From OCS116 cluster bacterium AG-435-F03 (GTDB lineage Bacteria > Pseudomonadota > Alphaproteobacteria > MED-G09): a stretch of DNA of 64,000 bases. The position numbers and the translations under genes were made by a program. The notes beneath the pieces were generated by a model, which searched no databases, had not been told where the DNA came from, and saw only the letters and a list, made by a program, of their open reading frames with translations. The first letter of the stretch is position 1. Each line of letters opens with the position of its first letter. Positions 1 through 64,000 of the stretch are shown here, piece by piece. The stretch is taken from contig QCOV01000002.1 in assembly GCA_003212795.1 (NCBI GenBank), positions 1 to 64,000 of the forward strand. The letters are read 5' to 3'.

Positions 1-99
1 GTATTTAGAATTCGATGCAGAAGTGCCAATATTTACTCCTTTTACAGAAGGTAAAGTTGGAAATTTTGTAGGCGCCAATGGTGATTTTTTTAATTTCAT
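1..99 (-). CDS. argJ: Glutamate N-acetyltransferase / amino-acid acetyltransferase ArgJ, N-terminal fragment
   Basis: Only the first 33 codons lie in the window; the gene runs off the left edge. ArgJ moves the acetyl group from N-acetylornithine to glutamate in arginine synthesis. The fragment begins MKLKKSPLAPTKFP and continues with a GV-x-IGT-x-A pattern, which matches the remembered N-terminus of alphaproteobacterial ArgJ (SPLAP, FP-x-LP, GV, TAA). The ATG is at 97-99. It is transcribed away from secA, an arrangement common in this class. The rightward frame over the same bases is open for 41 codons to a stop at 127, but resembles nothing recognised. The call rests on a short match from memory. 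Confidence 0.8.
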   Translation of the reverse strand, partial: MKLKKSPLAPTKFPTLPSVKGVNIGTSASNSKY

Positions 100-178
100 T
101 TTTAACCTTATAATAAATACTAATTAATGATTTAATAAACTAAACTAAATTATAGATAAACATGATTTTTTTGTTTAG

Positions 179-207
179 TTGACAATCATGAATTGAATTC
201 CTAAATG
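179..207 (+). promoter_or_regulatory. Candidate sigma-70 promoter of secA
   Basis: A perfect TTGACA (179-184) is followed by a 17-base spacer and TAAATG (202-207), about 33 bases before the secA ATG. The -10 match is weak. An 8-base inverted repeat (AACTAAAC at 138-145 with GTTTAGTT at 173-180) ends at the -35 box and could be an operator or chance in AT-rich DNA. Confidence 0.4.
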
Positions 208-240
208 AATTATAGTTTTATAAGAGAGTAATGTAAGAAT

Positions 241-2898
241 ATGGCTAGTTTGAACACATTTTTAAATAAAATATTTGGATCAAGCAATGATCGTAATTTA
301 AGAAAATTTAAAAAACGCTTAGAAGAAATCAATGCTCTTGAACCTGTTTATGAAAAACTTGCCGATCAAGAGTTAGTAAATAAAACTAATTTTTTTAAAG
401 AAAAATTAAAAAATGACACTTCTTTAGATGAAATTCTGAATGATGCTTTTGCTGTAGTAAGAGAGGCAAGTAAAAGAACGCTTGGACAAAGACATTTTGA
501 TGTTCAAATAATTGGCGGTTTAATACTAAACGATGGAAAAATAACTGAGATGAAAACAGGTGAAGGTAAAACTTTGGTCTCAACTCTCCCAGCTTATTTA
601 AATTCTTTAACAGGTAATGGTGTTCATATAGTTACGGTAAATGATTATCTTGCTAAAAGAGACTCTGAATGGATGGGAGAAATTTTCAAATTTCTTGGCC
701 TTAAAGTTGGTGTGATTTATTCGGGTCAAAATGATGAGGAAAAACAAGAGGCATATAGTGCTGATATAACTTATGGAACAAATAATGAATTTGGTTTTGA
801 TTATTTAAGAGATAATATGAAACATTCTACTGATCAAATGTTTCAAAAAAAGCGAAATTTTGCAATCGTAGATGAAGTTGACTCAATATTGATTGATGAA
901 GCTAGAACACCGTTAATAATATCTGGAATGATTGAAGATAAATCTGATCTATATGTTAAAATCGATAGATTAATACCTAAAATTGAAGATAAAGATATTG
1001 ATATTGATGAGAAATCTAAATCAATAAATTTGACCGAAAGCGGAAATGAATCTTTAGACAAAATTCTTATTAAAGAGGGCTTTATTGATGAAAAGGCATC
1101 TATTTATGATATTGAAAATGTATCTCTTGTTCATCATATCAACCAAGCATTAAAAGCTCATAAGCTCTTTCATAAGGATACCGACTATCTAGTAAAAGAT
1201 AACCAAGTAATAATAATAGACGAATTCACTGGTCGTATGATGGAAGGACGAAGATTTTCTGATGGCCTTCATCAAGCATTAGAAGCAAAAGAAAAAGTAA
1301 CTATCCAACCTGAGAATCAGACTTTAGCTTCAATAACCTTCCAGAACTACTTCCGTTTATATAATAAATTATCTGGTATGACTGGAACTGCTCTAACAGA
1401 AGCGGAGGAGTTTATGGATATATATGGCTTGGGAGTAATATCTGTCCCAACAAATATGCCAGTAACAAGAGTTGACTCTGATGATGAAATTTATCGAACT
1501 TCAGAAGAAAAATATGAAGCTATAATAAATAATGTTATTGAATGTAATAGTCGTAAACAGCCAGTTCTAGTAGGTACTGTTAGCATTGAAAAATCTGAAA
1601 TTTTATCGAAACTATTAAAATCTAAAAAAATTAACCACAATGTTTTGAATGCTCGATATCATGAAAAAGAAGCAGACATTATCGCACAAGCGGGTAAACC
1701 AGGGGCTGTAACAATTGCTACAAATATGGCAGGGAGAGGTACTGATATTCAGCTAGGGGGAAATGTAGAAGACACAACACAGCTTACCGATGATCAAATA
1801 GATTTAAAAAAGCAGGTCATTGGTTCAGGAGGTCTTTTTGTAATTGGAACAGAGAGACATGAAAGCAGAAGGATAGATAATCAATTAAGGGGAAGATCTG
1901 GAAGACAAGGTGATCCTGGTGAATCTAAATTTTATCTAAGTTTAGAGGATGACTTAATGAGAATTTTTGGATCAGATAGACTTGATAACATACTTCAAAG
2001 ACTTGGTTTAGATGATGGCGAAGCAATTGTTCATCCATGGATAAATACTGCACTTGAAAGAGCACAGAAAAAGGTTGAATCCAGAAATTTTGATATTAGA
2101 AAAAATCTATTAAAATTTGATAATGTTATGAATGATCAAAGAAAAGTAATTTTTGATCAAAGGTTAGAGATTTTAGAGCAGGAAGATCTTACAGAAACTG
2201 TAAAAGATATGCGCCAAGAAGTACTTTTTAACCTCTTAAATTATTCAATACCTGAAAAAACTTTTGTTGATGATTGGGATGGAGATAAACTTGAAAAAGA
2301 TATAAATAGAATTTTCACAATAAAATTACCAATTAAGAATTGGATGGAAGAAGATGGTGTTGATTCTGAATATATTAGGGAAAAAATTTCACAAGAAATA
2401 GAAGATGAATATGATAAAAAATCTAGTGAATTTGGAAAGGATTTAATAAAAAATCTTGAAAAAACTATTGTACTACAATCTATTGATCAAAATTGGAAAG
2501 ACCATCTAGGACAACTTGAAAATCTTAGGCAAATTGTTGGTTTAAGGGGATATGGACAAAGAGACCCTTTGAGTGAGTACAAATCAGAATCTTTTTCTTT
2601 ATTTGAAGAATTATTGGATAACTTTAGAGAGGATGTTACTAGAATACTATTCCATATTAGAATGGCGTCGAATGAAGGCCTTAGTAAAATAAATAAGGAA
2701 AATACTATTAATCAAAAAGCTTTAAAAGAACAAAAACCAGGAAATATTAATGAAAGCAAGGTTAGCAAAACTGTAACAATAAGAAAAAATAATCAACAAA
2801 TTGATCCAAATGATCCTTCTACATGGGGTAAAGTTGGAAGAAACGATCTTTGCCCTTGTGGATCAGGAAAAAAATATAAACACTGTCATGGTAAATAA
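241..2898 (+). CDS. secA: Preprotein translocase ATPase SecA
   Basis: SecA is the motor ATPase that pushes unfolded precursors through SecYEG at the inner membrane. The 885-residue protein is of normal length. It carries the Walker A motif GEGKT at about residues 107-111, the DEVD Walker B at about 211-214, a second helicase core half with TNMAGRGTD and [13 protein letters not shown], and a C-terminal zinc-binding SEC-C tail ([15 protein letters not shown]) that binds SecB or ribosomes. The stop touches the stop of the convergent accA with no base between them. Start chosen at the ATG at 241, which gives the usual N-terminal helix before the DEAD core. Confidence 0.98.
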
Positions 2899-3855
2899 TT
2901 ATAAGTTTTGACCAATTTCTAAAAATTTATCTCTTCTTTTTTGTATTAACTCTAATTCAGTAAATTGATTTAATTCGACTATTGTGTCTTTTAAATGTGA
3001 TTTAACTTGAGATATAATTTGAATAGGTTCTCGATGAGCTCCTCCTAGAGGTTCGTCAATTATTTTATCAATAATACCCAATTTCAACAAATCATTAGCA
3101 GTAATTTTCATAGACTCTGCAGCATCCTTAGCTCGTTCTGAACTTCTCCACAATATTGATGCTGAGGCCTCAGGGGATGCAACAGTGTAAATAGAATGTT
3201 CAAGCATAAAAACTTTATTTGCTGCTGCTAGAGCGATAGCGCCACCAGACCCACCTTCACCAATAATGATTGATATTACAGGGACTTTTAAAGAAAGTGT
3301 ACAATCGGTTGAACGAGCAATTGCTTCTGATTGGCCTCTTTCTTCAGCACCAATACCTGGATAAGCACCTGGTGTATCAACAAAAGTAATTACGGGAATA
3401 TTAAATTGTTCCGCTAATCGCATTAATCTTATTGATTTTCTATATCCTTCTGGATGAGCCATTCCGAAGTTATGCTTGAGTCTTGTTTCAGTATCATTTC
3501 CTTTTTCATGCCCAATAAGCATAACAGATTGGTTATCAATTTTTCCTAAACCACCAATTATAGCCTTATCCTCTCCAAATAATCTATCTCCAGAAAGAAT
3601 TACAAAATCATCAAGTATACCTTCAGCATAGTTTGTAAAATGCGGTCTATTTGGGTGTCGAGCTACCTGTGTTTTTTCCCAAGTAGATAAATTAGAATAT
3701 TTTTCTTCTAGCCAGTCTTGGGATCGCTTTTCTAATTTTGAAATATCGTCTATTGAAACATTATTATCATCTGAGCTTAATCTGATTTCATTTAATTCAC
3801 GGATTTTTCCTTCAATTTCAGATAAAGATTTCTCAAAATCTAAATAACTAACCAT
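2899..3855 (-). CDS. accA: Acetyl-CoA carboxylase carboxyltransferase subunit alpha
   Basis: AccA, with AccD, transfers the carboxyl group from carboxybiotin to acetyl-CoA, giving malonyl-CoA for fatty-acid synthesis. The 318-residue protein has the family length. It shows the coiled N-terminal region, the RHPNRPHF-x-NY segment, and the crotonase-like core with FVDTPGAYPGIGAEERGQ and GEGGSGGAIAL, which form the oxyanion and CoA-binding loops. It converges on secA with no gap and lies downstream of xerD on the same strand, separated by 48 bases; the xerD-accA order is common in alphaproteobacteria. No paired accD is seen in the window, as usual. Confidence 0.97.
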   Translation of the reverse strand: MVSYLDFEKSLSEIEGKIRELNEIRLSSDDNNVSIDDISKLEKRSQDWLEEKYSNLSTWEKTQVARHPNRPHFTNYAEGILDDFVILSGDRLFGEDKAIIGGLGKIDNQSVMLIGHEKGNDTETRLKHNFGMAHPEGYRKSIRLMRLAEQFNIPVITFVDTPGAYPGIGAEERGQSEAIARSTDCTLSLKVPVISIIIGEGGSGGAIALAAANKVFMLEHSIYTVASPEASASILWRSSERAKDAAESMKITANDLLKLGIIDKIIDEPLGGAHREPIQIISQVKSHLKDTIVELNQFTELELIQKRRDKFLEIGQNL

Positions 3856-3903
3856 TTATATACCCATAGTAAAAAAGTAAATTGCAACTGAAATTACTAT
3901 AAG

Positions 3904-4935
3904 TCAACTAAGAGATTTTCCCAAAGGGTGGTTTTTTAATACTGTCTCAACCGTTTCAGAATCTAAAATATGTGTATAAATTTCTGTAGTAGAGACATTT
4001 GAATGACCAAGAAGTTGTTGAATCACTCTAATATCAGCACCTTTATTGAGCATATGTGTAGCAAATGCATGCCTTAACTTGTGAGGTGTTAACTGATTAT
4101 TATTAAATCCTAATTCAATGGATATTTCAGATAATATTTTGTTTACTGAATCTCTTGTAATATGACCTGATACTCCATGAGAAGGAAATAAGAATTCAGA
4201 TGAATCAGGATTACAATTAAGCCATTCTTTTATAGCTTTTGAGGCTTTTGCAGTAAAATATGCATTTCTTTCTTTTCCGCCTTTTCCAAAAACAACTAAA
4301 GTTCTCTTATTAAGATCAATGTCTCCAATTTTTAAATTAATCAATTCACTAACTCGCAGGCCTGTTGAATACAGAATCTCAATAAGGCATTTTATTTTTT
4401 TCATCTTTTTTTGTTTTGCGATGCTATCACTTTTTAAAGAATTTTTTCTTATGTGATTCAATAAAGAATCTATATCTTTTTCATTTAATACTGTTGGCAG
4501 GTTTCTCTTAACACTTGGTTTATCAATAAACTCGATAGGATTTTCAACTACATTTTTTTGTTTAAGCTCATAATCATAAAATTGTTTCAAAGTAGAATGA
4601 AATCTTGCTCTTGAAGTATTTTTGAAACCATTCTTTTCTAATTGAAAAAAAAAATCTCCCAAAATATTATGATTTAGTTGTCTTAGAGAAGTTAATTTTT
4701 TTTTACTAGATTCTTTATTGATTGATTCATATAAGTTTTTTTTTCTCTTTGGTGAAACATTTTTTTTAAACCAATTAGAATCGAAAAGATACATGCATAA
4801 AAGCTTAAAATCCCTTTTATAAGAAAAAATAGTATTTTGACTTAATCCTTTTTCAACAATTAAAAAATCAAAAAAGATTTCTAAAATTCTATTTTGGTCT
4901 CTCCAGAATGTTTTCCAATCCGAATTTATCATCAC
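3904..4935 (-). CDS. xerD: Site-specific tyrosine recombinase XerD-like
   Basis: XerD acts with XerC at dif to resolve chromosome dimers. Catalytic residues of tyrosine recombinases are visible: R194 in TGLRVSEL, K218 in GKGGKER, H285 and R288 in HKLRHAFATH, H311 in LLGHSNVSTTEIYTH and the nucleophile Y320. At 343 residues it is about 40 longer than typical XerD; extra basic sequence sits near residues 53-85 in the N-terminal core-binding domain and near 163-182 just before the catalytic domain. XerD is preferred over XerC from the position between accA and a divergent aroK-aroB pair, but no XerC is present for comparison. It is a chromosomal housekeeping copy, with no integrase or phage neighbours. 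Confidence 0.85.
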   Translation of the reverse strand: MMINSDWKTFWRDQNRILEIFFDFLIVEKGLSQNTIFSYKRDFKLLCMYLFDSNWFKKNVSPKRKKNLYESINKESSKKKLTSLRQLNHNILGDFFFQLEKNGFKNTSRARFHSTLKQFYDYELKQKNVVENPIEFIDKPSVKRNLPTVLNEKDIDSLLNHIRKNSLKSDSIAKQKKMKKIKCLIEILYSTGLRVSELINLKIGDIDLNKRTLVVFGKGGKERNAYFTAKASKAIKEWLNCNPDSSEFLFPSHGVSGHITRDSVNKILSEISIELGFNNNQLTPHKLRHAFATHMLNKGADIRVIQQLLGHSNVSTTEIYTHILDSETVETVLKNHPLGKSLS

Positions 4936-4951
4936 TAGTGCAATTAATCCT

Positions 4952-5086
4952 TCAATTAATAAACAAATCTCTTTCAGTAATAACTTTGTTTATTTCTTTA
5001 ATCTCTGGATTTCCATTATTATTTATAAAAGATACCACCACATAAAGGCCTAAAATAAGCAAAAAAAAGGTAATAAATTTTTTCAT
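4952..5086 (-). CDS. Small predicted membrane-anchored protein (44 aa), unknown
   Basis: A 44-codon reading frame starts at ATG 5084-5086 and ends at TGA 4952-4954. It begins MKKFITFFLLILGLYVVVSF, which looks like a signal-anchor or single membrane helix, and ends in a short charged tail (NPEIKEINKVITERDLFIN). An AGGT lies about 6 bases before the ATG. It is on the xerD strand, 16 bases upstream of xerD, in the gap between xerD and the divergent aroK. I do not recognise the family. Small ORFs in AT-rich DNA are often spurious, but the basic start followed by a clean hydrophobic run supports a real product. Confidence 0.4.
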   Translation of the reverse strand: MKKFITFFLLILGLYVVVSFINNNGNPEIKEINKVITERDLFIN

Positions 5087-5177
5087 AAAATACCTGATAT
5101 CGTAATTATATATGTTTTAAGCCTAAATTTAGTATAAAAATAGTAAATTAATATTTTTTATTTAGTAAAAACTTATA

Positions 5178-5726
5178 ATGATTAATAAAATAACAAGAAT
5201 TTCTTTAACTGGCATGATGGGCTCAGGAAAAACTAGTATTGGAAAAATACTCGCAAAGAAGATTAGTTTACCATTTTATGATTCTGATAATGATATTGAA
5301 GATAAATTAAACATAAAAATCTCAGAAATATTTGAAAAATATGGTGAAAGCTGGTTTAGGGAACAAGAAGAAAAAATATGTAATGATATCCTTAAAAAGG
5401 AAAAATTTGTTTTGGCTTTAGGAGGTGGTGCAATAACAAATAAGTTAATTAGAGATAATATCGCAAAAAATAGTCTTCTAGTATATTTAAAAACAGATGA
5501 AAATATCTTGTTTGAAAGACTAAAAAACGATAAATCAAGACCTTTATTGAAAGGAACTAACTTTAAAAAACAAATTAATAGTATTCTTAAGGATAGAGAA
5601 AAACTCTATTCTGAAAGTGATATAATTATTGAAAATAATGCAAATGATATTGAAGCTGTAGTTGAAGAAATAATATCCTTAATAAAAAAAGTAAATTATG
5701 ACAAAAACAAAAACCATAACAATTAA
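5178..5726 (+). CDS. aroK: Shikimate kinase
   Basis: AroK phosphorylates shikimate at the 3-hydroxyl with ATP in the aromatic amino-acid (chorismate) pathway. The 182-residue protein has the P-loop GMMGSGKT (12-19), the D37/D39 shikimate and Mg site, R61 in WFREQE, the GGG substrate loop (82-84) and R121 in the RPLL lid. Its last 29 bases overlap aroB in another frame, so the pair is translationally coupled. It is divergent from xerD. Later chorismate users in this window are tyrA and the chorismate mutase at 48978-51709. Confidence 0.96.
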   Translation: MINKITRISLTGMMGSGKTSIGKILAKKISLPFYDSDNDIEDKLNIKISEIFEKYGESWFREQEEKICNDILKKEKFVLALGGGAITNKLIRDNIAKNSLLVYLKTDENILFERLKNDKSRPLLKGTNFKKQINSILKDREKLYSESDIIIENNANDIEAVVEEIISLIKKVNYDKNKNHNN

Positions 5727-6810
5727 TTTAGATAGAAATTCTTATGATATCCATATAGGTGAAAATTTAGCTAATGAAATACCTAATATTATTTCACCCT
5801 TTGTGAAAAGGAATAAAATCTTCATAGTTTGCGATGAAAGTCTTGGATCAATAATACTACCAGAAATTAAAAATTCATTTATCGAGGCGGGCTTCGAAGT
5901 ACTTATATCTTTAGTGAAATCCGGTGAGGAAAGTAAAAGTTTTGAAAGTTTGGAACTTACAATATCAGAGCTTTTAGATAATGGAATTGAAAGAAACGAT
6001 ACAGTAATTGCTATAGGTGGAGGAGTAATTGGCGATTTAGCAGGATTTATAAGTTCGATAATTTATAGAGGTATAAATTTTATCCAAGTACCAACAACTC
6101 TATTAGCACAAGTTGATTCTTCTGTAGGAGGTAAAACAGCAATAAATGTCAAACAAGGTAAAAATTTAATTGGGTCATTTTATCAACCTAAAGCAGTAAT
6201 AACTGATGTGAGTTTTTTATCATCTCTTTCAGAAAGAGAGATAAAATGTGGATTATCAGAAATTGTTAAATATGGAGTCATTGGTGATAGAGATTTTTTT
6301 TATTGGTTAAAAGAAAATGTCGACAACCTAACCAAACTAAATCAGGATTGTCTAATCTATGCAATTGAAAAATCTTGCTCAATGAAGGCAAATATAGTTC
6401 AGAAAGATGAAAAAGAGAGAGGAGATAGAGCCTTACTAAATTTTGGTCATACATTTGGACATGCTCTTGAAAAACACTTTACAAAAAATGAGGTACTTCT
6501 GCATGGAGAAGCTGTAGCTATAGGAATGGCATATGCTTCAAAGTTTTCTGCAAATACTGGCATCCTTAAGAAAGATGAATGTGATGAGATTATAAATCTT
6601 ATATCTGATATAGGTTTACCTATATCAATAAATGACATAAAAGGTGAGATCACAAAAGAAGAAATATTAAATTTAATGATGTTTGACAAAAAAAGAGTAA
6701 ACCAAAAAAATACACTAATTTTATTGAATAGAATTGGTGAAGCTTTTATCAATAATGATATTTCTGATAAAGAAATAATAGATTTCTTTAATATGGAGAA
6801 CATCCAATAA
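5698..6810 (+). CDS. aroB: 3-dehydroquinate synthase
   Basis: AroB converts DAHP to 3-dehydroquinate using NAD and a metal, the second step of the shikimate pathway. The 370-residue protein shows the NAD-binding GGGVIGDLAGF segment, the PTTLLAQVDSSVGGKTAIN signature, the metal site ending NFGHTFGHALE and the HGEAVAIGM motif. The ATG lies inside the end of aroK (29-base overlap). A start a few codons later is possible, but the N-terminal TITINLDRNSYDIHIG strand begins right after this ATG as in the family. Its TAA overlaps the ATG of the next gene by one base (TAATG). Confidence 0.96.
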   Translation: MTKTKTITINLDRNSYDIHIGENLANEIPNIISPFVKRNKIFIVCDESLGSIILPEIKNSFIEAGFEVLISLVKSGEESKSFESLELTISELLDNGIERNDTVIAIGGGVIGDLAGFISSIIYRGINFIQVPTTLLAQVDSSVGGKTAINVKQGKNLIGSFYQPKAVITDVSFLSSLSEREIKCGLSEIVKYGVIGDRDFFYWLKENVDNLTKLNQDCLIYAIEKSCSMKANIVQKDEKERGDRALLNFGHTFGHALEKHFTKNEVLLHGEAVAIGMAYASKFSANTGILKKDECDEIINLISDIGLPISINDIKGEITKEEILNLMMFDKKRVNQKNTLILLNRIGEAFINNDISDKEIIDFFNMENIQ

Positions 6811-8051
6811 TGCTTATATCAATAAGTATTCTTATAGGTTCAATAATAGGTTTAATAATTCTTTCAGCTTTTTTTTCTGGATCTGAAACCGCTATGACAG
6901 CTGTTTCTGAAGCAAGGATGAAGCATCTATCAGAAAATGGTGATAAAAGGGCAGAAGTAGTTGAAAAATTAATAGACCAAAAAGCTGATTTAATTAGTAC
7001 AATGCTATTAGCAAGTAATCTTATTAATATTTTAGCTTCTGCTCTAGCAACAAGTCTTCTTATAACAATTTTCGGTGACTTTGGGATTATTATCTCAACA
7101 GTTCTTATGACTACTTTAGTTGTTATTTTTGGTGAGATTCTTCCAAAATTATTAGCTTTAAAATACAATGACTATTGGGTTCTTGTGTCTTCTTACTCAA
7201 TGGAATTAACCATGAAAATTCTTGGGCCTATATCAAATATAGCTACAAAAATATCTTACTTATTTTTAAGAGATAATGAAGAAATATCACTTCTTGTAGA
7301 CCCACATGATGAAATACGCGGACAAATAAATATACACCATGAGGATGGAATTGTTAAAAAAGGTGATAAGGATATGTTAGGCGGAATACTTGATCTGCCA
7401 GATGTTACAGTTGAAGATGTCATGACACATAGAAAAAATATTCTAACAATTGACTGTGATACTGATCATAACAAAGTCTTATCATTAATGTTAGAAAATC
7501 CATATACAAGAGTACCAATTTGGAAGAAAGATAAAGATAACTTTATTGGCATTTTACATATCAAAGATCTTCTAAAAAAATCTATATCAAAAGAAGAATT
7601 TGAAATAAGCAATATACTTGTTGAACCTTGGTTTGTTCCTGAAACAACAAGTCTAAAAGAACAATTATCTGCCTTTTTAGAAAAAAAGACACATATGGCT
7701 CTTGTAGTAGATGAATATGGGGCTCTTATGGGATTAATTACTCTTGAAGATATTCTAGAAGAAATTGTCGGTCAAATTACTGATGAACATGATGATGAAG
7801 ATGAGGATATTCTTCCTGAACAAGCAAATATGATAAAGGTTGATGGGGACTCGAGCATTCGCGATATAAATAGAGAATACGGTTGGAAACTTCCCGATGA
7901 TGAGGCAGCAACAATTGCAGGTCTTATTATCCACGAAACAAGATCAATACCTAAAAAGGGAAGTATATATAGCTTCCACGGTTTTAGATTTAAGATTCTT
8001 GATAGACAAAGAAATCAAATAACATCTATCAGAATTCAGAAAGAAATCTAA
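6810..8051 (+). CDS. CNNM/CBS-domain membrane protein, CorC/HlyC-type transporter
   Basis: This 413-residue protein has the layout of the CNNM/CorC/MpfA family. Residues 1 to about 150 form a CNNM membrane domain with the FFSGSETAMTAVSEARM signature and FGEILPK. A CBS pair follows at about 195-310 (VEDVMTHRKNILTID, HMALVVDEYG, LEDILEEIVG), then a C-terminal CorC_HlyC domain at about 325-410. Family members export Mg2+ or are linked to Mg/Co resistance; the older haemolysin name is historical. It is coupled to aroB by a one-base stop/start overlap, an order (aroK-aroB-corC-like) seen in many alphaproteobacteria. It converges on the TonB receptor gene three bases downstream. Confidence 0.9.
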   Translation: MLISISILIGSIIGLIILSAFFSGSETAMTAVSEARMKHLSENGDKRAEVVEKLIDQKADLISTMLLASNLINILASALATSLLITIFGDFGIIISTVLMTTLVVIFGEILPKLLALKYNDYWVLVSSYSMELTMKILGPISNIATKISYLFLRDNEEISLLVDPHDEIRGQINIHHEDGIVKKGDKDMLGGILDLPDVTVEDVMTHRKNILTIDCDTDHNKVLSLMLENPYTRVPIWKKDKDNFIGILHIKDLLKKSISKEEFEISNILVEPWFVPETTSLKEQLSAFLEKKTHMALVVDEYGALMGLITLEDILEEIVGQITDEHDDEDEDILPEQANMIKVDGDSSIRDINREYGWKLPDDEAATIAGLIIHETRSIPKKGSIYSFHGFRFKILDRQRNQITSIRIQKEI

Positions 8052-8054
8052 TTA

Positions 8055-10700
8055 TTATCTAATTAGCTTAATCCCAACATACATTATTCTACCTCTTGCA
8101 TCATGCTGACGTGAATCATAACTAAAGTTAGCTGCATCGAATACAAGTGGTGGATCCTCATCAAGAATATTGATGCCACCTAGGGTCAAACGAATTTGAT
8201 TATCATCCATATCAAAGGTGTAATTGTATTGAAGATCAACACTGAACCATTCATCAATTTTTTGTGTATATCCTCTTGATTTAGCTGTATCAGATAATGC
8301 TCTCGTAGTTTTATAATCTGATATGTGCTTGCCATATAAAGCTAACTTATGAGGTCCACTATTAAGAACAGCAGATAGAGTCATTTTGGTTTCAGGTAAA
8401 GATCTTGCAAAATTATCATGATTGAATAATCCAACAACATCCTGGGTTTCACCTTTAGCATTAGGTATTTCATATTTATTCATATGAGAGCCGCTAAGAC
8501 CAAGTTCTATATCGCCGAAACTTGTGTCTAAAGAGTAGTTAACTTCAAAATCAATACCGTCTGTTTTCACATTAGATGCATTAAAATACCCTGTTGTTAC
8601 ACCTATTAACGTTCCATCAATAGTTCTCTTAACTGCAGGAGCAAGTGGTGTTGCAGCAACAATACCTTGAGCACTTTCAATTGTAATAACATCACTATAA
8701 TCGATAGACCAATAATCTAATTTTATTTCTAGATTTGACTGTGGTCTCCATATAGCACCTATATTCAAGTTATCAGACTCTTCTGGAGATAAATTAGGAT
8801 TACCATCTTGAGCTATACGAATAAAGGTTGTGCCCCCTTTTGGAGTTCCATCTGTAGTGAAATCCTGAATTCCTTGTAAACCAACACCACTTGAATAAAG
8901 TTGTGATAAGGATGCTTCTCTAAATGATGTACTTGCAGATGCCCTTAATATTAAACTATCAGACACTTCGTAACGTAATGAAATTTTAGGATCAAATGTA
9001 CTATCATCCTCAAGCTCCTCATATCTTACCGCACCGTTAACTTGCAGTTTATCTGTGACAGGAACGGATACTTCAGCAAAAAGAGCAATTGCATCTCTGC
9101 TTGCATTAGATTCCGATCCACCGCCTAAGAAAAGTAAGTCAGCTGGTTTAACCAAGTTTCCTTCAGAATCAAATTCAACTATAGAGCCTTTATCTCTTTT
9201 TAGATCAAAAGCCTCCTCTCTGTATTGAAGACCAAAAGCAATATCAATATTACCTGCAGCAGTGGATCCAATCTCTCCTGAAAATACAAGATCAACTACA
9301 TCTAATTCATTTTCGGACCATGTCTCTTGAGCTGTCGAAATCCATTCTCTTAATGAAGCCGAGTTAGCGGAAGGATCAAACAAATTCCAACTTTCTGTTC
9401 CAGTTGTACCACCCTGTCCAGCAATAGCTGCGCTAAATCTTGTTGTGCTTGTATCAGGTTGATAAAAATAATGATCTGTCTCACTGTGAGTATATCTTAG
9501 ATCCCAATCGAAGCCCCCAAGATTACCAGTCAATCCTACAGAAAATCTCAAATTATCAATATCTCTTGGCGCATTTGGTGATGGAAATGCAGAACCAAGA
9601 GGTCTTCCAAGCCATAGCACTGGAACACCGAATGGATTACCGCCCTGTCCAGGTAATATAGCGTTAGATGGACTTAAATAAGATAGAGCAGGATACGAAG
9701 GTGACTGCGGATTATCATTAACTTTAATACTTGAAAATAAAACATCAGCATTAAATTCCATTCCATTAGCTAAATCACTTTTGATAGAACCATAAACATT
9801 CTGATGTTCTTCATCATTTACTATATTAAATCTTGGACCATATAAGAAACCACATCTAGAACCGCTTGCTTGAGGTATAATAAAGCCATTGTTCTCCACA
9901 CAATTAGCATCTGGAACATTAGTAAATGGGGTATAACTTCCTGCATATGGGCCTGACTCAACTGTAGATGGACCAAATAATAAAAAACTATTCCCTAATC
10001 CACTTATACCTAATTGAGTTGACTCTGGTCTAAGTGCACTAGACATAGGGGAACGCTCCAGAAAATCAGCGGCAATTACTAAATTAGTATTTCCAAATTT
10101 TTCACCAAAAATGACGCTAACCCTATCATCTTCTTGACTACCAATATCTGTAAATTGGTGATTATAGCTAACTTCTAAACCTTCAAAATCTCTCCTAAAT
10201 ATATAATTTACAACACCAGCTACAGCGTCAGAACCATACACGGATGCTGCACCTTCTTTTAAAACTTCTACTCTCTCAATAGCTATTAATGGTATTATTG
10301 AAGTGTTTACAAAAACACTGCCATCATTAGCTGTAGCTCCTGCAACAGTTTGTCTTCTTCCATCAATTAATACTAATGTTGATGATAAACCTAAACCCCT
10401 CAAATTGATATTTGAAGTTCCTTGCGTTGCACCGGATGTAAATGAATCTGGAACATTTTCTGAACCACTATTTGAAGCTAGGTTCCTGACTAAGTCAGCA
10501 ACAGTATTTGCTCCAAAATTCTCAATCGCTTCTCTATCTATTACATCAATAGGTGAAGCGCCATCTGTTGGGCTCGTTTTCAAATATGAACCTGTAACAA
10601 CAATTTCTTCAATGGTATTATCTGTTTCAGCTTCTTGAGCAAAAACATTATTTAAAGAAACGATAATAAGAAATAACAATAAGTATTTGAATTTAGACAT
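8055..10700 (-). CDS. TonB-dependent outer-membrane receptor
   Basis: The 881-residue protein starts with a signal peptide (MSKFKYLLLFLIIVSLNNVFA). A TonB-box-like acidic stretch with EEIVVTGS follows, then a plug domain at about 45-160 (PIDVIDREAIENFGANTVADLVRN, LRGLGLSSTLVLIDGRR, EVLKEGAASVYGSDAVAGVVNYI). The rest is a long beta-barrel with the late motifs LSPEESDNLNIGAIW and SLDLQYNY-like strands. It would import a bound ligand with TonB energy. The ligand is not visible; siderophore, carbohydrate and vitamin are all possible. A GGGGAG ribosome site precedes the ATG. No TonB/ExbBD or inner-membrane transporter is adjacent, so it appears to be a stand-alone gene. Confidence 0.92.
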   Translation of the reverse strand: MSKFKYLLLFLIIVSLNNVFAQEAETDNTIEEIVVTGSYLKTSPTDGASPIDVIDREAIENFGANTVADLVRNLASNSGSENVPDSFTSGATQGTSNINLRGLGLSSTLVLIDGRRQTVAGATANDGSVFVNTSIIPLIAIERVEVLKEGAASVYGSDAVAGVVNYIFRRDFEGLEVSYNHQFTDIGSQEDDRVSVIFGEKFGNTNLVIAADFLERSPMSSALRPESTQLGISGLGNSFLLFGPSTVESGPYAGSYTPFTNVPDANCVENNGFIIPQASGSRCGFLYGPRFNIVNDEEHQNVYGSIKSDLANGMEFNADVLFSSIKVNDNPQSPSYPALSYLSPSNAILPGQGGNPFGVPVLWLGRPLGSAFPSPNAPRDIDNLRFSVGLTGNLGGFDWDLRYTHSETDHYFYQPDTSTTRFSAAIAGQGGTTGTESWNLFDPSANSASLREWISTAQETWSENELDVVDLVFSGEIGSTAAGNIDIAFGLQYREEAFDLKRDKGSIVEFDSEGNLVKPADLLFLGGGSESNASRDAIALFAEVSVPVTDKLQVNGAVRYEELEDDSTFDPKISLRYEVSDSLILRASASTSFREASLSQLYSSGVGLQGIQDFTTDGTPKGGTTFIRIAQDGNPNLSPEESDNLNIGAIWRPQSNLEIKLDYWSIDYSDVITIESAQGIVAATPLAPAVKRTIDGTLIGVTTGYFNASNVKTDGIDFEVNYSLDTSFGDIELGLSGSHMNKYEIPNAKGETQDVVGLFNHDNFARSLPETKMTLSAVLNSGPHKLALYGKHISDYKTTRALSDTAKSRGYTQKIDEWFSVDLQYNYTFDMDDNQIRLTLGGINILDEDPPLVFDAANFSYDSRQHDARGRIMYVGIKLIR

Positions 10701-10748
10701 ACAAATCTCCCCGAAAAGTATTAATTTATTTTTATTTTTAATAAGTAT

Positions 10749-11015
10749 TTATTCTATATCACTTAAATTAAGAGTCAAAGCATGAACTCCATTTTTTAAT
10801 TCAGAGTCAAGTATTCCATAGACTATCCTATGTTTCTCAATATTTGACTTACCTTTAAAAGTATTTGAAATTATTTTTACTTTGAAATGCGTACCTCCAT
10901 TTTTTGCATCCGGATTATGATTCGCATGCAAGTGGGATTCATCAATAACTTCAATAAAGCTTGGCTCTAAATGTTTTTTTAGTTTACTCAAGATATTTTT
11001 TTTTACTTTGGTCAT
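10749..11015 (-). CDS. BolA family protein
   Basis: The 88-residue protein has the BolA fold pattern: a helix-strand start (LKKHLEPSFIEVIDESHLHANH), the conserved histidine with GGTHFKVKIIS, the RIVYGIL stretch and the HALTLNL strand near the end. BolA proteins pair with monothiol glutaredoxins and handle Fe-S clusters or stress regulation. It is divergent from the J-domain gene, the usual alphaproteobacterial order bolA / J-domain protein / cobS / cobT. The start ATG at 11013-11015 precedes MTKVKKNILSKLKKHL. Which BolA paralogue it represents cannot be told from sequence alone. Confidence 0.9.
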   Translation of the reverse strand: MTKVKKNILSKLKKHLEPSFIEVIDESHLHANHNPDAKNGGTHFKVKIISNTFKGKSNIEKHRIVYGILDSELKNGVHALTLNLSDIE

Positions 11016-11085
11016 AAAATATTAGTTTAAAATTTGTATTAAAATACATTTTTAACATATTATAATGATAATTTTGGAAAATTTT

Positions 11086-11664
11086 ATGAAGTTAAACTCA
11101 AAATATTTTGATAATATTAGATCGAGGCAAGAAAAAAGAAATCATTCAAAAACTTGTGATAATTTAGGCTGTAATGAGCCTGGGGAATATATTGCAAAAA
11201 ATAAAAGTGGTAAAACAAACTTTTATTGTATTGAGCACATTAGGCTTCATAATAAAAATTATAATTTCTTTTCAGACATGACAGAGGATGAAATTATTGA
11301 TTTCCAAATATCATCGATTACCGGACATAGACCAACATGGAAGATGGGCTCAAACCATAATGCATCAAAAAAAGATTTTTTTGAATTTTATCAAGATGCT
11401 CAATTTGATGATCCTTTTGGATTTTTTGAAGAAGAAAAAAATAAAAATAATAAACCATATGATAAAGGAAAAACTCGAACGAGCTTGGCTTTAAAGGAAT
11501 TAGGTCTAAAAGGAAAGCCATCAAAAAAAGAAATACAAGATAAATTTAAAGAGATAGTTAAATCACTCCATCCTGATATCAATGGAAAAAATAAGAAAAA
11601 TGAAGAAAAACTTAAACTTGTTATTAACGCTTATAATCAATTAAAAACTTCAGGTTTATGTTAA
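11086..11664 (+). CDS. J-domain (DnaJ-like) molecular chaperone with N-terminal zinc-finger
   Basis: The 192-residue protein has a C-terminal J-domain (about residues 130-192) with the invariant HPD in SLHPDINGKNK, so it should stimulate an Hsp70. The N-terminal half carries CDNLGCNEPGEY, FYCIEHIRLHN and the TGHRPTWKMG motif typical of the alphaproteobacterial protein beside cobS. I place the start at ATG 11086 (MKLNSKYFDNIRSRQ) rather than 11065. The later ATG has a GGA seven or more bases upstream, and family members begin with a close match to MKLDSKYFD. The Cys/His arrangement could bind zinc. The next gene, cobS, starts 56 bases downstream. Confidence 0.88.
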   Translation: MKLNSKYFDNIRSRQEKRNHSKTCDNLGCNEPGEYIAKNKSGKTNFYCIEHIRLHNKNYNFFSDMTEDEIIDFQISSITGHRPTWKMGSNHNASKKDFFEFYQDAQFDDPFGFFEEEKNKNNKPYDKGKTRTSLALKELGLKGKPSKKEIQDKFKEIVKSLHPDINGKNKKNEEKLKLVINAYNQLKTSGLC

Positions 11665-11720
11665 CTTTTTTTCTATTTCTGATAAAACATCATATAATTT
11701 AGTTTAAAGGAAATAGTGTA

Positions 11721-12728
11721 ATGAGTACTGATACAAATAAAGAAATAGATATAGGTAGTCCTGATACAGAAGTTTCAGTGAAAAAAATGTTCGGTATTGA
11801 TTCGGATTTAACTATACCTGCATATAAAAAAACAAATGATTATGTTCCCGAAATTGATAAAGATTATCTTTTTAATAAAGATACAACTTTAGCAATTTTG
11901 GCAGGATTTAAACATGATCGACGCGTCATGATACAGGGATATCATGGAACTGGTAAATCGACACATATTGAGCAAATTGCAGCGAAACTAAATTGGCCGT
12001 GTGTAAGAATAAATTTAGACAGTCACATAAGTAGAATTGACTTAGTAGGTAAGGACATGATTGTTTTAAAAGATGGAAAACAAGTAACAGAATTTCGAGA
12101 GGGCTTACTTCCATGGGCTATTCAAAATCCAGTTGCTCTTGTTTTTGATGAGTATGATGCTGGAAGACCAGATGTTATGTTTGTTATTCAAAGAATTTTA
12201 GAAATCTCGGGTAAATTAACTTTATTAGATCAAAATAGAATAATTAAACCACATCCATTTTTTAGACTTTTTGCAACAACAAATACAGTTGGCTTAGGTG
12301 ATACAACTGGCCTATATCATGGCACTCAACAAATTAACCAAGGCCAAATGGATCGATGGTCAATTGTAAGTGCATTAAATTATTTACCCCACGAAGATGA
12401 ACTCGGAATAGTTTCGACTAAAGCAAAATCTTTTAACAATAAAGATGGTAAAGAAATTATATCAAAAATGATAAGAGTTGCTGAACTAACAAGAAATAGT
12501 TTTGTTAATGGAGATATATCAACGGTTATGAGTCCAAGAACTGTTTTAACATGGGCGCAAAATTCAGAAATATTTGATGATGTTGGATTAAGTTTTAAAT
12601 TAACTTTTCTTAACAAATGTGATGAGCTTGAAAGGCATACAGTGGCTGAGTTTTACCAAAGATGTTTTGGCGAAGAGCTGAAAGATTACGAATCCACCTC
12701 AAAAGAAGAGGAAAATGAAATCAAATAA
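11721..12728 (+). CDS. cobS: Cobaltochelatase-type AAA+ ATPase CobS
   Basis: CobS is the MoxR-like AAA+ subunit of aerobic cobaltochelatase (CobNST), where ATP hydrolysis drives Co insertion. The 335-residue protein has Walker [10 protein letters not shown] (73-81), Walker B VFDEYDA (about 141-147), sensor-1 ATTNT and an arginine-finger region. The last 14 bases overlap cobT, so the two are translated together, as expected for partner subunits. No cobN is seen in this window. CobS-CobT pairs are conserved in this bolA neighbourhood in many alphaproteobacteria, even away from other cobalamin genes, so the true substrate may not be cobalt chelation here. Confidence 0.93.
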
Positions 12729-14565
12729 CCAAAATGATCTCGATGAATTCAAAAGAGCGCTTACTATGGCAATGCGTTCCATTTCAAAAGAAGATGAATT
12801 AACTGTAAGCTTTGGAGCTGAAACAGGGAGCGTTAACGGCCTTAAGGCAAGATTACCGTTACCAAATAAAAGTATGAGCAGCAAACAACTAAACTCCTTA
12901 AGAGGAGAAGCTGACTCAATTGCCTTATTTATTGCACATCATAAAGAAGATGTATCAAAAAAATACTTACCTGAAGGTCAAAAAGCTCGTGAAATATTTA
13001 ATTCACTTGAAAAAATTCGTTGTGAAGCAATTGGATCAAAAGAAATGGCGGGTGTTGCAAAAAATCTATATCAGATGGAAAGAACAAAATTAAAAAGAAA
13101 AGAATTGGGTTACACAAAAAAAGAAGGTGAAGAGAATTTCATAGAAGCATTAAACTATATTGTAAGAGAAAAGCTTACAGGTGAGGTCATAAATGAAACA
13201 AAACCGACTATTGAAGCTTGGAAAGATTGGATAGAGGAAAGAGCGGAAAAAACAATCGATAATTTATCAAATGAAATTGATGATCAGTTAGCTTTCGCAA
13301 AAATTATTAGAAGGTTAATTGGGGAATTAGAATTAGGAGACGAATTAGGAGACGAACCTGATGATGATGATAATGAAAATACTGATCAAGACGAAGAATT
13401 ATCAAACAATCAAGAAGAGGAACAAGATCAAAATGATGAATCTAGTGATCAATCACCAGATTCATCGGAAATGGATATGAGTGATGATGAAGAAATAATT
13501 CAAAGTGATATGATTGAAATAGGCGATGAGGAAGACATTGATAATGAAGAATTAACTAAAGCTATAAGAAACCAAGGAGCAGAAGAGAATAAAAAAAGAG
13601 AAATTCCATACAGAATATTTACTAATAAATTTGATGAGGAAATTAAAGCTTTAGATCTATGTGAACTAGATGAGTTAGATAGATTAAGGGAATATTTAGA
13701 TCAACAATTACAACATCTTCAAGGTGCCGTAACTAGACTAGCAAATAAATTACAAAGAAAACTCCTTGCGCAGCAAAATAGGTCATGGGAATTTGATCTT
13801 GAAGAAGGCCTTTTAGATGTATCTAAACTTACAAGAGTAATTATTGATCCAACATCACCATTATCTTTTAAAATGGAAAAAGATATCGAATTTAAAGATA
13901 CAATAGTTTCTTTATTAATCGATAATTCTGGTTCAATGAGAGGGAGACCAATCACTATTGCGGCAATGTGTGGAGATATTCTTGCAAGAACACTCGAAAG
14001 ATGTGCAGTAAAAACAGAAATACTTGGCTTTACAACTAAAGCCTGGAAAGGCGGAAGGTCTAGAGAAAAATGGCTAGATGATGGTAAACTACCTGCCCCT
14101 GGAAGATTAAATGATTTAAGGCATATTATATATAAAACAGCTGATGAACCTTGGAGAAGATCTAAAAGAAATCTAGGTCTTATGTTAAGAGAAGGTCTTT
14201 TAAAAGAAAACATTGATGGTGAAGCATTAGATTGGGCTTATAAAAGATTACAGATGAGATCTGAACAAAGAAAGATTTTAATGGTAATTTCTGATGGGGC
14301 TCCTGTTGATGATTCTACTTTGTCAGTAAATGCAGGAAATTATCTTGAAAGACATTTAAAACATATGATTTCTAAAATTGAGAAAGATGACACAATTGAA
14401 TTAGTCGCAATTGGTATCGGTCACGATGTAAATAGATATTATAAAAGAGCTGTAACAATTGTTGATGCTGAACAACTTGGTGGAGCGATTACAGAACAAT
14501 TAGCAGATTTATTTGATGAAAATCATAATGGTAAATTAGGAAAAAAAATGAGACTTGTTTCCTAA
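12715..14565 (+). CDS. cobT: Cobaltochelatase-type vWA subunit CobT
   Basis: CobT partners CobS in the cobaltochelatase chaperone complex. The 616-residue protein has an N-terminal helical region, a highly acidic linker at about residues 203-285 (runs of D and E), and a C-terminal von Willebrand A domain whose MIDAS begins at D403 in DNSGSMRG. Later vWA signatures are [14 protein letters not shown] and GIGIGHDV-like strands. It overlaps cobS by 14 bases, and its stop overlaps the end of the convergent rpmB by four bases. Length and layout agree with CobT, and the acidic linker is normal for the family. Confidence 0.93.
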
Positions 14566-14837
14566 CTTTTAAGGAGCTTATTTTTAAGTCTTTTTGCTTT
14601 AGGAGATAAATTATTATCTTTTGACTTTAATAGGAAATTATCTAAGCCTCCGGCATGTTCAACCGATCTTAAAGCATTAGCACTAATTTTAAATCTAACA
14701 GTAAGATCTAATTTTTCACTTACTAAGCTTACATTATTTAAATTAGGAAGAAATTTTCTTTTAGTTTTATTATTAGCATGACTAACATTATTGCCAGTCA
14801 TTACCTTCTTGCCACTAAGTTCACATACTCTAGCCAT
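14562..14837 (-). CDS. rpmB: Large ribosomal subunit protein bL28
   Basis: The 91-residue protein begins [33 protein letters not shown], which is the L28 signature, and ends in a basic helix. It carries the [15 protein letters not shown] segment typical of alphaproteobacterial L28. No zinc-binding CxxC pair is present beyond the lone N-terminal Cys. It stands alone, away from rpmG, as is common in this class. It converges on cobT, with the last four bases shared. Confidence 0.97.
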
Positions 14838-14901
14838 TGTATTATCCTTAAACTAAGAGAGTTTTTATATGTCTAATTCATTCCAGTCAAGTTTAAGAAA
14901 A

Positions 14902-15618
14902 TTAATTTTTGGATATGTTTTTTAGGTAATTTATAGCTTCAGCAACATTATTCTCACTTGCTTCACGAATAAACCTAATAGCTTTCCTCTTATCTTGTTC
15001 TACACCAAGCCCCTTCATATATAATAAGCCAAGTCTATAAGTAGCATTATAATAAGTATAATTATCTTTGCCATCATCATGTGCTCTTGCTTGTCTGTAT
15101 AGTTTAACAGCTTCTCTATAATCCCTTCTCCCAGAAAATCCATTTTCATAACCTTTAGCAACTTCTAAAAGACCTGGGCCATAGTTCTGTAAAGATGATC
15201 TTTTGAAGAAATCCATAGCTAAAGCCAAATTCTTTTCAGTAGCTTTTCCGTCTCTTAACCAAGTAGCATATACATATTGAGCTCTATCTAAACCACCTAA
15301 TGCAGCTTTTTCATAAAATTGTATTGCTTTGTCTTCATCAATTTCAACCCCTCGTCCTTTTGCATAAATAACGCCCAAGTTATATGTTGCACTTGTATAG
15401 CCGGAGTTAGATGACTCTTCAAAAAGTTTTAATGCTTTCGAGAAGTCTTGTTCAACTCCCTGACCACTATAATATAGTGCTCCGAGAAAAAATTTAGCTT
15501 CAGCATTTCCTTCATCTGATTGAGCTCTTAAGATTTTAATATCTGTATCAATAGAAAGCTGTGAATATCCATTATTAAAACTGAAAATGCTAAAAAGAAT
15601 AAAGATTATAATTTTCAT
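14902..15618 (-). CDS. Secreted Sel1-repeat (TPR-like) protein
   Basis: The 238-residue protein starts with a signal peptide (MKIIIFILFSIFSFNNGYSQ). Five or six Sel1 repeats follow, recognisable as A-x-F-x-LG-x-x-Y-x-x-G-x-GV-x-x-D-x-x-KA units such as AKFFLGALYYSGQGVEQD and ATYNLGVIYAKGRGVEID. Such repeats form helical scaffolds for protein binding in the periplasm. The start is the ATG at 15618, two bases after the stop of the upstream acyl-CoA dehydrogenase. A longer in-frame start at 15792 would run back into that gene and lose the signal peptide position. Partner and function are not evident. It probably shares a transcript with the dehydrogenase. Confidence 0.85.
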   Translation of the reverse strand: MKIIIFILFSIFSFNNGYSQLSIDTDIKILRAQSDEGNAEAKFFLGALYYSGQGVEQDFSKALKLFEESSNSGYTSATYNLGVIYAKGRGVEIDEDKAIQFYEKAALGGLDRAQYVYATWLRDGKATEKNLALAMDFFKRSSLQNYGPGLLEVAKGYENGFSGRRDYREAVKLYRQARAHDDGKDNYTYYNATYRLGLLYMKGLGVEQDKRKAIRFIREASENNVAEAINYLKNISKN

Positions 15619-15619
15619 A

Positions 15620-16906
15620 TTATGATTTACCTTTAATAAATTTAAATAAATGGCCTGCAACTTTTCGAATTTGTATTTCTTCTGAACCCTCTGTAATACG
15701 ATATCTCCTATGGTGCCGATATATATGCTCAAAAGGTTTATATCTTGAATAACCCATTCCACCATGTACCTGTATCGCTTGATCAGCAGCATTACAAACT
15801 AATCTATTTGCTCTATAGTTGCACATTGAAACTTTATCAGATAGATGAATTGCAACTTCAGGCTTAGTCATTTGATCCATTTGCCAAGCAGTCTTATAAA
15901 CTAGATTCCTAATCATTTCACACTCGGTGTTAAGTTCTGCTAAAGGAAACTGTATGGCTTGATTTGTCGACAATGGCTTTCCAAATGGTTTTCTCTCTTT
16001 TGCATATTTTACACTTTCATTTATACAAAATTGTGCTGCACCAACCCCTGAAGCGGCTTGTCTAATTCTATTTTCATGAACAAAATGTTGTGCTAATTCC
16101 AAACCTCTATCCAATTTTCCAAAAATTGCATCGTCTGGAACCCAAATATTTTTAAGACTAATCAAAGCATGATCAGTTGGCATATTGAAAGTCCATAAGA
16201 ACTCCTCAACAATGAAGCCCTCATGATTTGTTGGAACAAGAAAACAAGTAATGCCTAACGCTGATCCATCATCGCCGTTCGTTCTTGCAAAAATCATATC
16301 ATAATTTGCTTTATGAATTCCTGTATTCCAAGTCTTTGATCCATTGATTAACCAGCCATCTACTCCATCACGTTGTTCTGGAACTGCTCTAGTTTCCATC
16401 CATGTTGCGTCAGAGCCATGATCTGGCTCAGTTAAACCAAAGGCAATTCTATGAGTTCCTGCAAGCATACCATTAATAAATTCATCTTTTTGTTTTTCAG
16501 TTCCAAAATCTCTAAACATCAAAACTTGAGGAAAATTTCCTACTATTGAGTTTTCATTTTGAAGATCATTATGAAGACCAAGACCTTTCTGTGCTAAGTG
16601 CTCTCTAATAATTGCCATTGATAGATTTGAACCATTCTTTCCTCCATATTCCTTTGGTAGCCCGTATCTAAGATGTCCAGCTTTATCTGCGGTCAATCTC
16701 ATTTCATGCAATAAAGACTCCCAGTCCTCAGAAGGTAGGCCATTTCTATCCCAATCAGTTCTTGAGTCTTCTCTTCGATGATCAAAAAATCTAATATTGT
16801 CATCTTTATTTTCTAAAGGTTTAATTTCTTTCTCAATAAAATCATCAAGTTCATTTAAATATTTCTGAATATCTTTAGGTATATCAAAATCCAATTTCTG
16901 CTCCAC
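15620..16906 (-). CDS. Acyl-CoA dehydrogenase family protein
   Basis: This 428-residue FAD enzyme has the acyl-CoA dehydrogenase fold. It shows an N-terminal helical domain with YGLPKEYGGKNGS, a middle beta domain (FGLTEPDHGSDATWMETRA, NGSKTWNTG), and a C-terminal helical domain with ENRIRQAASGVGAAQ, ERKPFGKPLSTNQAIQFPLA, QVHGGMGYSRYKPFE and a RITEGSEEIQIRKVAG tail. Electrons should go to EtfBA, encoded at 38606-40284. The substrate is unknown; the length and the RYRITEGSEEIQ ending resemble the larger, loosely annotated branch rather than a classic short-chain enzyme. Its stop is two bases from the start of the Sel1 gene. Confidence 0.9.
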   Translation of the reverse strand: MEQKLDFDIPKDIQKYLNELDDFIEKEIKPLENKDDNIRFFDHRREDSRTDWDRNGLPSEDWESLLHEMRLTADKAGHLRYGLPKEYGGKNGSNLSMAIIREHLAQKGLGLHNDLQNENSIVGNFPQVLMFRDFGTEKQKDEFINGMLAGTHRIAFGLTEPDHGSDATWMETRAVPEQRDGVDGWLINGSKTWNTGIHKANYDMIFARTNGDDGSALGITCFLVPTNHEGFIVEEFLWTFNMPTDHALISLKNIWVPDDAIFGKLDRGLELAQHFVHENRIRQAASGVGAAQFCINESVKYAKERKPFGKPLSTNQAIQFPLAELNTECEMIRNLVYKTAWQMDQMTKPEVAIHLSDKVSMCNYRANRLVCNAADQAIQVHGGMGYSRYKPFEHIYRHHRRYRITEGSEEIQIRKVAGHLFKFIKGKS

Positions 16907-16978
16907 TTTTTGATAAAAAGATTACATGAAAAAAAAGATTTTTGTTATATTTATTTATTAGTGTTTTATAAATGTATG

Positions 16979-17098
16979 TATACAAAATGTAGTATAGAAC
17001 AGAACAAGAAAACATTAGTGTAAGTGATTCGGTCATGTAATGTTCCCTTCATATCCATATAACTCAAATATACAAAATACTATATGTAGTATATAACA
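16979..17098. repeat. Two-copy imperfect repeat between divergent genes
   Basis: In the 242-base gap between the acyl-CoA dehydrogenase and the helicase, TATACAAAAT plus TGTAGTATA occurs twice: 16979-16996, and 17069-17093 with a six-base insertion (ACTATA). Each copy is followed by a near-identical AACA. The second copy holds an inverted repeat, ATACT-6-AGTAT (17077-17092). It may be a paired operator. Nothing else gene-like was seen in this gap. Confidence 0.4.
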
Positions 17099-17126
17099 TC
17101 ATAATTTATTGAGCTTGAATAATTAA

Positions 17127-17132
17127 TATAAT
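17127..17132 (+). promoter_or_regulatory. Candidate -10 box for the helicase operon
   Basis: A perfect TATAAT lies 16 bases before the helicase ATG. No good -35 is seen at the usual spacing, so this is suggestive only. A short leader would be implied. Confidence 0.25.
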
Positions 17133-17148
17133 TCCGTAAAAAAAGATT

Positions 17149-19686
17149 ATGAATATTAACGCTGCACTTGGTCCTACAAATACCGGTAAAACATTTTACG
17201 CAATAGAGAGAATGACATCTTACCAGTCAGGAATTATTGGTCTTCCACTAAGGCTACTAACAAAAGAAGTTTTTGACAAAATTTCTAAAAAGGTAGGGCC
17301 CTCTAGAACAGCAATGATTACTGGTGAGGAGAGAATAATACCTCAAAATCCAAAATATTGGATTTGTACAGTAGAGTCTATGCCTACAAATATTCCAGTA
17401 GATTTTGTTGCAATCGATGAGATACAATTATTGAACGATCCAGAGAGAGGTTATGCTTTCACAGAAAAAATCCTTCAAATGAGAGGAATGCATGAAACTC
17501 TTTTAATGGGTTCCGATACTGTTGAAAAACTAATAAAAAAACTCATACCAAAGATAAAGTTTATCAACAGGTCAAGATATTCAAAACTATCATATTCTGG
17601 ATATAAAAAAATTACTAACCTTCCGAGACGAAGTGCTGTCGTAGCTTTTTCTATGGATTCCGTATATTCAATTGCAGAAGTTTTAAGAAAACATAAAGGT
17701 GGTGTGGCTATAATTATGGGAGCCTTAAGTCCTAGAACAAGAAATGCACAAGTTAAAATGTATCAAGATGGAGAGGTTGATTATATTGTTGCAACAGATG
17801 CAATTGGCATGGGATTAAATTTAGATCTAAACCATGTTGTATTTGCTGAAAATAGAAAGTTCGATGGAAGGCAATATAGAAATTTAAATGCTCATGAATT
17901 AGGTCAAATTGCTGGTAGAGCAGGAAGATATAAAAAAAATGGTACATTTGGTGTTACTGCAGAGGTAAATGATTTAGATATAAAAAGTATCTTAGCGATT
18001 GAAAATCACGAATATGAAAAAAAGAAATTTGCTTTTTGGAGAAACAACAAATTAAATTACGATAATTTAGAAAAACTAATTTACTCTTTAGAGATAGATT
18101 CTGGAAATCACTTATTAAAAAAATCACCACCTGCAGAGGATTTTAAAACATTAAAGAAATTATCTGAGAATGGGAAAGTTCGAAAATCACTTGATAATCA
18201 AGATAATCTTAAGCTTTTTTGGGAATTATGTCAGATTCCTGATTTTAGACAGAATAATGAGATATACCATCACAATGCAATTGAAAATATATACTTTCAC
18301 TTACTTGAAAAAGGTAAATTATCTGATGAAGCGCTAGATAAATACACTAAAAGACTTAATGCAGGAAATTTAGATGATATTTATTCTATATCTGAAAAAC
18401 TATCAGAAATTCGTACTTGGTCATTTGTATCAAATAAATCAAATTGGGTAACAAACTCTCATGATTGGCAAGTTAAAACTAGAAATATAGAGGATGACTT
18501 ATCAGACTATCTGCATCAAGCACTTACTGAAAGATTTGTTGATATTGACTCGAAGAAACTCTTTCAACAATTTGATAATCAAAATGAGTATTTGGCCGGA
18601 ATTAATGACAATGGCGATGTAACGGTTAATTCTGATTACTATGGTAAAATTGAAGGACTTAAATTTTTATCAAAAACAAATATTACAAATAAAAAAATAC
18701 AAAATACACTTAATTCAATAATTACAAATGAAATAAAAAATAGAATAGCAAAAATTATTAAAGCTCACTCATGTGATCTTAGTTTAGATAATGCTCTAAT
18801 TATTAACTATAAAAATGAGCCTATAGCTAGATTAATAAAGGGCAAAAACATACTGAAGCCAGATATAGAATTACTTATTGAGTTTGGTATTGAAGAGAAT
18901 CTAACAAAACCATTAAAAAGTATTATCCTAAACTGGATCAATGAAAAAATTGAACAGGACTTGTTCAGCTTAATAAGGTTAGAAAAATCCGATCTTAAAA
19001 AGCAGGAAAAGGGTATAGCTTATAGAATTGTTGAAGAATTAGGTGTAATTGATCGCAAAAATATGAATAGAGAGATAGATAATTTAGATATAGAATCAAG
19101 AAGAAAGTTAAAAAAATATGGCATTATTATTGGTAAATACTCTATTTATATTAATAATGTACTTAAACCACAATACACCTCAATACTTCCTGGCCTTTGG
19201 TTGATTTATAATAAAAGAAATTTAAAATTGGAAGAAATCAAAAATCAAATCAATGCTTTGCCTAAACCAGGAATCACATCTTGTAATATAAATAAAAAGG
19301 TATTCAAGAATTTATATAAATATAACGGATATAAAGTTTTAGGGAACTATGTGGTTAGAATTGATATACTAGAAAGACTTGATAGAATAATTTATGAAGA
19401 TATAAAAAATAATAAAAATAAAAATCAATTTCATATAAACGATAAAATGGTTTCCTTATTAGGAACTTCAGCACAAGAATTAAAAAATTTACTTAATAAT
19501 CTTGGTTACATAATAAAAAAAGACGATGATGATCCGAAAAAAATTATATGGTTTGCTGATATAAAAAAAACTAGGAAACTATATACACAAAAAAAATCTT
19601 ATAGAGTAAATCCTTCTAAATCTAAAAATAGTATTTTTAAAGATACAGATATTAAAAAACTAAAAGATAAATTATCCAATATATGA
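17149..19686 (+). CDS. SUV3-like superfamily 2 RNA/DNA helicase
   Basis: The 845-residue protein has a SUV3/MgpS-type helicase core at the N-terminus. Motif I is GPTNTGKT (8-15), motif II is DEIQLL (about 92-97), and later motifs include ATDAIGMGLNLD and QIAGRAGRYKKNGTFG (about 252-267). The long C-terminal half is basic and less conserved. SUV3 relatives unwind RNA in mitochondrial RNA decay; the bacterial role is unproven. It is followed by an S4 RNA-binding protein with a four-base ATGA overlap, then FdxA and CarD, an order conserved in alphaproteobacteria that suggests an RNA or transcription-related function. Confidence 0.85.
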   Translation: MNINAALGPTNTGKTFYAIERMTSYQSGIIGLPLRLLTKEVFDKISKKVGPSRTAMITGEERIIPQNPKYWICTVESMPTNIPVDFVAIDEIQLLNDPERGYAFTEKILQMRGMHETLLMGSDTVEKLIKKLIPKIKFINRSRYSKLSYSGYKKITNLPRRSAVVAFSMDSVYSIAEVLRKHKGGVAIIMGALSPRTRNAQVKMYQDGEVDYIVATDAIGMGLNLDLNHVVFAENRKFDGRQYRNLNAHELGQIAGRAGRYKKNGTFGVTAEVNDLDIKSILAIENHEYEKKKFAFWRNNKLNYDNLEKLIYSLEIDSGNHLLKKSPPAEDFKTLKKLSENGKVRKSLDNQDNLKLFWELCQIPDFRQNNEIYHHNAIENIYFHLLEKGKLSDEALDKYTKRLNAGNLDDIYSISEKLSEIRTWSFVSNKSNWVTNSHDWQVKTRNIEDDLSDYLHQALTERFVDIDSKKLFQQFDNQNEYLAGINDNGDVTVNSDYYGKIEGLKFLSKTNITNKKIQNTLNSIITNEIKNRIAKIIKAHSCDLSLDNALIINYKNEPIARLIKGKNILKPDIELLIEFGIEENLTKPLKSIILNWINEKIEQDLFSLIRLEKSDLKKQEKGIAYRIVEELGVIDRKNMNREIDNLDIESRRKLKKYGIIIGKYSIYINNVLKPQYTSILPGLWLIYNKRNLKLEEIKNQINALPKPGITSCNINKKVFKNLYKYNGYKVLGNYVVRIDILERLDRIIYEDIKNNKNKNQFHINDKMVSLLGTSAQELKNLLNNLGYIIKKDDDDPKKIIWFADIKKTRKLYTQKKSYRVNPSKSKNSIFKDTDIKKLKDKLSNI

Positions 19687-19970
19687 GAAATTTAGATATA
19701 CAAAATAATATTGAAATGTCTGAGCAAAGAATTGATAATTGGCTTTATAGAATTAGGCTTGCTAAAACCAGAGGTATCTCTCAAAAAATTATTAAAGAGG
19801 GAAATGTAAGAATTAATAAATGTAAAATTTATAAACCATCTATAAAAATAAAATCAGGAGATATAATTACTATAAATCTTAATAAACAAACATTAGTTGT
19901 TTTGGTTAATGGTTTTACAAAAAGAAGATTAGACTATAAAAGTGCTCAAGAACATTACAAAATTTTATAG
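19683..19970 (+). CDS. S4 domain RNA-binding protein (HslR/Hsp15-like)
   Basis: The 95-residue protein contains an S4 RNA-binding motif at about residues 12-60 (MSEQRIDNWLYRIRLAKTRGISQKIIKEGNVRIN). It then shows the GDIITINL pattern and a basic tail of the Hsp15/HslR type, which binds stalled 50S particles. The first ATG (19683) overlaps the helicase stop by four bases; a second in-frame ATG at 19716 (MSEQRIDNW) is an equally good start. Its coupling to the helicase supports an RNA-related role. Confidence 0.88.
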   Translation: MRNLDIQNNIEMSEQRIDNWLYRIRLAKTRGISQKIIKEGNVRINKCKIYKPSIKIKSGDIITINLNKQTLVVLVNGFTKRRLDYKSAQEHYKIL

Positions 19971-19986
19971 ATGATGAGATAAAAAA

Positions 19987-20424
19987 ATGATGAAATTTTT
20001 AAAAAACCTTTTCAGTTCAGAGGAGAAGACTACTGACATAATTGATAATTCCGATCTTAACATAGCAATTATAGCTATACTTTTGAGAGCTTCCTCAATT
20101 GACGGTAATAAGGATGAATTAGAATTAGGTATGATCAAAGATATTTCAATTACTAATTTAAATATTAAAGAGGATGAATTTGATAACTTGTATTCTAGAG
20201 CAATTGAAGAAGAAGATTTTTCTGCAGACATCTATAAATGGACAAAGATAATTAATGATAATTGTGATGAAAACTTAAAATTAAATATTTTTAGATCAGC
20301 TTGTAAAATAGTTAATGCTGATGGAAATATAGATCCATTTGAGTCAAATTTTACAAGAAGATTATCGGGTTTACTCTATATAACTGATAAACAATCAGGT
20401 GAAATCAAAAAGGAATTTAAGTAA
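19987..20424 (+). CDS. TerB-family (DjlA N-terminal-like) protein
   Basis: The 145-residue protein is all-helical, with repeated acidic metal-binding patterns: the segment after residue 30 has [19 protein letters not shown], and around 110 [18 protein letters not shown]. These are the twin D-G-N motifs of TerB or the DjlA N-terminal domain. The exact function is unknown; relatives are linked to metal response or as accessory domains. It lies between the S4 gene and FdxA and is probably cotranscribed. Its stop precedes the fdxA ATG by two bases. Confidence 0.72.
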
Positions 20425-20426
20425 TT

Positions 20427-20765
20427 ATGACTTATATTGTTGATGAACAATGTATTAAATGTAAACACATGGATTGTGTAGAGGTATGTCCTGTAGATTG
20501 TTTCTATGAAGGTGAAAACATGCTTGTTATTCACCCTGATGAGTGCATTGATTGTGGCGTTTGTGAACCAGAATGTCCTGAAGAAGCAATACATCCAGAT
20601 ACTAAAGATGGAGTAGAAATATGGTTAGAAATAAATAAAAAATTTTCTGAAATCTGGCCAAATATTACTGAAGCGAGAGAAAAACCAACAGATGCAGAAG
20701 AATTTTCAGGTATAGAAAACAAATATAAACAATTCTTTAGTGAAAATCCTGGAGACGGAGATTAA
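20427..20765 (+). CDS. fdxA: Seven-iron ferredoxin FdxA
   Basis: The 112-residue ferredoxin carries two Fe-S motifs. The N-terminal cysteines lie in [19 protein letters not shown], the 3Fe-4S/4Fe-4S arrangement of the FdxA family, and a second set in [17 protein letters not shown] charged C-terminal extension follows. It is a small electron carrier in the cytoplasm. It sits in the helicase-S4-TerB-FdxA-CarD series, two bases after the preceding stop. The start [14 protein letters not shown] matches the family. Confidence 0.95.
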
Positions 20766-20834
20766 TACTAATTCCTTGCAAAATATAGCTTTTCTTGCTA
20801 CACCGCCCTCTACATAACTTTTAGAAAGTTAAAA

Positions 20835-21617
20835 ATGGCATCAAAAAAGCAAGTTAATAAAAAAAAATCTAAAGCATCCAAGAATAATTCTTCTAAGGTA
20901 AAGACTAAGAAAGCTGTTTCTAAAAAAGTTCCTGCGAAAAAAACTGTAGCAAAAAAAGCTCCTGCTAAAAAAGCTCCTGCGAAAAAAACTGTAGCGAAAA
21001 AAACTGTAGCAAAAAAAGCTTCTGCTAAAAAAGCTCCTGCGAAAAAAACTGTAGCAAAAAAATCTTCTTCGAAAAAATCGCCTACAAAAAAAATCAAATT
21101 ACAATATTCAGTTGGTGATTTTATAGTTTATCCATCGCATGGAGTTGGAGAAATTACCGATATACAAACATTTGAAATAGCTGAAGAAAAATTGGAAATG
21201 TATAATGTAATCTTTGATAAAGAAAAAATGACTTTAAAAATTCCTACAATTAAAGCAAAAGAAATTGGAATAAGAAAGGTTTCATCTCGTAATGAAATGA
21301 AAAAAACCTTAGAAATATTAAAGGGTAAAGCTAAAATCAGAAGAACAATGTGGAGTAGGCGTGCACAAGAATATGAAGCTAAAATAAATTCCGGTATTTT
21401 AATTGAATTAACAGAAGTTGTGAGAGATTTGTTTAGGAATAGCAGTCAACCAGAACAATCATACTCAGAAAGACAGTTATATGAATCTGCAAGAGATAGA
21501 CTAGCAAGAGAAGTGGCTGTTGTTGAAAAAACAGATGACGATAAGGCTGTTGATAAAATCGAAATTATTCTTAATGATGCAACAAGAAAATCATCCTCTG
21601 AAAATTCAATTATTTAG
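20835..21617 (+). CDS. CarD-family transcriptional regulator with Lys/Ala-rich histone-H1-like N-terminal tail
   Basis: The C-terminal part (about residues 88-260) is CarD: QYSVGDFIVYPSHGVGEI, then a helical region and ERQLYESARDRLAREVAVV. CarD binds RNA polymerase beta and stabilises open complexes, especially at rRNA promoters. The first 87 residues are unusual: nearly all Lys, Ala, Pro, Thr and Val in KKAPAKK/KKTVAKK units. The tail resembles histone H1-like DNA-binding proteins and is encoded by an array of near-identical 30-base repeats. The ATG at 20835 begins MASKKQVNKKKS after an AGAAAGTT leader. A later start would lose the tail but keep CarD, so whether the tail is always present is unknown. 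Confidence 0.9.
   Translation: MASKKQVNKKKSKASKNNSSKVKTKKAVSKKVPAKKTVAKKAPAKKAPAKKTVAKKTVAKKASAKKAPAKKTVAKKSSSKKSPTKKIKLQYSVGDFIVYPSHGVGEITDIQTFEIAEEKLEMYNVIFDKEKMTLKIPTIKAKEIGIRKVSSRNEMKKTLEILKGKAKIRRTMWSRRAQEYEAKINSGILIELTEVVRDLFRNSSQPEQSYSERQLYESARDRLAREVAVVEKTDDDKAVDKIEIILNDATRKSSSENSII
20929..21060 (+). repeat. Intragenic tandem repeats (Lys/Ala tail of CarD)
   Basis: Units of about 30 bases of the type CCTGCGAAAAAAACTGTAGC / AAAAAAAGCT recur four to five times between 20929 and 21060, encoding PAKKTVAKKA. Small changes (gcg/gca, gct/tct) separate the copies. Slippage at the A-runs could vary the copy number. Confidence 0.7.
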
Positions 21618-21631
21618 TATATAATCAGTAC

Positions 21632-22780
21632 ATGGCTCATGATAGAAATAAATTGATAGGTCTTGCAAAAAGATTGTTGGTCCATAACCTGAATGGCACT
21701 ACTGATCAGGCTGATGGAATTATGGTCAAACCAGTAGCTGATTATACTGATAATGAAATTATTAGTTCAGAAGTTAATAAAATCTTTTATGACCATCCTG
21801 TGCCAATAGCCTTAAGTGCAGAATTTAAAGAAAATAATTCTTATAAAGCCGCAAAAGTAATTGATACTCCCTTGCTTATTACTAGAGGTGAAGACGGAGT
21901 AGTTAGAACATTTATAAATATTTGTAAGCATAGGGGTGCACCTGTTTGTCCTGAGGGCACTGGAAAAAAATCAAAATTTAACTGCACCTATCACGGTTGG
22001 ATGTACAACAACACAGGTAATCTAGTGAATATATTTAAGTCAGATACATTTGGTGATATCGACAAATCAAAAATAAAACTAACTGAATTATTTTGTGAAG
22101 AAAGATCTGGATTTATTTGGGCTTGTTTAAATCCAGATATTAAATACGATCTTAATAAATGGATGAATGGGTTTGATGCTGAGCTTGATGATATTGATTT
22201 AGAAAACTGGCACCTTTTTAAAAGCATAAAAATAAACGGACCAATGTGGAAAATATGTTGGGATGGTTATACAGATGGTTATCATCATCACATGGTTCAC
22301 CCTGAGACAGTTGGAAAAAATACTATAGTCAATTTAATTGCCCATGATACATATGGCCCTCATCAAAGATTTGCTTTTGGTTTAAAGAATATTGATGAAC
22401 TCTCTGATATTGAGGAAAAAGATTGGGAACCTGAAAATCATTTACGACTTATTCACTCAGTTTTTCCTAATTCTTCAATTTCAGCAATTCAAAATGAACA
22501 TTGTTTAGTAAGTATAATTTTTCCATCTCCTGATTTACAAGAGACCGTCACAACTCAATATATTTTATGTTTAAAGGAACCAAAAACAAAAGAAGAAATA
22601 AAAAAGGCTGAAGAATTTGCAGAATTAAGTAGAGCCGCAATAATAGATGAAGATTATCCAATAAACTTTAAAATACAAGAATCTATTCATTCCAAAGCGA
22701 ATACAGAATTTTTATTTGGAAAAAACGAACCTATTCAACAGCACTATCATAATTGGATCAAAAAACTCTGCAATAAGTAA
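21632..22780 (+). CDS. Rieske-type aromatic-ring-hydroxylating oxygenase, large subunit
   Basis: The 382-residue protein has a Rieske 2Fe-2S domain with C98-x-H100 and C118-x-x-H121 (in CKHRGAPVC...CTYHGW). The catalytic domain's Fe site reads DGYTDGYHHHMVHPE, giving H218 and H223; the third Fe ligand is probably the Asp near residue 340. This is the alpha-subunit architecture of ring-hydroxylating oxygenases, and relatives act on aromatics, quaternary amines or terpenoids. No reductase or small subunit is adjacent, so the substrate is not known. The ATG at 21632 follows a 14-base gap after carD. Next downstream is tRNA-Arg. Confidence 0.88.
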   Translation: MAHDRNKLIGLAKRLLVHNLNGTTDQADGIMVKPVADYTDNEIISSEVNKIFYDHPVPIALSAEFKENNSYKAAKVIDTPLLITRGEDGVVRTFINICKHRGAPVCPEGTGKKSKFNCTYHGWMYNNTGNLVNIFKSDTFGDIDKSKIKLTELFCEERSGFIWACLNPDIKYDLNKWMNGFDAELDDIDLENWHLFKSIKINGPMWKICWDGYTDGYHHHMVHPETVGKNTIVNLIAHDTYGPHQRFAFGLKNIDELSDIEEKDWEPENHLRLIHSVFPNSSISAIQNEHCLVSIIFPSPDLQETVTTQYILCLKEPKTKEEIKKAEEFAELSRAAIIDEDYPINFKIQESIHSKANTEFLFGKNEPIQQHYHNWIKKLCNK

Positions 22781-22798
22781 GTTATTTTAGTAATTTCA

Positions 22799-22875
22799 GG
22801 TCCCGTAGCTCAGCAGGATAGAGCGTCAGATTCCTAATCTGAAGGTCATAGGTTCGAATCCTATCGGGATCACCA
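22799..22875 (+). tRNA. tRNA-Arg (anticodon CCT)
   Basis: Cloverleaf of 77 bases, CCA encoded. Acceptor GGTCCCG pairs with CGGGATC, allowing one G-U. The anticodon stem TCAGA/TCTGA holds the loop TTCCTAA, so the anticodon is CCT (reads AGG). The T-arm has the standard GGTTCGAATCC. It stands alone between the Rieske oxygenase and the aldo-keto reductase. Confidence 0.97.
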
Positions 22876-22929
22876 TTATGCGTCACTCTGCCACAATAAA
22901 AAATTGTTATTTATAGCCATATAAAGAAT

Positions 22930-22975
22930 GCGACCTAAGCAATTACTAGCCATCACTCCCTCCAGCTTGGGTCGC
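22930..22975 (+). other. Strong inverted repeat / RNA hairpin
   Basis: GCGACCTAAGC (22930-22940) can pair with GCTTGGGTCGC (22965-22975), an 11-base stem with one G-U and a 24-base loop. It lies about 55 bases after tRNA-Arg and 67 before the aldo-keto reductase ATG. There is no T-run after it, so it does not look like a Rho-independent terminator. Confidence 0.5.
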
Positions 22976-23032
22976 CTAAAAGTTTACTTGTATTTATTTT
23001 TCATTTGTAGCATGTTCATTTTTTGTATTTTT

Positions 23033-23037
23033 GGAGG
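23033..23037 (+). promoter_or_regulatory. Shine-Dalgarno site fixing the aldo-keto reductase start
   Basis: GGAGG at 23033-23037 precedes ATG 23043 by five bases. A TTG at 23031 in the same frame overlaps this site and is therefore not the start. Confidence 0.8.
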
Positions 23038-23042
23038 GAAAA

Positions 23043-24086
23043 ATGGAAAAAAGAAAGCTTGGTACTACTGATATTGAAGTAAGCTCAATATGCCTTGGCA
23101 CAATGACATGGGGACAACAAAACACTCAAGATGAAGGATTTGAACAAATGGATTATGCCCTTGATATGGGCATAAATTTCTTTGATACAGCTGAAATGTA
23201 TGCAGTTCCTCCAAAAAAAGAAACTCAAGGCTCAACGGAAAAAATTATCGGTAATTGGTTCAATGAAAGAAAAAACAGAGATCAGGTTATTTTAGCTACT
23301 AAAGTTTGTGGGAGAGCTCCTTTCACCTGGCTTCGAGATGATGAAACACCGACTGAACAAACTAAAAAACAAATCTTTGAAGCAGTTGATAAAAGCTTAG
23401 AAAGGTTGCAAACAGATTATATTGATTTATATCAACTTCACTGGCCAGATAGACCAATGAGTCTTTTTGGTGGCTCCATAAATTATCAACATGTCGAAGG
23501 AGATGCAAATTCTATTGAGTCCATTTTAGGTGCACTTTCTGAACTCATTAAGATAGGTAAAATTAGAAATATTGGATTATCCAATGAAACCCCTTGGGGA
23601 ACAATGGAGTTTATTCATCAATCTAAAGACAAAGATTTACCTAAGATGCAATCTATTCAAAATGCTTATAATTTACTTAATAGGATATTTGAATTTGGAG
23701 GTTCAGAAATAGCTTTTAGAGAAAGCGTTGGACTTTTGGCATACTCACCTCTTGCTCAAGGTTATCTAACTGGGAAGTATCAAAATGGAAACTTACCAAA
23801 AGGATCAAGAAAGGAATTATTTGATCGGCTACAAAGATATGAAGGAGTAGGAAGCGAGGAAGCAATTGAGTCTTACCTTAATATTGCTAAAAAATACAAT
23901 GTCGATCCATCACAGTTAGCAAACCAGTTTGTTACAACCAGACCATTTGTAACCTCAAATATAATCGGTGCAACAAGCATGGAGCAACTTAAACTTGCTG
24001 TAACATCAATTGAAGTTAATTTGACCGAAGAAATAGAAAATGATATTGAAAAAGCCTTCCAAAAACATGGTAATGTTGCCTCTTAG
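23043..24086 (+). CDS. NADP(H)-dependent aldo-keto reductase, Tas-like
   Basis: The 347-residue enzyme has the aldo-keto reductase barrel. It begins MEKRKLGTTDIEVSSICLGTM and shows the catalytic tetrad D48, Y53, K87 and H133 (in FDTAEMY, ATKV and LHWPDR). The C-terminal cofactor loop includes NIIGATSMEQL. Length and the insert after Y53 fit the Tas/YghZ type rather than a small AKR. It reduces carbonyl compounds, with substrate unknown. The start is ATG 23043 behind a GGAGG site. It converges on the PQQ dehydrogenase with only two bases between. Confidence 0.9.
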   Translation: MEKRKLGTTDIEVSSICLGTMTWGQQNTQDEGFEQMDYALDMGINFFDTAEMYAVPPKKETQGSTEKIIGNWFNERKNRDQVILATKVCGRAPFTWLRDDETPTEQTKKQIFEAVDKSLERLQTDYIDLYQLHWPDRPMSLFGGSINYQHVEGDANSIESILGALSELIKIGKIRNIGLSNETPWGTMEFIHQSKDKDLPKMQSIQNAYNLLNRIFEFGGSEIAFRESVGLLAYSPLAQGYLTGKYQNGNLPKGSRKELFDRLQRYEGVGSEEAIESYLNIAKKYNVDPSQLANQFVTTRPFVTSNIIGATSMEQLKLAVTSIEVNLTEEIENDIEKAFQKHGNVAS

Positions 24087-24088
24087 AG

Positions 24089-26011
24089 CTAATCAATAGT
24101 AAAAAGTAAAAGTGCGTTACCTGGCATATGATTATATATGCCATATCCTGAGTTTATAGCCATATAACCATTCCTAATCGAAGGACCTGATCCACTAAAA
24201 CTCCCCCCAGATGCTGGAGTTCCGGAAATACTTTCATAATCTCCTAAAGAATTAAAGCTCCAAAGAATATCTCCGTTATCTTTATCATAAACCCTTATCA
24301 TTCCATCAAGATGTCCTGCAATGACTGCACCTGGAATAGCAGTTACTGCGGCAGAAATTCCAGGATCGCAATTAATATCTATATCTTTGCATTCAGTATC
24401 AGTAATTTTTGACCACAAAATATTACCTGTTTCAGTATCAAGTGAATGCATACCAGGTTTTCTATTTAACCATATTTTTCCATCAAGAGTATCTTTCATA
24501 TCATTTAATGGTACATATAAAACATCACCCTCAGAAGCCATACCAAAATGAATACCGCCTTGAGTACCGCCACCTGAAACAACTTTTGACCAGATTATTT
24601 CACCATTATCAGGATTTATTCCGTAAACAGATCCTGATTTTTGACCAGCAACAAGTATATCTCTATCGCCTAAATCTATAAGAATAGAGCTTGCTGAATA
24701 ATCCATATCTGGACCATTTTCCTCGGGACAATTTGGTAAACCTTTTCCCATACAAGCAAGATTCCATGCATCCCCAGCTAATGTTTGTCTTCTCCAAACT
24801 TCTTCACCTGTATCAATATTATAAGCAATAATAGCATCGGAAGAATCGTCAGCAGGGGTTGAATAATTTTCACCAGTTCCAATGTAAACATATCGCCTCT
24901 TTTTATCTATATTGGGAGATGTCCATATTGGCGCACCTGATGGTCCAAACATTCTTGTGCCAACAGATGTTGTACCTGAATATTTTGCAGGAACAGGAAT
25001 TGAATACTTTTTCCATAAAATTTTTCCAGTATCGGCTTCAACTGCTAAAAGACCTCCCCGAAAAGTACAACATTCATAATCATTATTAAATGCGGGAATA
25101 ACTTCTAGACCAGAAACTGGAACAAACAAAATATCTTCAAATTTTGCAGAAGTGGCTGTTCTAGTAGCGTTAGGATGATCATCAGTTTTGATTTTCCAAA
25201 TTAATTCACCAGTTTGTGCATCGAGAGCATATTCATTTGCAAGTATATCACCAAAATAAATGTATGGACGCTTCTTTGGTTTAGTACCATTTTTCCATTC
25301 ATCCATGATTATACCAGTGCGCACTTCAGCAGATGCAGAGAAATTCCATTTTACACAACCAGTTTCAACATCTAATGCATATATGTCACCAGATTGGCTT
25401 CCAACAAAAATTGAACCCATGGCAAAAAGTGGTTGAGATCGAGCCCTCTGAGAATACGGGAAGCCGAAAGCCCATTTAAGTTTCAAATTCTTAACATTCT
25501 TGGAGTCAATTTTTCCAGAATTTTTAGGAATGAATCTAGATGTATTATAACCCCAGCCATAAGGAGCAGGAGCCTCTCTCAAATCAAATTTCATTCTATT
25601 TGATTTACAATAATTGAGTTCTGCTTCTTTTGGAAAATCCTTTCTATCTTTTCTTACAATATATTCAACGATTTGTATTTTTTCTTCTTCTGATAAATGA
25701 GCAGATTGTTCTGCCATTATGCCATCATTCATTGTTCTAAATAAAGCCTGAGGAATAAGCATTTCAAGCCAATTAACTGCTGGTGCTTTTTGTATGGATC
25801 CGTCATGACAAATTGCACAATTGTCGTGATAGAGAGCATTACCTGGGTGTGTTTCAGGATCAATAGTAATTTCTCTAACGATTAACTCATCAGTAGATTC
25901 TCTAACTCTAGCATCTTCGTCTATCACATAATCTTGTTCATTATTATTAATGGTCTCAGCGTTTAAGAAATTTGAAAAAAATAAGCAAAAAATTAATATA
26001 AAAATCTTCAT
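24089..26011 (-). CDS. Periplasmic cytochrome c-PQQ dehydrogenase fusion
   Basis: The 640-residue protein starts with a signal peptide. A cytochrome c domain follows, with haem motif C65-A-I-C68-H69 and a methionine-containing region before residue 120. The rest is an eight-bladed PQQ-type beta-propeller (repeats such as VGSQSGDIYALDVETG and GGGLLAVEADTGKILW) with adjacent cysteines ECC in the range of the PQQ vicinal disulfide. This cytochrome c-first order resembles polyvinyl-alcohol dehydrogenase and related enzymes. It should oxidise an alcohol-type substrate and pass electrons to its own haem. PQQ synthesis genes are not in this window. The 3' end is two bases from the aldo-keto reductase gene. 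Confidence 0.85.
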   Translation of the reverse strand: MKIFILIFCLFFSNFLNAETINNNEQDYVIDEDARVRESTDELIVREITIDPETHPGNALYHDNCAICHDGSIQKAPAVNWLEMLIPQALFRTMNDGIMAEQSAHLSEEEKIQIVEYIVRKDRKDFPKEAELNYCKSNRMKFDLREAPAPYGWGYNTSRFIPKNSGKIDSKNVKNLKLKWAFGFPYSQRARSQPLFAMGSIFVGSQSGDIYALDVETGCVKWNFSASAEVRTGIIMDEWKNGTKPKKRPYIYFGDILANEYALDAQTGELIWKIKTDDHPNATRTATSAKFEDILFVPVSGLEVIPAFNNDYECCTFRGGLLAVEADTGKILWKKYSIPVPAKYSGTTSVGTRMFGPSGAPIWTSPNIDKKRRYVYIGTGENYSTPADDSSDAIIAYNIDTGEEVWRRQTLAGDAWNLACMGKGLPNCPEENGPDMDYSASSILIDLGDRDILVAGQKSGSVYGINPDNGEIIWSKVVSGGGTQGGIHFGMASEGDVLYVPLNDMKDTLDGKIWLNRKPGMHSLDTETGNILWSKITDTECKDIDINCDPGISAAVTAIPGAVIAGHLDGMIRVYDKDNGDILWSFNSLGDYESISGTPASGGSFSGSGPSIRNGYMAINSGYGIYNHMPGNALLLFTID

Positions 26012-26104
26012 TAAAATCCCCGTAGTTATAGAAATATTATGACATAATAAAATAATAATCCATCGTAAATTATATGTTAGTATTAAGATGATTTAGGATA
26101 AAAA

Positions 26105-26860
26105 ATGAATAATAAACTTCCAATTAGTTGTTTTATAATTGCGCAAGATGAAGCAGACAGAATAGCTAATACAATTGAATCTGTTATAGACATTGTTGAT
26201 GAGGTGATTGTTGTTGACTCTGGATCAACAGATGGAACACAAGATTTAGCTAGGCAATTAGGTTGTAAAGTTTTTTTCAATAAGTGGAAAGGTTATGGTC
26301 CGCAAAAACGATTTGGTGAAGATCGCGCAAAAAACGAATGGTTACTTAACCTTGATGCAGATGAATATTTATCTGATCAAATTAAATCAGAAATATTACA
26401 AATTTTTGATGATAATAATAATCAGTACAATTTCTTTTCAATGAAAGTTACTCCAATCTATCCAAACTGGAAAAGACCAAGGATTTTCTCTGCATCGCAT
26501 GAATGTGTAAGATTATACAATAAAAGATTTGGAAGATTTTCAAATTCACCTGTTCATGACTCAGTAGAAACAAACAATTCAAAAATTTTTTATTTTAAAA
26601 ATCATGTTTATCATAATTCTGTTAGATCATATAAACATCTAATAGAAAAGGAGGAGAGTTATATTCAACTTCAATCAAAAACTTTGAAGGATAAAAATAA
26701 GATATTTTTATTTTTGAGAATTTTTGTTGAGTTTCCCCTTGCCTTTATAAAATATTATTTCATCCGAAGACATTTTACTGGCGCATTAACAGGATTAGTA
26801 ACATCCTTAATATTAGCTTATTATAGATGGAAAAGGGTGATAGTTCTATTTAAGAGTTAA
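26105..26860 (+). CDS. Family 2 glycosyltransferase (WaaE/KdtX-like)
   Basis: The 251-residue protein has the GT-A core: ISCFIIAQDEADRI at the N-terminus, VIVVDSGSTDGT, and the metal-binding LDADE (84-87). The downstream WKGYGPQKRFGEDRAKNEW stretch is characteristic of the WaaE/KdtX group that adds a sugar to the LPS core. A C-terminal region with hydrophobic and basic residues may associate with the membrane. It is divergent from the cytochrome c-PQQ dehydrogenase and converges on the hydrolase. The sugar is not predictable. Confidence 0.85.
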   Translation: MNNKLPISCFIIAQDEADRIANTIESVIDIVDEVIVVDSGSTDGTQDLARQLGCKVFFNKWKGYGPQKRFGEDRAKNEWLLNLDADEYLSDQIKSEILQIFDDNNNQYNFFSMKVTPIYPNWKRPRIFSASHECVRLYNKRFGRFSNSPVHDSVETNNSKIFYFKNHVYHNSVRSYKHLIEKEESYIQLQSKTLKDKNKIFLFLRIFVEFPLAFIKYYFIRRHFTGALTGLVTSLILAYYRWKRVIVLFKS

Positions 26861-26862
26861 TT

Positions 26863-27771
26863 TTATTCGTCACAAGATCTTATGTGATTATGTATCTTAT
26901 CAACTATCCAATCATGCGTTCCTTCCGGAAGATCGTGCCCCCACCCATCAAGAATTTCTATATTTGATCCTGATATATTTCTATGTGTATCTTTTCCTGC
27001 TTCTAAAGGAACAAGATTATCAGATGAACCATGTAGCACTAAGGTCGGTAAAGATATTTTTTTTAATCTAAGAGTTCTATCACCATCATCACCTATAGCA
27101 GCATATTGTCTTGTTGAGCCATCTGGATAATACATTCTGTCATAGCGATAGGAAAATTTTTCTCTTAAAATTTCTTCAGAAGTTGAATATTTTGGAGATG
27201 CCCACAATCTTCTTGTCATAAGATTGTTTTCTATAACATCTTCTTTACTTGATGATTTTGGTTGACGAGTCAGTCCTTCTATTACCTCCTTTGATGGCCT
27301 TGGTAATTTTGGATTACCAGATGTAGACATTACAGAAATAAGACTTTTACATCTATCAGGATAGTTAAAAGCGACAAGTTGAGCGATCATCCCGCCCATA
27401 GAGGTTCCTAGAATATGTGCTTTTTTTATAGATAACTCACTTAAAATATTTATACAATCCTCGGCCATATCTTTAAGTGAATATGGAACTTTTGGTTTTT
27501 CCACATCTTTTGATAATTTTTCTCTAGAAAAAGAATATTTCCAGATCAAATTCATATCATCAATTTTATTGTCTTCAAACTTATGACTCAAACCAACATC
27601 CCTATTATCAAAAATAATTACTCTAAATTCTCTTTCTACAATTTTATTTATTAGATTAATTGGCCAGTCACATAGCTGAGATCCAAATCCAGAAATCATA
27701 ATCAAAGGTATATTGTCTTTATGCCCAAATTCTTGAACTTCTAAATTGATGTTATTTGAAGAAACTTGCAT
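26863..27771 (-). CDS. Alpha/beta-fold hydrolase
   Basis: The 302-residue protein has the alpha/beta hydrolase fold with nucleophile S124 in GTSMGGMIAQL, an acid residue in LHGSSDNLVP and a C-terminal GWGHDLPEG histidine. An oxyanion-region NRDVGLSHKF follows the VIIFD strand. Relatives include esterases and carboxymuconolactone or epoxide hydrolase-like enzymes; the substrate is not evident. It is the last gene of a leftward run with two acyl-CoA ligases, the ArsC/Spx-like gene and Coq4, eight bases below the upstream ligase. Confidence 0.85.
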   Translation of the reverse strand: MQVSSNNINLEVQEFGHKDNIPLIMISGFGSQLCDWPINLINKIVEREFRVIIFDNRDVGLSHKFEDNKIDDMNLIWKYSFSREKLSKDVEKPKVPYSLKDMAEDCINILSELSIKKAHILGTSMGGMIAQLVAFNYPDRCKSLISVMSTSGNPKLPRPSKEVIEGLTRQPKSSSKEDVIENNLMTRRLWASPKYSTSEEILREKFSYRYDRMYYPDGSTRQYAAIGDDGDRTLRLKKISLPTLVLHGSSDNLVPLEAGKDTHRNISGSNIEILDGWGHDLPEGTHDWIVDKIHNHIRSCDE

Positions 27772-27779
27772 TTCAAAGA

Positions 27780-29339
27780 CTAAGAAATATTTCTATCTTT
27801 ACCTTCCCAATACGGAGCTCTCAGTTCTCTTCTAAGAATTTTACCGCTAGGGTTTCTTGGAAGTTCTTGTGCAAAATCTATTGATTTTGGACATTTGTAG
27901 CCAGCTATTTTGGTTTTCACAAAGTCAATTATTTCTTTATCTTCTAATTCTTTATTTGTAACTACTATTCCTTTAACTGCCTCTCCCCATTTATCATCAG
28001 GTATTCCTATAACAGCTGCATCAGAAATATTTTCATGTGCCATAAGTGCATTTTCAACCTCAGCTGGATAAACATTTTCGCCTCCTGAGACAATCATGTC
28101 TTTAACTCTATCATGAATATATAAGAATTTTTCATCATCAAAATAACCTGCATCACCAGTATAGAACCATTCGTCTATTATAGACTCTTGAGTTGCGTCT
28201 TCTTTATTCCAATACCCCTTCATAACACACTGACCTTTTATAAGTATTTCTCCCACTTGACCATCTTCTACTTCGTTATTTTTCTCATCAACTATTTTTA
28301 TATCAATACCAGGGTATGCTCTTCCACATGATCTTAGTTTTCCTTTTTTAGGGTCATGGTCCTCTGGTCTCATTGTTGTCCCCAGTCCAGTAGTCTCTGT
28401 TAATCCATAAACTTGCCAAAAATCACAGCCCATAACATCAATAGCTTTTTTAAGAGTGTCCTCAGCTATAGGCGATGCCCCATAAAGAACCTGTCTTAAA
28501 GAAGAAAAATCAGTATTACCAACATTTGGATGGTTTAATAAAAATAAAATAATAGCTGGAACAAGAAGGGCTAACTCAATTTTTTCTTTTTCAATTAAAC
28601 TTAAAATCAGTTCAGGGTCAACTTCAGGTATTATAATATTTTTACAACCAAAAACTATTCCCATTACCCCCATATTGGCACCAGCAACATGAAATACTGG
28701 AGAACAGATAATGTTTGCCGAACCTTCGTGCCAGTCCTTTCCCCAGGTTTTTTCTACCATTTGATTAGATTCAATGAAGTTCCTATTTGTTAGTTGAACA
28801 CCTTTTGGATGCCCTGTAGTTCCTGAAGTATAAAGTTGAATAACATCATCTTCTACATTTGACTCAAGCATAGGATCTTTATCATCAAATCTATCTCTCC
28901 ATGCAATATAATCTTCCCACTCTGAACCCTCATCCATAGAAATTATTTTTTTTACTGTTGGAATCTCGTCAATTATTTCTTTAATTATTGGATAAAATTC
29001 TTTACCTACAAAAAGAATTTCGCTTTTAGAGTCATTTATTACATAAGAAACTTCAGGCGGAGCAAGACGCCAATTTATACCCACTGCTACAGTTCGTGAT
29101 TTCATTGTTCCATAAAGAAACTCAAAAAATAGATCTGAATTTTTTGCGAGAAAAGCAACTCTTCCATCTGGCTCACAGCCTTCGTTTACTATTCCCTGAG
29201 CCACTCTATTTGCATTACTATCAAATTCTGAATATGTTAACTCTCTATTATTGAATTTACTTACAATTAAATTAGATGACTCTTCAACTCTCCACCTAAA
29301 AATATCTACTAATGAATTTTTTTCTGGTAACCTTCCCAT
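27780..29339 (-). CDS. AMP-forming acyl-CoA ligase (FadD-like)
   Basis: The 519-residue protein has the ANL superfamily motifs: phosphate loop LYTSGTTGHPKG (about 169-180), QVYGLTETTG, a YTGDAGYFD A8 hinge region and a C-terminal catalytic lysine in PRNPSGKILRREL. It should activate a carboxylic acid with ATP and CoA. The acid is unknown; the length fits medium-to-long-chain or aryl acid ligases. It lies upstream of the alpha/beta hydrolase in the same operon-like run, eight bases apart, and 56 bases after the FATP-like gene. The start begins MGRLPEKNSLVDIF. Confidence 0.88.
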   Translation of the reverse strand: MGRLPEKNSLVDIFRWRVEESSNLIVSKFNNRELTYSEFDSNANRVAQGIVNEGCEPDGRVAFLAKNSDLFFEFLYGTMKSRTVAVGINWRLAPPEVSYVINDSKSEILFVGKEFYPIIKEIIDEIPTVKKIISMDEGSEWEDYIAWRDRFDDKDPMLESNVEDDVIQLYTSGTTGHPKGVQLTNRNFIESNQMVEKTWGKDWHEGSANIICSPVFHVAGANMGVMGIVFGCKNIIIPEVDPELILSLIEKEKIELALLVPAIILFLLNHPNVGNTDFSSLRQVLYGASPIAEDTLKKAIDVMGCDFWQVYGLTETTGLGTTMRPEDHDPKKGKLRSCGRAYPGIDIKIVDEKNNEVEDGQVGEILIKGQCVMKGYWNKEDATQESIIDEWFYTGDAGYFDDEKFLYIHDRVKDMIVSGGENVYPAEVENALMAHENISDAAVIGIPDDKWGEAVKGIVVTNKELEDKEIIDFVKTKIAGYKCPKSIDFAQELPRNPSGKILRRELRAPYWEGKDRNIS

Positions 29340-29395
29340 TATCTTCCTCTTAAAAAAATAATTATGAAATAATGAAAAAAAATGGTCAATAAAGA

Positions 29396-31174
29396 TTATA
29401 ATTTTATATCTTTATTTATTAATTTTTCATAAAAACTAACATCTAAATTAGTATAGTTTTCATTTTTATCGTCAATAAAAAATAGAGGATCTGAAACATC
29501 CTGCGGATTATAGCCTTCCTTTACAAGATCAACCTTTTTATGCTTAAAAGTTCCAGTTATCTCAATTTCTTTTTTTATTCTTAAAATTAGTGGCATAGCA
29601 TAACTTGGTAAAGAATTTTTCAGATGGGAATAAAGATCTTTTAAATTTATATCGCTATTTGCCACTAGGGCCGCCATTCCAGCTTTCCCATCATTTCCTG
29701 GCAAATCAACGCCATATACATTAACTTCTTCTATATTATTAAAACCTTGAAATGCATGAGCAACCTCTGAAGTAGCTACATTTTCACCCTTCCATCTAAA
29801 AGTATCTCCTATTCTATCAATAAAATAAAAGTATCCATCTTTATCGCGACTTAATAAATCTCCTGACCTAAACCACTTATCTTCTTTTACAAATACATCG
29901 CTTAGGATTTTCTTTTGTGTTGCTTGTTTATCTACATAACCATCAAAACCAGCAGCATCAATTTGTATCTCGCCAATTGCTTCACCGACCTCTCCGTCCT
30001 CACAAGGTATACAAAATCCTTTTTCATCTCTTATTGGTTCTTCTTTTTCAACATCAAACTTTACAATTTCAATATTTAACATTTTTTTTAGATAACCTGG
30101 AACTCTACCTATAGCTCCACTTTTTCCATCATAATTAATTAGAGATATATTTCCCTCAGTTGCACCATAAAATTCTAAAATTCTTTTTATTTTAAATCTA
30201 TTTTTAAAGTCATCCCAAATATCTGGCCTTAAACCATTACCAGTTGCTATTCTTAGATTATGATTTTGTTCAAATTTATGCTCAGGAGCATTAAGTAAAT
30301 ATCTGCACAATTCACCAATATATTGAAAAATAGTGACATTATATTTATTAACATCAGACCAAAAATCATTTACTGAAAATTTTCTTTTTAATACTAGCGA
30401 TGCCCCAGTTGTTAACGCTAAGCCTACAGCAATAATCCCACCTGCTGAGTGATAAAGAGGTAAAACATTATAAATCCTATCTGTTTTTTTAGGAACAACT
30501 GCAGATGCAAACCCCATAAGCATTAATCTTAATCGTCTATGTGTAATCGTCGCAGCCTTAGGGTCGCCGGTTGTACCTGAGGTGTAAATATAAAGAGCAA
30601 CATCTTCATTAGTCACATCATAGTCAATCGCAGGCATTACAATGCTTAGGTTCTCGAGAGTTAATCCTAAGTTATTATAATCTTGTTTATTGATATCACC
30701 CTCTACCCAAACCTGAAAACTACCTTTTACTGTATCATCCGTAGTTTCAAAATTACTTATTAGCTCTTTGCCTAATATGAGTTTACTAGCTCCAGATATG
30801 CTTAAAGAGTGATTCAAGGGATGACCTGTAAGATTTGTGTTGATTAAGGCAGAAGTACCTCCAACTTGAGCAATACCTATCCAAGCCATTAAGAATTCAG
30901 GTCTATTCTCCATAAGAAGCGCTACTACATCACCCTTTTGTAATCCATTATCAAGAAACCAATGTGAATACTGATTTGCGCCATTAATTAATTCCCTATA
31001 GGTAATCTCTTTGTCCTCGAAATATATAGCTACAGAATCAGGTGCACTATCAGCATAACCAGCTATTTTTTTTGTTATTATTGCGCTTTCATCATTATTA
31101 ATAGATTTTAAAGACGATAATATTCTTCTTAGAGTTGATAAATAGATTAATTCATTCTTAATTTTTGTTAACAT
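29396..31174 (-). CDS. Very-long-chain acyl-CoA synthetase / FATP-like ligase
   Basis: The 592-residue protein is a second ANL ligase. It has the YTSGTTGDPKAA loop (197-208), GRVPGYLKKMLNIEIVKFD and the FRWKGENVATSEVAHAF region characteristic of the FATP/very-long-chain acyl-CoA synthetase (SLC27A) branch, as well as the hydrophobic loop around AWIGIAQVGGTSALIN. In bacteria such enzymes activate long fatty or sterol-like acids. It overlaps the ArsC/Spx-like gene by one base (TAATG). With the FadD-like ligase downstream it makes two acid-activating enzymes in the same run. Confidence 0.85.
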   Translation of the reverse strand: MLTKIKNELIYLSTLRRILSSLKSINNDESAIITKKIAGYADSAPDSVAIYFEDKEITYRELINGANQYSHWFLDNGLQKGDVVALLMENRPEFLMAWIGIAQVGGTSALINTNLTGHPLNHSLSISGASKLILGKELISNFETTDDTVKGSFQVWVEGDINKQDYNNLGLTLENLSIVMPAIDYDVTNEDVALYIYTSGTTGDPKAATITHRRLRLMLMGFASAVVPKKTDRIYNVLPLYHSAGGIIAVGLALTTGASLVLKRKFSVNDFWSDVNKYNVTIFQYIGELCRYLLNAPEHKFEQNHNLRIATGNGLRPDIWDDFKNRFKIKRILEFYGATEGNISLINYDGKSGAIGRVPGYLKKMLNIEIVKFDVEKEEPIRDEKGFCIPCEDGEVGEAIGEIQIDAAGFDGYVDKQATQKKILSDVFVKEDKWFRSGDLLSRDKDGYFYFIDRIGDTFRWKGENVATSEVAHAFQGFNNIEEVNVYGVDLPGNDGKAGMAALVANSDINLKDLYSHLKNSLPSYAMPLILRIKKEIEITGTFKHKKVDLVKEGYNPQDVSDPLFFIDDKNENYTNLDVSFYEKLINKDIKL

Positions 31175-31536
31175 TACTTCTTTAATTTTTCTAAATACTT
31201 TTGTTGTTCATCTAAAAAGCCTGGCTCTAACTGCTTCATTGCCTTTGAATTTATTTCCCAAAATGGTCTCTTAATGAGAGTGGGAAAATTTTTTAATATT
31301 GTCAAAGCATCAGATTCAAAATCGTTTTTTAAATTTTGATCGAGTTGTCTCCAGGTTGTGCTTTTCTTGTTAAGGGCTTTATCAATGCCATGAACAGTCA
31401 GCCATTCTTTGATTTTACTTTTTTTTATTGGATTAGTCTTAATATCAAAAAACTCATATGAATAATTATTATCTTTAAGCCACTTAATTGCTTTTCGACA
31501 GCTATCGCAATTTTTTAAGCCATATATATTTATCAT
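31174..31536 (-). CDS. ArsC/Spx-family thioredoxin-fold protein (YffB-like)
   Basis: The 120-residue protein has the ArsC fold with C10-D-S-C13 in YGLKNCDSCRKAIKWL, and the helix pattern with LTVHGIDKALNKKSTTWRQL and the RPFWEIN segment. The C-x-x-C here matches the YffB/Spx-like branch rather than the single-Cys classical arsenate reductase, so a thiol reductase or regulator is more likely than arsenate detoxification. It lies just after Coq4, four bases apart, with a one-base overlap to the FATP-like gene downstream. Confidence 0.82.
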   Translation of the reverse strand: MINIYGLKNCDSCRKAIKWLKDNNYSYEFFDIKTNPIKKSKIKEWLTVHGIDKALNKKSTTWRQLDQNLKNDFESDALTILKNFPTLIKRPFWEINSKAMKQLEPGFLDEQQKYLEKLKK

Positions 31537-31540
31537 AGAT

Positions 31541-32320
31541 TTATGCCGCTACTTGAGAGGTTTTTCTCAAATGATTTTCTTCCTTAATAGAAAATTCATT
31601 TAGCACTTCTTTATAAAGCTCAGGTTTACCTGCTTTAAGAATAGCTCTTACTTCAGTTATTGGCTTTTCTAGTAATTTTTCCCAATCCGCACATGCCCAA
31701 AATGACGCTTCTTTTCCTAATTTATATCCCTCTTTAACAACATCACGTAAATCAATATTGAAATTTAATTCTTTAGTGACCTTGCCCATTATTCTGTAAC
31801 CATAAAGTACAATCGCACCAATTCCTCTATTTTTCTCTTGTGCATATGTAAAAGCTAATAAACTTAGTTCACCAAGAGCGTCTCGACCGTATCCTGTTGT
31901 AACATGCCATAAATCATGCATGTCACGTAATCTTGTGTGAAAAATATTCTCTTCTTCAGTTTTGTTGGGGTCAAAATTGATTTCACTAGCAGAAACTAGC
32001 TCATCAGGAGTAAGTTTCTCTTTATAAATAAAATTGTAATAATTTTTACCGAGTGATCCTTCGGGTAGCTGTGCCAAATAATCTTTTCTCTTTAATGTAT
32101 CAATTAAATGTATTTTATTCTCTAAAATCCTTTTTCCTACATCACTTTTTTTAAATTCTCTAAAAGCTTTACGATTTGTACCTCCTAAAGCATCAATTAC
32201 ATGAAAGACTTGTACAGTATCTTCCTTATTAGCAGCAAGTGCCCTAAGCGCTTTTAGCGCCTTAATAGGCTTTATTCTGTTAGCCCATAATGATTTTAAA
32301 TAAACAATAAAATTTTTCAT
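31541..32320 (-). CDS. coq4: Coq4 family ubiquinone biosynthesis protein
   Basis: The 259-residue protein carries the Coq4 metal motif HDLWH (135-139) with E151, in the frame RDMHDLWHVTTGYGRDALGE. The protein is helical otherwise. Coq4 organises the ubiquinone complex in eukaryotes and has recently been implicated in C1 decarboxylation/hydroxylation of the quinone ring. Some alphaproteobacteria carry it. Here it precedes the ArsC/Spx-like gene, four bases apart, at the head of the leftward run. The other ubiquinone gene in the window, coq7, lies about 1.2 kb away on the opposite strand. Quinone type cannot be determined from sequence. Confidence 0.88.
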   Translation of the reverse strand: MKNFIVYLKSLWANRIKPIKALKALRALAANKEDTVQVFHVIDALGGTNRKAFREFKKSDVGKRILENKIHLIDTLKRKDYLAQLPEGSLGKNYYNFIYKEKLTPDELVSASEINFDPNKTEEENIFHTRLRDMHDLWHVTTGYGRDALGELSLLAFTYAQEKNRGIGAIVLYGYRIMGKVTKELNFNIDLRDVVKEGYKLGKEASFWACADWEKLLEKPITEVRAILKAGKPELYKEVLNEFSIKEENHLRKTSQVAA

Positions 32321-32436
32321 AACTTAAAATACTAAAAAAAAAATTAAATAAAACAAAAATTTAAAGAAAATTAACAATTATTATGACAATATTCAAATTG
32401 CTTTTTTAAATTAATTTCTTATTTATTAAATAAATT

Positions 32437-32523
32437 GCGGGTGTGGCGGAACTGGTAGACGCGCCAGATTCAAAATCTGGTTCTGTTAACAGAGTGGGAG
32501 TTCAAGTCTCCCCACCCGCACCA
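32437..32523 (+). tRNA. tRNA-Leu (anticodon CAA)
   Basis: Cloverleaf of 87 bases with a long variable arm (TTCTGTTAACAGAG) and CCA encoded. Acceptor GCGGGTG pairs with CACCCGC. The anticodon stem CCAGA/TCTGG holds TTCAAAA, so the anticodon is CAA (reads TTG). The next gene starts 11 bases after it. Confidence 0.97.
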
Positions 32524-32534
32524 AAAGTAGAGAT

Positions 32535-33110
32535 ATGAAAAAAATTAATACAAAAATATTAGAATTAGTAAAAAATAAAAATTCATCGAGATTTTTATAT
32601 TTGATTTCCTTTATTGAAAGTATTTTCTTTCCTATCCCGACAGATCTTTTCATTATTCCAATTGCACTCATTAACAAAAATAGAGTTTTTTATATTACTT
32701 TACTGACAACAATTTTTTCTGTTCTAGGAGGGATAATTGGTTATATAATTGGGCTTTATTTCTTTAATGAAATTGGTCAAACCTTACTTAGTTATTACAA
32801 TTTAGAAAATCAATTCACATTTTTCACTGATCTCATTATTGAATATGGTTATCTTTTTATATTCATTGCAGGATTTACTCCTGTTCCCTATAAAATTGCT
32901 GCTATTGGTTCAGGATTTATAAACCTTCCAATCCTGATATTCATCATTGCAAGTTTTTTTTCAAGAGGCTTAAGATTTTTTATAGTTACATATTTTAGTT
33001 CTAGGCTTGGTGCTAGTGCAGAAAAAATAGTAAGTAAATATTTCTTTTACATATCACTTTTATTATTCTTAATTGTTATAATAATTTTAATATCTGAAAT
33101 AATCTTATGA
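32535..33110 (+). CDS. VTT-domain (DedA/YqaA-like) membrane protein
   Basis: The 191-residue protein has about four membrane helices. It shows the SNARE-associated/VTT domain pattern of YqaA: an N-terminal FIESIFFPIPTDLFIIPIAL segment, GGIIGYIIGLYF, and the GFTPVPYKIAAIGSGF re-entrant loop. DedA relatives flip lipids (polyprenyl or phospholipid). It is coupled to dsbB by a four-base overlap. YqaA-DsbB-Coq7 is a frequent alphaproteobacterial order. Confidence 0.85.
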   Translation: MKKINTKILELVKNKNSSRFLYLISFIESIFFPIPTDLFIIPIALINKNRVFYITLLTTIFSVLGGIIGYIIGLYFFNEIGQTLLSYYNLENQFTFFTDLIIEYGYLFIFIAGFTPVPYKIAAIGSGFINLPILIFIIASFFSRGLRFFIVTYFSSRLGASAEKIVSKYFFYISLLLFLIVIIILISEIIL

Positions 33111-33571
33111 AACCAAATTTATTTATATTTTTTGTATCAGTATGCGTGATTATTTTTGTACATTACTTGGAATATATCGGTTTTACTCCATGCCAATTAT
33201 GTTTTTATCAAAGATGGCCATGGTATCTAATAATAATTTTGAGCTTTGTTTCAATTTTTTATAACAATATAATTTATCCTTATAATAAGTTCATAATCTT
33301 TTTACTTTTTGTTGGTAGTGCTGCATACGCAGGTTGGCATGCTGGAATAGAATGGGCTTTTTGGCAAGGACCCTCTACTTGCGCAACTGGTACAAATAAA
33401 ATTGAAAGTCATGATGATTTATTAGAAAACATACAAAGTATTCAGTCTTTTGTGCCATGTAATGAAGCAAGTTTTAGATTTCTTGGTTTATCTTTAGCAG
33501 GTTATAACTTTATTTCATCTCTAATAATGTCTATATATACTTTTTTATTTTTAAGGAATGAAAATGAATAA
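33107..33571 (+). CDS. dsbB: Disulfide bond formation protein DsbB
   Basis: The 154-residue membrane protein has four hydrophobic segments and the two essential cysteine pairs of DsbB: C29-Q-L-C32 in TPCQLCFYQR and C92/C118 in the second periplasmic loop. DsbB reoxidises DsbA and passes electrons to ubiquinone. The ATG overlaps the preceding gene by four bases. It precedes coq7 with a short overlap; the quinone link makes that pairing sensible. No DsbA is seen in the window. Confidence 0.9.
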   Translation: MKPNLFIFFVSVCVIIFVHYLEYIGFTPCQLCFYQRWPWYLIIILSFVSIFYNNIIYPYNKFIIFLLFVGSAAYAGWHAGIEWAFWQGPSTCATGTNKIESHDDLLENIQSIQSFVPCNEASFRFLGLSLAGYNFISSLIMSIYTFLFLRNENE

Positions 33572-34091
33572 ATCTCGTCTTGAAGAAATAATTAGAGTGG
33601 ATCATGCCGGAGAACATGGAGCAACATCAATATATAAAGGTACTCTTGATATCTTAAATTTATTTGGCGATAAAGAAACAATATCAATCATTCAAGATAT
33701 GGCAGAAGGTGAAAAAAAACATGTTAAAGAATTTAATAGATTGATTAAAGATAAATCCATAAGGCCTACGGCTTTATTACCTATTTGGAAAATGGCTGGC
33801 TATTCATTAGGAGCCTTATCGGCCATTCACAGTAAGAATGCAATAATGGTATGTACAGAGGCAGTTGAGGAAGTTATTGACAAACATTACTCCGACCAAA
33901 TTGAAGAATTAGAACAATCTGGCAAGGAGGAATCTCTTTTGAACTCTATTAGGGAATTTCATGCAGAAGAAGTGGAGCATGAAATGATAGCTAGGGAAGA
34001 AATGGATGAAATTTCTCCCATAATGAATATATTTAAAGATGTTGTTAAAATTGGTTGTAAAACTGCAATAAAAATATCAGAAAAAATCTAA
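33564..34091 (+). CDS. coq7: Coq7 (ubiquinone ring hydroxylase, DMQ monooxygenase)
   Basis: The 175-residue protein is a diiron ferritin-like enzyme that hydroxylates demethoxyubiquinone. Metal motifs are visible: VDHAGEHGATSIYKG, MAEGEKKHVKEF (E-x-x-H), CTEAVEEVIDKHY and FHAEEVEHEMIARE. It starts at the ATG at 33564 rather than 33558. The AAGGA site gives about six bases of spacing for the second ATG but only one for the first. It overlaps the dsbB tail and converges on the HNH gene with a four-base overlap. Confidence 0.93.
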   Translation: MNKSRLEEIIRVDHAGEHGATSIYKGTLDILNLFGDKETISIIQDMAEGEKKHVKEFNRLIKDKSIRPTALLPIWKMAGYSLGALSAIHSKNAIMVCTEAVEEVIDKHYSDQIEELEQSGKEESLLNSIREFHAEEVEHEMIAREEMDEISPIMNIFKDVVKIGCKTAIKISEKI

Positions 34092-34657
34092 TTTTCTAAT
34101 TCTATATCCCAATATAGGAAATCCATCCAACTTTCATGAAGATAATTAGGCGGAAAACTTTTACCGTTCCTGTGCAGTTCATGAACATTTGGTTTAAAAG
34201 GTAATTGGATTGGGTGCATTTTAATATCTTGATGCAATTTGTTAGATTTTTTTAAATTACAAGATGAACATGCAGTAATAACATTACTCCATGTGGTAAG
34301 TCCGCCTTTTGATCTTGGAACAAAATGATCAAAAGTTAGATCTTCTTTTGAACCACAATATTGACACATAAATTTATCTCTTAAAAAAACATTAAATCTT
34401 GTAAATGCTGGCCATTCTGGAGGTTTGATATAATCTTTAAGAGATACAACAGATGGGATTTCAATCTCAGTACTTGGTGACCTTACTTTTAAATCATAAG
34501 TAGAAACAATATTTACTCTATCTAGATAAACTGCCTTTATTGCATCCTGCCATGACCATAAAGATAAAGGATAATATGAAAGAGGTTGATAGTCTGCATT
34601 CAAAACAAGTGCTGGACATGAATCAGGATGGGAATTATTTGTTAAGGTCGTATTCAT
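34088..34657 (-). CDS. HNH endonuclease family protein
   Basis: The 189-residue protein has a zinc-binding HNH domain at about residues 98-141: CQYCGSKEDLTFDHFVPRSKGGLTTWSNVITACSSCNLKKS. The DH pair and the N in WSNVITAC are the catalytic candidates, and the two CxxC pairs bind zinc. The N-terminal half (PALVLNADYQPLSYYPLSLWSWQDAIKAVYLDRVNIV) is conserved in alphaproteobacterial members. A nick- or McrA-like nuclease role is inferred from the family only. It converges with coq7, sharing four bases. Confidence 0.85.
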   Translation of the reverse strand: MNTTLTNNSHPDSCPALVLNADYQPLSYYPLSLWSWQDAIKAVYLDRVNIVSTYDLKVRSPSTEIEIPSVVSLKDYIKPPEWPAFTRFNVFLRDKFMCQYCGSKEDLTFDHFVPRSKGGLTTWSNVITACSSCNLKKSNKLHQDIKMHPIQLPFKPNVHELHRNGKSFPPNYLHESWMDFLYWDIELEN

Positions 34658-34719
34658 ATATCTGCTATTAATGTATAATAATTAATCCTAGAAAATTTTA
34701 AAATAAAAATAAACAAATA

Positions 34720-35619
34720 ATGACATTAAAAAAAACAAGATTTGCACCAAGTCCAAATGGAAAATTGCATTTAGGGCATGCCTTTTCTGCAATTATTTCA
34801 GAGAAATTAGCAAAAAAATTTGATGGTGAATTTATTGTTAGAATTGAAGATATAGATATAGGCAGAAGCTCAAAAGAAAATGAGGAATTAATTCTTACTG
34901 ACTTGAATTGGCTAAATTTAAAGTTTGATAAGAATAATATAAGAAGACAATCAGAATATTTTAATTTGTATGAAACACATTTAAAAAAACTTAGAGACCT
35001 AGATCTAGTTTATCCTTGTTGGGCTACGCGATCAGAAATTAAAAAAACTATAAATAATAATAAAATTAAACATTCAAATTGGCCAATAGACCCTGATGGT
35101 CAGTATATATATCCTGGTATCTATAAAAATATATCCCCTGCTGAGAGATCAGGTATGATGTTAAGTGGTAAAGACTTTTCATGGCGTTTAGATATCGAAA
35201 AAGCCATTAACTATGCCAAAGATAAAATAAAATCGGAAATTTTTTTTAGTGAAATTGGCCTAGAACCTATCGGAAGAAGATTGGCTGAACCTCATTTATA
35301 TGGGGACATTATCATTGCAAGAAAAGATGTTCCGACTTCTTATCACCTAGCAGTAACAGTTGATGATTTTGAGCAAAATATTACTTTGGTGACTAGAGGT
35401 CTTGATATTTACCCAGCTACCTCAATACATCGTTTATTACAAATCATTTTAGACTTCTATGAGCCTCAATGGTTTCATCATAATTTGTTAAGAGATAAAG
35501 AAGGCATTAAATTATCAAAAACATCTAGTTCTAACAGTATCGAGTTTTATAGAAATAAAGGACTCTCAGTTCAAGAAATTAAAAAAAAGATAAACAAAAT
35601 TGAACCATTCCCATTATAA
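34720..35619 (+). CDS. gluQ: Glutamyl-Q tRNA(Asp) synthetase
   Basis: This 299-residue class I synthetase lacks the anticodon-binding domain, as GluQ does. The HIGH-like motif is HLGH (17-20) in RFAPSPNGKLHLGHA and the KMSKS-like motif is KLSKT near the C-terminus. GluQ attaches glutamate to the queuosine base at position 34 of tRNA(Asp). This fits with queG at 61088-62236, which makes the queuosine. The start at 34720 begins MTLKKTRFAPSPNG. Zinc-ligand cysteines of the E. coli enzyme are mostly absent (one Cys in YPCWATRSE), a loss common outside gammaproteobacteria. Confidence 0.92.
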   Translation: MTLKKTRFAPSPNGKLHLGHAFSAIISEKLAKKFDGEFIVRIEDIDIGRSSKENEELILTDLNWLNLKFDKNNIRRQSEYFNLYETHLKKLRDLDLVYPCWATRSEIKKTINNNKIKHSNWPIDPDGQYIYPGIYKNISPAERSGMMLSGKDFSWRLDIEKAINYAKDKIKSEIFFSEIGLEPIGRRLAEPHLYGDIIIARKDVPTSYHLAVTVDDFEQNITLVTRGLDIYPATSIHRLLQIILDFYEPQWFHHNLLRDKEGIKLSKTSSSNSIEFYRNKGLSVQEIKKKINKIEPFPL

Positions 35620-35690
35620 AATTTCTTCTGCGACTTTTTAGTCCTTTTTCTTTTGATTTTGATAATATATTAGTTCTATGAGAAAAAATT

Positions 35691-37322
35691 ATGAATATAG
35701 ATCAAATAGTAAATGAATTAGAAAAAGTATCAGATTTTGGTATTAATTTATTAAACTCTGCTAGAGAAAATGGTGTTTCTATTAAAGAAAAATTTTCTGA
35801 TAATAATCAACATTATTTTCATGGTTTTGCATGGTACGCAACTTACTTCAAGGCAATTGAAACAACATATTATTGGATAAAAGATTTAGCAGAAAAAAAT
35901 ATTTTAACAGACTATGAAATTGAAATTGCAAAAGTAGGTATTGGAGAATTCTGCTTACAAATTATCCATGGTATTCCGATGAGTCAAAATGAGACCATAA
36001 GACCAAATGAAATTTTAATTGATGATAAATTAATCCGAGAATTCCAAGAAGTTTCCAAAGTACTTATAAACGGAAATCTATCTGCATCGAAACAGAAACT
36101 ATGCGAATTAATTCGAAAGAATTCAAATAATGGGATTTCACCAAATTTTGGTTTAGATGAAACATATGAACAGATTCGTCAAGAATTTGCTAAATTTACT
36201 AACGAAAGAATAATTCCTAATGCACACAATTGGCATTTAAATGATGAATTAATCCCTTCGAGTATAATAGACGAAATGGCAGATTTAGGAGTTTTTGGGC
36301 TAACTATTCCAGAAAATTATGGTGGTTTAGGACTAAGCAAGACTGCTATGTGTATTGTTTCCGAAGAATTATCAAGAGGATGGATCGGAACAGGTTCATT
36401 AGGAACAAGATCAGAAATTGCTGCTGAACTTATCCTTATAGGAGGTAATGAGGAACAAAAGAAAAAATTTCTTCCAAAAATAGCAAAAGGAGAAATACTG
36501 CCAACTGCTGTTTTTTCTGAACCAGATATAGGTTCTGATTTAGCTCATTTAAAAACTAGAGCAAATTTAAATGGCAATAACTATGAAGTTACCGGCAATA
36601 AAACATGGATTACACATGGCGCTAGAGCAAATTTAATGACTATGCTCGTAAGAACAAAAAAAGATATAAAGGATCATAACGGTTTATCAATTCTATTAGC
36701 CGAAAAAACTTCCGGAACGGAAGATAATCCATTTCCAGATCAGAATATTAAAGGTGGCGAGATAGAAGTAATTGGTTATAGAGGAATGAAAGAATATGAT
36801 ATTGCCTTTGAAAGATATGAAGTACCATCGGCTCATCTTCTTGGTCAAAAAGAAGGTCAAGGATTTAGACAATTGATGTCAACATTTGAGTCTGCAAGGA
36901 TACAAACTGCTGCTAGAGCATTAGGAGTTTCACAAAATGCCTGTGATTTGGCTCTAAAATACTCACAAGAAAGAGTTCAATTTGGTAAAGAGTTGATAAA
37001 TTTCTCACGAATTAGTGAAAAAATAGCAGCAATGTTTGCTGAAACTATGATAGCTAGACAACTGACTCTATATGCGGCAAGGATTAAAGACACAGGACAA
37101 AGATGTGATATGGAAGCAGGCATGTCGAAGCTGTTAGCTGCAAGGACTGCTTGGGCTTCAGCTGATAGTGCTCTTCAGGTTCATGGTGGGATTGGATTTG
37201 CAAGCGAAACACCTATAAGTAGGATACTAGCGGATTCAAGAATCTTAAGTATTTTTGAAGGTACCGCAGAAATACAAGCACAAGTAATTGCAAAAAGACT
37301 TTTTGAAAGTAATAATAGATAA
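35691..37322 (+). CDS. Acyl-CoA dehydrogenase, methylsuccinyl-CoA dehydrogenase-like (Mcd)
   Basis: The 543-residue protein has an acyl-CoA dehydrogenase core at about residues 155-543 preceded by an extra helical N-terminal domain of about 150 residues. This two-part layout and length match methylsuccinyl-CoA dehydrogenase (Mcd) of the ethylmalonyl-CoA pathway. Core motifs are IPENYGGLGLSKTAMCIVSEELSRG, AVFSEPDIGSDLAHL, GNKTWITHGAR, ESARIQTAARALGVSQ, QVHGGIGFASETPISRI and FEGTAEIQAQVIA. Mcd oxidises (2S)-methylsuccinyl-CoA to mesaconyl-CoA. The adenosyltransferase (37893) and EtfBA (38606) just downstream supply B12 and electron transfer, consistent with that pathway. The substrate is inferred from recalled similarity, not proved. 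Confidence 0.75.
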   Translation: MNIDQIVNELEKVSDFGINLLNSARENGVSIKEKFSDNNQHYFHGFAWYATYFKAIETTYYWIKDLAEKNILTDYEIEIAKVGIGEFCLQIIHGIPMSQNETIRPNEILIDDKLIREFQEVSKVLINGNLSASKQKLCELIRKNSNNGISPNFGLDETYEQIRQEFAKFTNERIIPNAHNWHLNDELIPSSIIDEMADLGVFGLTIPENYGGLGLSKTAMCIVSEELSRGWIGTGSLGTRSEIAAELILIGGNEEQKKKFLPKIAKGEILPTAVFSEPDIGSDLAHLKTRANLNGNNYEVTGNKTWITHGARANLMTMLVRTKKDIKDHNGLSILLAEKTSGTEDNPFPDQNIKGGEIEVIGYRGMKEYDIAFERYEVPSAHLLGQKEGQGFRQLMSTFESARIQTAARALGVSQNACDLALKYSQERVQFGKELINFSRISEKIAAMFAETMIARQLTLYAARIKDTGQRCDMEAGMSKLLAARTAWASADSALQVHGGIGFASETPISRILADSRILSIFEGTAEIQAQVIAKRLFESNNR

Positions 37323-37380
37323 TTATTATAAATTTTTGAAAAATGATTTATGTTTAATATTCTTTTTCGAGAGACAAAAA

Positions 37381-37893
37381 ATGATTACAAAAAAAATATT
37401 TAAAATTACTCTAATTTCCTTATTCCTGCCCTTAAGTTTTTTGCAAGGAGCAGAATATCGTATTGGTTTGTCAATGCACGATGTTGAGAGAAGAGTTGAG
37501 GGAGGCCCTGCCTTATCTATTGAAAAAGTTTTCGATAGGCCAGAATGGTGGCACAGATTTGCTGGCAATCCTCACATCGGAACTCAACTAAGCCTTGCAA
37601 ACCATACTCACTTATTTTACGCAGGCTCAACATGGAATTTATTTAATAAAAATAGGTTTTCTGGTGAACTCGCTTTTGGTGCAGCAATACATACAGGTAA
37701 CAATGAAATAAAAGATGGTGAATTAGGATACGGTTGTAAAGTGAATTTTAGAGAACTGATAGCATTTGGTTATGATATAAACGATACTCAAAAAATTCAG
37801 CTTAGCGCACAACATATGTCTAATGGTAGTTTATGTGATCCCAATCAAGGACTTACAAGTGTTGGGTTAAGATTTGCCTGGAAACTGAATTAA
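37381..37893 (+). CDS. PagL-like outer-membrane acyl hydrolase (lipid A 3-O-deacylase-related)
   Basis: The 170-residue protein starts with a signal peptide (MITKKIFKITLISLFLPLSFLQG). A beta-barrel-like sequence follows, ending in aromatic LRFAWKLN. The PagL-type H-x-S-N-G motif is present (QHMSNGSLCDPNQGLTSVGLRFAW). The third member of the Pseudomonas PagL triad (Glu) is not where expected, so activity is uncertain; many alphaproteobacterial relatives share this pattern. The start is ATG 37381 behind GAGAG. An upstream frame to 37288 lacks a signal peptide at its start. The stop overlaps the next ATG by one base. Confidence 0.72.
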   Translation: MITKKIFKITLISLFLPLSFLQGAEYRIGLSMHDVERRVEGGPALSIEKVFDRPEWWHRFAGNPHIGTQLSLANHTHLFYAGSTWNLFNKNRFSGELAFGAAIHTGNNEIKDGELGYGCKVNFRELIAFGYDINDTQKIQLSAQHMSNGSLCDPNQGLTSVGLRFAWKLN

Positions 37894-38495
37894 TGATTCG
37901 ATTAACAAAAATTTACACTAGAACAGGTGATAAAGGTGAAACAAGTCTTGGTGATGGTTCTAGGGTTTCTAAAGAGGATAATAGAGTAGAGGCCTATGGA
38001 ACAGTTGATGAGGCAAATTCAATTATTGGTCTTGTCCGAACAAAAACAAAACAAGCTGAATTGATATTATTAGATAATATTTTAGCAACAATTCAAAATG
38101 AGCTCTTTGATTTAGGAGCTGAATTATCAATTCCTATTAATAATGAAAATATGGAAATGTTAGAAAGAACTAAGATTACAGAAAAACAAATCGAAAGGTT
38201 AGAAAATGAGATTGATCAACTGAATGCTAACCTATCCGATCTTGAATCCTTTATACTTCCTGGTGGTACATTGGCATCTTCATACTTACATTTAGCCAGA
38301 ACAGTTGTTCGTAAAGCCGAGAGATTAATGGTAAAGATGGATAACTTAGAAAAAAACTCTGTTTCTGACACAGCCCTAAAATATATTAACAGACTTTCGG
38401 ATCTTCTTTTTGTAGCCGCCAGATATGCCAATCAATCTGATATTGGTGGAACAGGAGATGTTTTATGGAAACCGGGAAGCTCAAGAGAGGAGTAG
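37893..38495 (+). CDS. Cob(I)alamin adenosyltransferase, PduO type
   Basis: The 200-residue helical protein has the PduO signature: KIYTRTGDKGETSLGDGSRVSKED at the N-terminus (ATP site), AYGTVDEANSIIG, and the C-terminal RLSDLLFVAARYAN. It transfers the adenosyl group from ATP to Co(I) of cobalamin, giving coenzyme B12 for mutases such as methylmalonyl- or ethylmalonyl-CoA mutase. It overlaps the PagL-like stop by one base and precedes etfB after 110 bases. Its link to the Mcd-like gene upstream is by pathway logic. No cobalamin mutase is in this window. Confidence 0.93.
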   Translation: MIRLTKIYTRTGDKGETSLGDGSRVSKEDNRVEAYGTVDEANSIIGLVRTKTKQAELILLDNILATIQNELFDLGAELSIPINNENMEMLERTKITEKQIERLENEIDQLNANLSDLESFILPGGTLASSYLHLARTVVRKAERLMVKMDNLEKNSVSDTALKYINRLSDLLFVAARYANQSDIGGTGDVLWKPGSSREE

Positions 38496-38539
38496 AGCAT
38501 TACACTTAAAGAAATTACATAAACTTTTAAACTGAGTTA

Positions 38540-38568
38540 TTGACACTTCATGTTAGGGGTTTTAATTT
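38540..38568 (+). promoter_or_regulatory. Candidate sigma-70 promoter for etfBA
   Basis: TTGACA (38540-38545), a 17-base spacer and TAATTT (38563-38568) lie about 37 bases before the etfB ATG (38606). This would let etfBA be transcribed separately from the adenosyltransferase gene. The -35 is perfect and the -10 shares four of six bases with consensus. Confidence 0.5.
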
Positions 38569-38605
38569 CCCGTTAATTTATTTTCAAATTTTTTTGGAGT
38601 TAATA

Positions 38606-39355
38606 ATGAAAATAATTGTACCTATTAAAAGGGTTGTAGACTACAACGTTAAAATAAGAGTCAAATCTGATCAATCAGGTGTAGAACTTGATAATGTCAA
38701 GATGTCAATGAACCCATTTGATGAGATTGCTGTTGAAGAGGCAATTAGACTAAAAGAAGCAGGTACTGCTGAAGAAATTATTGCTCTTTCAATAGGACCT
38801 CAGCAGGCACAAGAAACAATTAGAACTGCTCTTGCTATGGGTGCTGATCGCGGGATTCTTATAAAATCAGATCAAAATGTTTCGCCTTTGAATGTTGCAA
38901 AAATTATAAAAGCAGTAGCAGAAGAAGAAAATCCTGATTTAATAATTTTAGGAAAACAAGCAATTGATGATGATTCAAATCAAACAGGTCAAATGTTATC
39001 TGCCTTATTGGGCTGGTCTCAAGGTACATTTGCATCTGAAATTAAATTGGAAAATGATAAATTATTAGTAACTAGAGAGGTTGATGGGGGACTACAAACA
39101 ATAAAACTTAGTATGCCATCAATCGTAACTACTGATTTAAGACTTAATGAACCTAGATATGCATCACTTCCTAATATTATGAAGGCTAAGAAAAAAGAAA
39201 TTGCTGAAAAAAATCCTGAAGATTTAAATATTTCTATTGAACAGAATTTAGAAATTATAAAAGTTTCAGAGCCAGCTCAAAGGGAAGCTGGTGTAAAAGT
39301 TGAAACAGTTGATGAATTAGTAGACAAATTAAAAAATGAAGCAGGAGTTATTTAA
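38606..39355 (+). CDS. etfB: Electron transfer flavoprotein subunit beta
   Basis: EtfB with EtfA carries electrons from acyl-CoA dehydrogenases to ETF-ubiquinone oxidoreductase. The 249-residue protein begins [20 protein letters not shown]. It has the [15 protein letters not shown] and [10 protein letters not shown] segments and the late [19 protein letters not shown] signature of EtfB. The ATG at 38606 follows GGAGTT; an upstream in-frame start at 38540 lies in the candidate promoter and adds non-conserved residues. The stop overlaps the etfA ATG by one base. Confidence 0.95.
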
Positions 39356-40284
39356 TGACAACATTATTAATCGCAGAACATGATAATAACAGTATCAGTG
39401 ACTCAGTAAGGAAAGCTATTACTGCAGCCCATGAAATAGGTGAACAGGTAGATATATTAGTTGCTGGAAAGGATTGTAATTCTGCTGCAGAAGAAGCTGC
39501 AAAAATTTCTGGAGTAAATAAAGTCTTAACTTGTGACAATGATATTTATGCAAAACATTTAGCTGAACCATATGCGGATCTAATTGTTTCTCTATCAAGT
39601 AAATATAATACTTTTATAGCCCCAGCAACGACGACGAGTAAAAATTTCATGCCAAGAGTTGCTGCTCTCCTTGATGTTCCTCAGGTTTCAGACATAATAT
39701 CAGTTATTGATAATCAGACATTTGAACATCCAATTTATGCAGGAAATGCTATTGAGACAGTAAAATTATTAGCAGAAAAAAAGGTTATTACAGTAAGAGC
39801 AACTGCTTTTCAGGCTGCTGAAGATCAAGAAGCTGTTAATATTGAGGCAATCGACTCAACATCTAGTCCAGAATTATCTGAGTATATATCTGAAGAATTG
39901 ACTGAATCAGATAGACCTGAGCTTACATCAGCTAAAATTATCATATCTGGTGGAAGAGGAATGCAATCAGGCGATAATTTTGTATTATTAGAAACTATAG
40001 CGGATAAATTAGGTGCTGCAGTTGGTGCATCACGTGCAGCTGTTGATGCTGGATTTGTTCCAAATGATTATCAAGTTGGTCAAACTGGCAAAGTTGTTGC
40101 CCCTGAACTATATATTGCAGTAGGAATTTCTGGTGCTATTCAACATTTAGCTGGCATGAAAGACTCGAAAATTATTGTTGCTATTAATAAAGATGAAGAA
40201 GCGCCAATTTTTCAGGTAGCAGACTATGGTTTAGTTGCAGATTTATTTAAAGCAATACCAGAGTTGGAAACAGCATTGGGTTAG
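39355..40284 (+). CDS. etfA: Electron transfer flavoprotein subunit alpha
   Basis: The 309-residue protein holds the FAD. It shows an N-terminal Rossmann-like domain starting [22 protein letters not shown]. The FAD-binding C-terminal part contains ISGGRGMQSGDNF, LGAAVGASRAAVDAGF, QVGQTGKVVAPELYIAVGISGAIQH and INKDEEAPIF. It serves both acyl-CoA dehydrogenases of this window. It is coupled to etfB by a one-base overlap (TAATG) and converges on the TlpA-like gene, seven bases apart. Confidence 0.96.
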   Translation: MTTLLIAEHDNNSISDSVRKAITAAHEIGEQVDILVAGKDCNSAAEEAAKISGVNKVLTCDNDIYAKHLAEPYADLIVSLSSKYNTFIAPATTTSKNFMPRVAALLDVPQVSDIISVIDNQTFEHPIYAGNAIETVKLLAEKKVITVRATAFQAAEDQEAVNIEAIDSTSSPELSEYISEELTESDRPELTSAKIIISGGRGMQSGDNFVLLETIADKLGAAVGASRAAVDAGFVPNDYQVGQTGKVVAPELYIAVGISGAIQHLAGMKDSKIIVAINKDEEAPIFQVADYGLVADLFKAIPELETALG

Positions 40285-40291
40285 TTTAAAT

Positions 40292-40849
40292 TTAAGAATT
40301 CTTTAATTTAGCAATAAATTTTATTACCTCTTTAGAATCCCATTCGAAGTCACCATTATATCTTCCAATTTCTTTTCCATTTTTGTCAAAGAGAATTGTT
40401 ATTGGTAATCCCTTTGCATTAATATGTTTTCCAACCATAGTTGTTGGATCATGGTAGTTACTTAAATTTTTTATATTAATTTCTTTAAGGAAATTATCAA
40501 CTTTAGAAAAATCTGTTCTTTCAACTGACACAATAATAACCTGAAAATTTTCATCACCCATTTCTTCCTGTAAATTATCAAGTGAAGGCATCTCTACTCT
40601 ACATGGCAAACACCATGTGGCCCAAAAATTCATCAAGATAAACTTTCCACTGAAATCGGATATGTTATACTTGTTACCTTCTGAGTCGTTAAATTCAACA
40701 ATATCAAATTTTGATAATGGATCGGGCTCAGAAAGTTTAAAATGTTCTGAGTCATTATTGAACAAACCAGTAGAATAAGAAACTATTAATAGTAAGCTGC
40801 AGGAGATGATTAACAAAAATATAATTAATTTCTTTTTTGACTTAAACAT
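40292..40849 (-). CDS. TlpA/ResA-type thioredoxin-like protein
   Basis: The 185-residue protein has an N-terminal membrane anchor (about residues 8-26). A periplasmic thioredoxin fold follows, with C80-L-P-C83 in FWATWCLPCRVEM and a cis-proline-like GLPITILFD. TlpA relatives reduce cytochrome c apoproteins or cofactors. It is divergent from argH, 41 bases between start codons; TlpA next to argH is a common alphaproteobacterial arrangement. It converges on etfA. Confidence 0.9.
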   Translation of the reverse strand: MFKSKKKLIIFLLIISCSLLLIVSYSTGLFNNDSEHFKLSEPDPLSKFDIVEFNDSEGNKYNISDFSGKFILMNFWATWCLPCRVEMPSLDNLQEEMGDENFQVIIVSVERTDFSKVDNFLKEINIKNLSNYHDPTTMVGKHINAKGLPITILFDKNGKEIGRYNGDFEWDSKEVIKFIAKLKNS

Positions 40850-40890
40850 GAGAGTTCTATAGAGAGGTTTTTTTTAAATTAAAAGTAAAT

Positions 40891-42297
40891 ATGGCAAGAA
40901 AAATACAAAAAAATAAAATGTGGGGGGGTAGATTCAATACCGATCAAGATAAAATAATGCTTGAAATGAACTCTTCTATTGAATTCGACTCTAGGCTTTA
41001 TCTTGAAGATATTATTGCCTCGATTGCGCATGCAAAAATGCTGGGAAAAAAGAAGATAATTTCTTCGGTAGAATCACAAAAAATTATATCTGGTTTAAAG
41101 AAGATCAAAATTGAGTTTGAGAAGGGTATTTTTAATTTAGATCCACTTCTAGAAGATATACATATGAACATTGAAGCAAATCTTCAAAAAAAAATTGGCA
41201 ATGTAGCTAAGAAACTTCATACCGGTAGATCAAGAAATGATCAGGTAGCAACTGATATGAGATTATATATGAGGAAACAATGCCAAGAAATTATAAAAAA
41301 GATTACAATGATTCAAAAAGAATTAAGTAAAAAAGCTAATAAATATTATGATTTTATTATGCCAGGATTTACTCATATGCAAATTGCTCAACCTGTTACA
41401 TTTGGTCACCATCTCCTTGCTTATGTAGAAATGCTCGAGAGAGATAAAAATAGATTTCATGATGCTTTAAAAAGGATTAATCAGAGCCCTCTTGGCGCTG
41501 CAGCATTAGCGGGTACTACCTTTCCAATTGACAGAGAAATGACATCCAAAGCTCTAGGTTTCACAAATCCTATGGCTAATTCGATTGATGCAGTTTCATC
41601 AAGAGATTTTATTATTGAGCCTTTAGCCGCCGCATCAATACTTGCTTCTCATCTTTCAAGGTTTTCTGAAGAAATTATACTTTGGGTCTCTGAAGGTTTT
41701 GATTTCATTGAATTACCCGATAGCCTTGCGACAGGATCATCAATAATGCCTCAAAAGAAGAACCCTGATATTGCAGAATTAGTTAGAGGAAAGAATGGAA
41801 GAGTTATCGGTGCATTAATGTCAATTCTTGTTGTTATGAAGGGATTACCATTAGCATATTCAAAAGATCTTCAAGAAGATAAAGAATTAACATTTGATGC
41901 TATAGATAATATTTTGAATTCTCTTGAAGCAATAAATGCCATCATAAAAAAATTAAAACCTAAAAAAGAAAATTTATCCTCTGCCGCACAGAAGAGTTAC
42001 TCTACAGCTACTGATTTAGCAGATTGGCTTGTTTCTAACTTAAATATTCCTTTTAGAGAAGCTCATAAAATAACTGGAAATATAGTCAGATATTGTGAAA
42101 AAAAGAAAATTAAACTATCTGAACTAACAATAAAAGAGCTTAAAAGTTTTAATAAAAAGATTAATGATGATATTTTTAATGTGCTGGATGCTGAACAATC
42201 TGTTAATCAAAAAAAGTCTTTTGGTAGCACATCTCCATTAATGGTAAAAAAATCAGCAGCAAAATGGATAAAAAAACTACAGAATGAAAAAAAATAG
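40891..42297 (+). CDS. argH: Argininosuccinate lyase
   Basis: ArgH splits argininosuccinate to arginine and fumarate. The 468-residue protein has the WGGRF start motif, HTGRSRNDQVATDMRLY, the QIAQPVTFGHHLLAY stretch and the GSSIMPQKKNPDIAELVRGK signature loop at about residues 278-297. A basic N-terminal extension (ARKIQKNKM) precedes WGGRF. Its last 14 bases overlap a small lipoprotein gene. ArgJ at the left edge of the window is the other arginine gene. Confidence 0.97.
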   Translation: MARKIQKNKMWGGRFNTDQDKIMLEMNSSIEFDSRLYLEDIIASIAHAKMLGKKKIISSVESQKIISGLKKIKIEFEKGIFNLDPLLEDIHMNIEANLQKKIGNVAKKLHTGRSRNDQVATDMRLYMRKQCQEIIKKITMIQKELSKKANKYYDFIMPGFTHMQIAQPVTFGHHLLAYVEMLERDKNRFHDALKRINQSPLGAAALAGTTFPIDREMTSKALGFTNPMANSIDAVSSRDFIIEPLAAASILASHLSRFSEEIILWVSEGFDFIELPDSLATGSSIMPQKKNPDIAELVRGKNGRVIGALMSILVVMKGLPLAYSKDLQEDKELTFDAIDNILNSLEAINAIIKKLKPKKENLSSAAQKSYSTATDLADWLVSNLNIPFREAHKITGNIVRYCEKKKIKLSELTIKELKSFNKKINDDIFNVLDAEQSVNQKKSFGSTSPLMVKKSAAKWIKKLQNEKK

Positions 42298-42412
42298 CAT
42301 CATAATTATCATGTTTATAATTCTATTATCTGGATGTGGCAGAAAAGGAGATTTATTGCCACCTCCATCAAGCAATATTAATCCTGTTGGAATATTCCTC
42401 GAAGGTAAGTAA
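42284..42412 (+). CDS. lptM: Small LptM-type lipoprotein (YifL-like)
   Basis: This 42-residue protein is encoded between argH and lysA. It reads MKKNSIIIIMFIILLSGCGRK then GDLLPPPSSN. LSGC is a lipobox with Cys18 as the lipid-modified residue, and GRKGDLLPPP matches the short conserved patch of LptM, which helps LptD mature in the outer membrane. It overlaps the argH stop by 14 bases and ends two bases before the lysA ATG. Small proteins like this are often missed by gene callers. The argH-lptM-lysA order is conserved across proteobacteria. Confidence 0.85.
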   Translation: MKKNSIIIIMFIILLSGCGRKGDLLPPPSSNINPVGIFLEGK

Positions 42413-42414
42413 TT

Positions 42415-43674
42415 ATGTATTCTTACAAAAATAAAAATCTTCACTGTGAAAATATAAATTTAATTGAGTTGTCAAAAAAAATTGGTTCACCATTCTATTG
42501 TTATTCTTCTAAAATACTTGAAAGTAAATATAGTGAACTTACTGATGCTTTTAAAGAAGAAGACCTCCTTGTTTGTTTTTCATTAAAAGCTAATTCAAAC
42601 CAATCAATTATAAAAACATTCTCTTCATTGGGCTCTGGAGCAGATGTGGTTTCAATTGGAGAGCTTAAAAGAGCTTTAAAGGCAAAAATACCGCCCAATA
42701 AAATTGTTTTTTCTGGCGTCGGTAAAAATACTGATGAAATCATATTTGCAATTAAAAATAAGATATTAATGATTAATGTTGAATCTATTTCTGAGCTCAA
42801 ACAAATTTCAACACAAGCAGCAAATCTAAATATGATTGCTCCAATATCACTAAGAGTTAATCCTGATATCGAAGCTGGTGGAAATGAAAAAATTTCTACA
42901 GGAAAGAAGCAAGACAAATTTGGTATTTCCATTAAAGAAGCGATTGATGTTTATGAACTTGCGTCAAATCTAGATAATATTGAAATTAAAGGTATTGATG
43001 TGCACATTGGAAGTCAAATTAATGATTTAGAACCCTTCGAAAAAACTTTTAATAGTATTGTTGAAACTATAACTAAATTAAAAGATAAAAATATTGATAT
43101 TGATATAATCGATATAGGAGGAGGTTTAGGAATTAATTATACTGATGAAAAAGCCCTAAATATTAAAGATTATGCAGCATTAGTTTCAAAAAAATTAGGA
43201 TCATTAAACAAGAAGATCATAATTGAACCTGGACGATTTTTAACAGCTGAGTCAGGTATACTCGTAACAAAAATAATTTATATTAAAGAGAATGAGTCTA
43301 AAAAATTTATCATCGTTGATGCAGCTATGAATGATTTTATAAGGCCATCTTTATATGGATCATTGCACAATGCTCTTCCAATAATTGAAAATGATAAAGA
43401 AAGACCTATAGAAAGTTATGATGTAGTTGGACCTATCTGTGAAACAGGAGATTTTTTTATAAAAGACTTCAAAACTTCACAACTTTTAGAAAGGGATCTT
43501 TTAGCTATTACAAATGTTGGCGCTTATGGTTCTGTTTTATCATCAAATTATAATTCGAGGCCTTCAATCGCAGAAATAATTATTAAAGACGATAGTTATT
43601 CTGTAATAAAGAAGAGGCAAGATATAGAAGAAATGATTGATCAGGATAGCTTAGCTGATTGGCAAGAGAATTAA
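42415..43674 (+). CDS. lysA: Diaminopimelate decarboxylase
   Basis: LysA is the last step of lysine synthesis, decarboxylating meso-diaminopimelate with PLP. The 419-residue protein has the PLP lysine in VCFSLKAN (K58), DIGGGLGINY, EPGRFLTAESG and the CETGDFF active-site cysteine segment of the partner subunit. The ATG at 42415 lies two bases after the lptM stop. It converges with the zinc-ribbon gene, overlapping by four bases. Confidence 0.97.
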   Translation: MYSYKNKNLHCENINLIELSKKIGSPFYCYSSKILESKYSELTDAFKEEDLLVCFSLKANSNQSIIKTFSSLGSGADVVSIGELKRALKAKIPPNKIVFSGVGKNTDEIIFAIKNKILMINVESISELKQISTQAANLNMIAPISLRVNPDIEAGGNEKISTGKKQDKFGISIKEAIDVYELASNLDNIEIKGIDVHIGSQINDLEPFEKTFNSIVETITKLKDKNIDIDIIDIGGGLGINYTDEKALNIKDYAALVSKKLGSLNKKIIIEPGRFLTAESGILVTKIIYIKENESKKFIIVDAAMNDFIRPSLYGSLHNALPIIENDKERPIESYDVVGPICETGDFFIKDFKTSQLLERDLLAITNVGAYGSVLSSNYNSRPSIAEIIIKDDSYSVIKKRQDIEEMIDQDSLADWQEN

Positions 43675-44354
43675 GGAATAATCTCGATCAGAACCTTATT
43701 AGCGTTCTTTGGGTAATTTATAAAATTTGTTGAAAATGGTTTTTGTTCATTCATTTTAAAATACTCATTATTTAAAACAATAATCTCTTGCATGATAACT
43801 TTTTCATCTGGCCCTACTATTTTAACAATTATATTAGGTACAATTCTCATATAATTTGATTGATTAATTAAAGAACCCGAAACAATTAAAGACTCTTTAT
43901 TATTAATAATTGTGGCACGAGATTCTAAATTATAAATATCTATACCTCTAATATTTATTGAGGGATCAACAAACTCTAAAACAGGTCTTAGTATAGGAAA
44001 ATTTTCCAATAAGAAAATTCTATTGTACCAAACCACCCCAAGCGATAAGAAAAGAACCAGTATTAAAATAATAGATAAAAAACTACCTTTCTCATTATCA
44101 TTTTCTTTAACTGGAACAGGTAATGGATGATCTGGCTTTATATTTGGATCCAATTTCTCATTTTTATTTTCTTTAATTACCCCTCCTTGAGAATTAATGG
44201 ATTCATAAAGAGGAGGAACTTCAATAGCTTTACCTTGCGAGTTTGCTGTCCAAATAAAATAACATTTAGAGCACTTAACTTTTCTATTTTTGGTTCCAAA
44301 TTTTTCTGTGCTTACAGAAAAACTTGTATTACATGCTGGACATTGAATAATCAT
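43671..44354 (-). CDS. Zinc-ribbon (MJ0042-type) membrane protein, DUF3426-like
   Basis: The 227-residue protein begins with a zinc ribbon: MIIQCPACNTSFSVSTEKF then VKCSKCYFIW, giving C5, C8, C28 and C31. A low-complexity linker follows, then one membrane helix at about residues 90-112 (FLSIILILVLFLSLGVVWY) and an extracytoplasmic domain with a DUF3426-like pattern. The role is unknown. Sharing of four bases with lysA is typical of convergent genes in this genome. Confidence 0.82.
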   Translation of the reverse strand: MIIQCPACNTSFSVSTEKFGTKNRKVKCSKCYFIWTANSQGKAIEVPPLYESINSQGGVIKENKNEKLDPNIKPDHPLPVPVKENDNEKGSFLSIILILVLFLSLGVVWYNRIFLLENFPILRPVLEFVDPSINIRGIDIYNLESRATIINNKESLIVSGSLINQSNYMRIVPNIIVKIVGPDEKVIMQEIIVLNNEYFKMNEQKPFSTNFINYPKNANKVLIEIIP

Positions 44355-44378
44355 AATTTCTATATACTTCAGAAGGTA

Positions 44379-45500
44379 TTATCTATTAATTATATAGGCC
44401 TCCCCTTTTGGTCCATCCGATAATACAACCAAAGCACCATTTGTTGATGATTTTATACTTCTAATTCTGCCTTTGATTTCATCAAAAATAATTTCTTCTT
44501 CTAATGCATTATTATCAAAAGAAATCTTTCTTATTTCACCGGGAACAAGAGAGCTTATAATTAAATTATTATTAAATTCAGGAAACATTTCTCCATCATA
44601 AAAAATCATATCAGAGGGCGCTATTGAAGGTACCCAGTATGTTAAGGGCTGCTCCATACCAATCTTTTCCTTAAATGGAGAAATTATACTACCATTATAA
44701 TCTATACCGTAAGTAATGGCTGGCCAGCCATAATTTTTACCAGCAGTAATTAAGTTAAGCTCATCACCGCCACGTGGGCCATGCTCATTAGAATATAATA
44801 TATCATTTTTTGAGTCGTATGCTATTCCCTGCTGATTTCTATGACCATATGAAAAAATTTCTGGCAAAGCATTTTGTGTATTAATATAAGGATTATCTTT
44901 TGGAATAGAGCCATCAGCATTAATACGAATAATTTTACCAAAATGATTATCAAGGTTTTGTGCATCTTCACGATAATTAAAACCATCTCCAGATGTTATT
45001 ATTAATGAATTATCATTCAAAAAAACTAGACGTGCGCCATAGTGATTTGATGATTTTCTGTATGGCGTTGCCTCAAAAATTATTTTTTTATTTATGAGTT
45101 CGTTTCTGATTAACTCTGCACTAATAACTTTAAGGGTATTTTTATTTTTTTCACCATATGAAAAAGAGATTAAAACAATATTATTTCTTTCAAATTCAGG
45201 ATGAAGAATAATATCTGATAAACCACCTTGGCCTCTAAACAAAACATTTGGAATTCCGTTAATATCAATAACCTCTCTAGTTTTGATATCTATTCTCTTT
45301 ATTTTACCAATAAGTTCAGTAACAAGGATATCTCCATTAGGAAGTGTGGCCGAGCTCCATGGATGGTTAAAATTATGTTCAACCCTCTCAACATTATATT
45401 CTAAATTAGTTGCAATTAGAGGTCTTGCAAGAACGATAGTTACAAGAGAGATCAATATTAATATTCTATATTTATAATTTAATTTGTTTTCAATTCTCAT
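44379..45500 (-). CDS. PQQ-dependent soluble sugar/aldose dehydrogenase (YliI/Asd-like)
   Basis: The 373-residue protein has an N-terminal signal-like segment. A six-bladed beta-propeller of the GDH-B/YliI type follows: NFNHPWSSATLPNGDILVTE, RGQGGLSDIILHPEF, SGDGFNYREDAQNLDNHFGKIIRI and YGHRNQQGIAYD with the EHGPRGGDELNLI segment. These contain the residues that bind Ca and PQQ. It should oxidise aldose sugars in the periplasm. No PQQ biosynthesis gene is in the window, so the cofactor would come from elsewhere. It overlaps the upstream membrane gene by 11 bases. Confidence 0.85.
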   Translation of the reverse strand: MRIENKLNYKYRILILISLVTIVLARPLIATNLEYNVERVEHNFNHPWSSATLPNGDILVTELIGKIKRIDIKTREVIDINGIPNVLFRGQGGLSDIILHPEFERNNIVLISFSYGEKNKNTLKVISAELIRNELINKKIIFEATPYRKSSNHYGARLVFLNDNSLIITSGDGFNYREDAQNLDNHFGKIIRINADGSIPKDNPYINTQNALPEIFSYGHRNQQGIAYDSKNDILYSNEHGPRGGDELNLITAGKNYGWPAITYGIDYNGSIISPFKEKIGMEQPLTYWVPSIAPSDMIFYDGEMFPEFNNNLIISSLVPGEIRKISFDNNALEEEIIFDEIKGRIRSIKSSTNGALVVLSDGPKGEAYIINR

Positions 45501-45939
45501 TTTTAAATACCTTATTTAAGAGTAGTCCATATAAATATCCGCCCAAAAGGCCGGATAAACAAAAAAGAAAAAGTCCAAGAAAAGATCTCATTCCAGCAAT
45601 TAAAATAGCCCCTGTAAATACCAATGTTGTCAACTTTAGCATCACAAAAACGCTAACAAATCCTGAAATTGAATAGGATAAAGTACGTTTAATTGGAAAA
45701 AAATATCTAACAATCGTAGTTATTAAAAAAGCTAAAAAAAATGTTATTAGAATTATGACTAAAAATAAAAAGCCATTTGAAATATCTTTTAAAAGTAATT
45801 CAAAGAACATTTTGATTGAAATATCAAAACCTTGCGATGTTAACCAAATTAAGTTGGCGGATAAATTAATTAAGATTATAAGTGATGCCGTCAAGAGTGA
45901 AGATACTAAATAAAATATTGGTAAATAAAGAAATTTCAT
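45490..45939 (-). CDS. Four-helix membrane protein of unknown family
   Basis: The 149-residue protein is strongly hydrophobic, with about four membrane helices (around residues 4-32, 52-76, 85-112 and 115-142). A conserved-looking FPIKRTLSYSISGF loop and a GLLGGYLYGLLLNK end are visible. I do not recognise the family. It begins directly after the EamA-type gene (one base apart) and overlaps the sugar dehydrogenase gene by 11 bases, so all three are probably cotranscribed. It may be a helper for transport. Confidence 0.7.
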   Translation of the reverse strand: MKFLYLPIFYLVSSLLTASLIILINLSANLIWLTSQGFDISIKMFFELLLKDISNGFLFLVIILITFFLAFLITTIVRYFFPIKRTLSYSISGFVSVFVMLKLTTLVFTGAILIAGMRSFLGLFLFCLSGLLGGYLYGLLLNKVFKNEN

Positions 45940-46824
45940 TTATTTTTTCCTTTGAATAAGCCAGATACCACTAAAAATAAAAGCTAATCCAATAATAATA
46001 GCAAAATTTATAGATTCATCTAACAAATAAATTCCTAAAACTAATGCCCATACTGGTATCAAATAATTGACCATAGACATAAATATAGGCCCTTCTAAAT
46101 CAACTATTTTAAACCATACAAACGTTGCAACTCCGGTTGAAACAGCGCCCAAGAGAAAAAGTAAAAGAATAGTTTTAATATTCAATGAGGCCAAATCAGG
46201 AAAAGGTTCAAAAAGAATTGCTGTGATAAAGCCTATCAAAGATGCGCTAAGTAAAGAGCCTATTGCTCTATCAGTAGGAGGTATATGAGAAATTTTTTTT
46301 GTCAATACAGTTGCTAAAGCATATGAGGAAGTTCCTAATAAAACTGCAATTTGTCCATACATAAACATAGAATTTAAATCAACAATTTCTGAATTATTTA
46401 AACCAATTAATAATATGAGGCCTAAAAAACCTAATGTTATGCCTAATATTTTGACAGAAGTAATTTCTTCATCTTTTAGAAGAAGATAAGAAAGTATAAG
46501 CGTTAATATAGGATTAATACCCATCAATATTGCTGTAAGGGAAGAAGGAATATACTGCTGTCCCCAGGCTATTATACTAAATGGGAAATTAAATCCCAAA
46601 AATCCAATAATAAAACTCCAGAACCAAAATTCCTTATCAAAAGTAAGAGATTTATTTTGTAGATATAGCCAAATTAGTAGAACTAATGAACCTAGTGCTA
46701 TTCTACTAAACATTATCCATAATGGGCCAATAGAGATAAGAATAATCTTAATTATCGCAAATCCTGAACCCCATACAATACCCAAAAAGAATAGCAATGA
46801 TAGTGGAAGTAATTTCTTTTTCAT
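45940..46824 (-). CDS. EamA/DMT-family transporter
   Basis: The 294-residue protein has ten hydrophobic segments in two five-helix halves, with the GIVWGSGFAIIKI motif near the start and MGINPILTLILSYLLLKDEEIT in the first repeat. The second repeat ends with LDESINFAIIIGLAFIFSGI. Such drug/metabolite transporters export metabolites or amino acids; the substrate is unknown. It is divergent from the YdcF-like gene. A second EamA-type gene lies at 54432-55358. Confidence 0.88.
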   Translation of the reverse strand: MKKKLLPLSLLFFLGIVWGSGFAIIKIILISIGPLWIMFSRIALGSLVLLIWLYLQNKSLTFDKEFWFWSFIIGFLGFNFPFSIIAWGQQYIPSSLTAILMGINPILTLILSYLLLKDEEITSVKILGITLGFLGLILLIGLNNSEIVDLNSMFMYGQIAVLLGTSSYALATVLTKKISHIPPTDRAIGSLLSASLIGFITAILFEPFPDLASLNIKTILLLFLLGAVSTGVATFVWFKIVDLEGPIFMSMVNYLIPVWALVLGIYLLDESINFAIIIGLAFIFSGIWLIQRKK

Positions 46825-46923
46825 TTTCTACAATACAAAATTATTAACAAAATATTTTAAGAAAAAATTTATGATTGAAAAAACTCTATGCATATATTCT
46901 TAAAAAAGTAATATTAAAGTATA

Positions 46924-47493
46924 ATGCAACTTAAGACACTTTTAATCACTATTATTTTAGCAATAATTTTTCTATTTTTTTTACTACTAAATGAATTTAA
47001 TTTGTTATCCAAAAAGAATGGTTGGGAACTAAAAAATAATACGAATTTTGATTCAATAGTGGTTTTAACTGGGAAATTTGATCGAATAAAAAAAGGATTT
47101 GAATTGCTGGAAGCTAATTATTCCAAAAAAATGTTCATTTCTGGAGTTAATCCCATCGTGAAAAAAAATGAATTAAGAAAAATCATTATCCCTAACAATT
47201 CAACTGAGAAAATTAATTTATTTGATTGTTGTGTTTTTATTGGAAAAGAAGCAAAAAATACAAAAACTAATGCTGTTGAAGTAATAAAATGGATGAAAAA
47301 AAATAATTTGATTTCTGCAATTCTTGTTACTTCAGATATCCACCTTCCTAGAAGCATTTTAGAATTTCAAAATAACACCAATCATATTAAAATCACATCA
47401 TGGCCTGTTAAAACTAATAGCAATAATTTTATTAATTTTTCAAAGGAATTTTTAAGATTTAGTTTTGTTCGTATTAAATACTTAATTATATGA
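46924..47493 (+). CDS. YdcF-like (DUF218) membrane protein
   Basis: The 189-residue protein has one N-terminal membrane helix followed by a DUF218 domain: NFDSIVVLTGKFDRIKKGFELLEANYSKKMFISGVNP, the EAKNTKTNAVEV region and VTSDIHLPRSILEF. It is shorter than E. coli YdcF/SanA and lacks the usual tail. Relatives take part in envelope functions with unknown chemistry. It precedes plsC; its TGA at 47491-47493 sits in the ribosome-binding site of plsC, so the two are coupled. Confidence 0.78.
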   Translation: MQLKTLLITIILAIIFLFFLLLNEFNLLSKKNGWELKNNTNFDSIVVLTGKFDRIKKGFELLEANYSKKMFISGVNPIVKKNELRKIIIPNNSTEKINLFDCCVFIGKEAKNTKTNAVEVIKWMKKNNLISAILVTSDIHLPRSILEFQNNTNHIKITSWPVKTNSNNFINFSKEFLRFSFVRIKYLII

Positions 47494-47496
47494 GGT
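47492..47496 (+). promoter_or_regulatory. Ribosome-binding site of plsC with no standard start codon
   Basis: GAGGT lies six bases before an ATA at 47503 and three before an ATT at 47500. No ATG, GTG or TTG occurs in the plsC frame between the stop at 47491-47493 and the ATG at 47638. Confidence 0.55.
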
Positions 47497-47502
47497 ATAA
47501 TT

Positions 47503-48228
47503 ATAAATAAAATTTTATCATATATATCAGTTACAATTTTTTTTACAATTACTGCTATTATAGCTTTAGTAGGCCTTCCTTTATTATTTTTCCCAAGAAA
47601 ATATACCGCTCTATTAATCCACTCTTGGTCTAAATTAATGCTTTTTTTATTTAAAAGATTTGATGGCTTAAATTGGGTAGTGATCGGAGAAGAGAATATT
47701 CCTAACACGCCATTTATTATTGCATCAAAGCATCAGTCAATCTGGGATACAATTTTTTTTACAGCTTATTTTAGTGATGCAGCTATGGTTCTAAAAAAAA
47801 TATTAATTTATTTACCCGCCTATGGATGGCACGCAGTTAAAGCTAAGATGATTTGGGTTGATAGAAAAGCTAAAGGTAAAGCATTGAAACAATTACTTAA
47901 AATGGCAAAAGAATGTTCTAGCAATAATAGACCAATTGTTATCTTTCCAGAAGGAACAAGGGTAAATGTTGGTGAAAAAGGAGACTATAAATCTGGTTGT
48001 TTTGCTTTATATAAATATCTTGATATCCCATGTATTCCTGTAGCGTTAAACTCTGGTCTATATTGGCAAACAAAAGGATATGGAAGAGAAGAAGGCACTA
48101 TAAAAGTAAAATTTCTAAAAGGAATAGAGCCCGGGCTTCCAAAAAAAAATTTTCAATCATTGTTGGAGGATAGAATTGAAACAGCCTCAGAGGAACTTTT
48201 AATAAATAAAAATAATGAAAAAAAATAG
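47503..48228 (+). CDS. plsC: 1-acyl-sn-glycerol-3-phosphate acyltransferase PlsC, non-ATG start
   Basis: PlsC adds the second acyl chain to lysophosphatidic acid. The acyltransferase motif H-x4-D is KHQSIWD, and FPEGTRV is the second motif. The first in-frame ATG (47638) would remove the family's N-terminal hydrophobic helix. That helix is encoded upstream: NKILSYISVTIFFTITAIIA then LVGLPLLFFPRKY, in frame from 47506. I therefore extend the gene to ATA 47503 (ATT 47500 is the alternative), just after GAGGT. This gives 241 residues, with the active site at H77 and D82. Either a rare initiation codon is used or the sequence holds an error here. The gene overlaps the DUF2125 gene by 14 bases. 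Confidence 0.75.
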   Translation: MNKILSYISVTIFFTITAIIALVGLPLLFFPRKYTALLIHSWSKLMLFLFKRFDGLNWVVIGEENIPNTPFIIASKHQSIWDTIFFTAYFSDAAMVLKKILIYLPAYGWHAVKAKMIWVDRKAKGKALKQLLKMAKECSSNNRPIVIFPEGTRVNVGEKGDYKSGCFALYKYLDIPCIPVALNSGLYWQTKGYGREEGTIKVKFLKGIEPGLPKKNFQSLLEDRIETASEELLINKNNEKK

Positions 48229-48976
48229 AAATTTATACCGGTATATAAAGTTACCTATTTATATATTCATTTTTACCATAATTATATGGTCAACCTATTG
48301 GTTTTTAGGAACCACATATATTGAGAATAGAGTTTTAAAGGATAATTCTTTAAGATATGAAAAATCTACAATTTCTGGTTATCCATTTCATTTTGATATA
48401 AACCTAAAACAATTAAAATATAATCTCTTTAAACAAACCACGCTAAAAGAAATTAATTTAAAAACATTTGCATGGCGCTTTGATCAAATTAGACTATTAA
48501 TAAATGATCAAATTTCTTACCAAATATCAAATTCAATAAAAATTATAGCCCTTCCATCAAATTTGATTATTGATTTTTATAATTATAATAAAAATCATAA
48601 AGAATTTAAGATTTTTGGAAATGATATAGTTTTTTCTGAAAATTATAGTAACAAATCATTCTCAATTGACGGTATTTCAGGAACTATCAAACATGAAGGT
48701 ATATATAAAATTGATATTGTAACAAATAAAGGTAGATCATCACTTACTGCACAAGGTTATGTTGATACTCAAAATGAATATTTGGAGGGTAATATTGAAT
48801 TTTCTTTTTCTGACCCAAACGATATAAAAAGATTGTTTCAAATTTTTGGAATAAACATTGAAGAAAACCCTATTACTAACTTATTAATATATAGAGGTAA
48901 AATTGATTTAATCTTCGAAGATGGAATGTCACTTTTAGGACCTCTTCCAATTGGAAGGGCGCCGAAATTAAAATAA
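48215..48976 (+). CDS. DUF2125-family envelope protein
   Basis: The 253-residue protein has an N-terminal membrane helix (about 10-32) and an extracytoplasmic domain. The motif STISGYPFHFDINLKQLKYN matches DUF2125 proteins, which occur beside tyrA in alphaproteobacteria. Function is unknown. It overlaps plsC by 14 bases. Its end is one base from the convergent tyrA end at 48978. Confidence 0.78.
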   Translation: MKKNRNLYRYIKLPIYIFIFTIIIWSTYWFLGTTYIENRVLKDNSLRYEKSTISGYPFHFDINLKQLKYNLFKQTTLKEINLKTFAWRFDQIRLLINDQISYQISNSIKIIALPSNLIIDFYNYNKNHKEFKIFGNDIVFSENYSNKSFSIDGISGTIKHEGIYKIDIVTNKGRSSLTAQGYVDTQNEYLEGNIEFSFSDPNDIKRLFQIFGINIEENPITNLLIYRGKIDLIFEDGMSLLGPLPIGRAPKLK

Positions 48977-48977
48977 A

Positions 48978-49889
48978 TTAATCCCCTCTTCCAAAATCAA
49001 CTTTTTGTGTATCTTGGCCAGCCTCAATAATATTTTTTCTTACATTCCTTGTTTTCTTAAAAAAATTTTCAAGATATTCATAGTCATTATCTTTAATCGC
49101 TGATTTCAATTTATCTAAATCATTAGAAAAATAATCCAGCATTTCTAAAACTGCATCACTGTTATTAATAAAGATATCTCTCCACATAATGGGATCAGAG
49201 GCAGCAATTCTAGTAAAATCTCTAAATCCTCCAGCAGAATACTTAACAACTTCTTTTTTATTAACATTTGCTAAATCGTTTGCCGTACCAACAATATTGT
49301 AAGCTATCAAATGGGGAATATGGCTGGTTATAGCAAGAACTTTGTCATGATATTCTGGATCCATAATCTCAACCATGGCGCCTAAATTTTCCCAAAATGC
49401 CTTAACATCGTTAAGTTTATCTAAATTTGTTCTTTTTGAAGGAGTAAGAACACACCATCGATTATCAAATAAATCTGCGAAACCTGCCTCTGGACCTGAC
49501 ATTTCTGTACCAGCTATTGGATGACCGGGAACAAAATGAACCGATTCAGGTAGAATATCTTCAATCTCAATTATTACTTTAGATTTTGCTGAACCAGTAT
49601 CAGTAATTACACATCCATCTTTAAGGTTAGGCGAGATTTCTTTAACTATACTCGCAAATGAAGATAATGGTGTCGCTAAAATTACTAGATCAATATCACT
49701 ATTAATTTGGCTCAAATCTAAATAAGCCTCAGACACCAATCCTCTTGATAATGCAGCTTTAACTGTTAAGTCACTTTTTGCAAAACCTTGCAAATGAATT
49801 TCATTACTAAACCTTTTAACGGCTAATCCAATTGATCCGCCAATAAGACCTAAACCAATAATTGCTATTTTTTTGAAAGGATTCTCCAT
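48978..49889 (-). CDS. tyrA: Prephenate/cyclohexadienyl dehydrogenase TyrA
   Basis: TyrA oxidises prephenate (or arogenate) with NAD(P) toward tyrosine. The 303-residue protein has GLGLIGGSIGLAVKR (dinucleotide fold), VILATPLSSF, the TDTGSAKSKVI segment, and VPGHPIAGTEMSGP. The start at ATG 49889 (MENPFKKIAIIGLG) fits the family and lies one base after the hisC stop (49891). A longer ATG at 49907 would overlap hisC by 17 bases. The monofunctional form has no chorismate mutase domain; that is a separate gene here. Confidence 0.93.
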   Translation of the reverse strand: MENPFKKIAIIGLGLIGGSIGLAVKRFSNEIHLQGFAKSDLTVKAALSRGLVSEAYLDLSQINSDIDLVILATPLSSFASIVKEISPNLKDGCVITDTGSAKSKVIIEIEDILPESVHFVPGHPIAGTEMSGPEAGFADLFDNRWCVLTPSKRTNLDKLNDVKAFWENLGAMVEIMDPEYHDKVLAITSHIPHLIAYNIVGTANDLANVNKKEVVKYSAGGFRDFTRIAASDPIMWRDIFINNSDAVLEMLDYFSNDLDKLKSAIKDNDYEYLENFFKKTRNVRKNIIEAGQDTQKVDFGRGD

Positions 49890-49890
49890 A

Positions 49891-50979
49891 TTATTTTTTA
49901 AAAGCATTAACTGTTTCTATAAGTAACAGATTAGCTTCCTCTTTTCCGATGGTTATTCTTAAGCAGTTTGGTAAATTATATTCTTCCATCTCTCTTACAA
50001 TTATTCCTTTAGAAATTAACAGATGATAAGCCTCTTTCGCAGAAAATTTAGAAGATTCTAAAAATTCAACAAGTATAAAATTACATTGACTCGGATACAC
50101 AATTAAACCAACTTCAGCAAAACAATCATTTAATATTTTTTTCCATTTACTGTTATGCTCTATAGAAAAATTAATGTGATCATCGTCTTCTAGAGCACTT
50201 ATCGCAGCCATTTGTGCAGCTGTATTTACTGAGAATGGAACTTTTAGAATATCTAGTTTTTCAGCAATTTTTTTTGGGCAATATGCCCAACCAACTCTTA
50301 AGCCAGCTAGCCCAAAAGCCTTTGAAAAAGTTTTTGTAATTACAATATTTTCACTGTCTTTTGCTAATTCAAAACCTATTGAATAGTCTTCCTCTTCTAC
50401 ATATTCTGAGTATGCAGCATCTATTACAAACAATACATCATTAGGAACAGATCTATTTAATCTCTCAATTTCATCAAATTTTATATAGCTTCCAGTAGGA
50501 TTATTTGGATTCGCAATATAAATAATCTTTGTCTCATCGGTTAATGATGAAATAAAATTATCGATATTTGGCTGAAAGTCCTCTTCTTTCGCACGAACGA
50601 CTGTTGCACCAGAGCTTTGAATGGCAAGCGGGTAAACTGCAAATGCATTTTCTGAAACTAGACCTTGATTTCCTTCATCCAAATAAACTCTTGCAAGCAA
50701 ATGAAGTATTTCATCTGAACCACAACCGCACACTATTCTATCGCTATCTATTGAATATTTACTTGATATAGCCAATTTTAGCGCTGTATTTGATGAGTCT
50801 GGATACAGCCCTAAATCATTTGAAACTTTCTCGTACTCTGCAATTGCATTAGAGCTTGGTCCAAAGGGATTCTCATTTGATGATAATTTATAAATTTTAT
50901 CAACACCTTCAATTTTACTGAGGCCGCCTTTATATGCTTTAATGCTATTTAAAAATTTTTTTGGTTCTGGTTTTTTCAT
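49891..50979 (-). CDS. hisC: Histidinol-phosphate / aromatic aminotransferase HisC-like
   Basis: This 362-residue class I/II PLP enzyme shows KLSSNENPFGPS at the start, the ANPNNPTG motif, IDAAYSEYV and the PLP lysine K220 in TFSKAFGLAGLRVGW. Between tyrA and chorismate mutase it probably acts as an aromatic aminotransferase (for phenylpyruvate or hydroxyphenylpyruvate) and may also serve histidine synthesis. No other his genes are nearby. Its last codon lies one base before the tyrA start. Confidence 0.92.
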   Translation of the reverse strand: MKKPEPKKFLNSIKAYKGGLSKIEGVDKIYKLSSNENPFGPSSNAIAEYEKVSNDLGLYPDSSNTALKLAISSKYSIDSDRIVCGCGSDEILHLLARVYLDEGNQGLVSENAFAVYPLAIQSSGATVVRAKEEDFQPNIDNFISSLTDETKIIYIANPNNPTGSYIKFDEIERLNRSVPNDVLFVIDAAYSEYVEEEDYSIGFELAKDSENIVITKTFSKAFGLAGLRVGWAYCPKKIAEKLDILKVPFSVNTAAQMAAISALEDDDHINFSIEHNSKWKKILNDCFAEVGLIVYPSQCNFILVEFLESSKFSAKEAYHLLISKGIIVREMEEYNLPNCLRITIGKEEANLLLIETVNAFKK

Positions 50980-50986
50980 AACTTTA

Positions 50987-51709
50987 CTATCCAGTCTTTA
51001 TATATCCAAAACTTCCCAAGATAGAAACACCTTTAATTTCAATATCTTCATAATATTCATCAACTGATATCATAAACTTATCTTGAAGATTAGATATAAT
51101 TGTAAAATTATATTTCTGTGATATCCAATTTTTGCTTTCTTCATTACATACAAGAATGCTTTTATTGTTTCGAGCCCTTTCGGGCTTAACTTGGCCTAAT
51201 AAAAAGCCAAGACAATTATTTTCAAATACAGGCAAACAACCAAAAATATATATATTCATTGGTAGAGGATTTAACCACCAACCATTTTCTATTGGAAGAA
51301 CTGCGATGAGATTTTTGCTTTCTGAAATTTCTTTAATAACTTTAAAGCTATTATGATCGAAAGTTTGTTTTGTTTTTGATCCATAATAATTTCTTACCTC
51401 TCTGCCTAACTCACTACCTTGTTTATCAGCTACAACAACTTCAAAAGAAGATTGAACAGAATTTGTTATTGTACTTATGATTTCTCTCCACATATACAAA
51501 ATTGATTTACCATCAAGATGAGTATTAGCTTTACTGTATAAATTCTCTAATAAATCAATTTCTCTTCCAGGCTTAAGAATATCAACTCCTTCTGTTGCCT
51601 TTATTGAGGAAATTGTTTTTACAATTTCTGCTCTTTGCAGTATCGAAGTTAATATCTTATCATCTATTAGATCTATTTTTTCTCTAAGTTTATTTAATTC
51701 TTCTTTCAA
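50987..51709 (-). CDS. Chorismate mutase (AroQ class) with C-terminal extension
   Basis: The N-terminal part is an AroQ chorismate mutase: ELNKLREKIDLIDDKILTSILQRAEIVKTISSIK, with the catalytic Arg/Lys pattern and the PGREIDLLENLY loop. A 150-residue C-terminal part has no catalytic motif that I recognise; alphaproteobacterial homologues beside hisC often have this size. Chorismate mutase makes prephenate for tyrA and hisC. I start it at TTG 51709 because GGAGG (51715-51719) is five bases before it. The ATG at 51763, 18 codons earlier, has no such site. Confidence 0.82.
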   Translation of the reverse strand: MKEELNKLREKIDLIDDKILTSILQRAEIVKTISSIKATEGVDILKPGREIDLLENLYSKANTHLDGKSILYMWREIISTITNSVQSSFEVVVADKQGSELGREVRNYYGSKTKQTFDHNSFKVIKEISESKNLIAVLPIENGWWLNPLPMNIYIFGCLPVFENNCLGFLLGQVKPERARNNKSILVCNEESKNWISQKYNFTIISNLQDKFMISVDEYYEDIEIKGVSILGSFGYIKTG

Positions 51710-51714
51710 AAAAA

Positions 51715-51719
51715 CCTCC
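51715..51719 (-). promoter_or_regulatory. Shine-Dalgarno site that supports a TTG start
   Basis: Read on the minus strand this is GGAGG, five bases before TTG (51709-51707). It favours TTG over the ATG at 51763 for the chorismate mutase gene. Confidence 0.6.
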
Positions 51720-51810
51720 ACTGAAGAATAACTAACATAATAATGGTAATTATTTCTATTCATAATTTGTTTGCTTTTATTTTATTCATAATATAAATAT
51801 CAAGTTGCAT

Positions 51811-51990
51811 TAAGAAAGGGGTTACCCCTGCCAACCTGCATACCGTGCGAAGGTGGTAATATATGCGGCCAAAAGGCAAAAATTAGGTCTCATTTATTTT
51901 CTTAATTTTAACAGAGCTGGCCACTTAAGGCTGGGTATTTGATGTTCAGATTGTGCACCCTAGATTTACTTAAAGCACTAAAGAGAGGAA
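51811..51990 (+). ncRNA. Structured leader candidate ahead of ompW
   Basis: The 180 bases before ompW hold nested complementary segments. AGGGG-TTA-CCCCT (51817-51829) forms a hairpin. Next come TGCC (51829-51832) with GGCA (51875-51878), CC with GG (51835/51868), GCA with TGC (51838-51840/51864-51866) and TACC with GGTA (51841-51844/51855-51858). Together they give one imperfect stem of about 50 bases. A further GGCC/GGCT pair lies at about 51919. I cannot assign it to a known RNA family. It may be a leader, small RNA or operator complex. No ORF was seen in it. Confidence 0.4.
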
Positions 51991-51993
51991 AAA

Positions 51994-52656
51994 ATGAAAA
52001 ATTTAAATTTTATTAAAATCTTTTTTATATTTTGTTTATTAACTTTTATTGGATCGACAAATAATCCAGTATTTTCACAAGAAAGCACTTCTTTTAAAAG
52101 CGCAGGTAAATGGCTTGTTGGGCTCAAGGTGCTTAATCTTGATCCAGATGTTGATTCCAATGTTTCAATTGGTGGAGAGGCAAAAGTAGATGATGATACT
52201 GTTCCTGAATTAGATATCAGGTATTTTATTACTGACAATATTGCTATAGAGGCTATTTTTGGAACAACAGAGCATAATGTTTCTGTTGCTGGTTCTGCAT
52301 TAGGTAATGTTAATTTAGGTACTGTAAAAGTTCTACCGCCCACTTTTACTTTGCAATACCATTTTAATAGCGAAAGTAATTTTCTTCCATATATTGGTGC
52401 TGGAGTAAATTACACCTTTTTCTATGATGATAATCCTGGTGATGCTGTCGGCATTAGTTATAAAGATGAAGTTGGTTTTGCATTAAATATTGGTTTTGAT
52501 TATGTATTAAGTGAAAATAATTACTTTAATATTGATATAAAAAAATATGACCTTTCGACAGATGTGGTTGTAGATGCAGGTGCTGCTGGAATTGCAACAG
52601 CAGATGTCGACCTTGATCCATTAGCAATTAGTATAGGTTATGGATGGAGATTCTAG
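51994..52656 (+). CDS. OmpW-family outer-membrane protein
   Basis: The 220-residue protein has a signal peptide (MKNLNFIKIFFIFCLLTFIGSTNNPVFSQ). The OmpW barrel follows: LGNVNLGTVKVLPPTFTLQYHF and YIGAGVNYTFFYDD, with a C-terminal IGYGWRF ending in aromatic F. OmpW is an eight-strand barrel for small hydrophobic molecules. A GAGAGGA site precedes the ATG. It stands alone, between the divergent chorismate mutase and metX. Confidence 0.9.
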   Translation: MKNLNFIKIFFIFCLLTFIGSTNNPVFSQESTSFKSAGKWLVGLKVLNLDPDVDSNVSIGGEAKVDDDTVPELDIRYFITDNIAIEAIFGTTEHNVSVAGSALGNVNLGTVKVLPPTFTLQYHFNSESNFLPYIGAGVNYTFFYDDNPGDAVGISYKDEVGFALNIGFDYVLSENNYFNIDIKKYDLSTDVVVDAGAAGIATADVDLDPLAISIGYGWRF

Positions 52657-52660
52657 TAAA

Positions 52661-52679
52661 TGTAATTCCTTAAATTACA
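52661..52679 (+). terminator. Short perfect hairpin after ompW
   Basis: TGTAATT, a five-base loop and AATTACA begin four bases after the ompW stop. The stem is AT-rich, and the bases that follow are only partly T-rich, so terminator activity is weak evidence. Confidence 0.3.
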
Positions 52680-52707
52680 AGAATCTATTATTTTATTCGG
52701 GATTATT

Positions 52708-53823
52708 ATGAATGAAGAACATAAAAAAAATGATTGTTTGTTTTATAATGATCCCGAATCATTATTGCTAGAGAGTGGACAAATAATTAATGGCCACGAT
52801 ATAGCATATAAAACCTACGGGACATTAAATTCAAAAAAAGATAACGCAATACTAATTTGTCATGCACTATCAGGCGACCAATATGTTGCTAGTTCACACC
52901 CAATCACGAAGAAAGAAGGTTGGTGGGAAAGAATGGTTGGTAAAGATAAACCAATAGATACTAGCCGATTTTTTGTTATATGCATAAATGTCTTAGGGGG
53001 GTGTATGGGATCAACAGGACCAGCATCCATTAATCCTGAAACCAATAAAGTATTTGCAGTAAATTTTCCGATAATAACTATAGCTGATATGGTTAAAGCA
53101 CAAGTTAGGTTAATAGATAACCTTGAAATAGAAAAATTAGTTTCCGTAATTGGTGGTTCTATGGGTGGTATGCAAGCTCTTGAATGGGCTGCCTCCTACC
53201 CTGAAAGATTGAAATCAGCTATTCCAATAGCTACTTCCTCTAGACATACTGCACAAAATATTGCCTTTCATGAATTAGGTCGTCAGGCAATAATGGCCGA
53301 TGTAAATTGGAATTCCGGAAATTATAAAGATAAAAATACTAATCCTTCAAAAGGCCTTTCAATTGCGAGGATGACAGCTCATGTTACTTATTTATCTGAA
53401 GCTTCACTAACAAAGAAATTTGGTAGAAAATTACAGGATAAAACAGATCTTGGTTTTGGTTTTGATGCTGATTTTCAAATTGAGAGTTACTTAAGACATC
53501 AAGGTCATACATTTGTTGATAGATTTGATGCCAACTCCTATTTATACATAACAAGGGCAATGGATTACTTTGACTTAGAAAAAACCCATAAAAAGTCTCT
53601 TACAGAAATATATGCTAATACTAATTTAAAATTCTTAATTGTATCATTTACTGGAGATTGGCTTTATCCAACATCTGAAAACTTAATGATAGTTAGGGCT
53701 CTCAGCGCAGGTGGGGTTGATGTAAGTTTTGTTGAAATTGACTCCGATAAAGGTCATGATGCATTTTTATTAGATGAGCCAGAATTTGATGTTTGTCTGG
53801 ATGGATTTCTTAAATCATTATGA
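52708..53823 (+). CDS. metX: Homoserine O-acetyltransferase/succinyltransferase MetX
   Basis: MetX activates homoserine by acylation in methionine synthesis. The 371-residue alpha/beta-hydrolase-fold protein has nucleophile S151 in IGGSMGGMQALEW, an Asp in SFTGDWLYPTSE and the His in DKGHDAFLL. It is 51 bases after ompW with no large leader for a SAM riboswitch. It is followed by metW 16 bases later. Whether acetyl- or succinyl-CoA is used cannot be read from sequence alone. Confidence 0.95.
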   Translation: MNEEHKKNDCLFYNDPESLLLESGQIINGHDIAYKTYGTLNSKKDNAILICHALSGDQYVASSHPITKKEGWWERMVGKDKPIDTSRFFVICINVLGGCMGSTGPASINPETNKVFAVNFPIITIADMVKAQVRLIDNLEIEKLVSVIGGSMGGMQALEWAASYPERLKSAIPIATSSRHTAQNIAFHELGRQAIMADVNWNSGNYKDKNTNPSKGLSIARMTAHVTYLSEASLTKKFGRKLQDKTDLGFGFDADFQIESYLRHQGHTFVDRFDANSYLYITRAMDYFDLEKTHKKSLTEIYANTNLKFLIVSFTGDWLYPTSENLMIVRALSAGGVDVSFVEIDSDKGHDAFLLDEPEFDVCLDGFLKSL

Positions 53824-53839
53824 TTAAAAAGCTAAAATT

Positions 53840-54445
53840 ATGATTACATTAAGAAAAGACTTAGATCTTATAGCTAATCTTGTTGAAGATAACTCTAAAG
53901 TTATCGATATAGGTTGTGGTAATGGTGAATTACTTAATTTTTTGAGTAAAAATAAGAACTCAAAAATTCAAGGGCTAGAAATTAATCAAAAAAAAGTAAA
54001 CAAATGTGTTTCAAAAGGTTTATCAGTTATTCAAGGAGATGCTGATAAAGATCTTGGTTTATATCCTGAAAAATCCTTTGATTATGTTATTCTTAGTCAA
54101 ACTATCCAAGCAACACTTGAGCCTGAAAAAATTCTTATTGAACTAACAAGAATAGGTAAAAGAGTTATTGTTTCAATTCCTAATTTTGGATTCTGGAAAG
54201 TAAGACTCGATCTTTTAGTAAAAGGTAAAATGCCAATAACTTCAAAACTAAACTCAACTTGGTTTGAAACAGAAAATATTCACTTATGTACAATATCTGA
54301 TTTTACAGATTTATGTGATCAATTGAATCTAAAAATTAAACAAACTGTTACTATTGCATCTAACAAACAAAAAAAGTTTTCCGGAAAACCAAATAAATCA
54401 GCAAATATATTTGCAGAAGAAGCTATTTTTCTTATTCAAAATTAG
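53840..54445 (+). CDS. metW: MetW methionine biosynthesis methyltransferase-like protein
   Basis: The 201-residue protein has a SAM-dependent methyltransferase fold with KVIDIGCGNGELLNFL. The MetW signature is SQTIQATLEPEKILIEL, with the IVSIPNFGFWKVRL stretch. MetW works with MetX in methionine synthesis in proteobacteria; its exact activity is less clear. It is 16 bases after metX and overlaps the convergent EamA gene by 14 bases. Confidence 0.93.
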   Translation: MITLRKDLDLIANLVEDNSKVIDIGCGNGELLNFLSKNKNSKIQGLEINQKKVNKCVSKGLSVIQGDADKDLGLYPEKSFDYVILSQTIQATLEPEKILIELTRIGKRVIVSIPNFGFWKVRLDLLVKGKMPITSKLNSTWFETENIHLCTISDFTDLCDQLNLKIKQTVTIASNKQKKFSGKPNKSANIFAEEAIFLIQN

Positions 54446-55358
54446 ATTTTTTGATTTTTTCTATTGGATAAATTTGTGAAATTATTATTCCAATGAAAAT
54501 TAAAGAAGAACCTGTTAAAATTCTAGCGTTAAAGAATTCTGATAAAATTAGCCATCCAAAAAAAGCTGCAAATATAGCTTCAGTACTCATTATTATTGCT
54601 GCTTCATTTGGAGGAGAATACCTTTGTCCAATCATTTGCAGCACAAAAGCAATACATACAGACCCAATTGAACAATATAGCAAAGTGATTAAAACTAGAG
54701 GATTTAAAAAAAGATTTGGAAAATTAAATAATTCTTTTGGAGAAAATAAAAAACCGAAAATGATTAAAACTATAGATGCGAATAAAAATTGTAATATAGC
54801 TAATAACATAATTGGATTTTTTTTAACGCCATATGAAAGCACTTGAACATGTAATGCCCATAACAATGAACCAAGTATTACCCATATGTCGCCTTTATTA
54901 ATTTTTTCTACCATAAAACTTCCCTCGGGTACGGCCAAAAGTACTGAACCAATGATACATATAAGGACTGCTAACCATAATGAAAAATGTGGTACTGAAC
55001 CTAAAAAAATTCCTATAATTGGAACCAATAAAACATACAAACTAGTAAAAAAGCCAGCATTAGTGGCAGTTGTAGTAACAAGACCAATCTGTTGAAATAA
55101 TGCAGCAAATCCTAGTAAAGTTCCTAGGGTCAAACCATAAACTATCAAAGATTTTGAATCTATTTTTTTGGGTAAACCAAAAAATGGTAGGATTGTTAAT
55201 AATAAAAATGCTCCAATCAGGAATCTTATTGCCGTAAATTGAAGAGGAGACCAAAAGTCCATGGCAATTTTTTGCGGTATAAAAGTTGAACCCCAAATTA
55301 ATGAAGCAATTAAAAGTATTAAAGCTCCTTTTAAATTGTCAGGGTATGTTTTTAACAA
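54432..55358 (-). CDS. EamA/DMT-family transporter (second copy)
   Basis: The 308-residue protein is a ten-helix drug/metabolite transporter with the LIWGSTFIPQKIAMDF start and a second repeat containing SPPNEAAIIMSTEAIFAAFFGWLILSE. It resembles a carboxylate or amino-acid exporter. It overlaps metW by 14 bases at its end, and its start is six bases from the end of rpmF. The substrate is unknown. Confidence 0.88.
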   Translation of the reverse strand: MLKTYPDNLKGALILLIASLIWGSTFIPQKIAMDFWSPLQFTAIRFLIGAFLLLTILPFFGLPKKIDSKSLIVYGLTLGTLLGFAALFQQIGLVTTTATNAGFFTSLYVLLVPIIGIFLGSVPHFSLWLAVLICIIGSVLLAVPEGSFMVEKINKGDIWVILGSLLWALHVQVLSYGVKKNPIMLLAILQFLFASIVLIIFGFLFSPKELFNFPNLFLNPLVLITLLYCSIGSVCIAFVLQMIGQRYSPPNEAAIIMSTEAIFAAFFGWLILSEFFNARILTGSSLIFIGIIISQIYPIEKIKKSNFE

Positions 55359-55363
55359 AATAT

Positions 55364-55549
55364 TTACTCAGAATCCTTCTGAGCAAGTATTTGTTTTCCA
55401 TTATACATTCCAGTCTTAAGATCGATGTGATGAGGTCTATGAAGCTCACCAGAGTCTTTATTTTCTACAAAAGTTGGTGCCTTAGTTTTATGACCTAATC
55501 TTCTCTTACCTCTTCTAGAGGGACTAACTTTTCTTTTTGGAACAGCCAT
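55364..55549 (-). CDS. rpmF: Large ribosomal subunit protein bL32
   Basis: The 61-residue protein begins [21 protein letters not shown], the L32 signature, and continues with [19 protein letters not shown]. It lacks the zinc-binding Cys pairs of some L32s, as in other alphaproteobacteria. It is five bases from the EamA gene. plsX, the usual partner of rpmF, is not adjacent. Confidence 0.97.
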
Positions 55550-55615
55550 TCTTGTATCTCCAAATTATCAATGTGGTTTTATAAATGTATAATTCTATGC
55601 AGGCAAGTGGAAAGA

Positions 55616-57448
55616 TTAATTAATAAATAAACAGGTACCACAAAGATAATATAATGCCTTAGGGTCATTATAGTTACTTATATTGGTAAAAAGAGCTTCA
55701 AACCTGTATTCAATACCTAGATTCTTATTAATAATTTCGTTTTTCATACCAATTTCGTTTATCAGAAATGGTAAAAAATTCGAAAAACGACTTTTTTTCT
55801 TATAAATTCTTTTAACATTATATTCATCTATTTCTGCTAAACTTGCCGCTTTTTCTATTGCATCATCCAAAGATCCTATTTCATCAATTAAATTGAATTT
55901 AAGAGCATCTTTACCGGTCCATACTTGACCTTTTGCTAATTTATTAACATCCTCAATCGATATATTTCTTCCTTCAGAAACTAGGTTAATAAATTTATCA
56001 TATATATTTTGAATAATAATTTTATTTAAATTAATTAATCTTTCATCAGGTCTTTTTGAGTAAATACCTCTGTAAGTATCAGAAAATACCGATGATGATA
56101 CTCCATCCTCATTTAATCCAATTTTGTTAAAGGTCCCTTCAGCATTAAATATTACTGAAGCTACTCCAATAGAGCCTGTAATAGTTAAATCTTCTGCAAA
56201 AATATAATCTGTTGAAGCAGCAACCCAATAGCCACCTGAAGCGGCAACGCCACCCATAGATGTTACTATAGGAATATTCTTTTCTTTTACACGAATTAAT
56301 GCATCTCTTATTAATTCTGACGCAAATACTGAGCCACCTGGAGTATTAACTCTTACTACCATTGCTTTTATTTGATCATTTTTTAAAGCTTTATCAAATA
56401 AAGCAGAAATATTATCTCCACTTGCTGCGCCAGAAGTTTGATAACCATCAATAATTGGACCTAAAATATTTACAACTGCAACAGTATTTTCTTCATCATT
56501 ATTTTCTTTGGACATAAAGTAATTTCTATAATCAACATGCTTCCATTCATTTTCATCCTTAGAATATTCTTTTTTAAAATATTTTTCTAAATCTCCCCTT
56601 TTTACCAAACTATCAATTAATTTATATTCAACTGAAGCTTTGCCCCAATCACCTCCATTTTGTTCAAGTATCTGATCAATATTATTTAAAAAATAATCAA
56701 TTGATCCTAGGTTAAGTTCTCTATTTCTTTCAATTACATCAGTAATCTCTTTCCATATATTGCTAAAGAGATTTAGGCGTTGATTCTTATCGTCCTCACT
56801 CATTGATGAAAGAGTTAAATTTTCAAATGCTGTTTTAAACTGACCCTCAGAAAGATTAATTACTTCCAAACCAATTTTGTCAAAAAAGTCTTTAAAAAAG
56901 AGTCTTTTCGAGGAAAAGCCTTGAAACAAAACTCCTCCTGATGGATAAGAAATAATTTCTGTAGATGGAGATGCTATAATATATGCGCTCTGGGAAAAGA
57001 AGTCTGAATAAGCAATTATAAATTTACCCGAAAGTTTAAAATCTTCTAATTGATTGGTAATCTTAAGTAACTCTGCAGGATAGCCACCTAAAAAATCACT
57101 TAAATCAATAAATATCCCTAAAATCTTATCATCATTCTTAGCGCCTTCAATCGCATTAAGTAGTTGATGTAAATCAATTTGAGGTGTATTTGTTTCTTGA
57201 AAAAAAATATCCCCTAAATCTGTATTAAATGTCTTCTCTTCAACTATTAAACCTTCCATAGGAATATATAACGCAGAACCATCCTCGACATCTATTGGTC
57301 TATCTAATGAAGAAAATCGCAGGAAAAATACTATACCTGCAATAATTATCAAACCAGTCAAAAGTTTTGGCAAAAATAAAATAAAACTTATTAAGTTTTT
57401 AAAGAAAATTTTTGAGATATTTAATATTTTTTTTAAAAAATCGACCAT
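55616..57448 (-). CDS. sppA: Signal peptide peptidase SppA (67K type)
   Basis: The 610-residue protein has one N-terminal membrane helix (about 20-44). Two tandem ClpP-like protease domains follow: catalytic Lys candidate K205 in EGQFKTAFENLT and nucleophile S404 in GGVAASGGYWVAAS. This is the long (67K) form that digests signal peptides at the membrane. The 3' end is GC-poor with a stop at 55616. It lies nine bases after the DUF805 gene. Confidence 0.92.
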   Translation of the reverse strand: MVDFLKKILNISKIFFKNLISFILFLPKLLTGLIIIAGIVFFLRFSSLDRPIDVEDGSALYIPMEGLIVEEKTFNTDLGDIFFQETNTPQIDLHQLLNAIEGAKNDDKILGIFIDLSDFLGGYPAELLKITNQLEDFKLSGKFIIAYSDFFSQSAYIIASPSTEIISYPSGGVLFQGFSSKRLFFKDFFDKIGLEVINLSEGQFKTAFENLTLSSMSEDDKNQRLNLFSNIWKEITDVIERNRELNLGSIDYFLNNIDQILEQNGGDWGKASVEYKLIDSLVKRGDLEKYFKKEYSKDENEWKHVDYRNYFMSKENNDEENTVAVVNILGPIIDGYQTSGAASGDNISALFDKALKNDQIKAMVVRVNTPGGSVFASELIRDALIRVKEKNIPIVTSMGGVAASGGYWVAASTDYIFAEDLTITGSIGVASVIFNAEGTFNKIGLNEDGVSSSVFSDTYRGIYSKRPDERLINLNKIIIQNIYDKFINLVSEGRNISIEDVNKLAKGQVWTGKDALKFNLIDEIGSLDDAIEKAASLAEIDEYNVKRIYKKKSRFSNFLPFLINEIGMKNEIINKNLGIEYRFEALFTNISNYNDPKALYYLCGTCLFIN

Positions 57449-57457
57449 TATTATAGT

Positions 57458-57856
57458 TTAATATTTGTAATTATTTTCCTTTTCATTGCCTTTTAATGAA
57501 TAGAAATAAATCAAAGGAATTATACCTACTATAGTAAAAGTCAATAAATACCAGAGACCACTCTTATTTATATCATGCAACCTTCTTATTGATACTGAAA
57601 TTTCAGGTATCAGAAGAAATAAATTAAAGGTAAAATTAAGTCCAGAAAACAAAACTGTTTCAAGAAATGTCAGAGATAAGAATAATAATACCCTAAATAA
57701 TTGCCAGTGCCAAAACTCTGCTCTTGAAGATCTACCTTCAAAATCAAAATACCTTACAAAACAAGCTGTAACAGAATTTATGACATCATCAACAAACTTC
57801 ACAATAAAATTATATAGAGAATCTATCTCCGAGATAAACCTTTCTGACATCTTCAT
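57458..57856 (-). CDS. DUF805-family membrane protein
   Basis: The 132-residue protein has four hydrophobic segments and the DUF805 core: YFDFEGRSSRAEFWHWQLF, ISVSIRRLHDINKSGLWYL and the LKGNEKENNY end. Function is unknown. The start is uncertain. ATG 57856 or 57850 overlaps the lptB end by 47 or 41 bases; a GTG at 57802 would leave an eight-base gap and keep the conserved core. Its position, between lptB and sppA where many alphaproteobacteria have rpoN, is notable. Confidence 0.8.
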   Translation of the reverse strand: MKMSERFISEIDSLYNFIVKFVDDVINSVTACFVRYFDFEGRSSRAEFWHWQLFRVLLFLSLTFLETVLFSGLNFTFNLFLLIPEISVSIRRLHDINKSGLWYLLTFTIVGIIPLIYFYSLKGNEKENNYKY

Positions 57857-58574
57857 TACCTACAATATCACTAGGCTCACCTTCAATTAGAACTGAGCCC
57901 TCATGAATAAGTACAGCTCGATCTATTAGAGTAAGTGTTTCTCTGACATTATGGTCAGTAATAAGAACACCGACACCTCTTTCTTTCAAATGTGAAACTA
58001 ATTCTCTGATTTCACCAACTGCAATAGGATCTATACCTGCAAATGGCTCATCTAAAAGTATATATTTTGGATGTGAGGCTAAACATCTAGCAATCTCTAC
58101 TCTTCGTCTTTCTCCTCCTGAAAGTGATAAAGCAGGAGTTCTTCTTAAATGATCAATATCAAATTCCTTTAATAGATGATCTATTTCTTCTTCTACTTTT
58201 TGTTTGTCTTCTTCTAAGATTTCTAAAATTGCTTTAATATTATCTTCGACAGTTAGTCCTCGGAATATAGATGCCTCTTGAGGTAAATAACCAATACCAT
58301 TTTTAGATCTTTTATAAATCGGTAGATCGGTAATATCTTCACCATCTAAAATAATTGAACCTGAGTCAGGTTTTATTAAGCCTATAATGGTATAAAAAAG
58401 AGTTGTTTTACCCGATCCATTTGGGCCCAATAAACCTATAGCCTCACCACACTTGAATTGGAATTCTACTTCTCTAACAACCGGTCTTCCAGAAAATGAT
58501 TTACTTATTTTATTTATTATAAGTCCCTCATCACTATTTTTTACTAAAATAGGCTTTTGATCTTCAGCGATCAT
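57810..58574 (-). CDS. lptB: LPS export ABC transporter ATP-binding protein LptB
   Basis: LptB is the cytoplasmic ATPase of LptB2FGC that pulls lipopolysaccharide out of the inner membrane. The 254-residue protein has Walker A GPNGSGKTT (50-58), the ABC signature LSGGERRRVEIARCL (from 151), Walker B YILLDEPFAG (171-180) and the H-loop TDHNV. It begins one base after lptA ends. The charged N-terminal extension (MIAEDQKPILVKNSDEG) is longer than in E. coli. Confidence 0.96.
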   Translation of the reverse strand: MIAEDQKPILVKNSDEGLIINKISKSFSGRPVVREVEFQFKCGEAIGLLGPNGSGKTTLFYTIIGLIKPDSGSIILDGEDITDLPIYKRSKNGIGYLPQEASIFRGLTVEDNIKAILEILEEDKQKVEEEIDHLLKEFDIDHLRRTPALSLSGGERRRVEIARCLASHPKYILLDEPFAGIDPIAVGEIRELVSHLKERGVGVLITDHNVRETLTLIDRAVLIHEGSVLIEGEPSDIVGNEDVRKVYLGDRFSI

Positions 58575-58575
58575 T

Positions 58576-59097
58576 TTATTGTTCCCCTTTATTACTTTGA
58601 TCTACCAATACCCCTTTGACTCTCTCCTGGTCAAGTTTATCATCAAAAATTTCAATTTTTCCTGAATTTATATCTAAAATAAGTTTGTTTCCATTAATCA
58701 TAGACATTTGATTTTTTAGTATAACATTTTCAGACATGATGATCTTTTCATCATTCACATTATAAGTTGCTAAATTACCAGTTATAGAAGTTGAGGCATT
58801 ATTTTTAATCAAAATATTTCCAGAGGCTAACATTTTATAAAAACCTTCCTGACTGAAACTATTATCAAAGAAAAGTTCAATTTGGTCGGCCGTTAAATAG
58901 GCCGAACCCTGTTTGAGAATAACATTTCCGGAAAAACCAATAGTTTTTTGCTCTCTTTCGATAAACATATTTTCTGAGGTAATTTCATAAGGTTCATCTC
59001 TCTCTATAGAAAAATTATTACCTTCTTCAGATAGTCCAATATCAGTGAGGAAAAAAGAAAAAAGAATTAATAGTGCTATAATATTTTTCCTAATCAT
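58576..59097 (-). CDS. lptA: Periplasmic LPS bridge protein LptA (OstA-like)
   Basis: The 173-residue protein starts with a signal peptide (MIRKNIIALLILFSFFLTDIGLS). An OstA/LptA jellyroll of beta strands follows: ITSENMFIEREQKTIGFSGNVILKQGSAYLTADQIEL. LptA links LptC to LptD in the periplasm. It overlaps the lptC stop by eight bases and ends one base before lptB. Sequence is low in conserved catalytic motifs, as expected for a structural bridge. Confidence 0.9.
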   Translation of the reverse strand: MIRKNIIALLILFSFFLTDIGLSEEGNNFSIERDEPYEITSENMFIEREQKTIGFSGNVILKQGSAYLTADQIELFFDNSFSQEGFYKMLASGNILIKNNASTSITGNLATYNVNDEKIIMSENVILKNQMSMINGNKLILDINSGKIEIFDDKLDQERVKGVLVDQSNKGEQ

Positions 59098-59719
59098 TTT
59101 CTAACTCACTTATTGGTTTTGAAATTTTTAGCCTAATACCTGATGAAAAGAAAATTTTTGATCCTTTGTCATGAATTTCGATTTTCCCTGCGTCAAAGTT
59201 TATATTATCTTTACCACCAATAACTGGACCATCAATAAAAATAAAGGATGTATCAAGATTCATTGACACAGAATTAGCAATAAATGAATATCCATCAAAT
59301 GTTTTTCCCTGAAGATTATCAAATAAAATAGCTGAGTTAGTTGATGCAAGATATTTTGCATAATTAGATAACAAATTAATGGTGAGTACATCTTTATCGT
59401 AAAATTCTAAATTTACTTTTTCTAACTCTATATCTTTAAGTTCTGGTCCTAGTGGACTAGCTCTATTTGCAGTTAATTTATAAAAACTTCCATCAGATGT
59501 ATTTCCTGTTAATAGTGGTTTAATAACTCCAGAAGTAGAATCAAAAGTTAATCTGGAGTAATTATCAATGTCACTATCATCTACAACAAAAACCTTTTTG
59601 GTACTGATGTATTGAAAAACAATAAATAAGATAAAAATAAATATAAAAATCGGTAAAATAAGCTTTAACCTTTTTATTTTAGTCTTGTCTATTTGATTTT
59701 TAGATCTAATTTCATTCAT
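59090..59719 (-). CDS. lptC: LPS export protein LptC
   Basis: The 209-residue protein has an N-terminal membrane anchor (about residues 19-41) and a periplasmic domain of strands such as GSFYKLTANRASPLGPELKDIELEKVNLEFYDKDVLTI. LptC takes lipopolysaccharide from LptBFG and hands it to LptA. It lies between rnd (two bases apart) and lptA (eight-base overlap), the normal alphaproteobacterial order. LptC is poorly conserved; the call rests on layout and context. Confidence 0.88.
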   Translation of the reverse strand: MNEIRSKNQIDKTKIKRLKLILPIFIFIFILFIVFQYISTKKVFVVDDSDIDNYSRLTFDSTSGVIKPLLTGNTSDGSFYKLTANRASPLGPELKDIELEKVNLEFYDKDVLTINLLSNYAKYLASTNSAILFDNLQGKTFDGYSFIANSVSMNLDTSFIFIDGPVIGGKDNINFDAGKIEIHDKGSKIFFSSGIRLKISKPISELEND

Positions 59720-59721
59720 AA

Positions 59722-60333
59722 CTAATGTCTAAAAATATCGATTTCAGACCATCCATTTAAATCTAAATATGCTCTTGTAGAAATAAAATTGAAACAATCT
59801 TGTGCTAACTCTTTTCTGTTTACTTTCTCTAATTTATCTTCAAGTATTGATTTTAATTTATGTAAATGTAGAACATCAGAAGCTGCATAAGTTTTTTGCT
59901 CCTCGCTAAGTTCTTCTAGACTCCAGTCAGATGTCTGCTCATTTTTTGATAACTCAATTCCTAGTAACTCTTTACATATGTCTTTTAAGCCATGCTTATC
60001 AGTATATGTTCTTGCTAATTTTGAAGCTATTTTTGTACAGTAAATTGGAGCACAATCAATGTCTAAATAATGTTTAATAACGGCAACATCAAAACGTGCA
60101 AAGTGAAAGATTTTTTCACAATTTGGATCACTTAGTATTTTTTTTAAATTAGGTGCATCATAATTACTTCTATCGAATTGTAATAAATGAGCTGTCCCAT
60201 CACCTGAAGAAAGTTGTATTAGGCACAAAGGATCTCTCTCTGGAATTAATCCTAGGGTTTCAGTATCGATGGCAACGCTATCTCCAAAATCAAGGTTTTT
60301 GGGTAAATCACCTTTATACATAGTAATAGTCAT
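59722..60333 (-). CDS. rnd: Ribonuclease D (single exonuclease domain)
   Basis: The 203-residue protein is a DEDD 3'-5' exonuclease: D23/E25 in SVAIDTETLGLI, the FHFARFDVAVIKHYL middle Asp, and YAASDVLHLHKL with the final Asp. It trims tRNA 3' ends and other RNAs. It lacks the HRDC domains of E. coli Rnd, as do many alphaproteobacterial copies ahead of lptC. The ATG at 60333 begins MTITMYKGDL; an internal ATG at 60321 (MYKGDLPKNL) is also possible. Confidence 0.9.
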   Translation of the reverse strand: MTITMYKGDLPKNLDFGDSVAIDTETLGLIPERDPLCLIQLSSGDGTAHLLQFDRSNYDAPNLKKILSDPNCEKIFHFARFDVAVIKHYLDIDCAPIYCTKIASKLARTYTDKHGLKDICKELLGIELSKNEQTSDWSLEELSEEQKTYAASDVLHLHKLKSILEDKLEKVNRKELAQDCFNFISTRAYLDLNGWSEIDIFRH

Positions 60334-60435
60334 ACGATCATTCTTTGGTAATTAAATAAAATAAGTTAAAATAATATATAGAACTATACAGCATATATTT
60401 ATTATAAAAAATAATATTTCAAAAGAGTGCTACCT

Positions 60436-61107
60436 ATGGCGACATTATATCATTATCCTTTATGTCCTTTCAGCAGGAAAATAAGACTATTATTGAGAGA
60501 AAGAAATATTGATCCTGACCTTATAACAGAAGCATTTTGGCAAAAAAGAAAGGAATTTATTAGAACTAATCCTTCTGGTGATGTGCCAGTCCTGATAATC
60601 GAAAAAATTAAGATTTGCGGTCATTATGCCATAACTGAATTTTTGGAAGAAAAATTTGAAACCACTTTTCCTGAAGATATTAATGAAAAAAATGAATGTC
60701 GAAGAATTATGGATTGGTTCGACAGCAAATTTCATTCAGAAGTATTAAAAATTATTCTTCATGAAAAAGTTGAAAGACAATTTCTTAATGTAGAGCAAGG
60801 TGGGGGGTTACCGAGATTAGATAGAATTAAAGTTGGGATTCATAATCTAAATTACCATCTCAAATATATTGAAAATTTATTAAATGATAGATTTTGCCTA
60901 GTTTCAGAAAAAGTAAATAATGCTGACTTTACTGCTGCAGCTCATATTTCTTGTTTAGATTATCTAGGAGATATTCCTTGGAAAAGGTATCCAAGATTGA
61001 AAGAGTGGTATGCTAAAATTAAAAGTAGACCAAGCTTTAGGTCTCTATTAACTGATCAAATCATGAGCATCCCTCCAAGAGGAAAATATGTCTCACTCGA
61101 TTTCTAA
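60436..61107 (+). CDS. Glutathione S-transferase family protein
   Basis: The 223-residue protein has an N-terminal thioredoxin-like GST domain (ATLYHYPLCPFSRKIRLLLRER) with P-S at VP-x-LI and a helical C-terminal domain. Residues CPFSRK replace the usual Tyr/Ser catalytic position with a Cys, so it may be a glutaredoxin-like or beta-class type. The start at ATG 60436 follows a weak AGAG; a GTG at 60427 is less likely. Its end overlaps queG by 20 bases. Confidence 0.85.
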   Translation: MATLYHYPLCPFSRKIRLLLRERNIDPDLITEAFWQKRKEFIRTNPSGDVPVLIIEKIKICGHYAITEFLEEKFETTFPEDINEKNECRRIMDWFDSKFHSEVLKIILHEKVERQFLNVEQGGGLPRLDRIKVGIHNLNYHLKYIENLLNDRFCLVSEKVNNADFTAAAHISCLDYLGDIPWKRYPRLKEWYAKIKSRPSFRSLLTDQIMSIPPRGKYVSLDF

Positions 61108-62236
61108 CAAAGGTGAAATAACCAAGAAAAAGAAACTTATAATTGAGAAATCTCAAGCTTTAGGGTTTGATGTTATTGGTTTTGCAAATCCAAAATTACC
61201 AAAAAGTGTAAAAAAAAATTTAGATAGTTTTCTCAAATCAAATTTTCATGGGGAAATGGATTGGTTGGCTAAAAACAAGCATAGAAGAGAGTCTCCCGAA
61301 AATCTATGGTCAGATGTAAAAACTGTTATTTCTTTGGGATCAAATTATGGGCCTCATAAAAATCCATTAGAAAATTTAATTAACAAGGATTACGGAAATA
61401 TTTCTGTGTATGCTAGAGGCGAAGATTATCATAAGATAATTAAAAAAAATTTGAAAAAATTTGGAGGTTGGTTAGCGAAAGAATTAAACTGCAATTTAAA
61501 AGTTTTTGTCGATACTGCCCCAATTATGGAAAAAAATATTGCTGAAATAGCAGGAATAGGATGGCAAGGAAAACATTCAAACATAGTCAGTAAGAATTAT
61601 GGTTCATGGTTATTTTTATCAGAGATTTTTTTAGATGTATTTATAAGTGAGGATATTGAAGAAAAAGATAACTGTGGAACCTGTAAAAAATGTCTAAAAA
61701 TTTGTCCGACAGATGCCTTTATAGATAAATACAAAATGGACGCTAGAAAGTGCATATCCTATTTAACCATAGAGCATAAAAGTCAGATTCCACTAGAGTA
61801 TAGAAATAAAATAGGTAATAGAATATATGGCTGTGATGATTGCCTAGCTATATGTCCTTGGAATAAATTTGCTTCAAAATCTAAGGAAATAAAGTTTCTA
61901 ACTAACAAAAAAGAAGAAGATCTAAAATTATCAAAACTATCAAAATTAAGTGATCAAGAATTTAGAAATTTTTTCTCATCGTCACCAATTAAAAGAATTG
62001 GCAGAAACCGTTTTATAAGAAATGTATTAATCGCTATAGGTAATTCTGATAACAGATCTTTATCAAAAGATGCATTAGATAATTTAAAAGATGAGTCACC
62101 ATTGGTTAGGGGTGCAGCTATTTGGGCTCTTAGGAAGCTACTTAACAACAAAGAAATAAGTAACATCAAAAAGAAATATATAATTAATGAAAAAGACAGG
62201 TCAGTTATTAGTGAATGGGACAATGATATTTCTTAG
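61088..62236 (+). CDS. queG: Epoxyqueuosine reductase QueG
   Basis: QueG reduces epoxyqueuosine in tRNA to queuosine using cobalamin and two Fe4S4 clusters. The 382-residue protein has the cluster motifs CGTCKKCLKICPTDAF and CDDCLAICPWNKF, the GWQGKHSNIVSKNYGSW region and a C-terminal HEAT-like pattern. Cobalamin binding is a known trait of QueG, another link to B12 in this window. The start ATG at 61088 has AGAGGA five bases upstream and overlaps the GST end by 20 bases. It converges on the hydrolase at 62237, with no gap. Confidence 0.94.
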   Translation: MSHSISNKGEITKKKKLIIEKSQALGFDVIGFANPKLPKSVKKNLDSFLKSNFHGEMDWLAKNKHRRESPENLWSDVKTVISLGSNYGPHKNPLENLINKDYGNISVYARGEDYHKIIKKNLKKFGGWLAKELNCNLKVFVDTAPIMEKNIAEIAGIGWQGKHSNIVSKNYGSWLFLSEIFLDVFISEDIEEKDNCGTCKKCLKICPTDAFIDKYKMDARKCISYLTIEHKSQIPLEYRNKIGNRIYGCDDCLAICPWNKFASKSKEIKFLTNKKEEDLKLSKLSKLSDQEFRNFFSSSPIKRIGRNRFIRNVLIAIGNSDNRSLSKDALDNLKDESPLVRGAAIWALRKLLNNKEISNIKKKYIINEKDRSVISEWDNDIS

Positions 62237-62995
62237 TTAGTTATTGTAAACATCAAGGATTGCTTCTCCCAAACTTTTAAGATCACTATCACTAGATAAA
62301 CTATGATCACCATTTTTATTAAAACTTACATTGATATCATCTGATAAAAAACTAGACATTAAATCTAGAGATAATTTCCAGGGAACGGAATCATCTTTAA
62401 TACCGTGAAAAATTCTTATTGGAATATTTAAGTTAATTTTATCTTTCAAAATAAGATGTTTTCTTCCATCATCAATAAGATTTTTTGTAATTCTATAACT
62501 AGAATCGTAATCCTCCACATATCTCTCAATGTAACCTTGTGATTTAATTAATTTTTTTTCTTTCAATGAAAATTTTTTCCACATTAGGTTTTCTGTCATA
62601 TCTAATGCTGGTGCAATTAGAATTAAACCTTTTACTTTTTTTCGTCTTTTCAATGAAACTAAAGTAGATATCCAACCTCCCATCGAAGAGCCAATCAAAA
62701 TAACTTCATTATCTATTATTTGATCCATAATTTTGATGCCGTTATTTAGCCAGTCTGATATGACACAATTATTAAATTCCTTTGAAGATCTTCCATGGCC
62801 AAAATAGTCAAACCTAAAAAAGTTAATCCTATTTTTTTTAGAAAAATTTGAAAGATATTGAGCTTTAGTACCGCTCATATCGGAATTTAAACCTCCAAAC
62901 CATAACAAACTCTTTTTATTTTTATGATAAATTTGCTCTTTATAGGCTATAAAGTCTCTCTTGTTAGTATATAATTTTTTGAAGGATTGACCCAT
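62237..62995 (-). CDS. Alpha/beta hydrolase (palmitoyl-thioesterase/dipeptidyl-peptidase-like)
   Basis: The 252-residue protein has the alpha/beta hydrolase fold with the nucleophile in LIGSSMGGWISTLVSLK, the FHGIKDDSVPWKLS acid loop and a HSLSSDSD histidine near the end. It resembles carboxylesterase-like small hydrolases. The ATG at 62995 lies nine bases from the divergent glycosyltransferase ATG (63005). It converges on queG with no gap. The substrate is unknown. Confidence 0.82.
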   Translation of the reverse strand: MGQSFKKLYTNKRDFIAYKEQIYHKNKKSLLWFGGLNSDMSGTKAQYLSNFSKKNRINFFRFDYFGHGRSSKEFNNCVISDWLNNGIKIMDQIIDNEVILIGSSMGGWISTLVSLKRRKKVKGLILIAPALDMTENLMWKKFSLKEKKLIKSQGYIERYVEDYDSSYRITKNLIDDGRKHLILKDKINLNIPIRIFHGIKDDSVPWKLSLDLMSSFLSDDINVSFNKNGDHSLSSDSDLKSLGEAILDVYNN

Positions 62996-63004
62996 AGGAT
63001 TTAA

Positions 63005-64000
63005 ATGCCTCAGATTGATATTAAAAATATAATACAGATTATACCTAATATGGAAATAGGTGGAGCAGAAAAGACAGTCCTAGAAATTGGAGCTTATTTA
63101 AAAAATACTCATTATGAACCTATTGTTTTGACAAGCGGAGGAGGAATGATTGAGAATTTAAAAGAAAAAAAAATTAAGGTATTAACAAGAAAAATAGATC
63201 AAAAAAATCCATATACAATATTTACAAATATTGAAAAATTTAAAAATATATTTCTAGAAAACAAAATTTCTCTAGTTCATGCAAGATCAAGAGCTCCAGC
63301 GTGGTCAGCTTATTATGCTTCAAAAAAATTAAATATTCCTTTCATAACTACATGGCATGGCCATGCAGAAAACTCGTCTTACTTTAAAAAAAAATATAAT
63401 TCAATTATGCTAAAGGGTAATGCTGTTATAGCTAATTCAGAATATACTGCGAAAAAAATAAGCGAAAATTACAGTTATGACATCTCAAATATAGATATAA
63501 TACCTCGAGGAGTAAGTTCTTCAGATTACACTTCAAATAATTTTTCAGAAAAAGAAATAATAGATTTAAAAAGAAAATGGATTATTAAAGATGATCAAAA
63601 AGTTATACTCCTTCCTGCTAGATACTCAAAGTGGAAGGGCCATGAACTTGCAATAAGGGCTTGTTCAAAAATTGTTGAAGAAAATCCCAAATTAAATATT
63701 TCTATAATTTTTATTGGTAATAAAGAAGGAAATGAAAAATATGTCAGTAATTTAGAAAAATTATCTAATACCCTAGGGCTTTCAAATTATATAAAAATAC
63801 TAGGAAATTTCGAAAATATGCCTCTTGCTTATCATATATCTGACATAATATTATATCCATCAATAATTCCCGAACCATTTGGAAGAGTACCAATAGAAGC
63901 TCAGGCAGCTGGCAAAATAATTATTGCATCTAATAATGGGGGTATGACTGAAACAATAAAAGAAGGTGAAGATAATACCGGCTTTAGGATTAAAAACAAT
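63005..64000 (+). CDS. Family 4 glycosyltransferase, 5' part (runs off the right edge)
   Basis: The reading frame is open for 332 codons to the window end with no stop. It starts MPQIDIKNIIQIIPNMEIGG and has the GT4/GT-B pattern: AEKTVLEIGAYLK early, a HGHAENSSYF acceptor-side loop, VIANSEYTAKKI, PARYSKWKGHELAIRA, and the donor-site P-x-PEPFGRVPIEAQAAGK motif near residue 300. It should transfer a nucleotide-activated sugar, perhaps to LPS or another surface glycan. An AGGA five bases upstream supports ATG 63005. The C-terminal end is missing. Confidence 0.88.
   Translation, partial: MPQIDIKNIIQIIPNMEIGGAEKTVLEIGAYLKNTHYEPIVLTSGGGMIENLKEKKIKVLTRKIDQKNPYTIFTNIEKFKNIFLENKISLVHARSRAPAWSAYYASKKLNIPFITTWHGHAENSSYFKKKYNSIMLKGNAVIANSEYTAKKISENYSYDISNIDIIPRGVSSSDYTSNNFSEKEIIDLKRKWIIKDDQKVILLPARYSKWKGHELAIRACSKIVEENPKLNISIIFIGNKEGNEKYVSNLEKLSNTLGLSNYIKILGNFENMPLAYHISDIILYPSIIPEPFGRVPIEAQAAGKIIIASNNGGMTETIKEGEDNTGFRIKNN

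What the first reader, a model, noticed from the sequence alone, without database searches (positions are those of the whole stretch)
47491..47640. plsC has no standard start codon, but its missing N-terminus is encoded in frame
Between the ydcF stop (47491-47493) and the first in-frame ATG (47638) the frame is open for 48 codons. It encodes a hydrophobic helix plus FFPRKY, the expected N-terminus of alphaproteobacterial PlsC. No ATG, GTG or TTG is present in that stretch. A GAGGT site sits six bases before an ATA (47503) and three before an ATT (47500). Either plsC is initiated from a rare AUA or AUU codon, which could limit its expression as AUU does for infC, or the sequence is in error here.
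Basis: partly seen in the sequence, partly recalled or inferred. Interest (0 to 1): 0.55.

Follow-up and report, generated by a model that had tools for sequence, protein, structure and literature searches.

The report
Lipid enzyme gene starting at AUA
In a group of small, probably marine bacteria, a gene for a membrane-lipid enzyme has lost its normal start codon and seems to be translated from a rare AUA (or AUU) codon, an arrangement kept in six related genomes and resembling that of the gene for the protein that polices start codons.

Summary
The plsC-like frame is open for 48 codons from the ydcF stop (TGA 47491-47493) to its first standard start, ATG 47638. Sequencing error is very unlikely: six of seven genus genomes have the gene and all six keep the frame, TGAGGT, ATT 47500 and ATA 47503. 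The extension evolves as protein (Sd/S 0.67, Nd/N 0.08 against the most distant). In sister genus g3, 9 of 9 complete genes have an ATG in the column of GGT 47494, now part of the Shine-Dalgarno site. ATA 47503 is the best candidate (aligned SD spacing 7; ATT 4): the 17 infC loci found in the family also show ATA at spacing 7. Against: two of the six genomes have a standard codon 11-12 codons in, and there is no expression data. AUA/AUU initiation 0.8 (AUA about 0.6, AUU about 0.2); +1 frameshift, UGA readthrough and a short form from 47638 are weaker rivals. IF3 control is inferred. A third gene on the contig, rsmG, may start at CTG. New member of a known kind.

The parts
46924..47493 (+). 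ydcF-like gene (DUF218), ends TGA 47491-47493, in the same frame as plsC
   Evidence: ORF; Pfam PF02698 44.5 bits, over its cut-off 27.6
47490..47492 (+). ATG overlapping the ydcF stop (ATGA), out of frame with plsC; ATG AGG TAT AAT TAT AAA TAA
   Evidence: ATG in 5 of 6 g1 genomes, the sixth (G002) reads N at 47490
47492..47496 (+). Shine-Dalgarno site GAGGT, overlapping the ydcF stop
   Evidence: 6 of 6 g1 genomes; aligned spacing to ATA 47503 = 7, ATT 47500 = 4, ATA 47497 = 1
47494..47496 (+). GGT: column of the ATG start in sister genus g3
   Evidence: 9 of 9 g3 loci with a complete N-terminus have ATG in this column, g2 has AGA
47500..47502 (+). ATT, second-best start candidate
   Evidence: 6 of 6 g1 genomes
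47503..47505 (+). ATA, best start candidate of plsC
   Evidence: 6 of 6 g1 genomes; SD spacing 7, as at the 17 of 17 infC ATA sites found in the family
47494..47637 (+). start-less N-terminal extension, 48 codons; hydrophobic helix and FFPRKY
   Evidence: frame kept and under purifying selection
47503..48228 (+). plsC-like gene read from the proposed ATA start (241 codons and TAG)
   Evidence: PF01553 81 bits over cut-off 23
47638..47640 (+). first in-frame standard start, ATG; residue 49, inside the second predicted N-terminal helix
   Evidence: low-confidence model
47731..47748 (+). HX4D catalytic motif (HQSIWD)
   Evidence: sequence; motif meaning recalled
47944..47961 (+). FPEGTR motif
   Evidence: sequence; motif meaning recalled

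Best explanation
The plsC-like acyltransferase is translated from a non-canonical start codon, most probably AUA 47503 (AUU 47500 second), selected by the GAGGU Shine-Dalgarno site that overlaps the UGA of ydcF. Shown by sequence: absence of a standard start, conservation of SD and codons in six genomes, purifying selection on the extension, and an ATG in the sister genus in the column now read GGT. Inferred: (1) a ribosome ending ydcF, or a fresh 30S, sits on GAGGU and starts at AUA, 9 nt after the UGA, with fMet; (2) the poor AUA pairing and IF3 proofreading keep PlsC output low and coupled to ydcF; (3) because IF3's own gene appears to start at AUA in this family, PlsC and IF3 would share the same IF3 sensitivity.
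For: Five other g1 genomes keep the frame from 47494; four of the six (G000, G003, G004, G005) have no standard start before the 47638 column. ATT 47500 and ATA 47503 in 6 of 6; GAGGT in 6 of 6; ATA 47497 is GCA in G002. Extension G000 against G002: Sd/S 0.667, Nd/N 0.080, and both shifted frames hold stops in all six. In 9 of 9 complete g3 genes the ATG is in the GGT 47494 column, and 14 of 15 class-level rows show a standard start at or before the helix. Aligned SD spacing is 7 at ATA 47503 and 7 at the 17 infC ATA sites found, in 16 genomes. An SD match of 5 or more bases, at spacing 1-14, occurs at 234 of 5000 random window positions. AUA and AUU starts are reported for S. aureus infC, ccpN, citZ (AUA) and cvfC1 (AUU); reporters of the last three gave about 10% of AUG, ccpN up to 30% (PMC13009471, passages).
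Against: No expression, ribosome-profiling or peptide data. Five of the six g1 genomes are close (82% amino-acid identity only to G002), so the codon conservation is weak statistically: 15 Ile codons are conserved as Ile in all six, and 8 of them use one codon in all six. Two of six, G001 (TTG, codon 12) and G002 (ATG, codon 11), do have a standard codon near the front, so for them a slightly shorter protein is possible. ATA and ATT are common codons in this 31% GC genome (3.3% and 5.1% of codons; GC of the window), so a well-spaced ATA is not rare by itself. The SD is 5 bases, not extended. G002 has N at 47490. The anti-SD could not be read: no 16S match was returned for the own genome.
Confidence: 0.8

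Rival explanations
1. Start at the overlapping ATG 47490 (ATGA, coupled to ydcF) followed by a +1 frameshift into the plsC frame before TAA 47508.
For: ATG present in 5 of 6 g1 genomes with the sixth unread; -4 nt (ATGA) overlaps are frequent and coupled (PMC10666635, passages).
Against: No SD-like run precedes ATG 47490 (my reading); GAGGT lies after it; I see no known slippery site in the six codons; the TAA 47508 that bounds the short frame is absent in G001 and G002 (A at 47508), so the arrangement is not kept. The ATG follows from ydcF ending ATA TGA.
Confidence: 0.07
2. UGA readthrough: ydcF and plsC are one in-frame reading unit and a YdcF-PlsC fusion is made by reading UGA 47491.
For: The two genes are in one frame in 6 of 6 g1 genomes and the stop is TGA in all six.
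Against: Release factor 2 (TIGR00020, 508.7 bits, over its cut-off) is present and 6 of 61 window ORFs, ydcF included, end in TGA, so UGA looks like a normal stop. In g2 and in 9 of 9 complete g3 loci the ydcF frame differs from the plsC frame. The GA of TGA is explained by GAGGT.
Confidence: 0.04
3. Only a short protein from ATG 47638 (196 aa) is made; the extension is not translated.
For: It is the first standard start and keeps both catalytic motifs.
Against: The extension is under amino-acid selection, g3 and class-level relatives begin before it, and the short form would lack the first N-terminal helix and half of the second (low-confidence model); in T. maritima PlsC an N-terminal two-helix motif anchors the enzyme (PMC8753187, passages). 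No SD is seen before 47638 (TCCACTCTTGGTCTAAATTA).
Confidence: 0.05
4. Sequencing or assembly error hides an ATG.
For: AT-rich stretch; G002 has N beside it.
Against: Six assemblies agree base for base from 47491 to 47496 and from 47499 to 47507.
Confidence: 0.02

Closest known systems
infC (IF3) genes with AUU, AUC or AUA starts and IF3 autoregulation
   Same: Conserved non-standard start of the AUH type behind an SD; the infC of this same family appears to use ATA at the same aligned spacing 7 (17 of 17 loci found)
   Different: plsC is not a translation factor; the trait is limited to g1 (and perhaps g2), not family-wide; IF3 response untested
Streptomyces sigR, GTC start repressed by IF3 (PMC5472188, passages)
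   Same: A non-infC gene whose non-standard start would put it under IF3 repression, and which annotation based on ATG/GTG/TTG gets wrong
   Different: Codon GTC, shown by experiment; plsC codon AUA/AUU, shown only by comparison
S. aureus ccpN and citZ (AUA), cvfC1 (AUU) (PMC13009471, passages)
   Same: Non-infC genes with AUA/AUU starts; ccpN and cvfC1 described there as conserved
   Different: The S. aureus infC, cvfC1 and ccpN sites are said to have extended SDs; here 5 bases, overlapping the stop of the gene before
Termination-reinitiation at overlapping gene pairs (PMC10666635, passages)
   Same: Stop of ydcF overlaps the SD, proposed start 9 nt further on
   Different: Those pairs use mostly standard starts; coupling here not tested

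Membership tests
Bacterial gene with a non-canonical (AUA/AUU) start | No in-frame ATG/GTG/TTG at the true 5' end | tested here: met
   none before 47638 in the window and in G003-G005; G001 and G002 have one only at codon 12 and 11, inside the hydrophobic stretch
Bacterial gene with a non-canonical (AUA/AUU) start | Candidate codon conserved among relatives | tested here: met
   ATT 47500 and ATA 47503 in 6 of 6 g1 genomes with the gene; low divergence limits the weight; g3 has ATG instead
Bacterial gene with a non-canonical (AUA/AUU) start | SD at working distance | tested here: met
   GAGGT, aligned spacing 7 to ATA
Bacterial gene with a non-canonical (AUA/AUU) start | Initiation at that codon shown by peptide, profiling or mutation | not testable with these tools
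   no expression data
IF3-repressed gene (infC, sigR) | Yield falls with more IF3 and rises in infC fidelity mutants | not testable with these tools
   none
PlsC / 1-acylglycerol-3-phosphate acyltransferase | PF01553 acyltransferase domain over the curated cut-off | tested here: met
   81 bits, cut-off 23
PlsC / 1-acylglycerol-3-phosphate acyltransferase | TIGR00530 over its curated cut-off | tested here: not met
   78.8 bits against 102.95; so 'PlsC-like', not a certified member
PlsC / 1-acylglycerol-3-phosphate acyltransferase | HX4D and FPEGTR motifs | tested here: met
   HQSIWD and FPEGTR in the translation; motifs recalled
PlsC / 1-acylglycerol-3-phosphate acyltransferase | N-terminal two-helix membrane anchor | tested here: inconclusive
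   helices 2-26 and 35-57 predicted, but mean pLDDT 53.8
UGA-recoded gene | UGA not a general stop, RF2 lost | tested here: not met
   RF2 present; 6 of 61 ORFs end in TGA
Programmed +1 frameshift gene | Conserved short frame with start, slippery site and stop | tested here: not met
   stop TAA 47508 missing in G001 and G002; no slippery site recognised by eye

The most novel reading that the evidence does not exclude
In this lineage (PS1/OCS116 by the titles of three relatives) non-standard starts form a small IF3-sensitive set: infC (AUA, family-wide), plsC (AUA in g1, perhaps AUU in g2 at the same aligned codon), and rsmG (CUG in most of g1). By this, membrane phospholipid synthesis and 16S rRNA methylation would rise and fall with initiation fidelity, and annotation of such genomes limited to ATG/GTG/TTG would truncate or miss several conserved genes.
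Probability: 0.2. Interest if true: 0.65.

Novelty: new member of a known kind. Interest (0 to 1): 0.45.

Why it matters
Few non-canonical bacterial starts have been characterised by experiment (so stated in PMC5472188, passages), and prediction that assumes ATG, GTG and TTG misses them. A lipid-synthesis gene that lost its ATG and stayed under selection across a genus gives a natural test of whether such starts are tolerated accidents or kept for low, IF3-coupled output. It also suggests how such starts can arise: the column of the sister genus's ATG is now part of the SD, three codons before the new start. Practically, annotation from 47638 would cut the N-terminal membrane part off the predicted enzyme.

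Tried and rejected
Sequence error: rejected by six agreeing assemblies. ATA 47497 as start: GCA in G002 and SD spacing 1. General UGA recoding: RF2 present, TGA used as stop. Start at 47638: see rivals.

g2 (G007, one genome): a TTG lies in frame, three codons before the AGA that aligns with GGT 47494, without an SD match; AGGAG lies after it, and the ATT in the ATA 47503 column is at spacing 6. Ambiguous, so not counted for either side. Grouping of g1 with g2 in the plsC tree has weak support (69/27), so one loss of the ATG in a common ancestor is not shown.

Structure: AlphaFold2 from six close rows gave mean pLDDT 53.8; I ran no fold search on it. The PDB sequence search found one relative, 5kym, aligned only from residue 60 on, so it says nothing on the N-terminus. 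16S anti-SD: no RF00177 match in the own genome. PlsC paralogues: three other PF01553 proteins match NCBIfam acyltransferase models, none over the curated cut-off, so I could not show that this gene is the only LPAAT. Literature: a search for plsC, start codon and AUU gave one unrelated mitochondrial paper; infC, AUU and alphaproteobacteria gave none; non-AUG starts in marine bacteria, in the terms tried, gave none; infC with AUA listed three papers, of which I read passages of one; the 64-codon study (PMC5397182) is not held and is known here only as quoted in other papers. Passages on IF3 and codon-anticodon strength (PMC10158994) were seen but carry no weight here.

Label slips: the printed label 'cod@ATA47503' is really the GGT 47494 column; my notebook entry says 10 of 10 g3 genes, the right count is 9 of 9 complete plus one cut by a contig end (L017).

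Full report
What is there. The window holds ydcF-like 46924-47493 (+), then a plsC-like acyltransferase whose frame is open from 47494 to TAG 48226-48228, then an ORF starting at ATG 48215. Between the ydcF TGA and ATG 47638 the plsC frame has 48 codons and no ATG, GTG or TTG. GAGGT is at 47492-47496, ATT at 47500, ATA at 47503 and also at 47497. An ATG at 47490 overlaps the ydcF stop but is in another frame and meets TAA at 47508. The protein matches PF01553 (81 bits, cut-off 23) and stays under the cut-off of TIGR00530 (78.8 against 102.95), so I call it PlsC-like.

Is it more than chance. In long ORFs of the contig, ATG+GTG+TTG make up 3.2% of codons, so 48 codons without one have a chance of about 0.21. 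The absence alone is not strange. Its place is: among 237 ORFs of 100 codons or more on the 254,719-base contig, 4 have 48 or more start-less codons at the front: infC (65), rsmG (62), plsC (48) and a 102-codon ORF that looks spurious to me (50).

Relatives in the genus. Of the seven genus genomes searched, own included, six have the gene; G006, 67% complete, does not. Titles of the five matching records name PS1 clade or OCS116 (three) and Rhodobiaceae (two MAGs). All six keep the frame from 47494 with the same TGAGGT and the same ATT and ATA; ATA 47497 is GCA in G002, and G002 has N at 47490. G001 and G002 carry A instead of T at 47508. Against the reading: G001 has an in-frame TTG at codon 12 and G002 an ATG at codon 11 of the open frame, inside the hydrophobic stretch; the window and G003-G005 have nothing before the 47638 column. 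Between G000 and G002 the extension (47506-47637) has Sd/S 0.667 and Nd/N 0.080, the rest of the gene 0.489 and 0.099. So the extension is read as protein to the same standard as the enzyme core.

Relatives in the family and class. In genus g3 nine of nine genes with a complete N-terminus have an ATG in the column of GGT 47494; the tenth is cut by a contig end. In g2 (G007) that column is AGA, inside an AGGAG site, and the column of ATA 47503 is ATT; an in-frame TTG three codons before the AGA has no SD match. Of 15 class-level rows that my motif found (of 28), 14 show a standard start at or before the helix; one shows none in the part displayed. So a standard start at the head of the helix is the common state, and g1 most likely lost it. 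The plsC tree supports g1 (98/97) and g3 (95/94) but joins g2 to g1 only weakly (69/27).

Which codon. The aligned spacing, from the base paired to the last G of AGGAGG to the start, is 7 for ATA 47503, 4 for ATT 47500, 1 for ATA 47497. Among 59 window ORFs taken from their first ATG, 20 have an SD match of 4 or more bases, 12 of them at spacing 5-8 and two at 3-4. The first ATG is not always the true start, so this is rough. The infC of the own genome lies just beyond the window (G000:C2:64175-64744) and has no standard start before its conserved core, nor do the other 15 loci printed; in 17 of 17 loci from 16 of 18 family genomes an ATA follows GGAG at aligned spacing 7. My pattern, written, asked for GGAG and ATA with the letters around ATA, but allowed 6 to 12 bases between them. 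This points to ATA 47503 and makes it likely that the lineage uses AUA.

How it most likely works. Inferred: the ribosome ending ydcF stands on UGA, whose GA is part of GAGGU; the 30S, kept or newly bound through GAGGU, takes AUA 47503 into the P site with initiator tRNA. AUA pairs badly at its third base, so yield should be low. In S. aureus reporters AUA and AUU sites gave about 10% of AUG, one up to 30% (passages of PMC13009471); E. coli values are far lower, up to about 1% for ATA and about 0.3% for ATT as quoted from the 64-codon study by others (passages of PMC12864459 and PMC10666635). IF3 represses such starts in E. coli and Streptomyces (passages of PMC5472188). If IF3 acts so here, PlsC and IF3 itself share a control point. 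None of this was measured.

Rivals. A +1 shift from ATG 47490, UGA readthrough into a YdcF-PlsC fusion, and a short form from ATG 47638 are listed with their evidence. The fusion idea has one real point in its favour, the shared frame in all six genomes, but RF2 is present, TGA ends 6 of 61 window ORFs, ydcF included, and in g2 and the nine complete g3 loci the ydcF frame differs from the plsC frame. The short form would lose one and a half of the two predicted N-terminal helices (low confidence), which in T. maritima PlsC anchor the enzyme (passages of PMC8753187).

Other genes. rsmG (G000:C2:201668-202306) also lacks a standard start for 62 codons; a CTG is kept in 5 of 5 g1 loci that hold its N-terminus, four without and one (G002) with an ATG four codons earlier; the g3 relatives shown have GTG, TTG or ATG. 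It is only a candidate: no SD match of 5 or more bases precedes the CTG, and the one such match in the start-less part is AGGAGG at spacing 5 before an ATT at index 34 of the frame (counted from 0), inside the conserved protein.

Novelty. AUA and AUU starts are known (infC, and the genes). Searches for plsC with AUU starts and for AUU infC in alphaproteobacteria found nothing relevant in the held library, which lacks most subscription journals. I therefore file this as a new member of a known kind, with modest interest, raised by its conservation and by the infC match in the same family.

Noticed in passing
G000:C2:64175-64744 (L023, L046), just right of the window: infC has no ATG/GTG/TTG before its conserved core; an ATA behind GGAG at aligned spacing 7 in 17 of 17 family loci found, so IF3 probably starts at AUA in the whole family.
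   Followed up: yes
G000:C2:201668-202306 (L053, L056): rsmG/gidB lacks a standard start for 62 codons; a CTG is conserved in 5 of 5 g1 loci with that part; G002 has an ATG four codons earlier. Candidate CUG start; an AGGAGG with ATT behind it lies further in.
   Followed up: partly
L009 (G007, genus g2): plsC has AGGAG after its only nearby standard start (TTG) and an ATT in the column of ATA 47503, so it may start at AUU.
   Followed up: partly
47382-47708, - strand: A 108-aa GTG ORF antisense to the ydcF-plsC junction; probably a mechanical ORF, not a gene.
   Followed up: no
G000:C2:122349-122879 (L049): A FYDLN-motif protein with no ATG at all in its 176-codon frame; a TTG at codon 23 is the likely start.
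   Followed up: no
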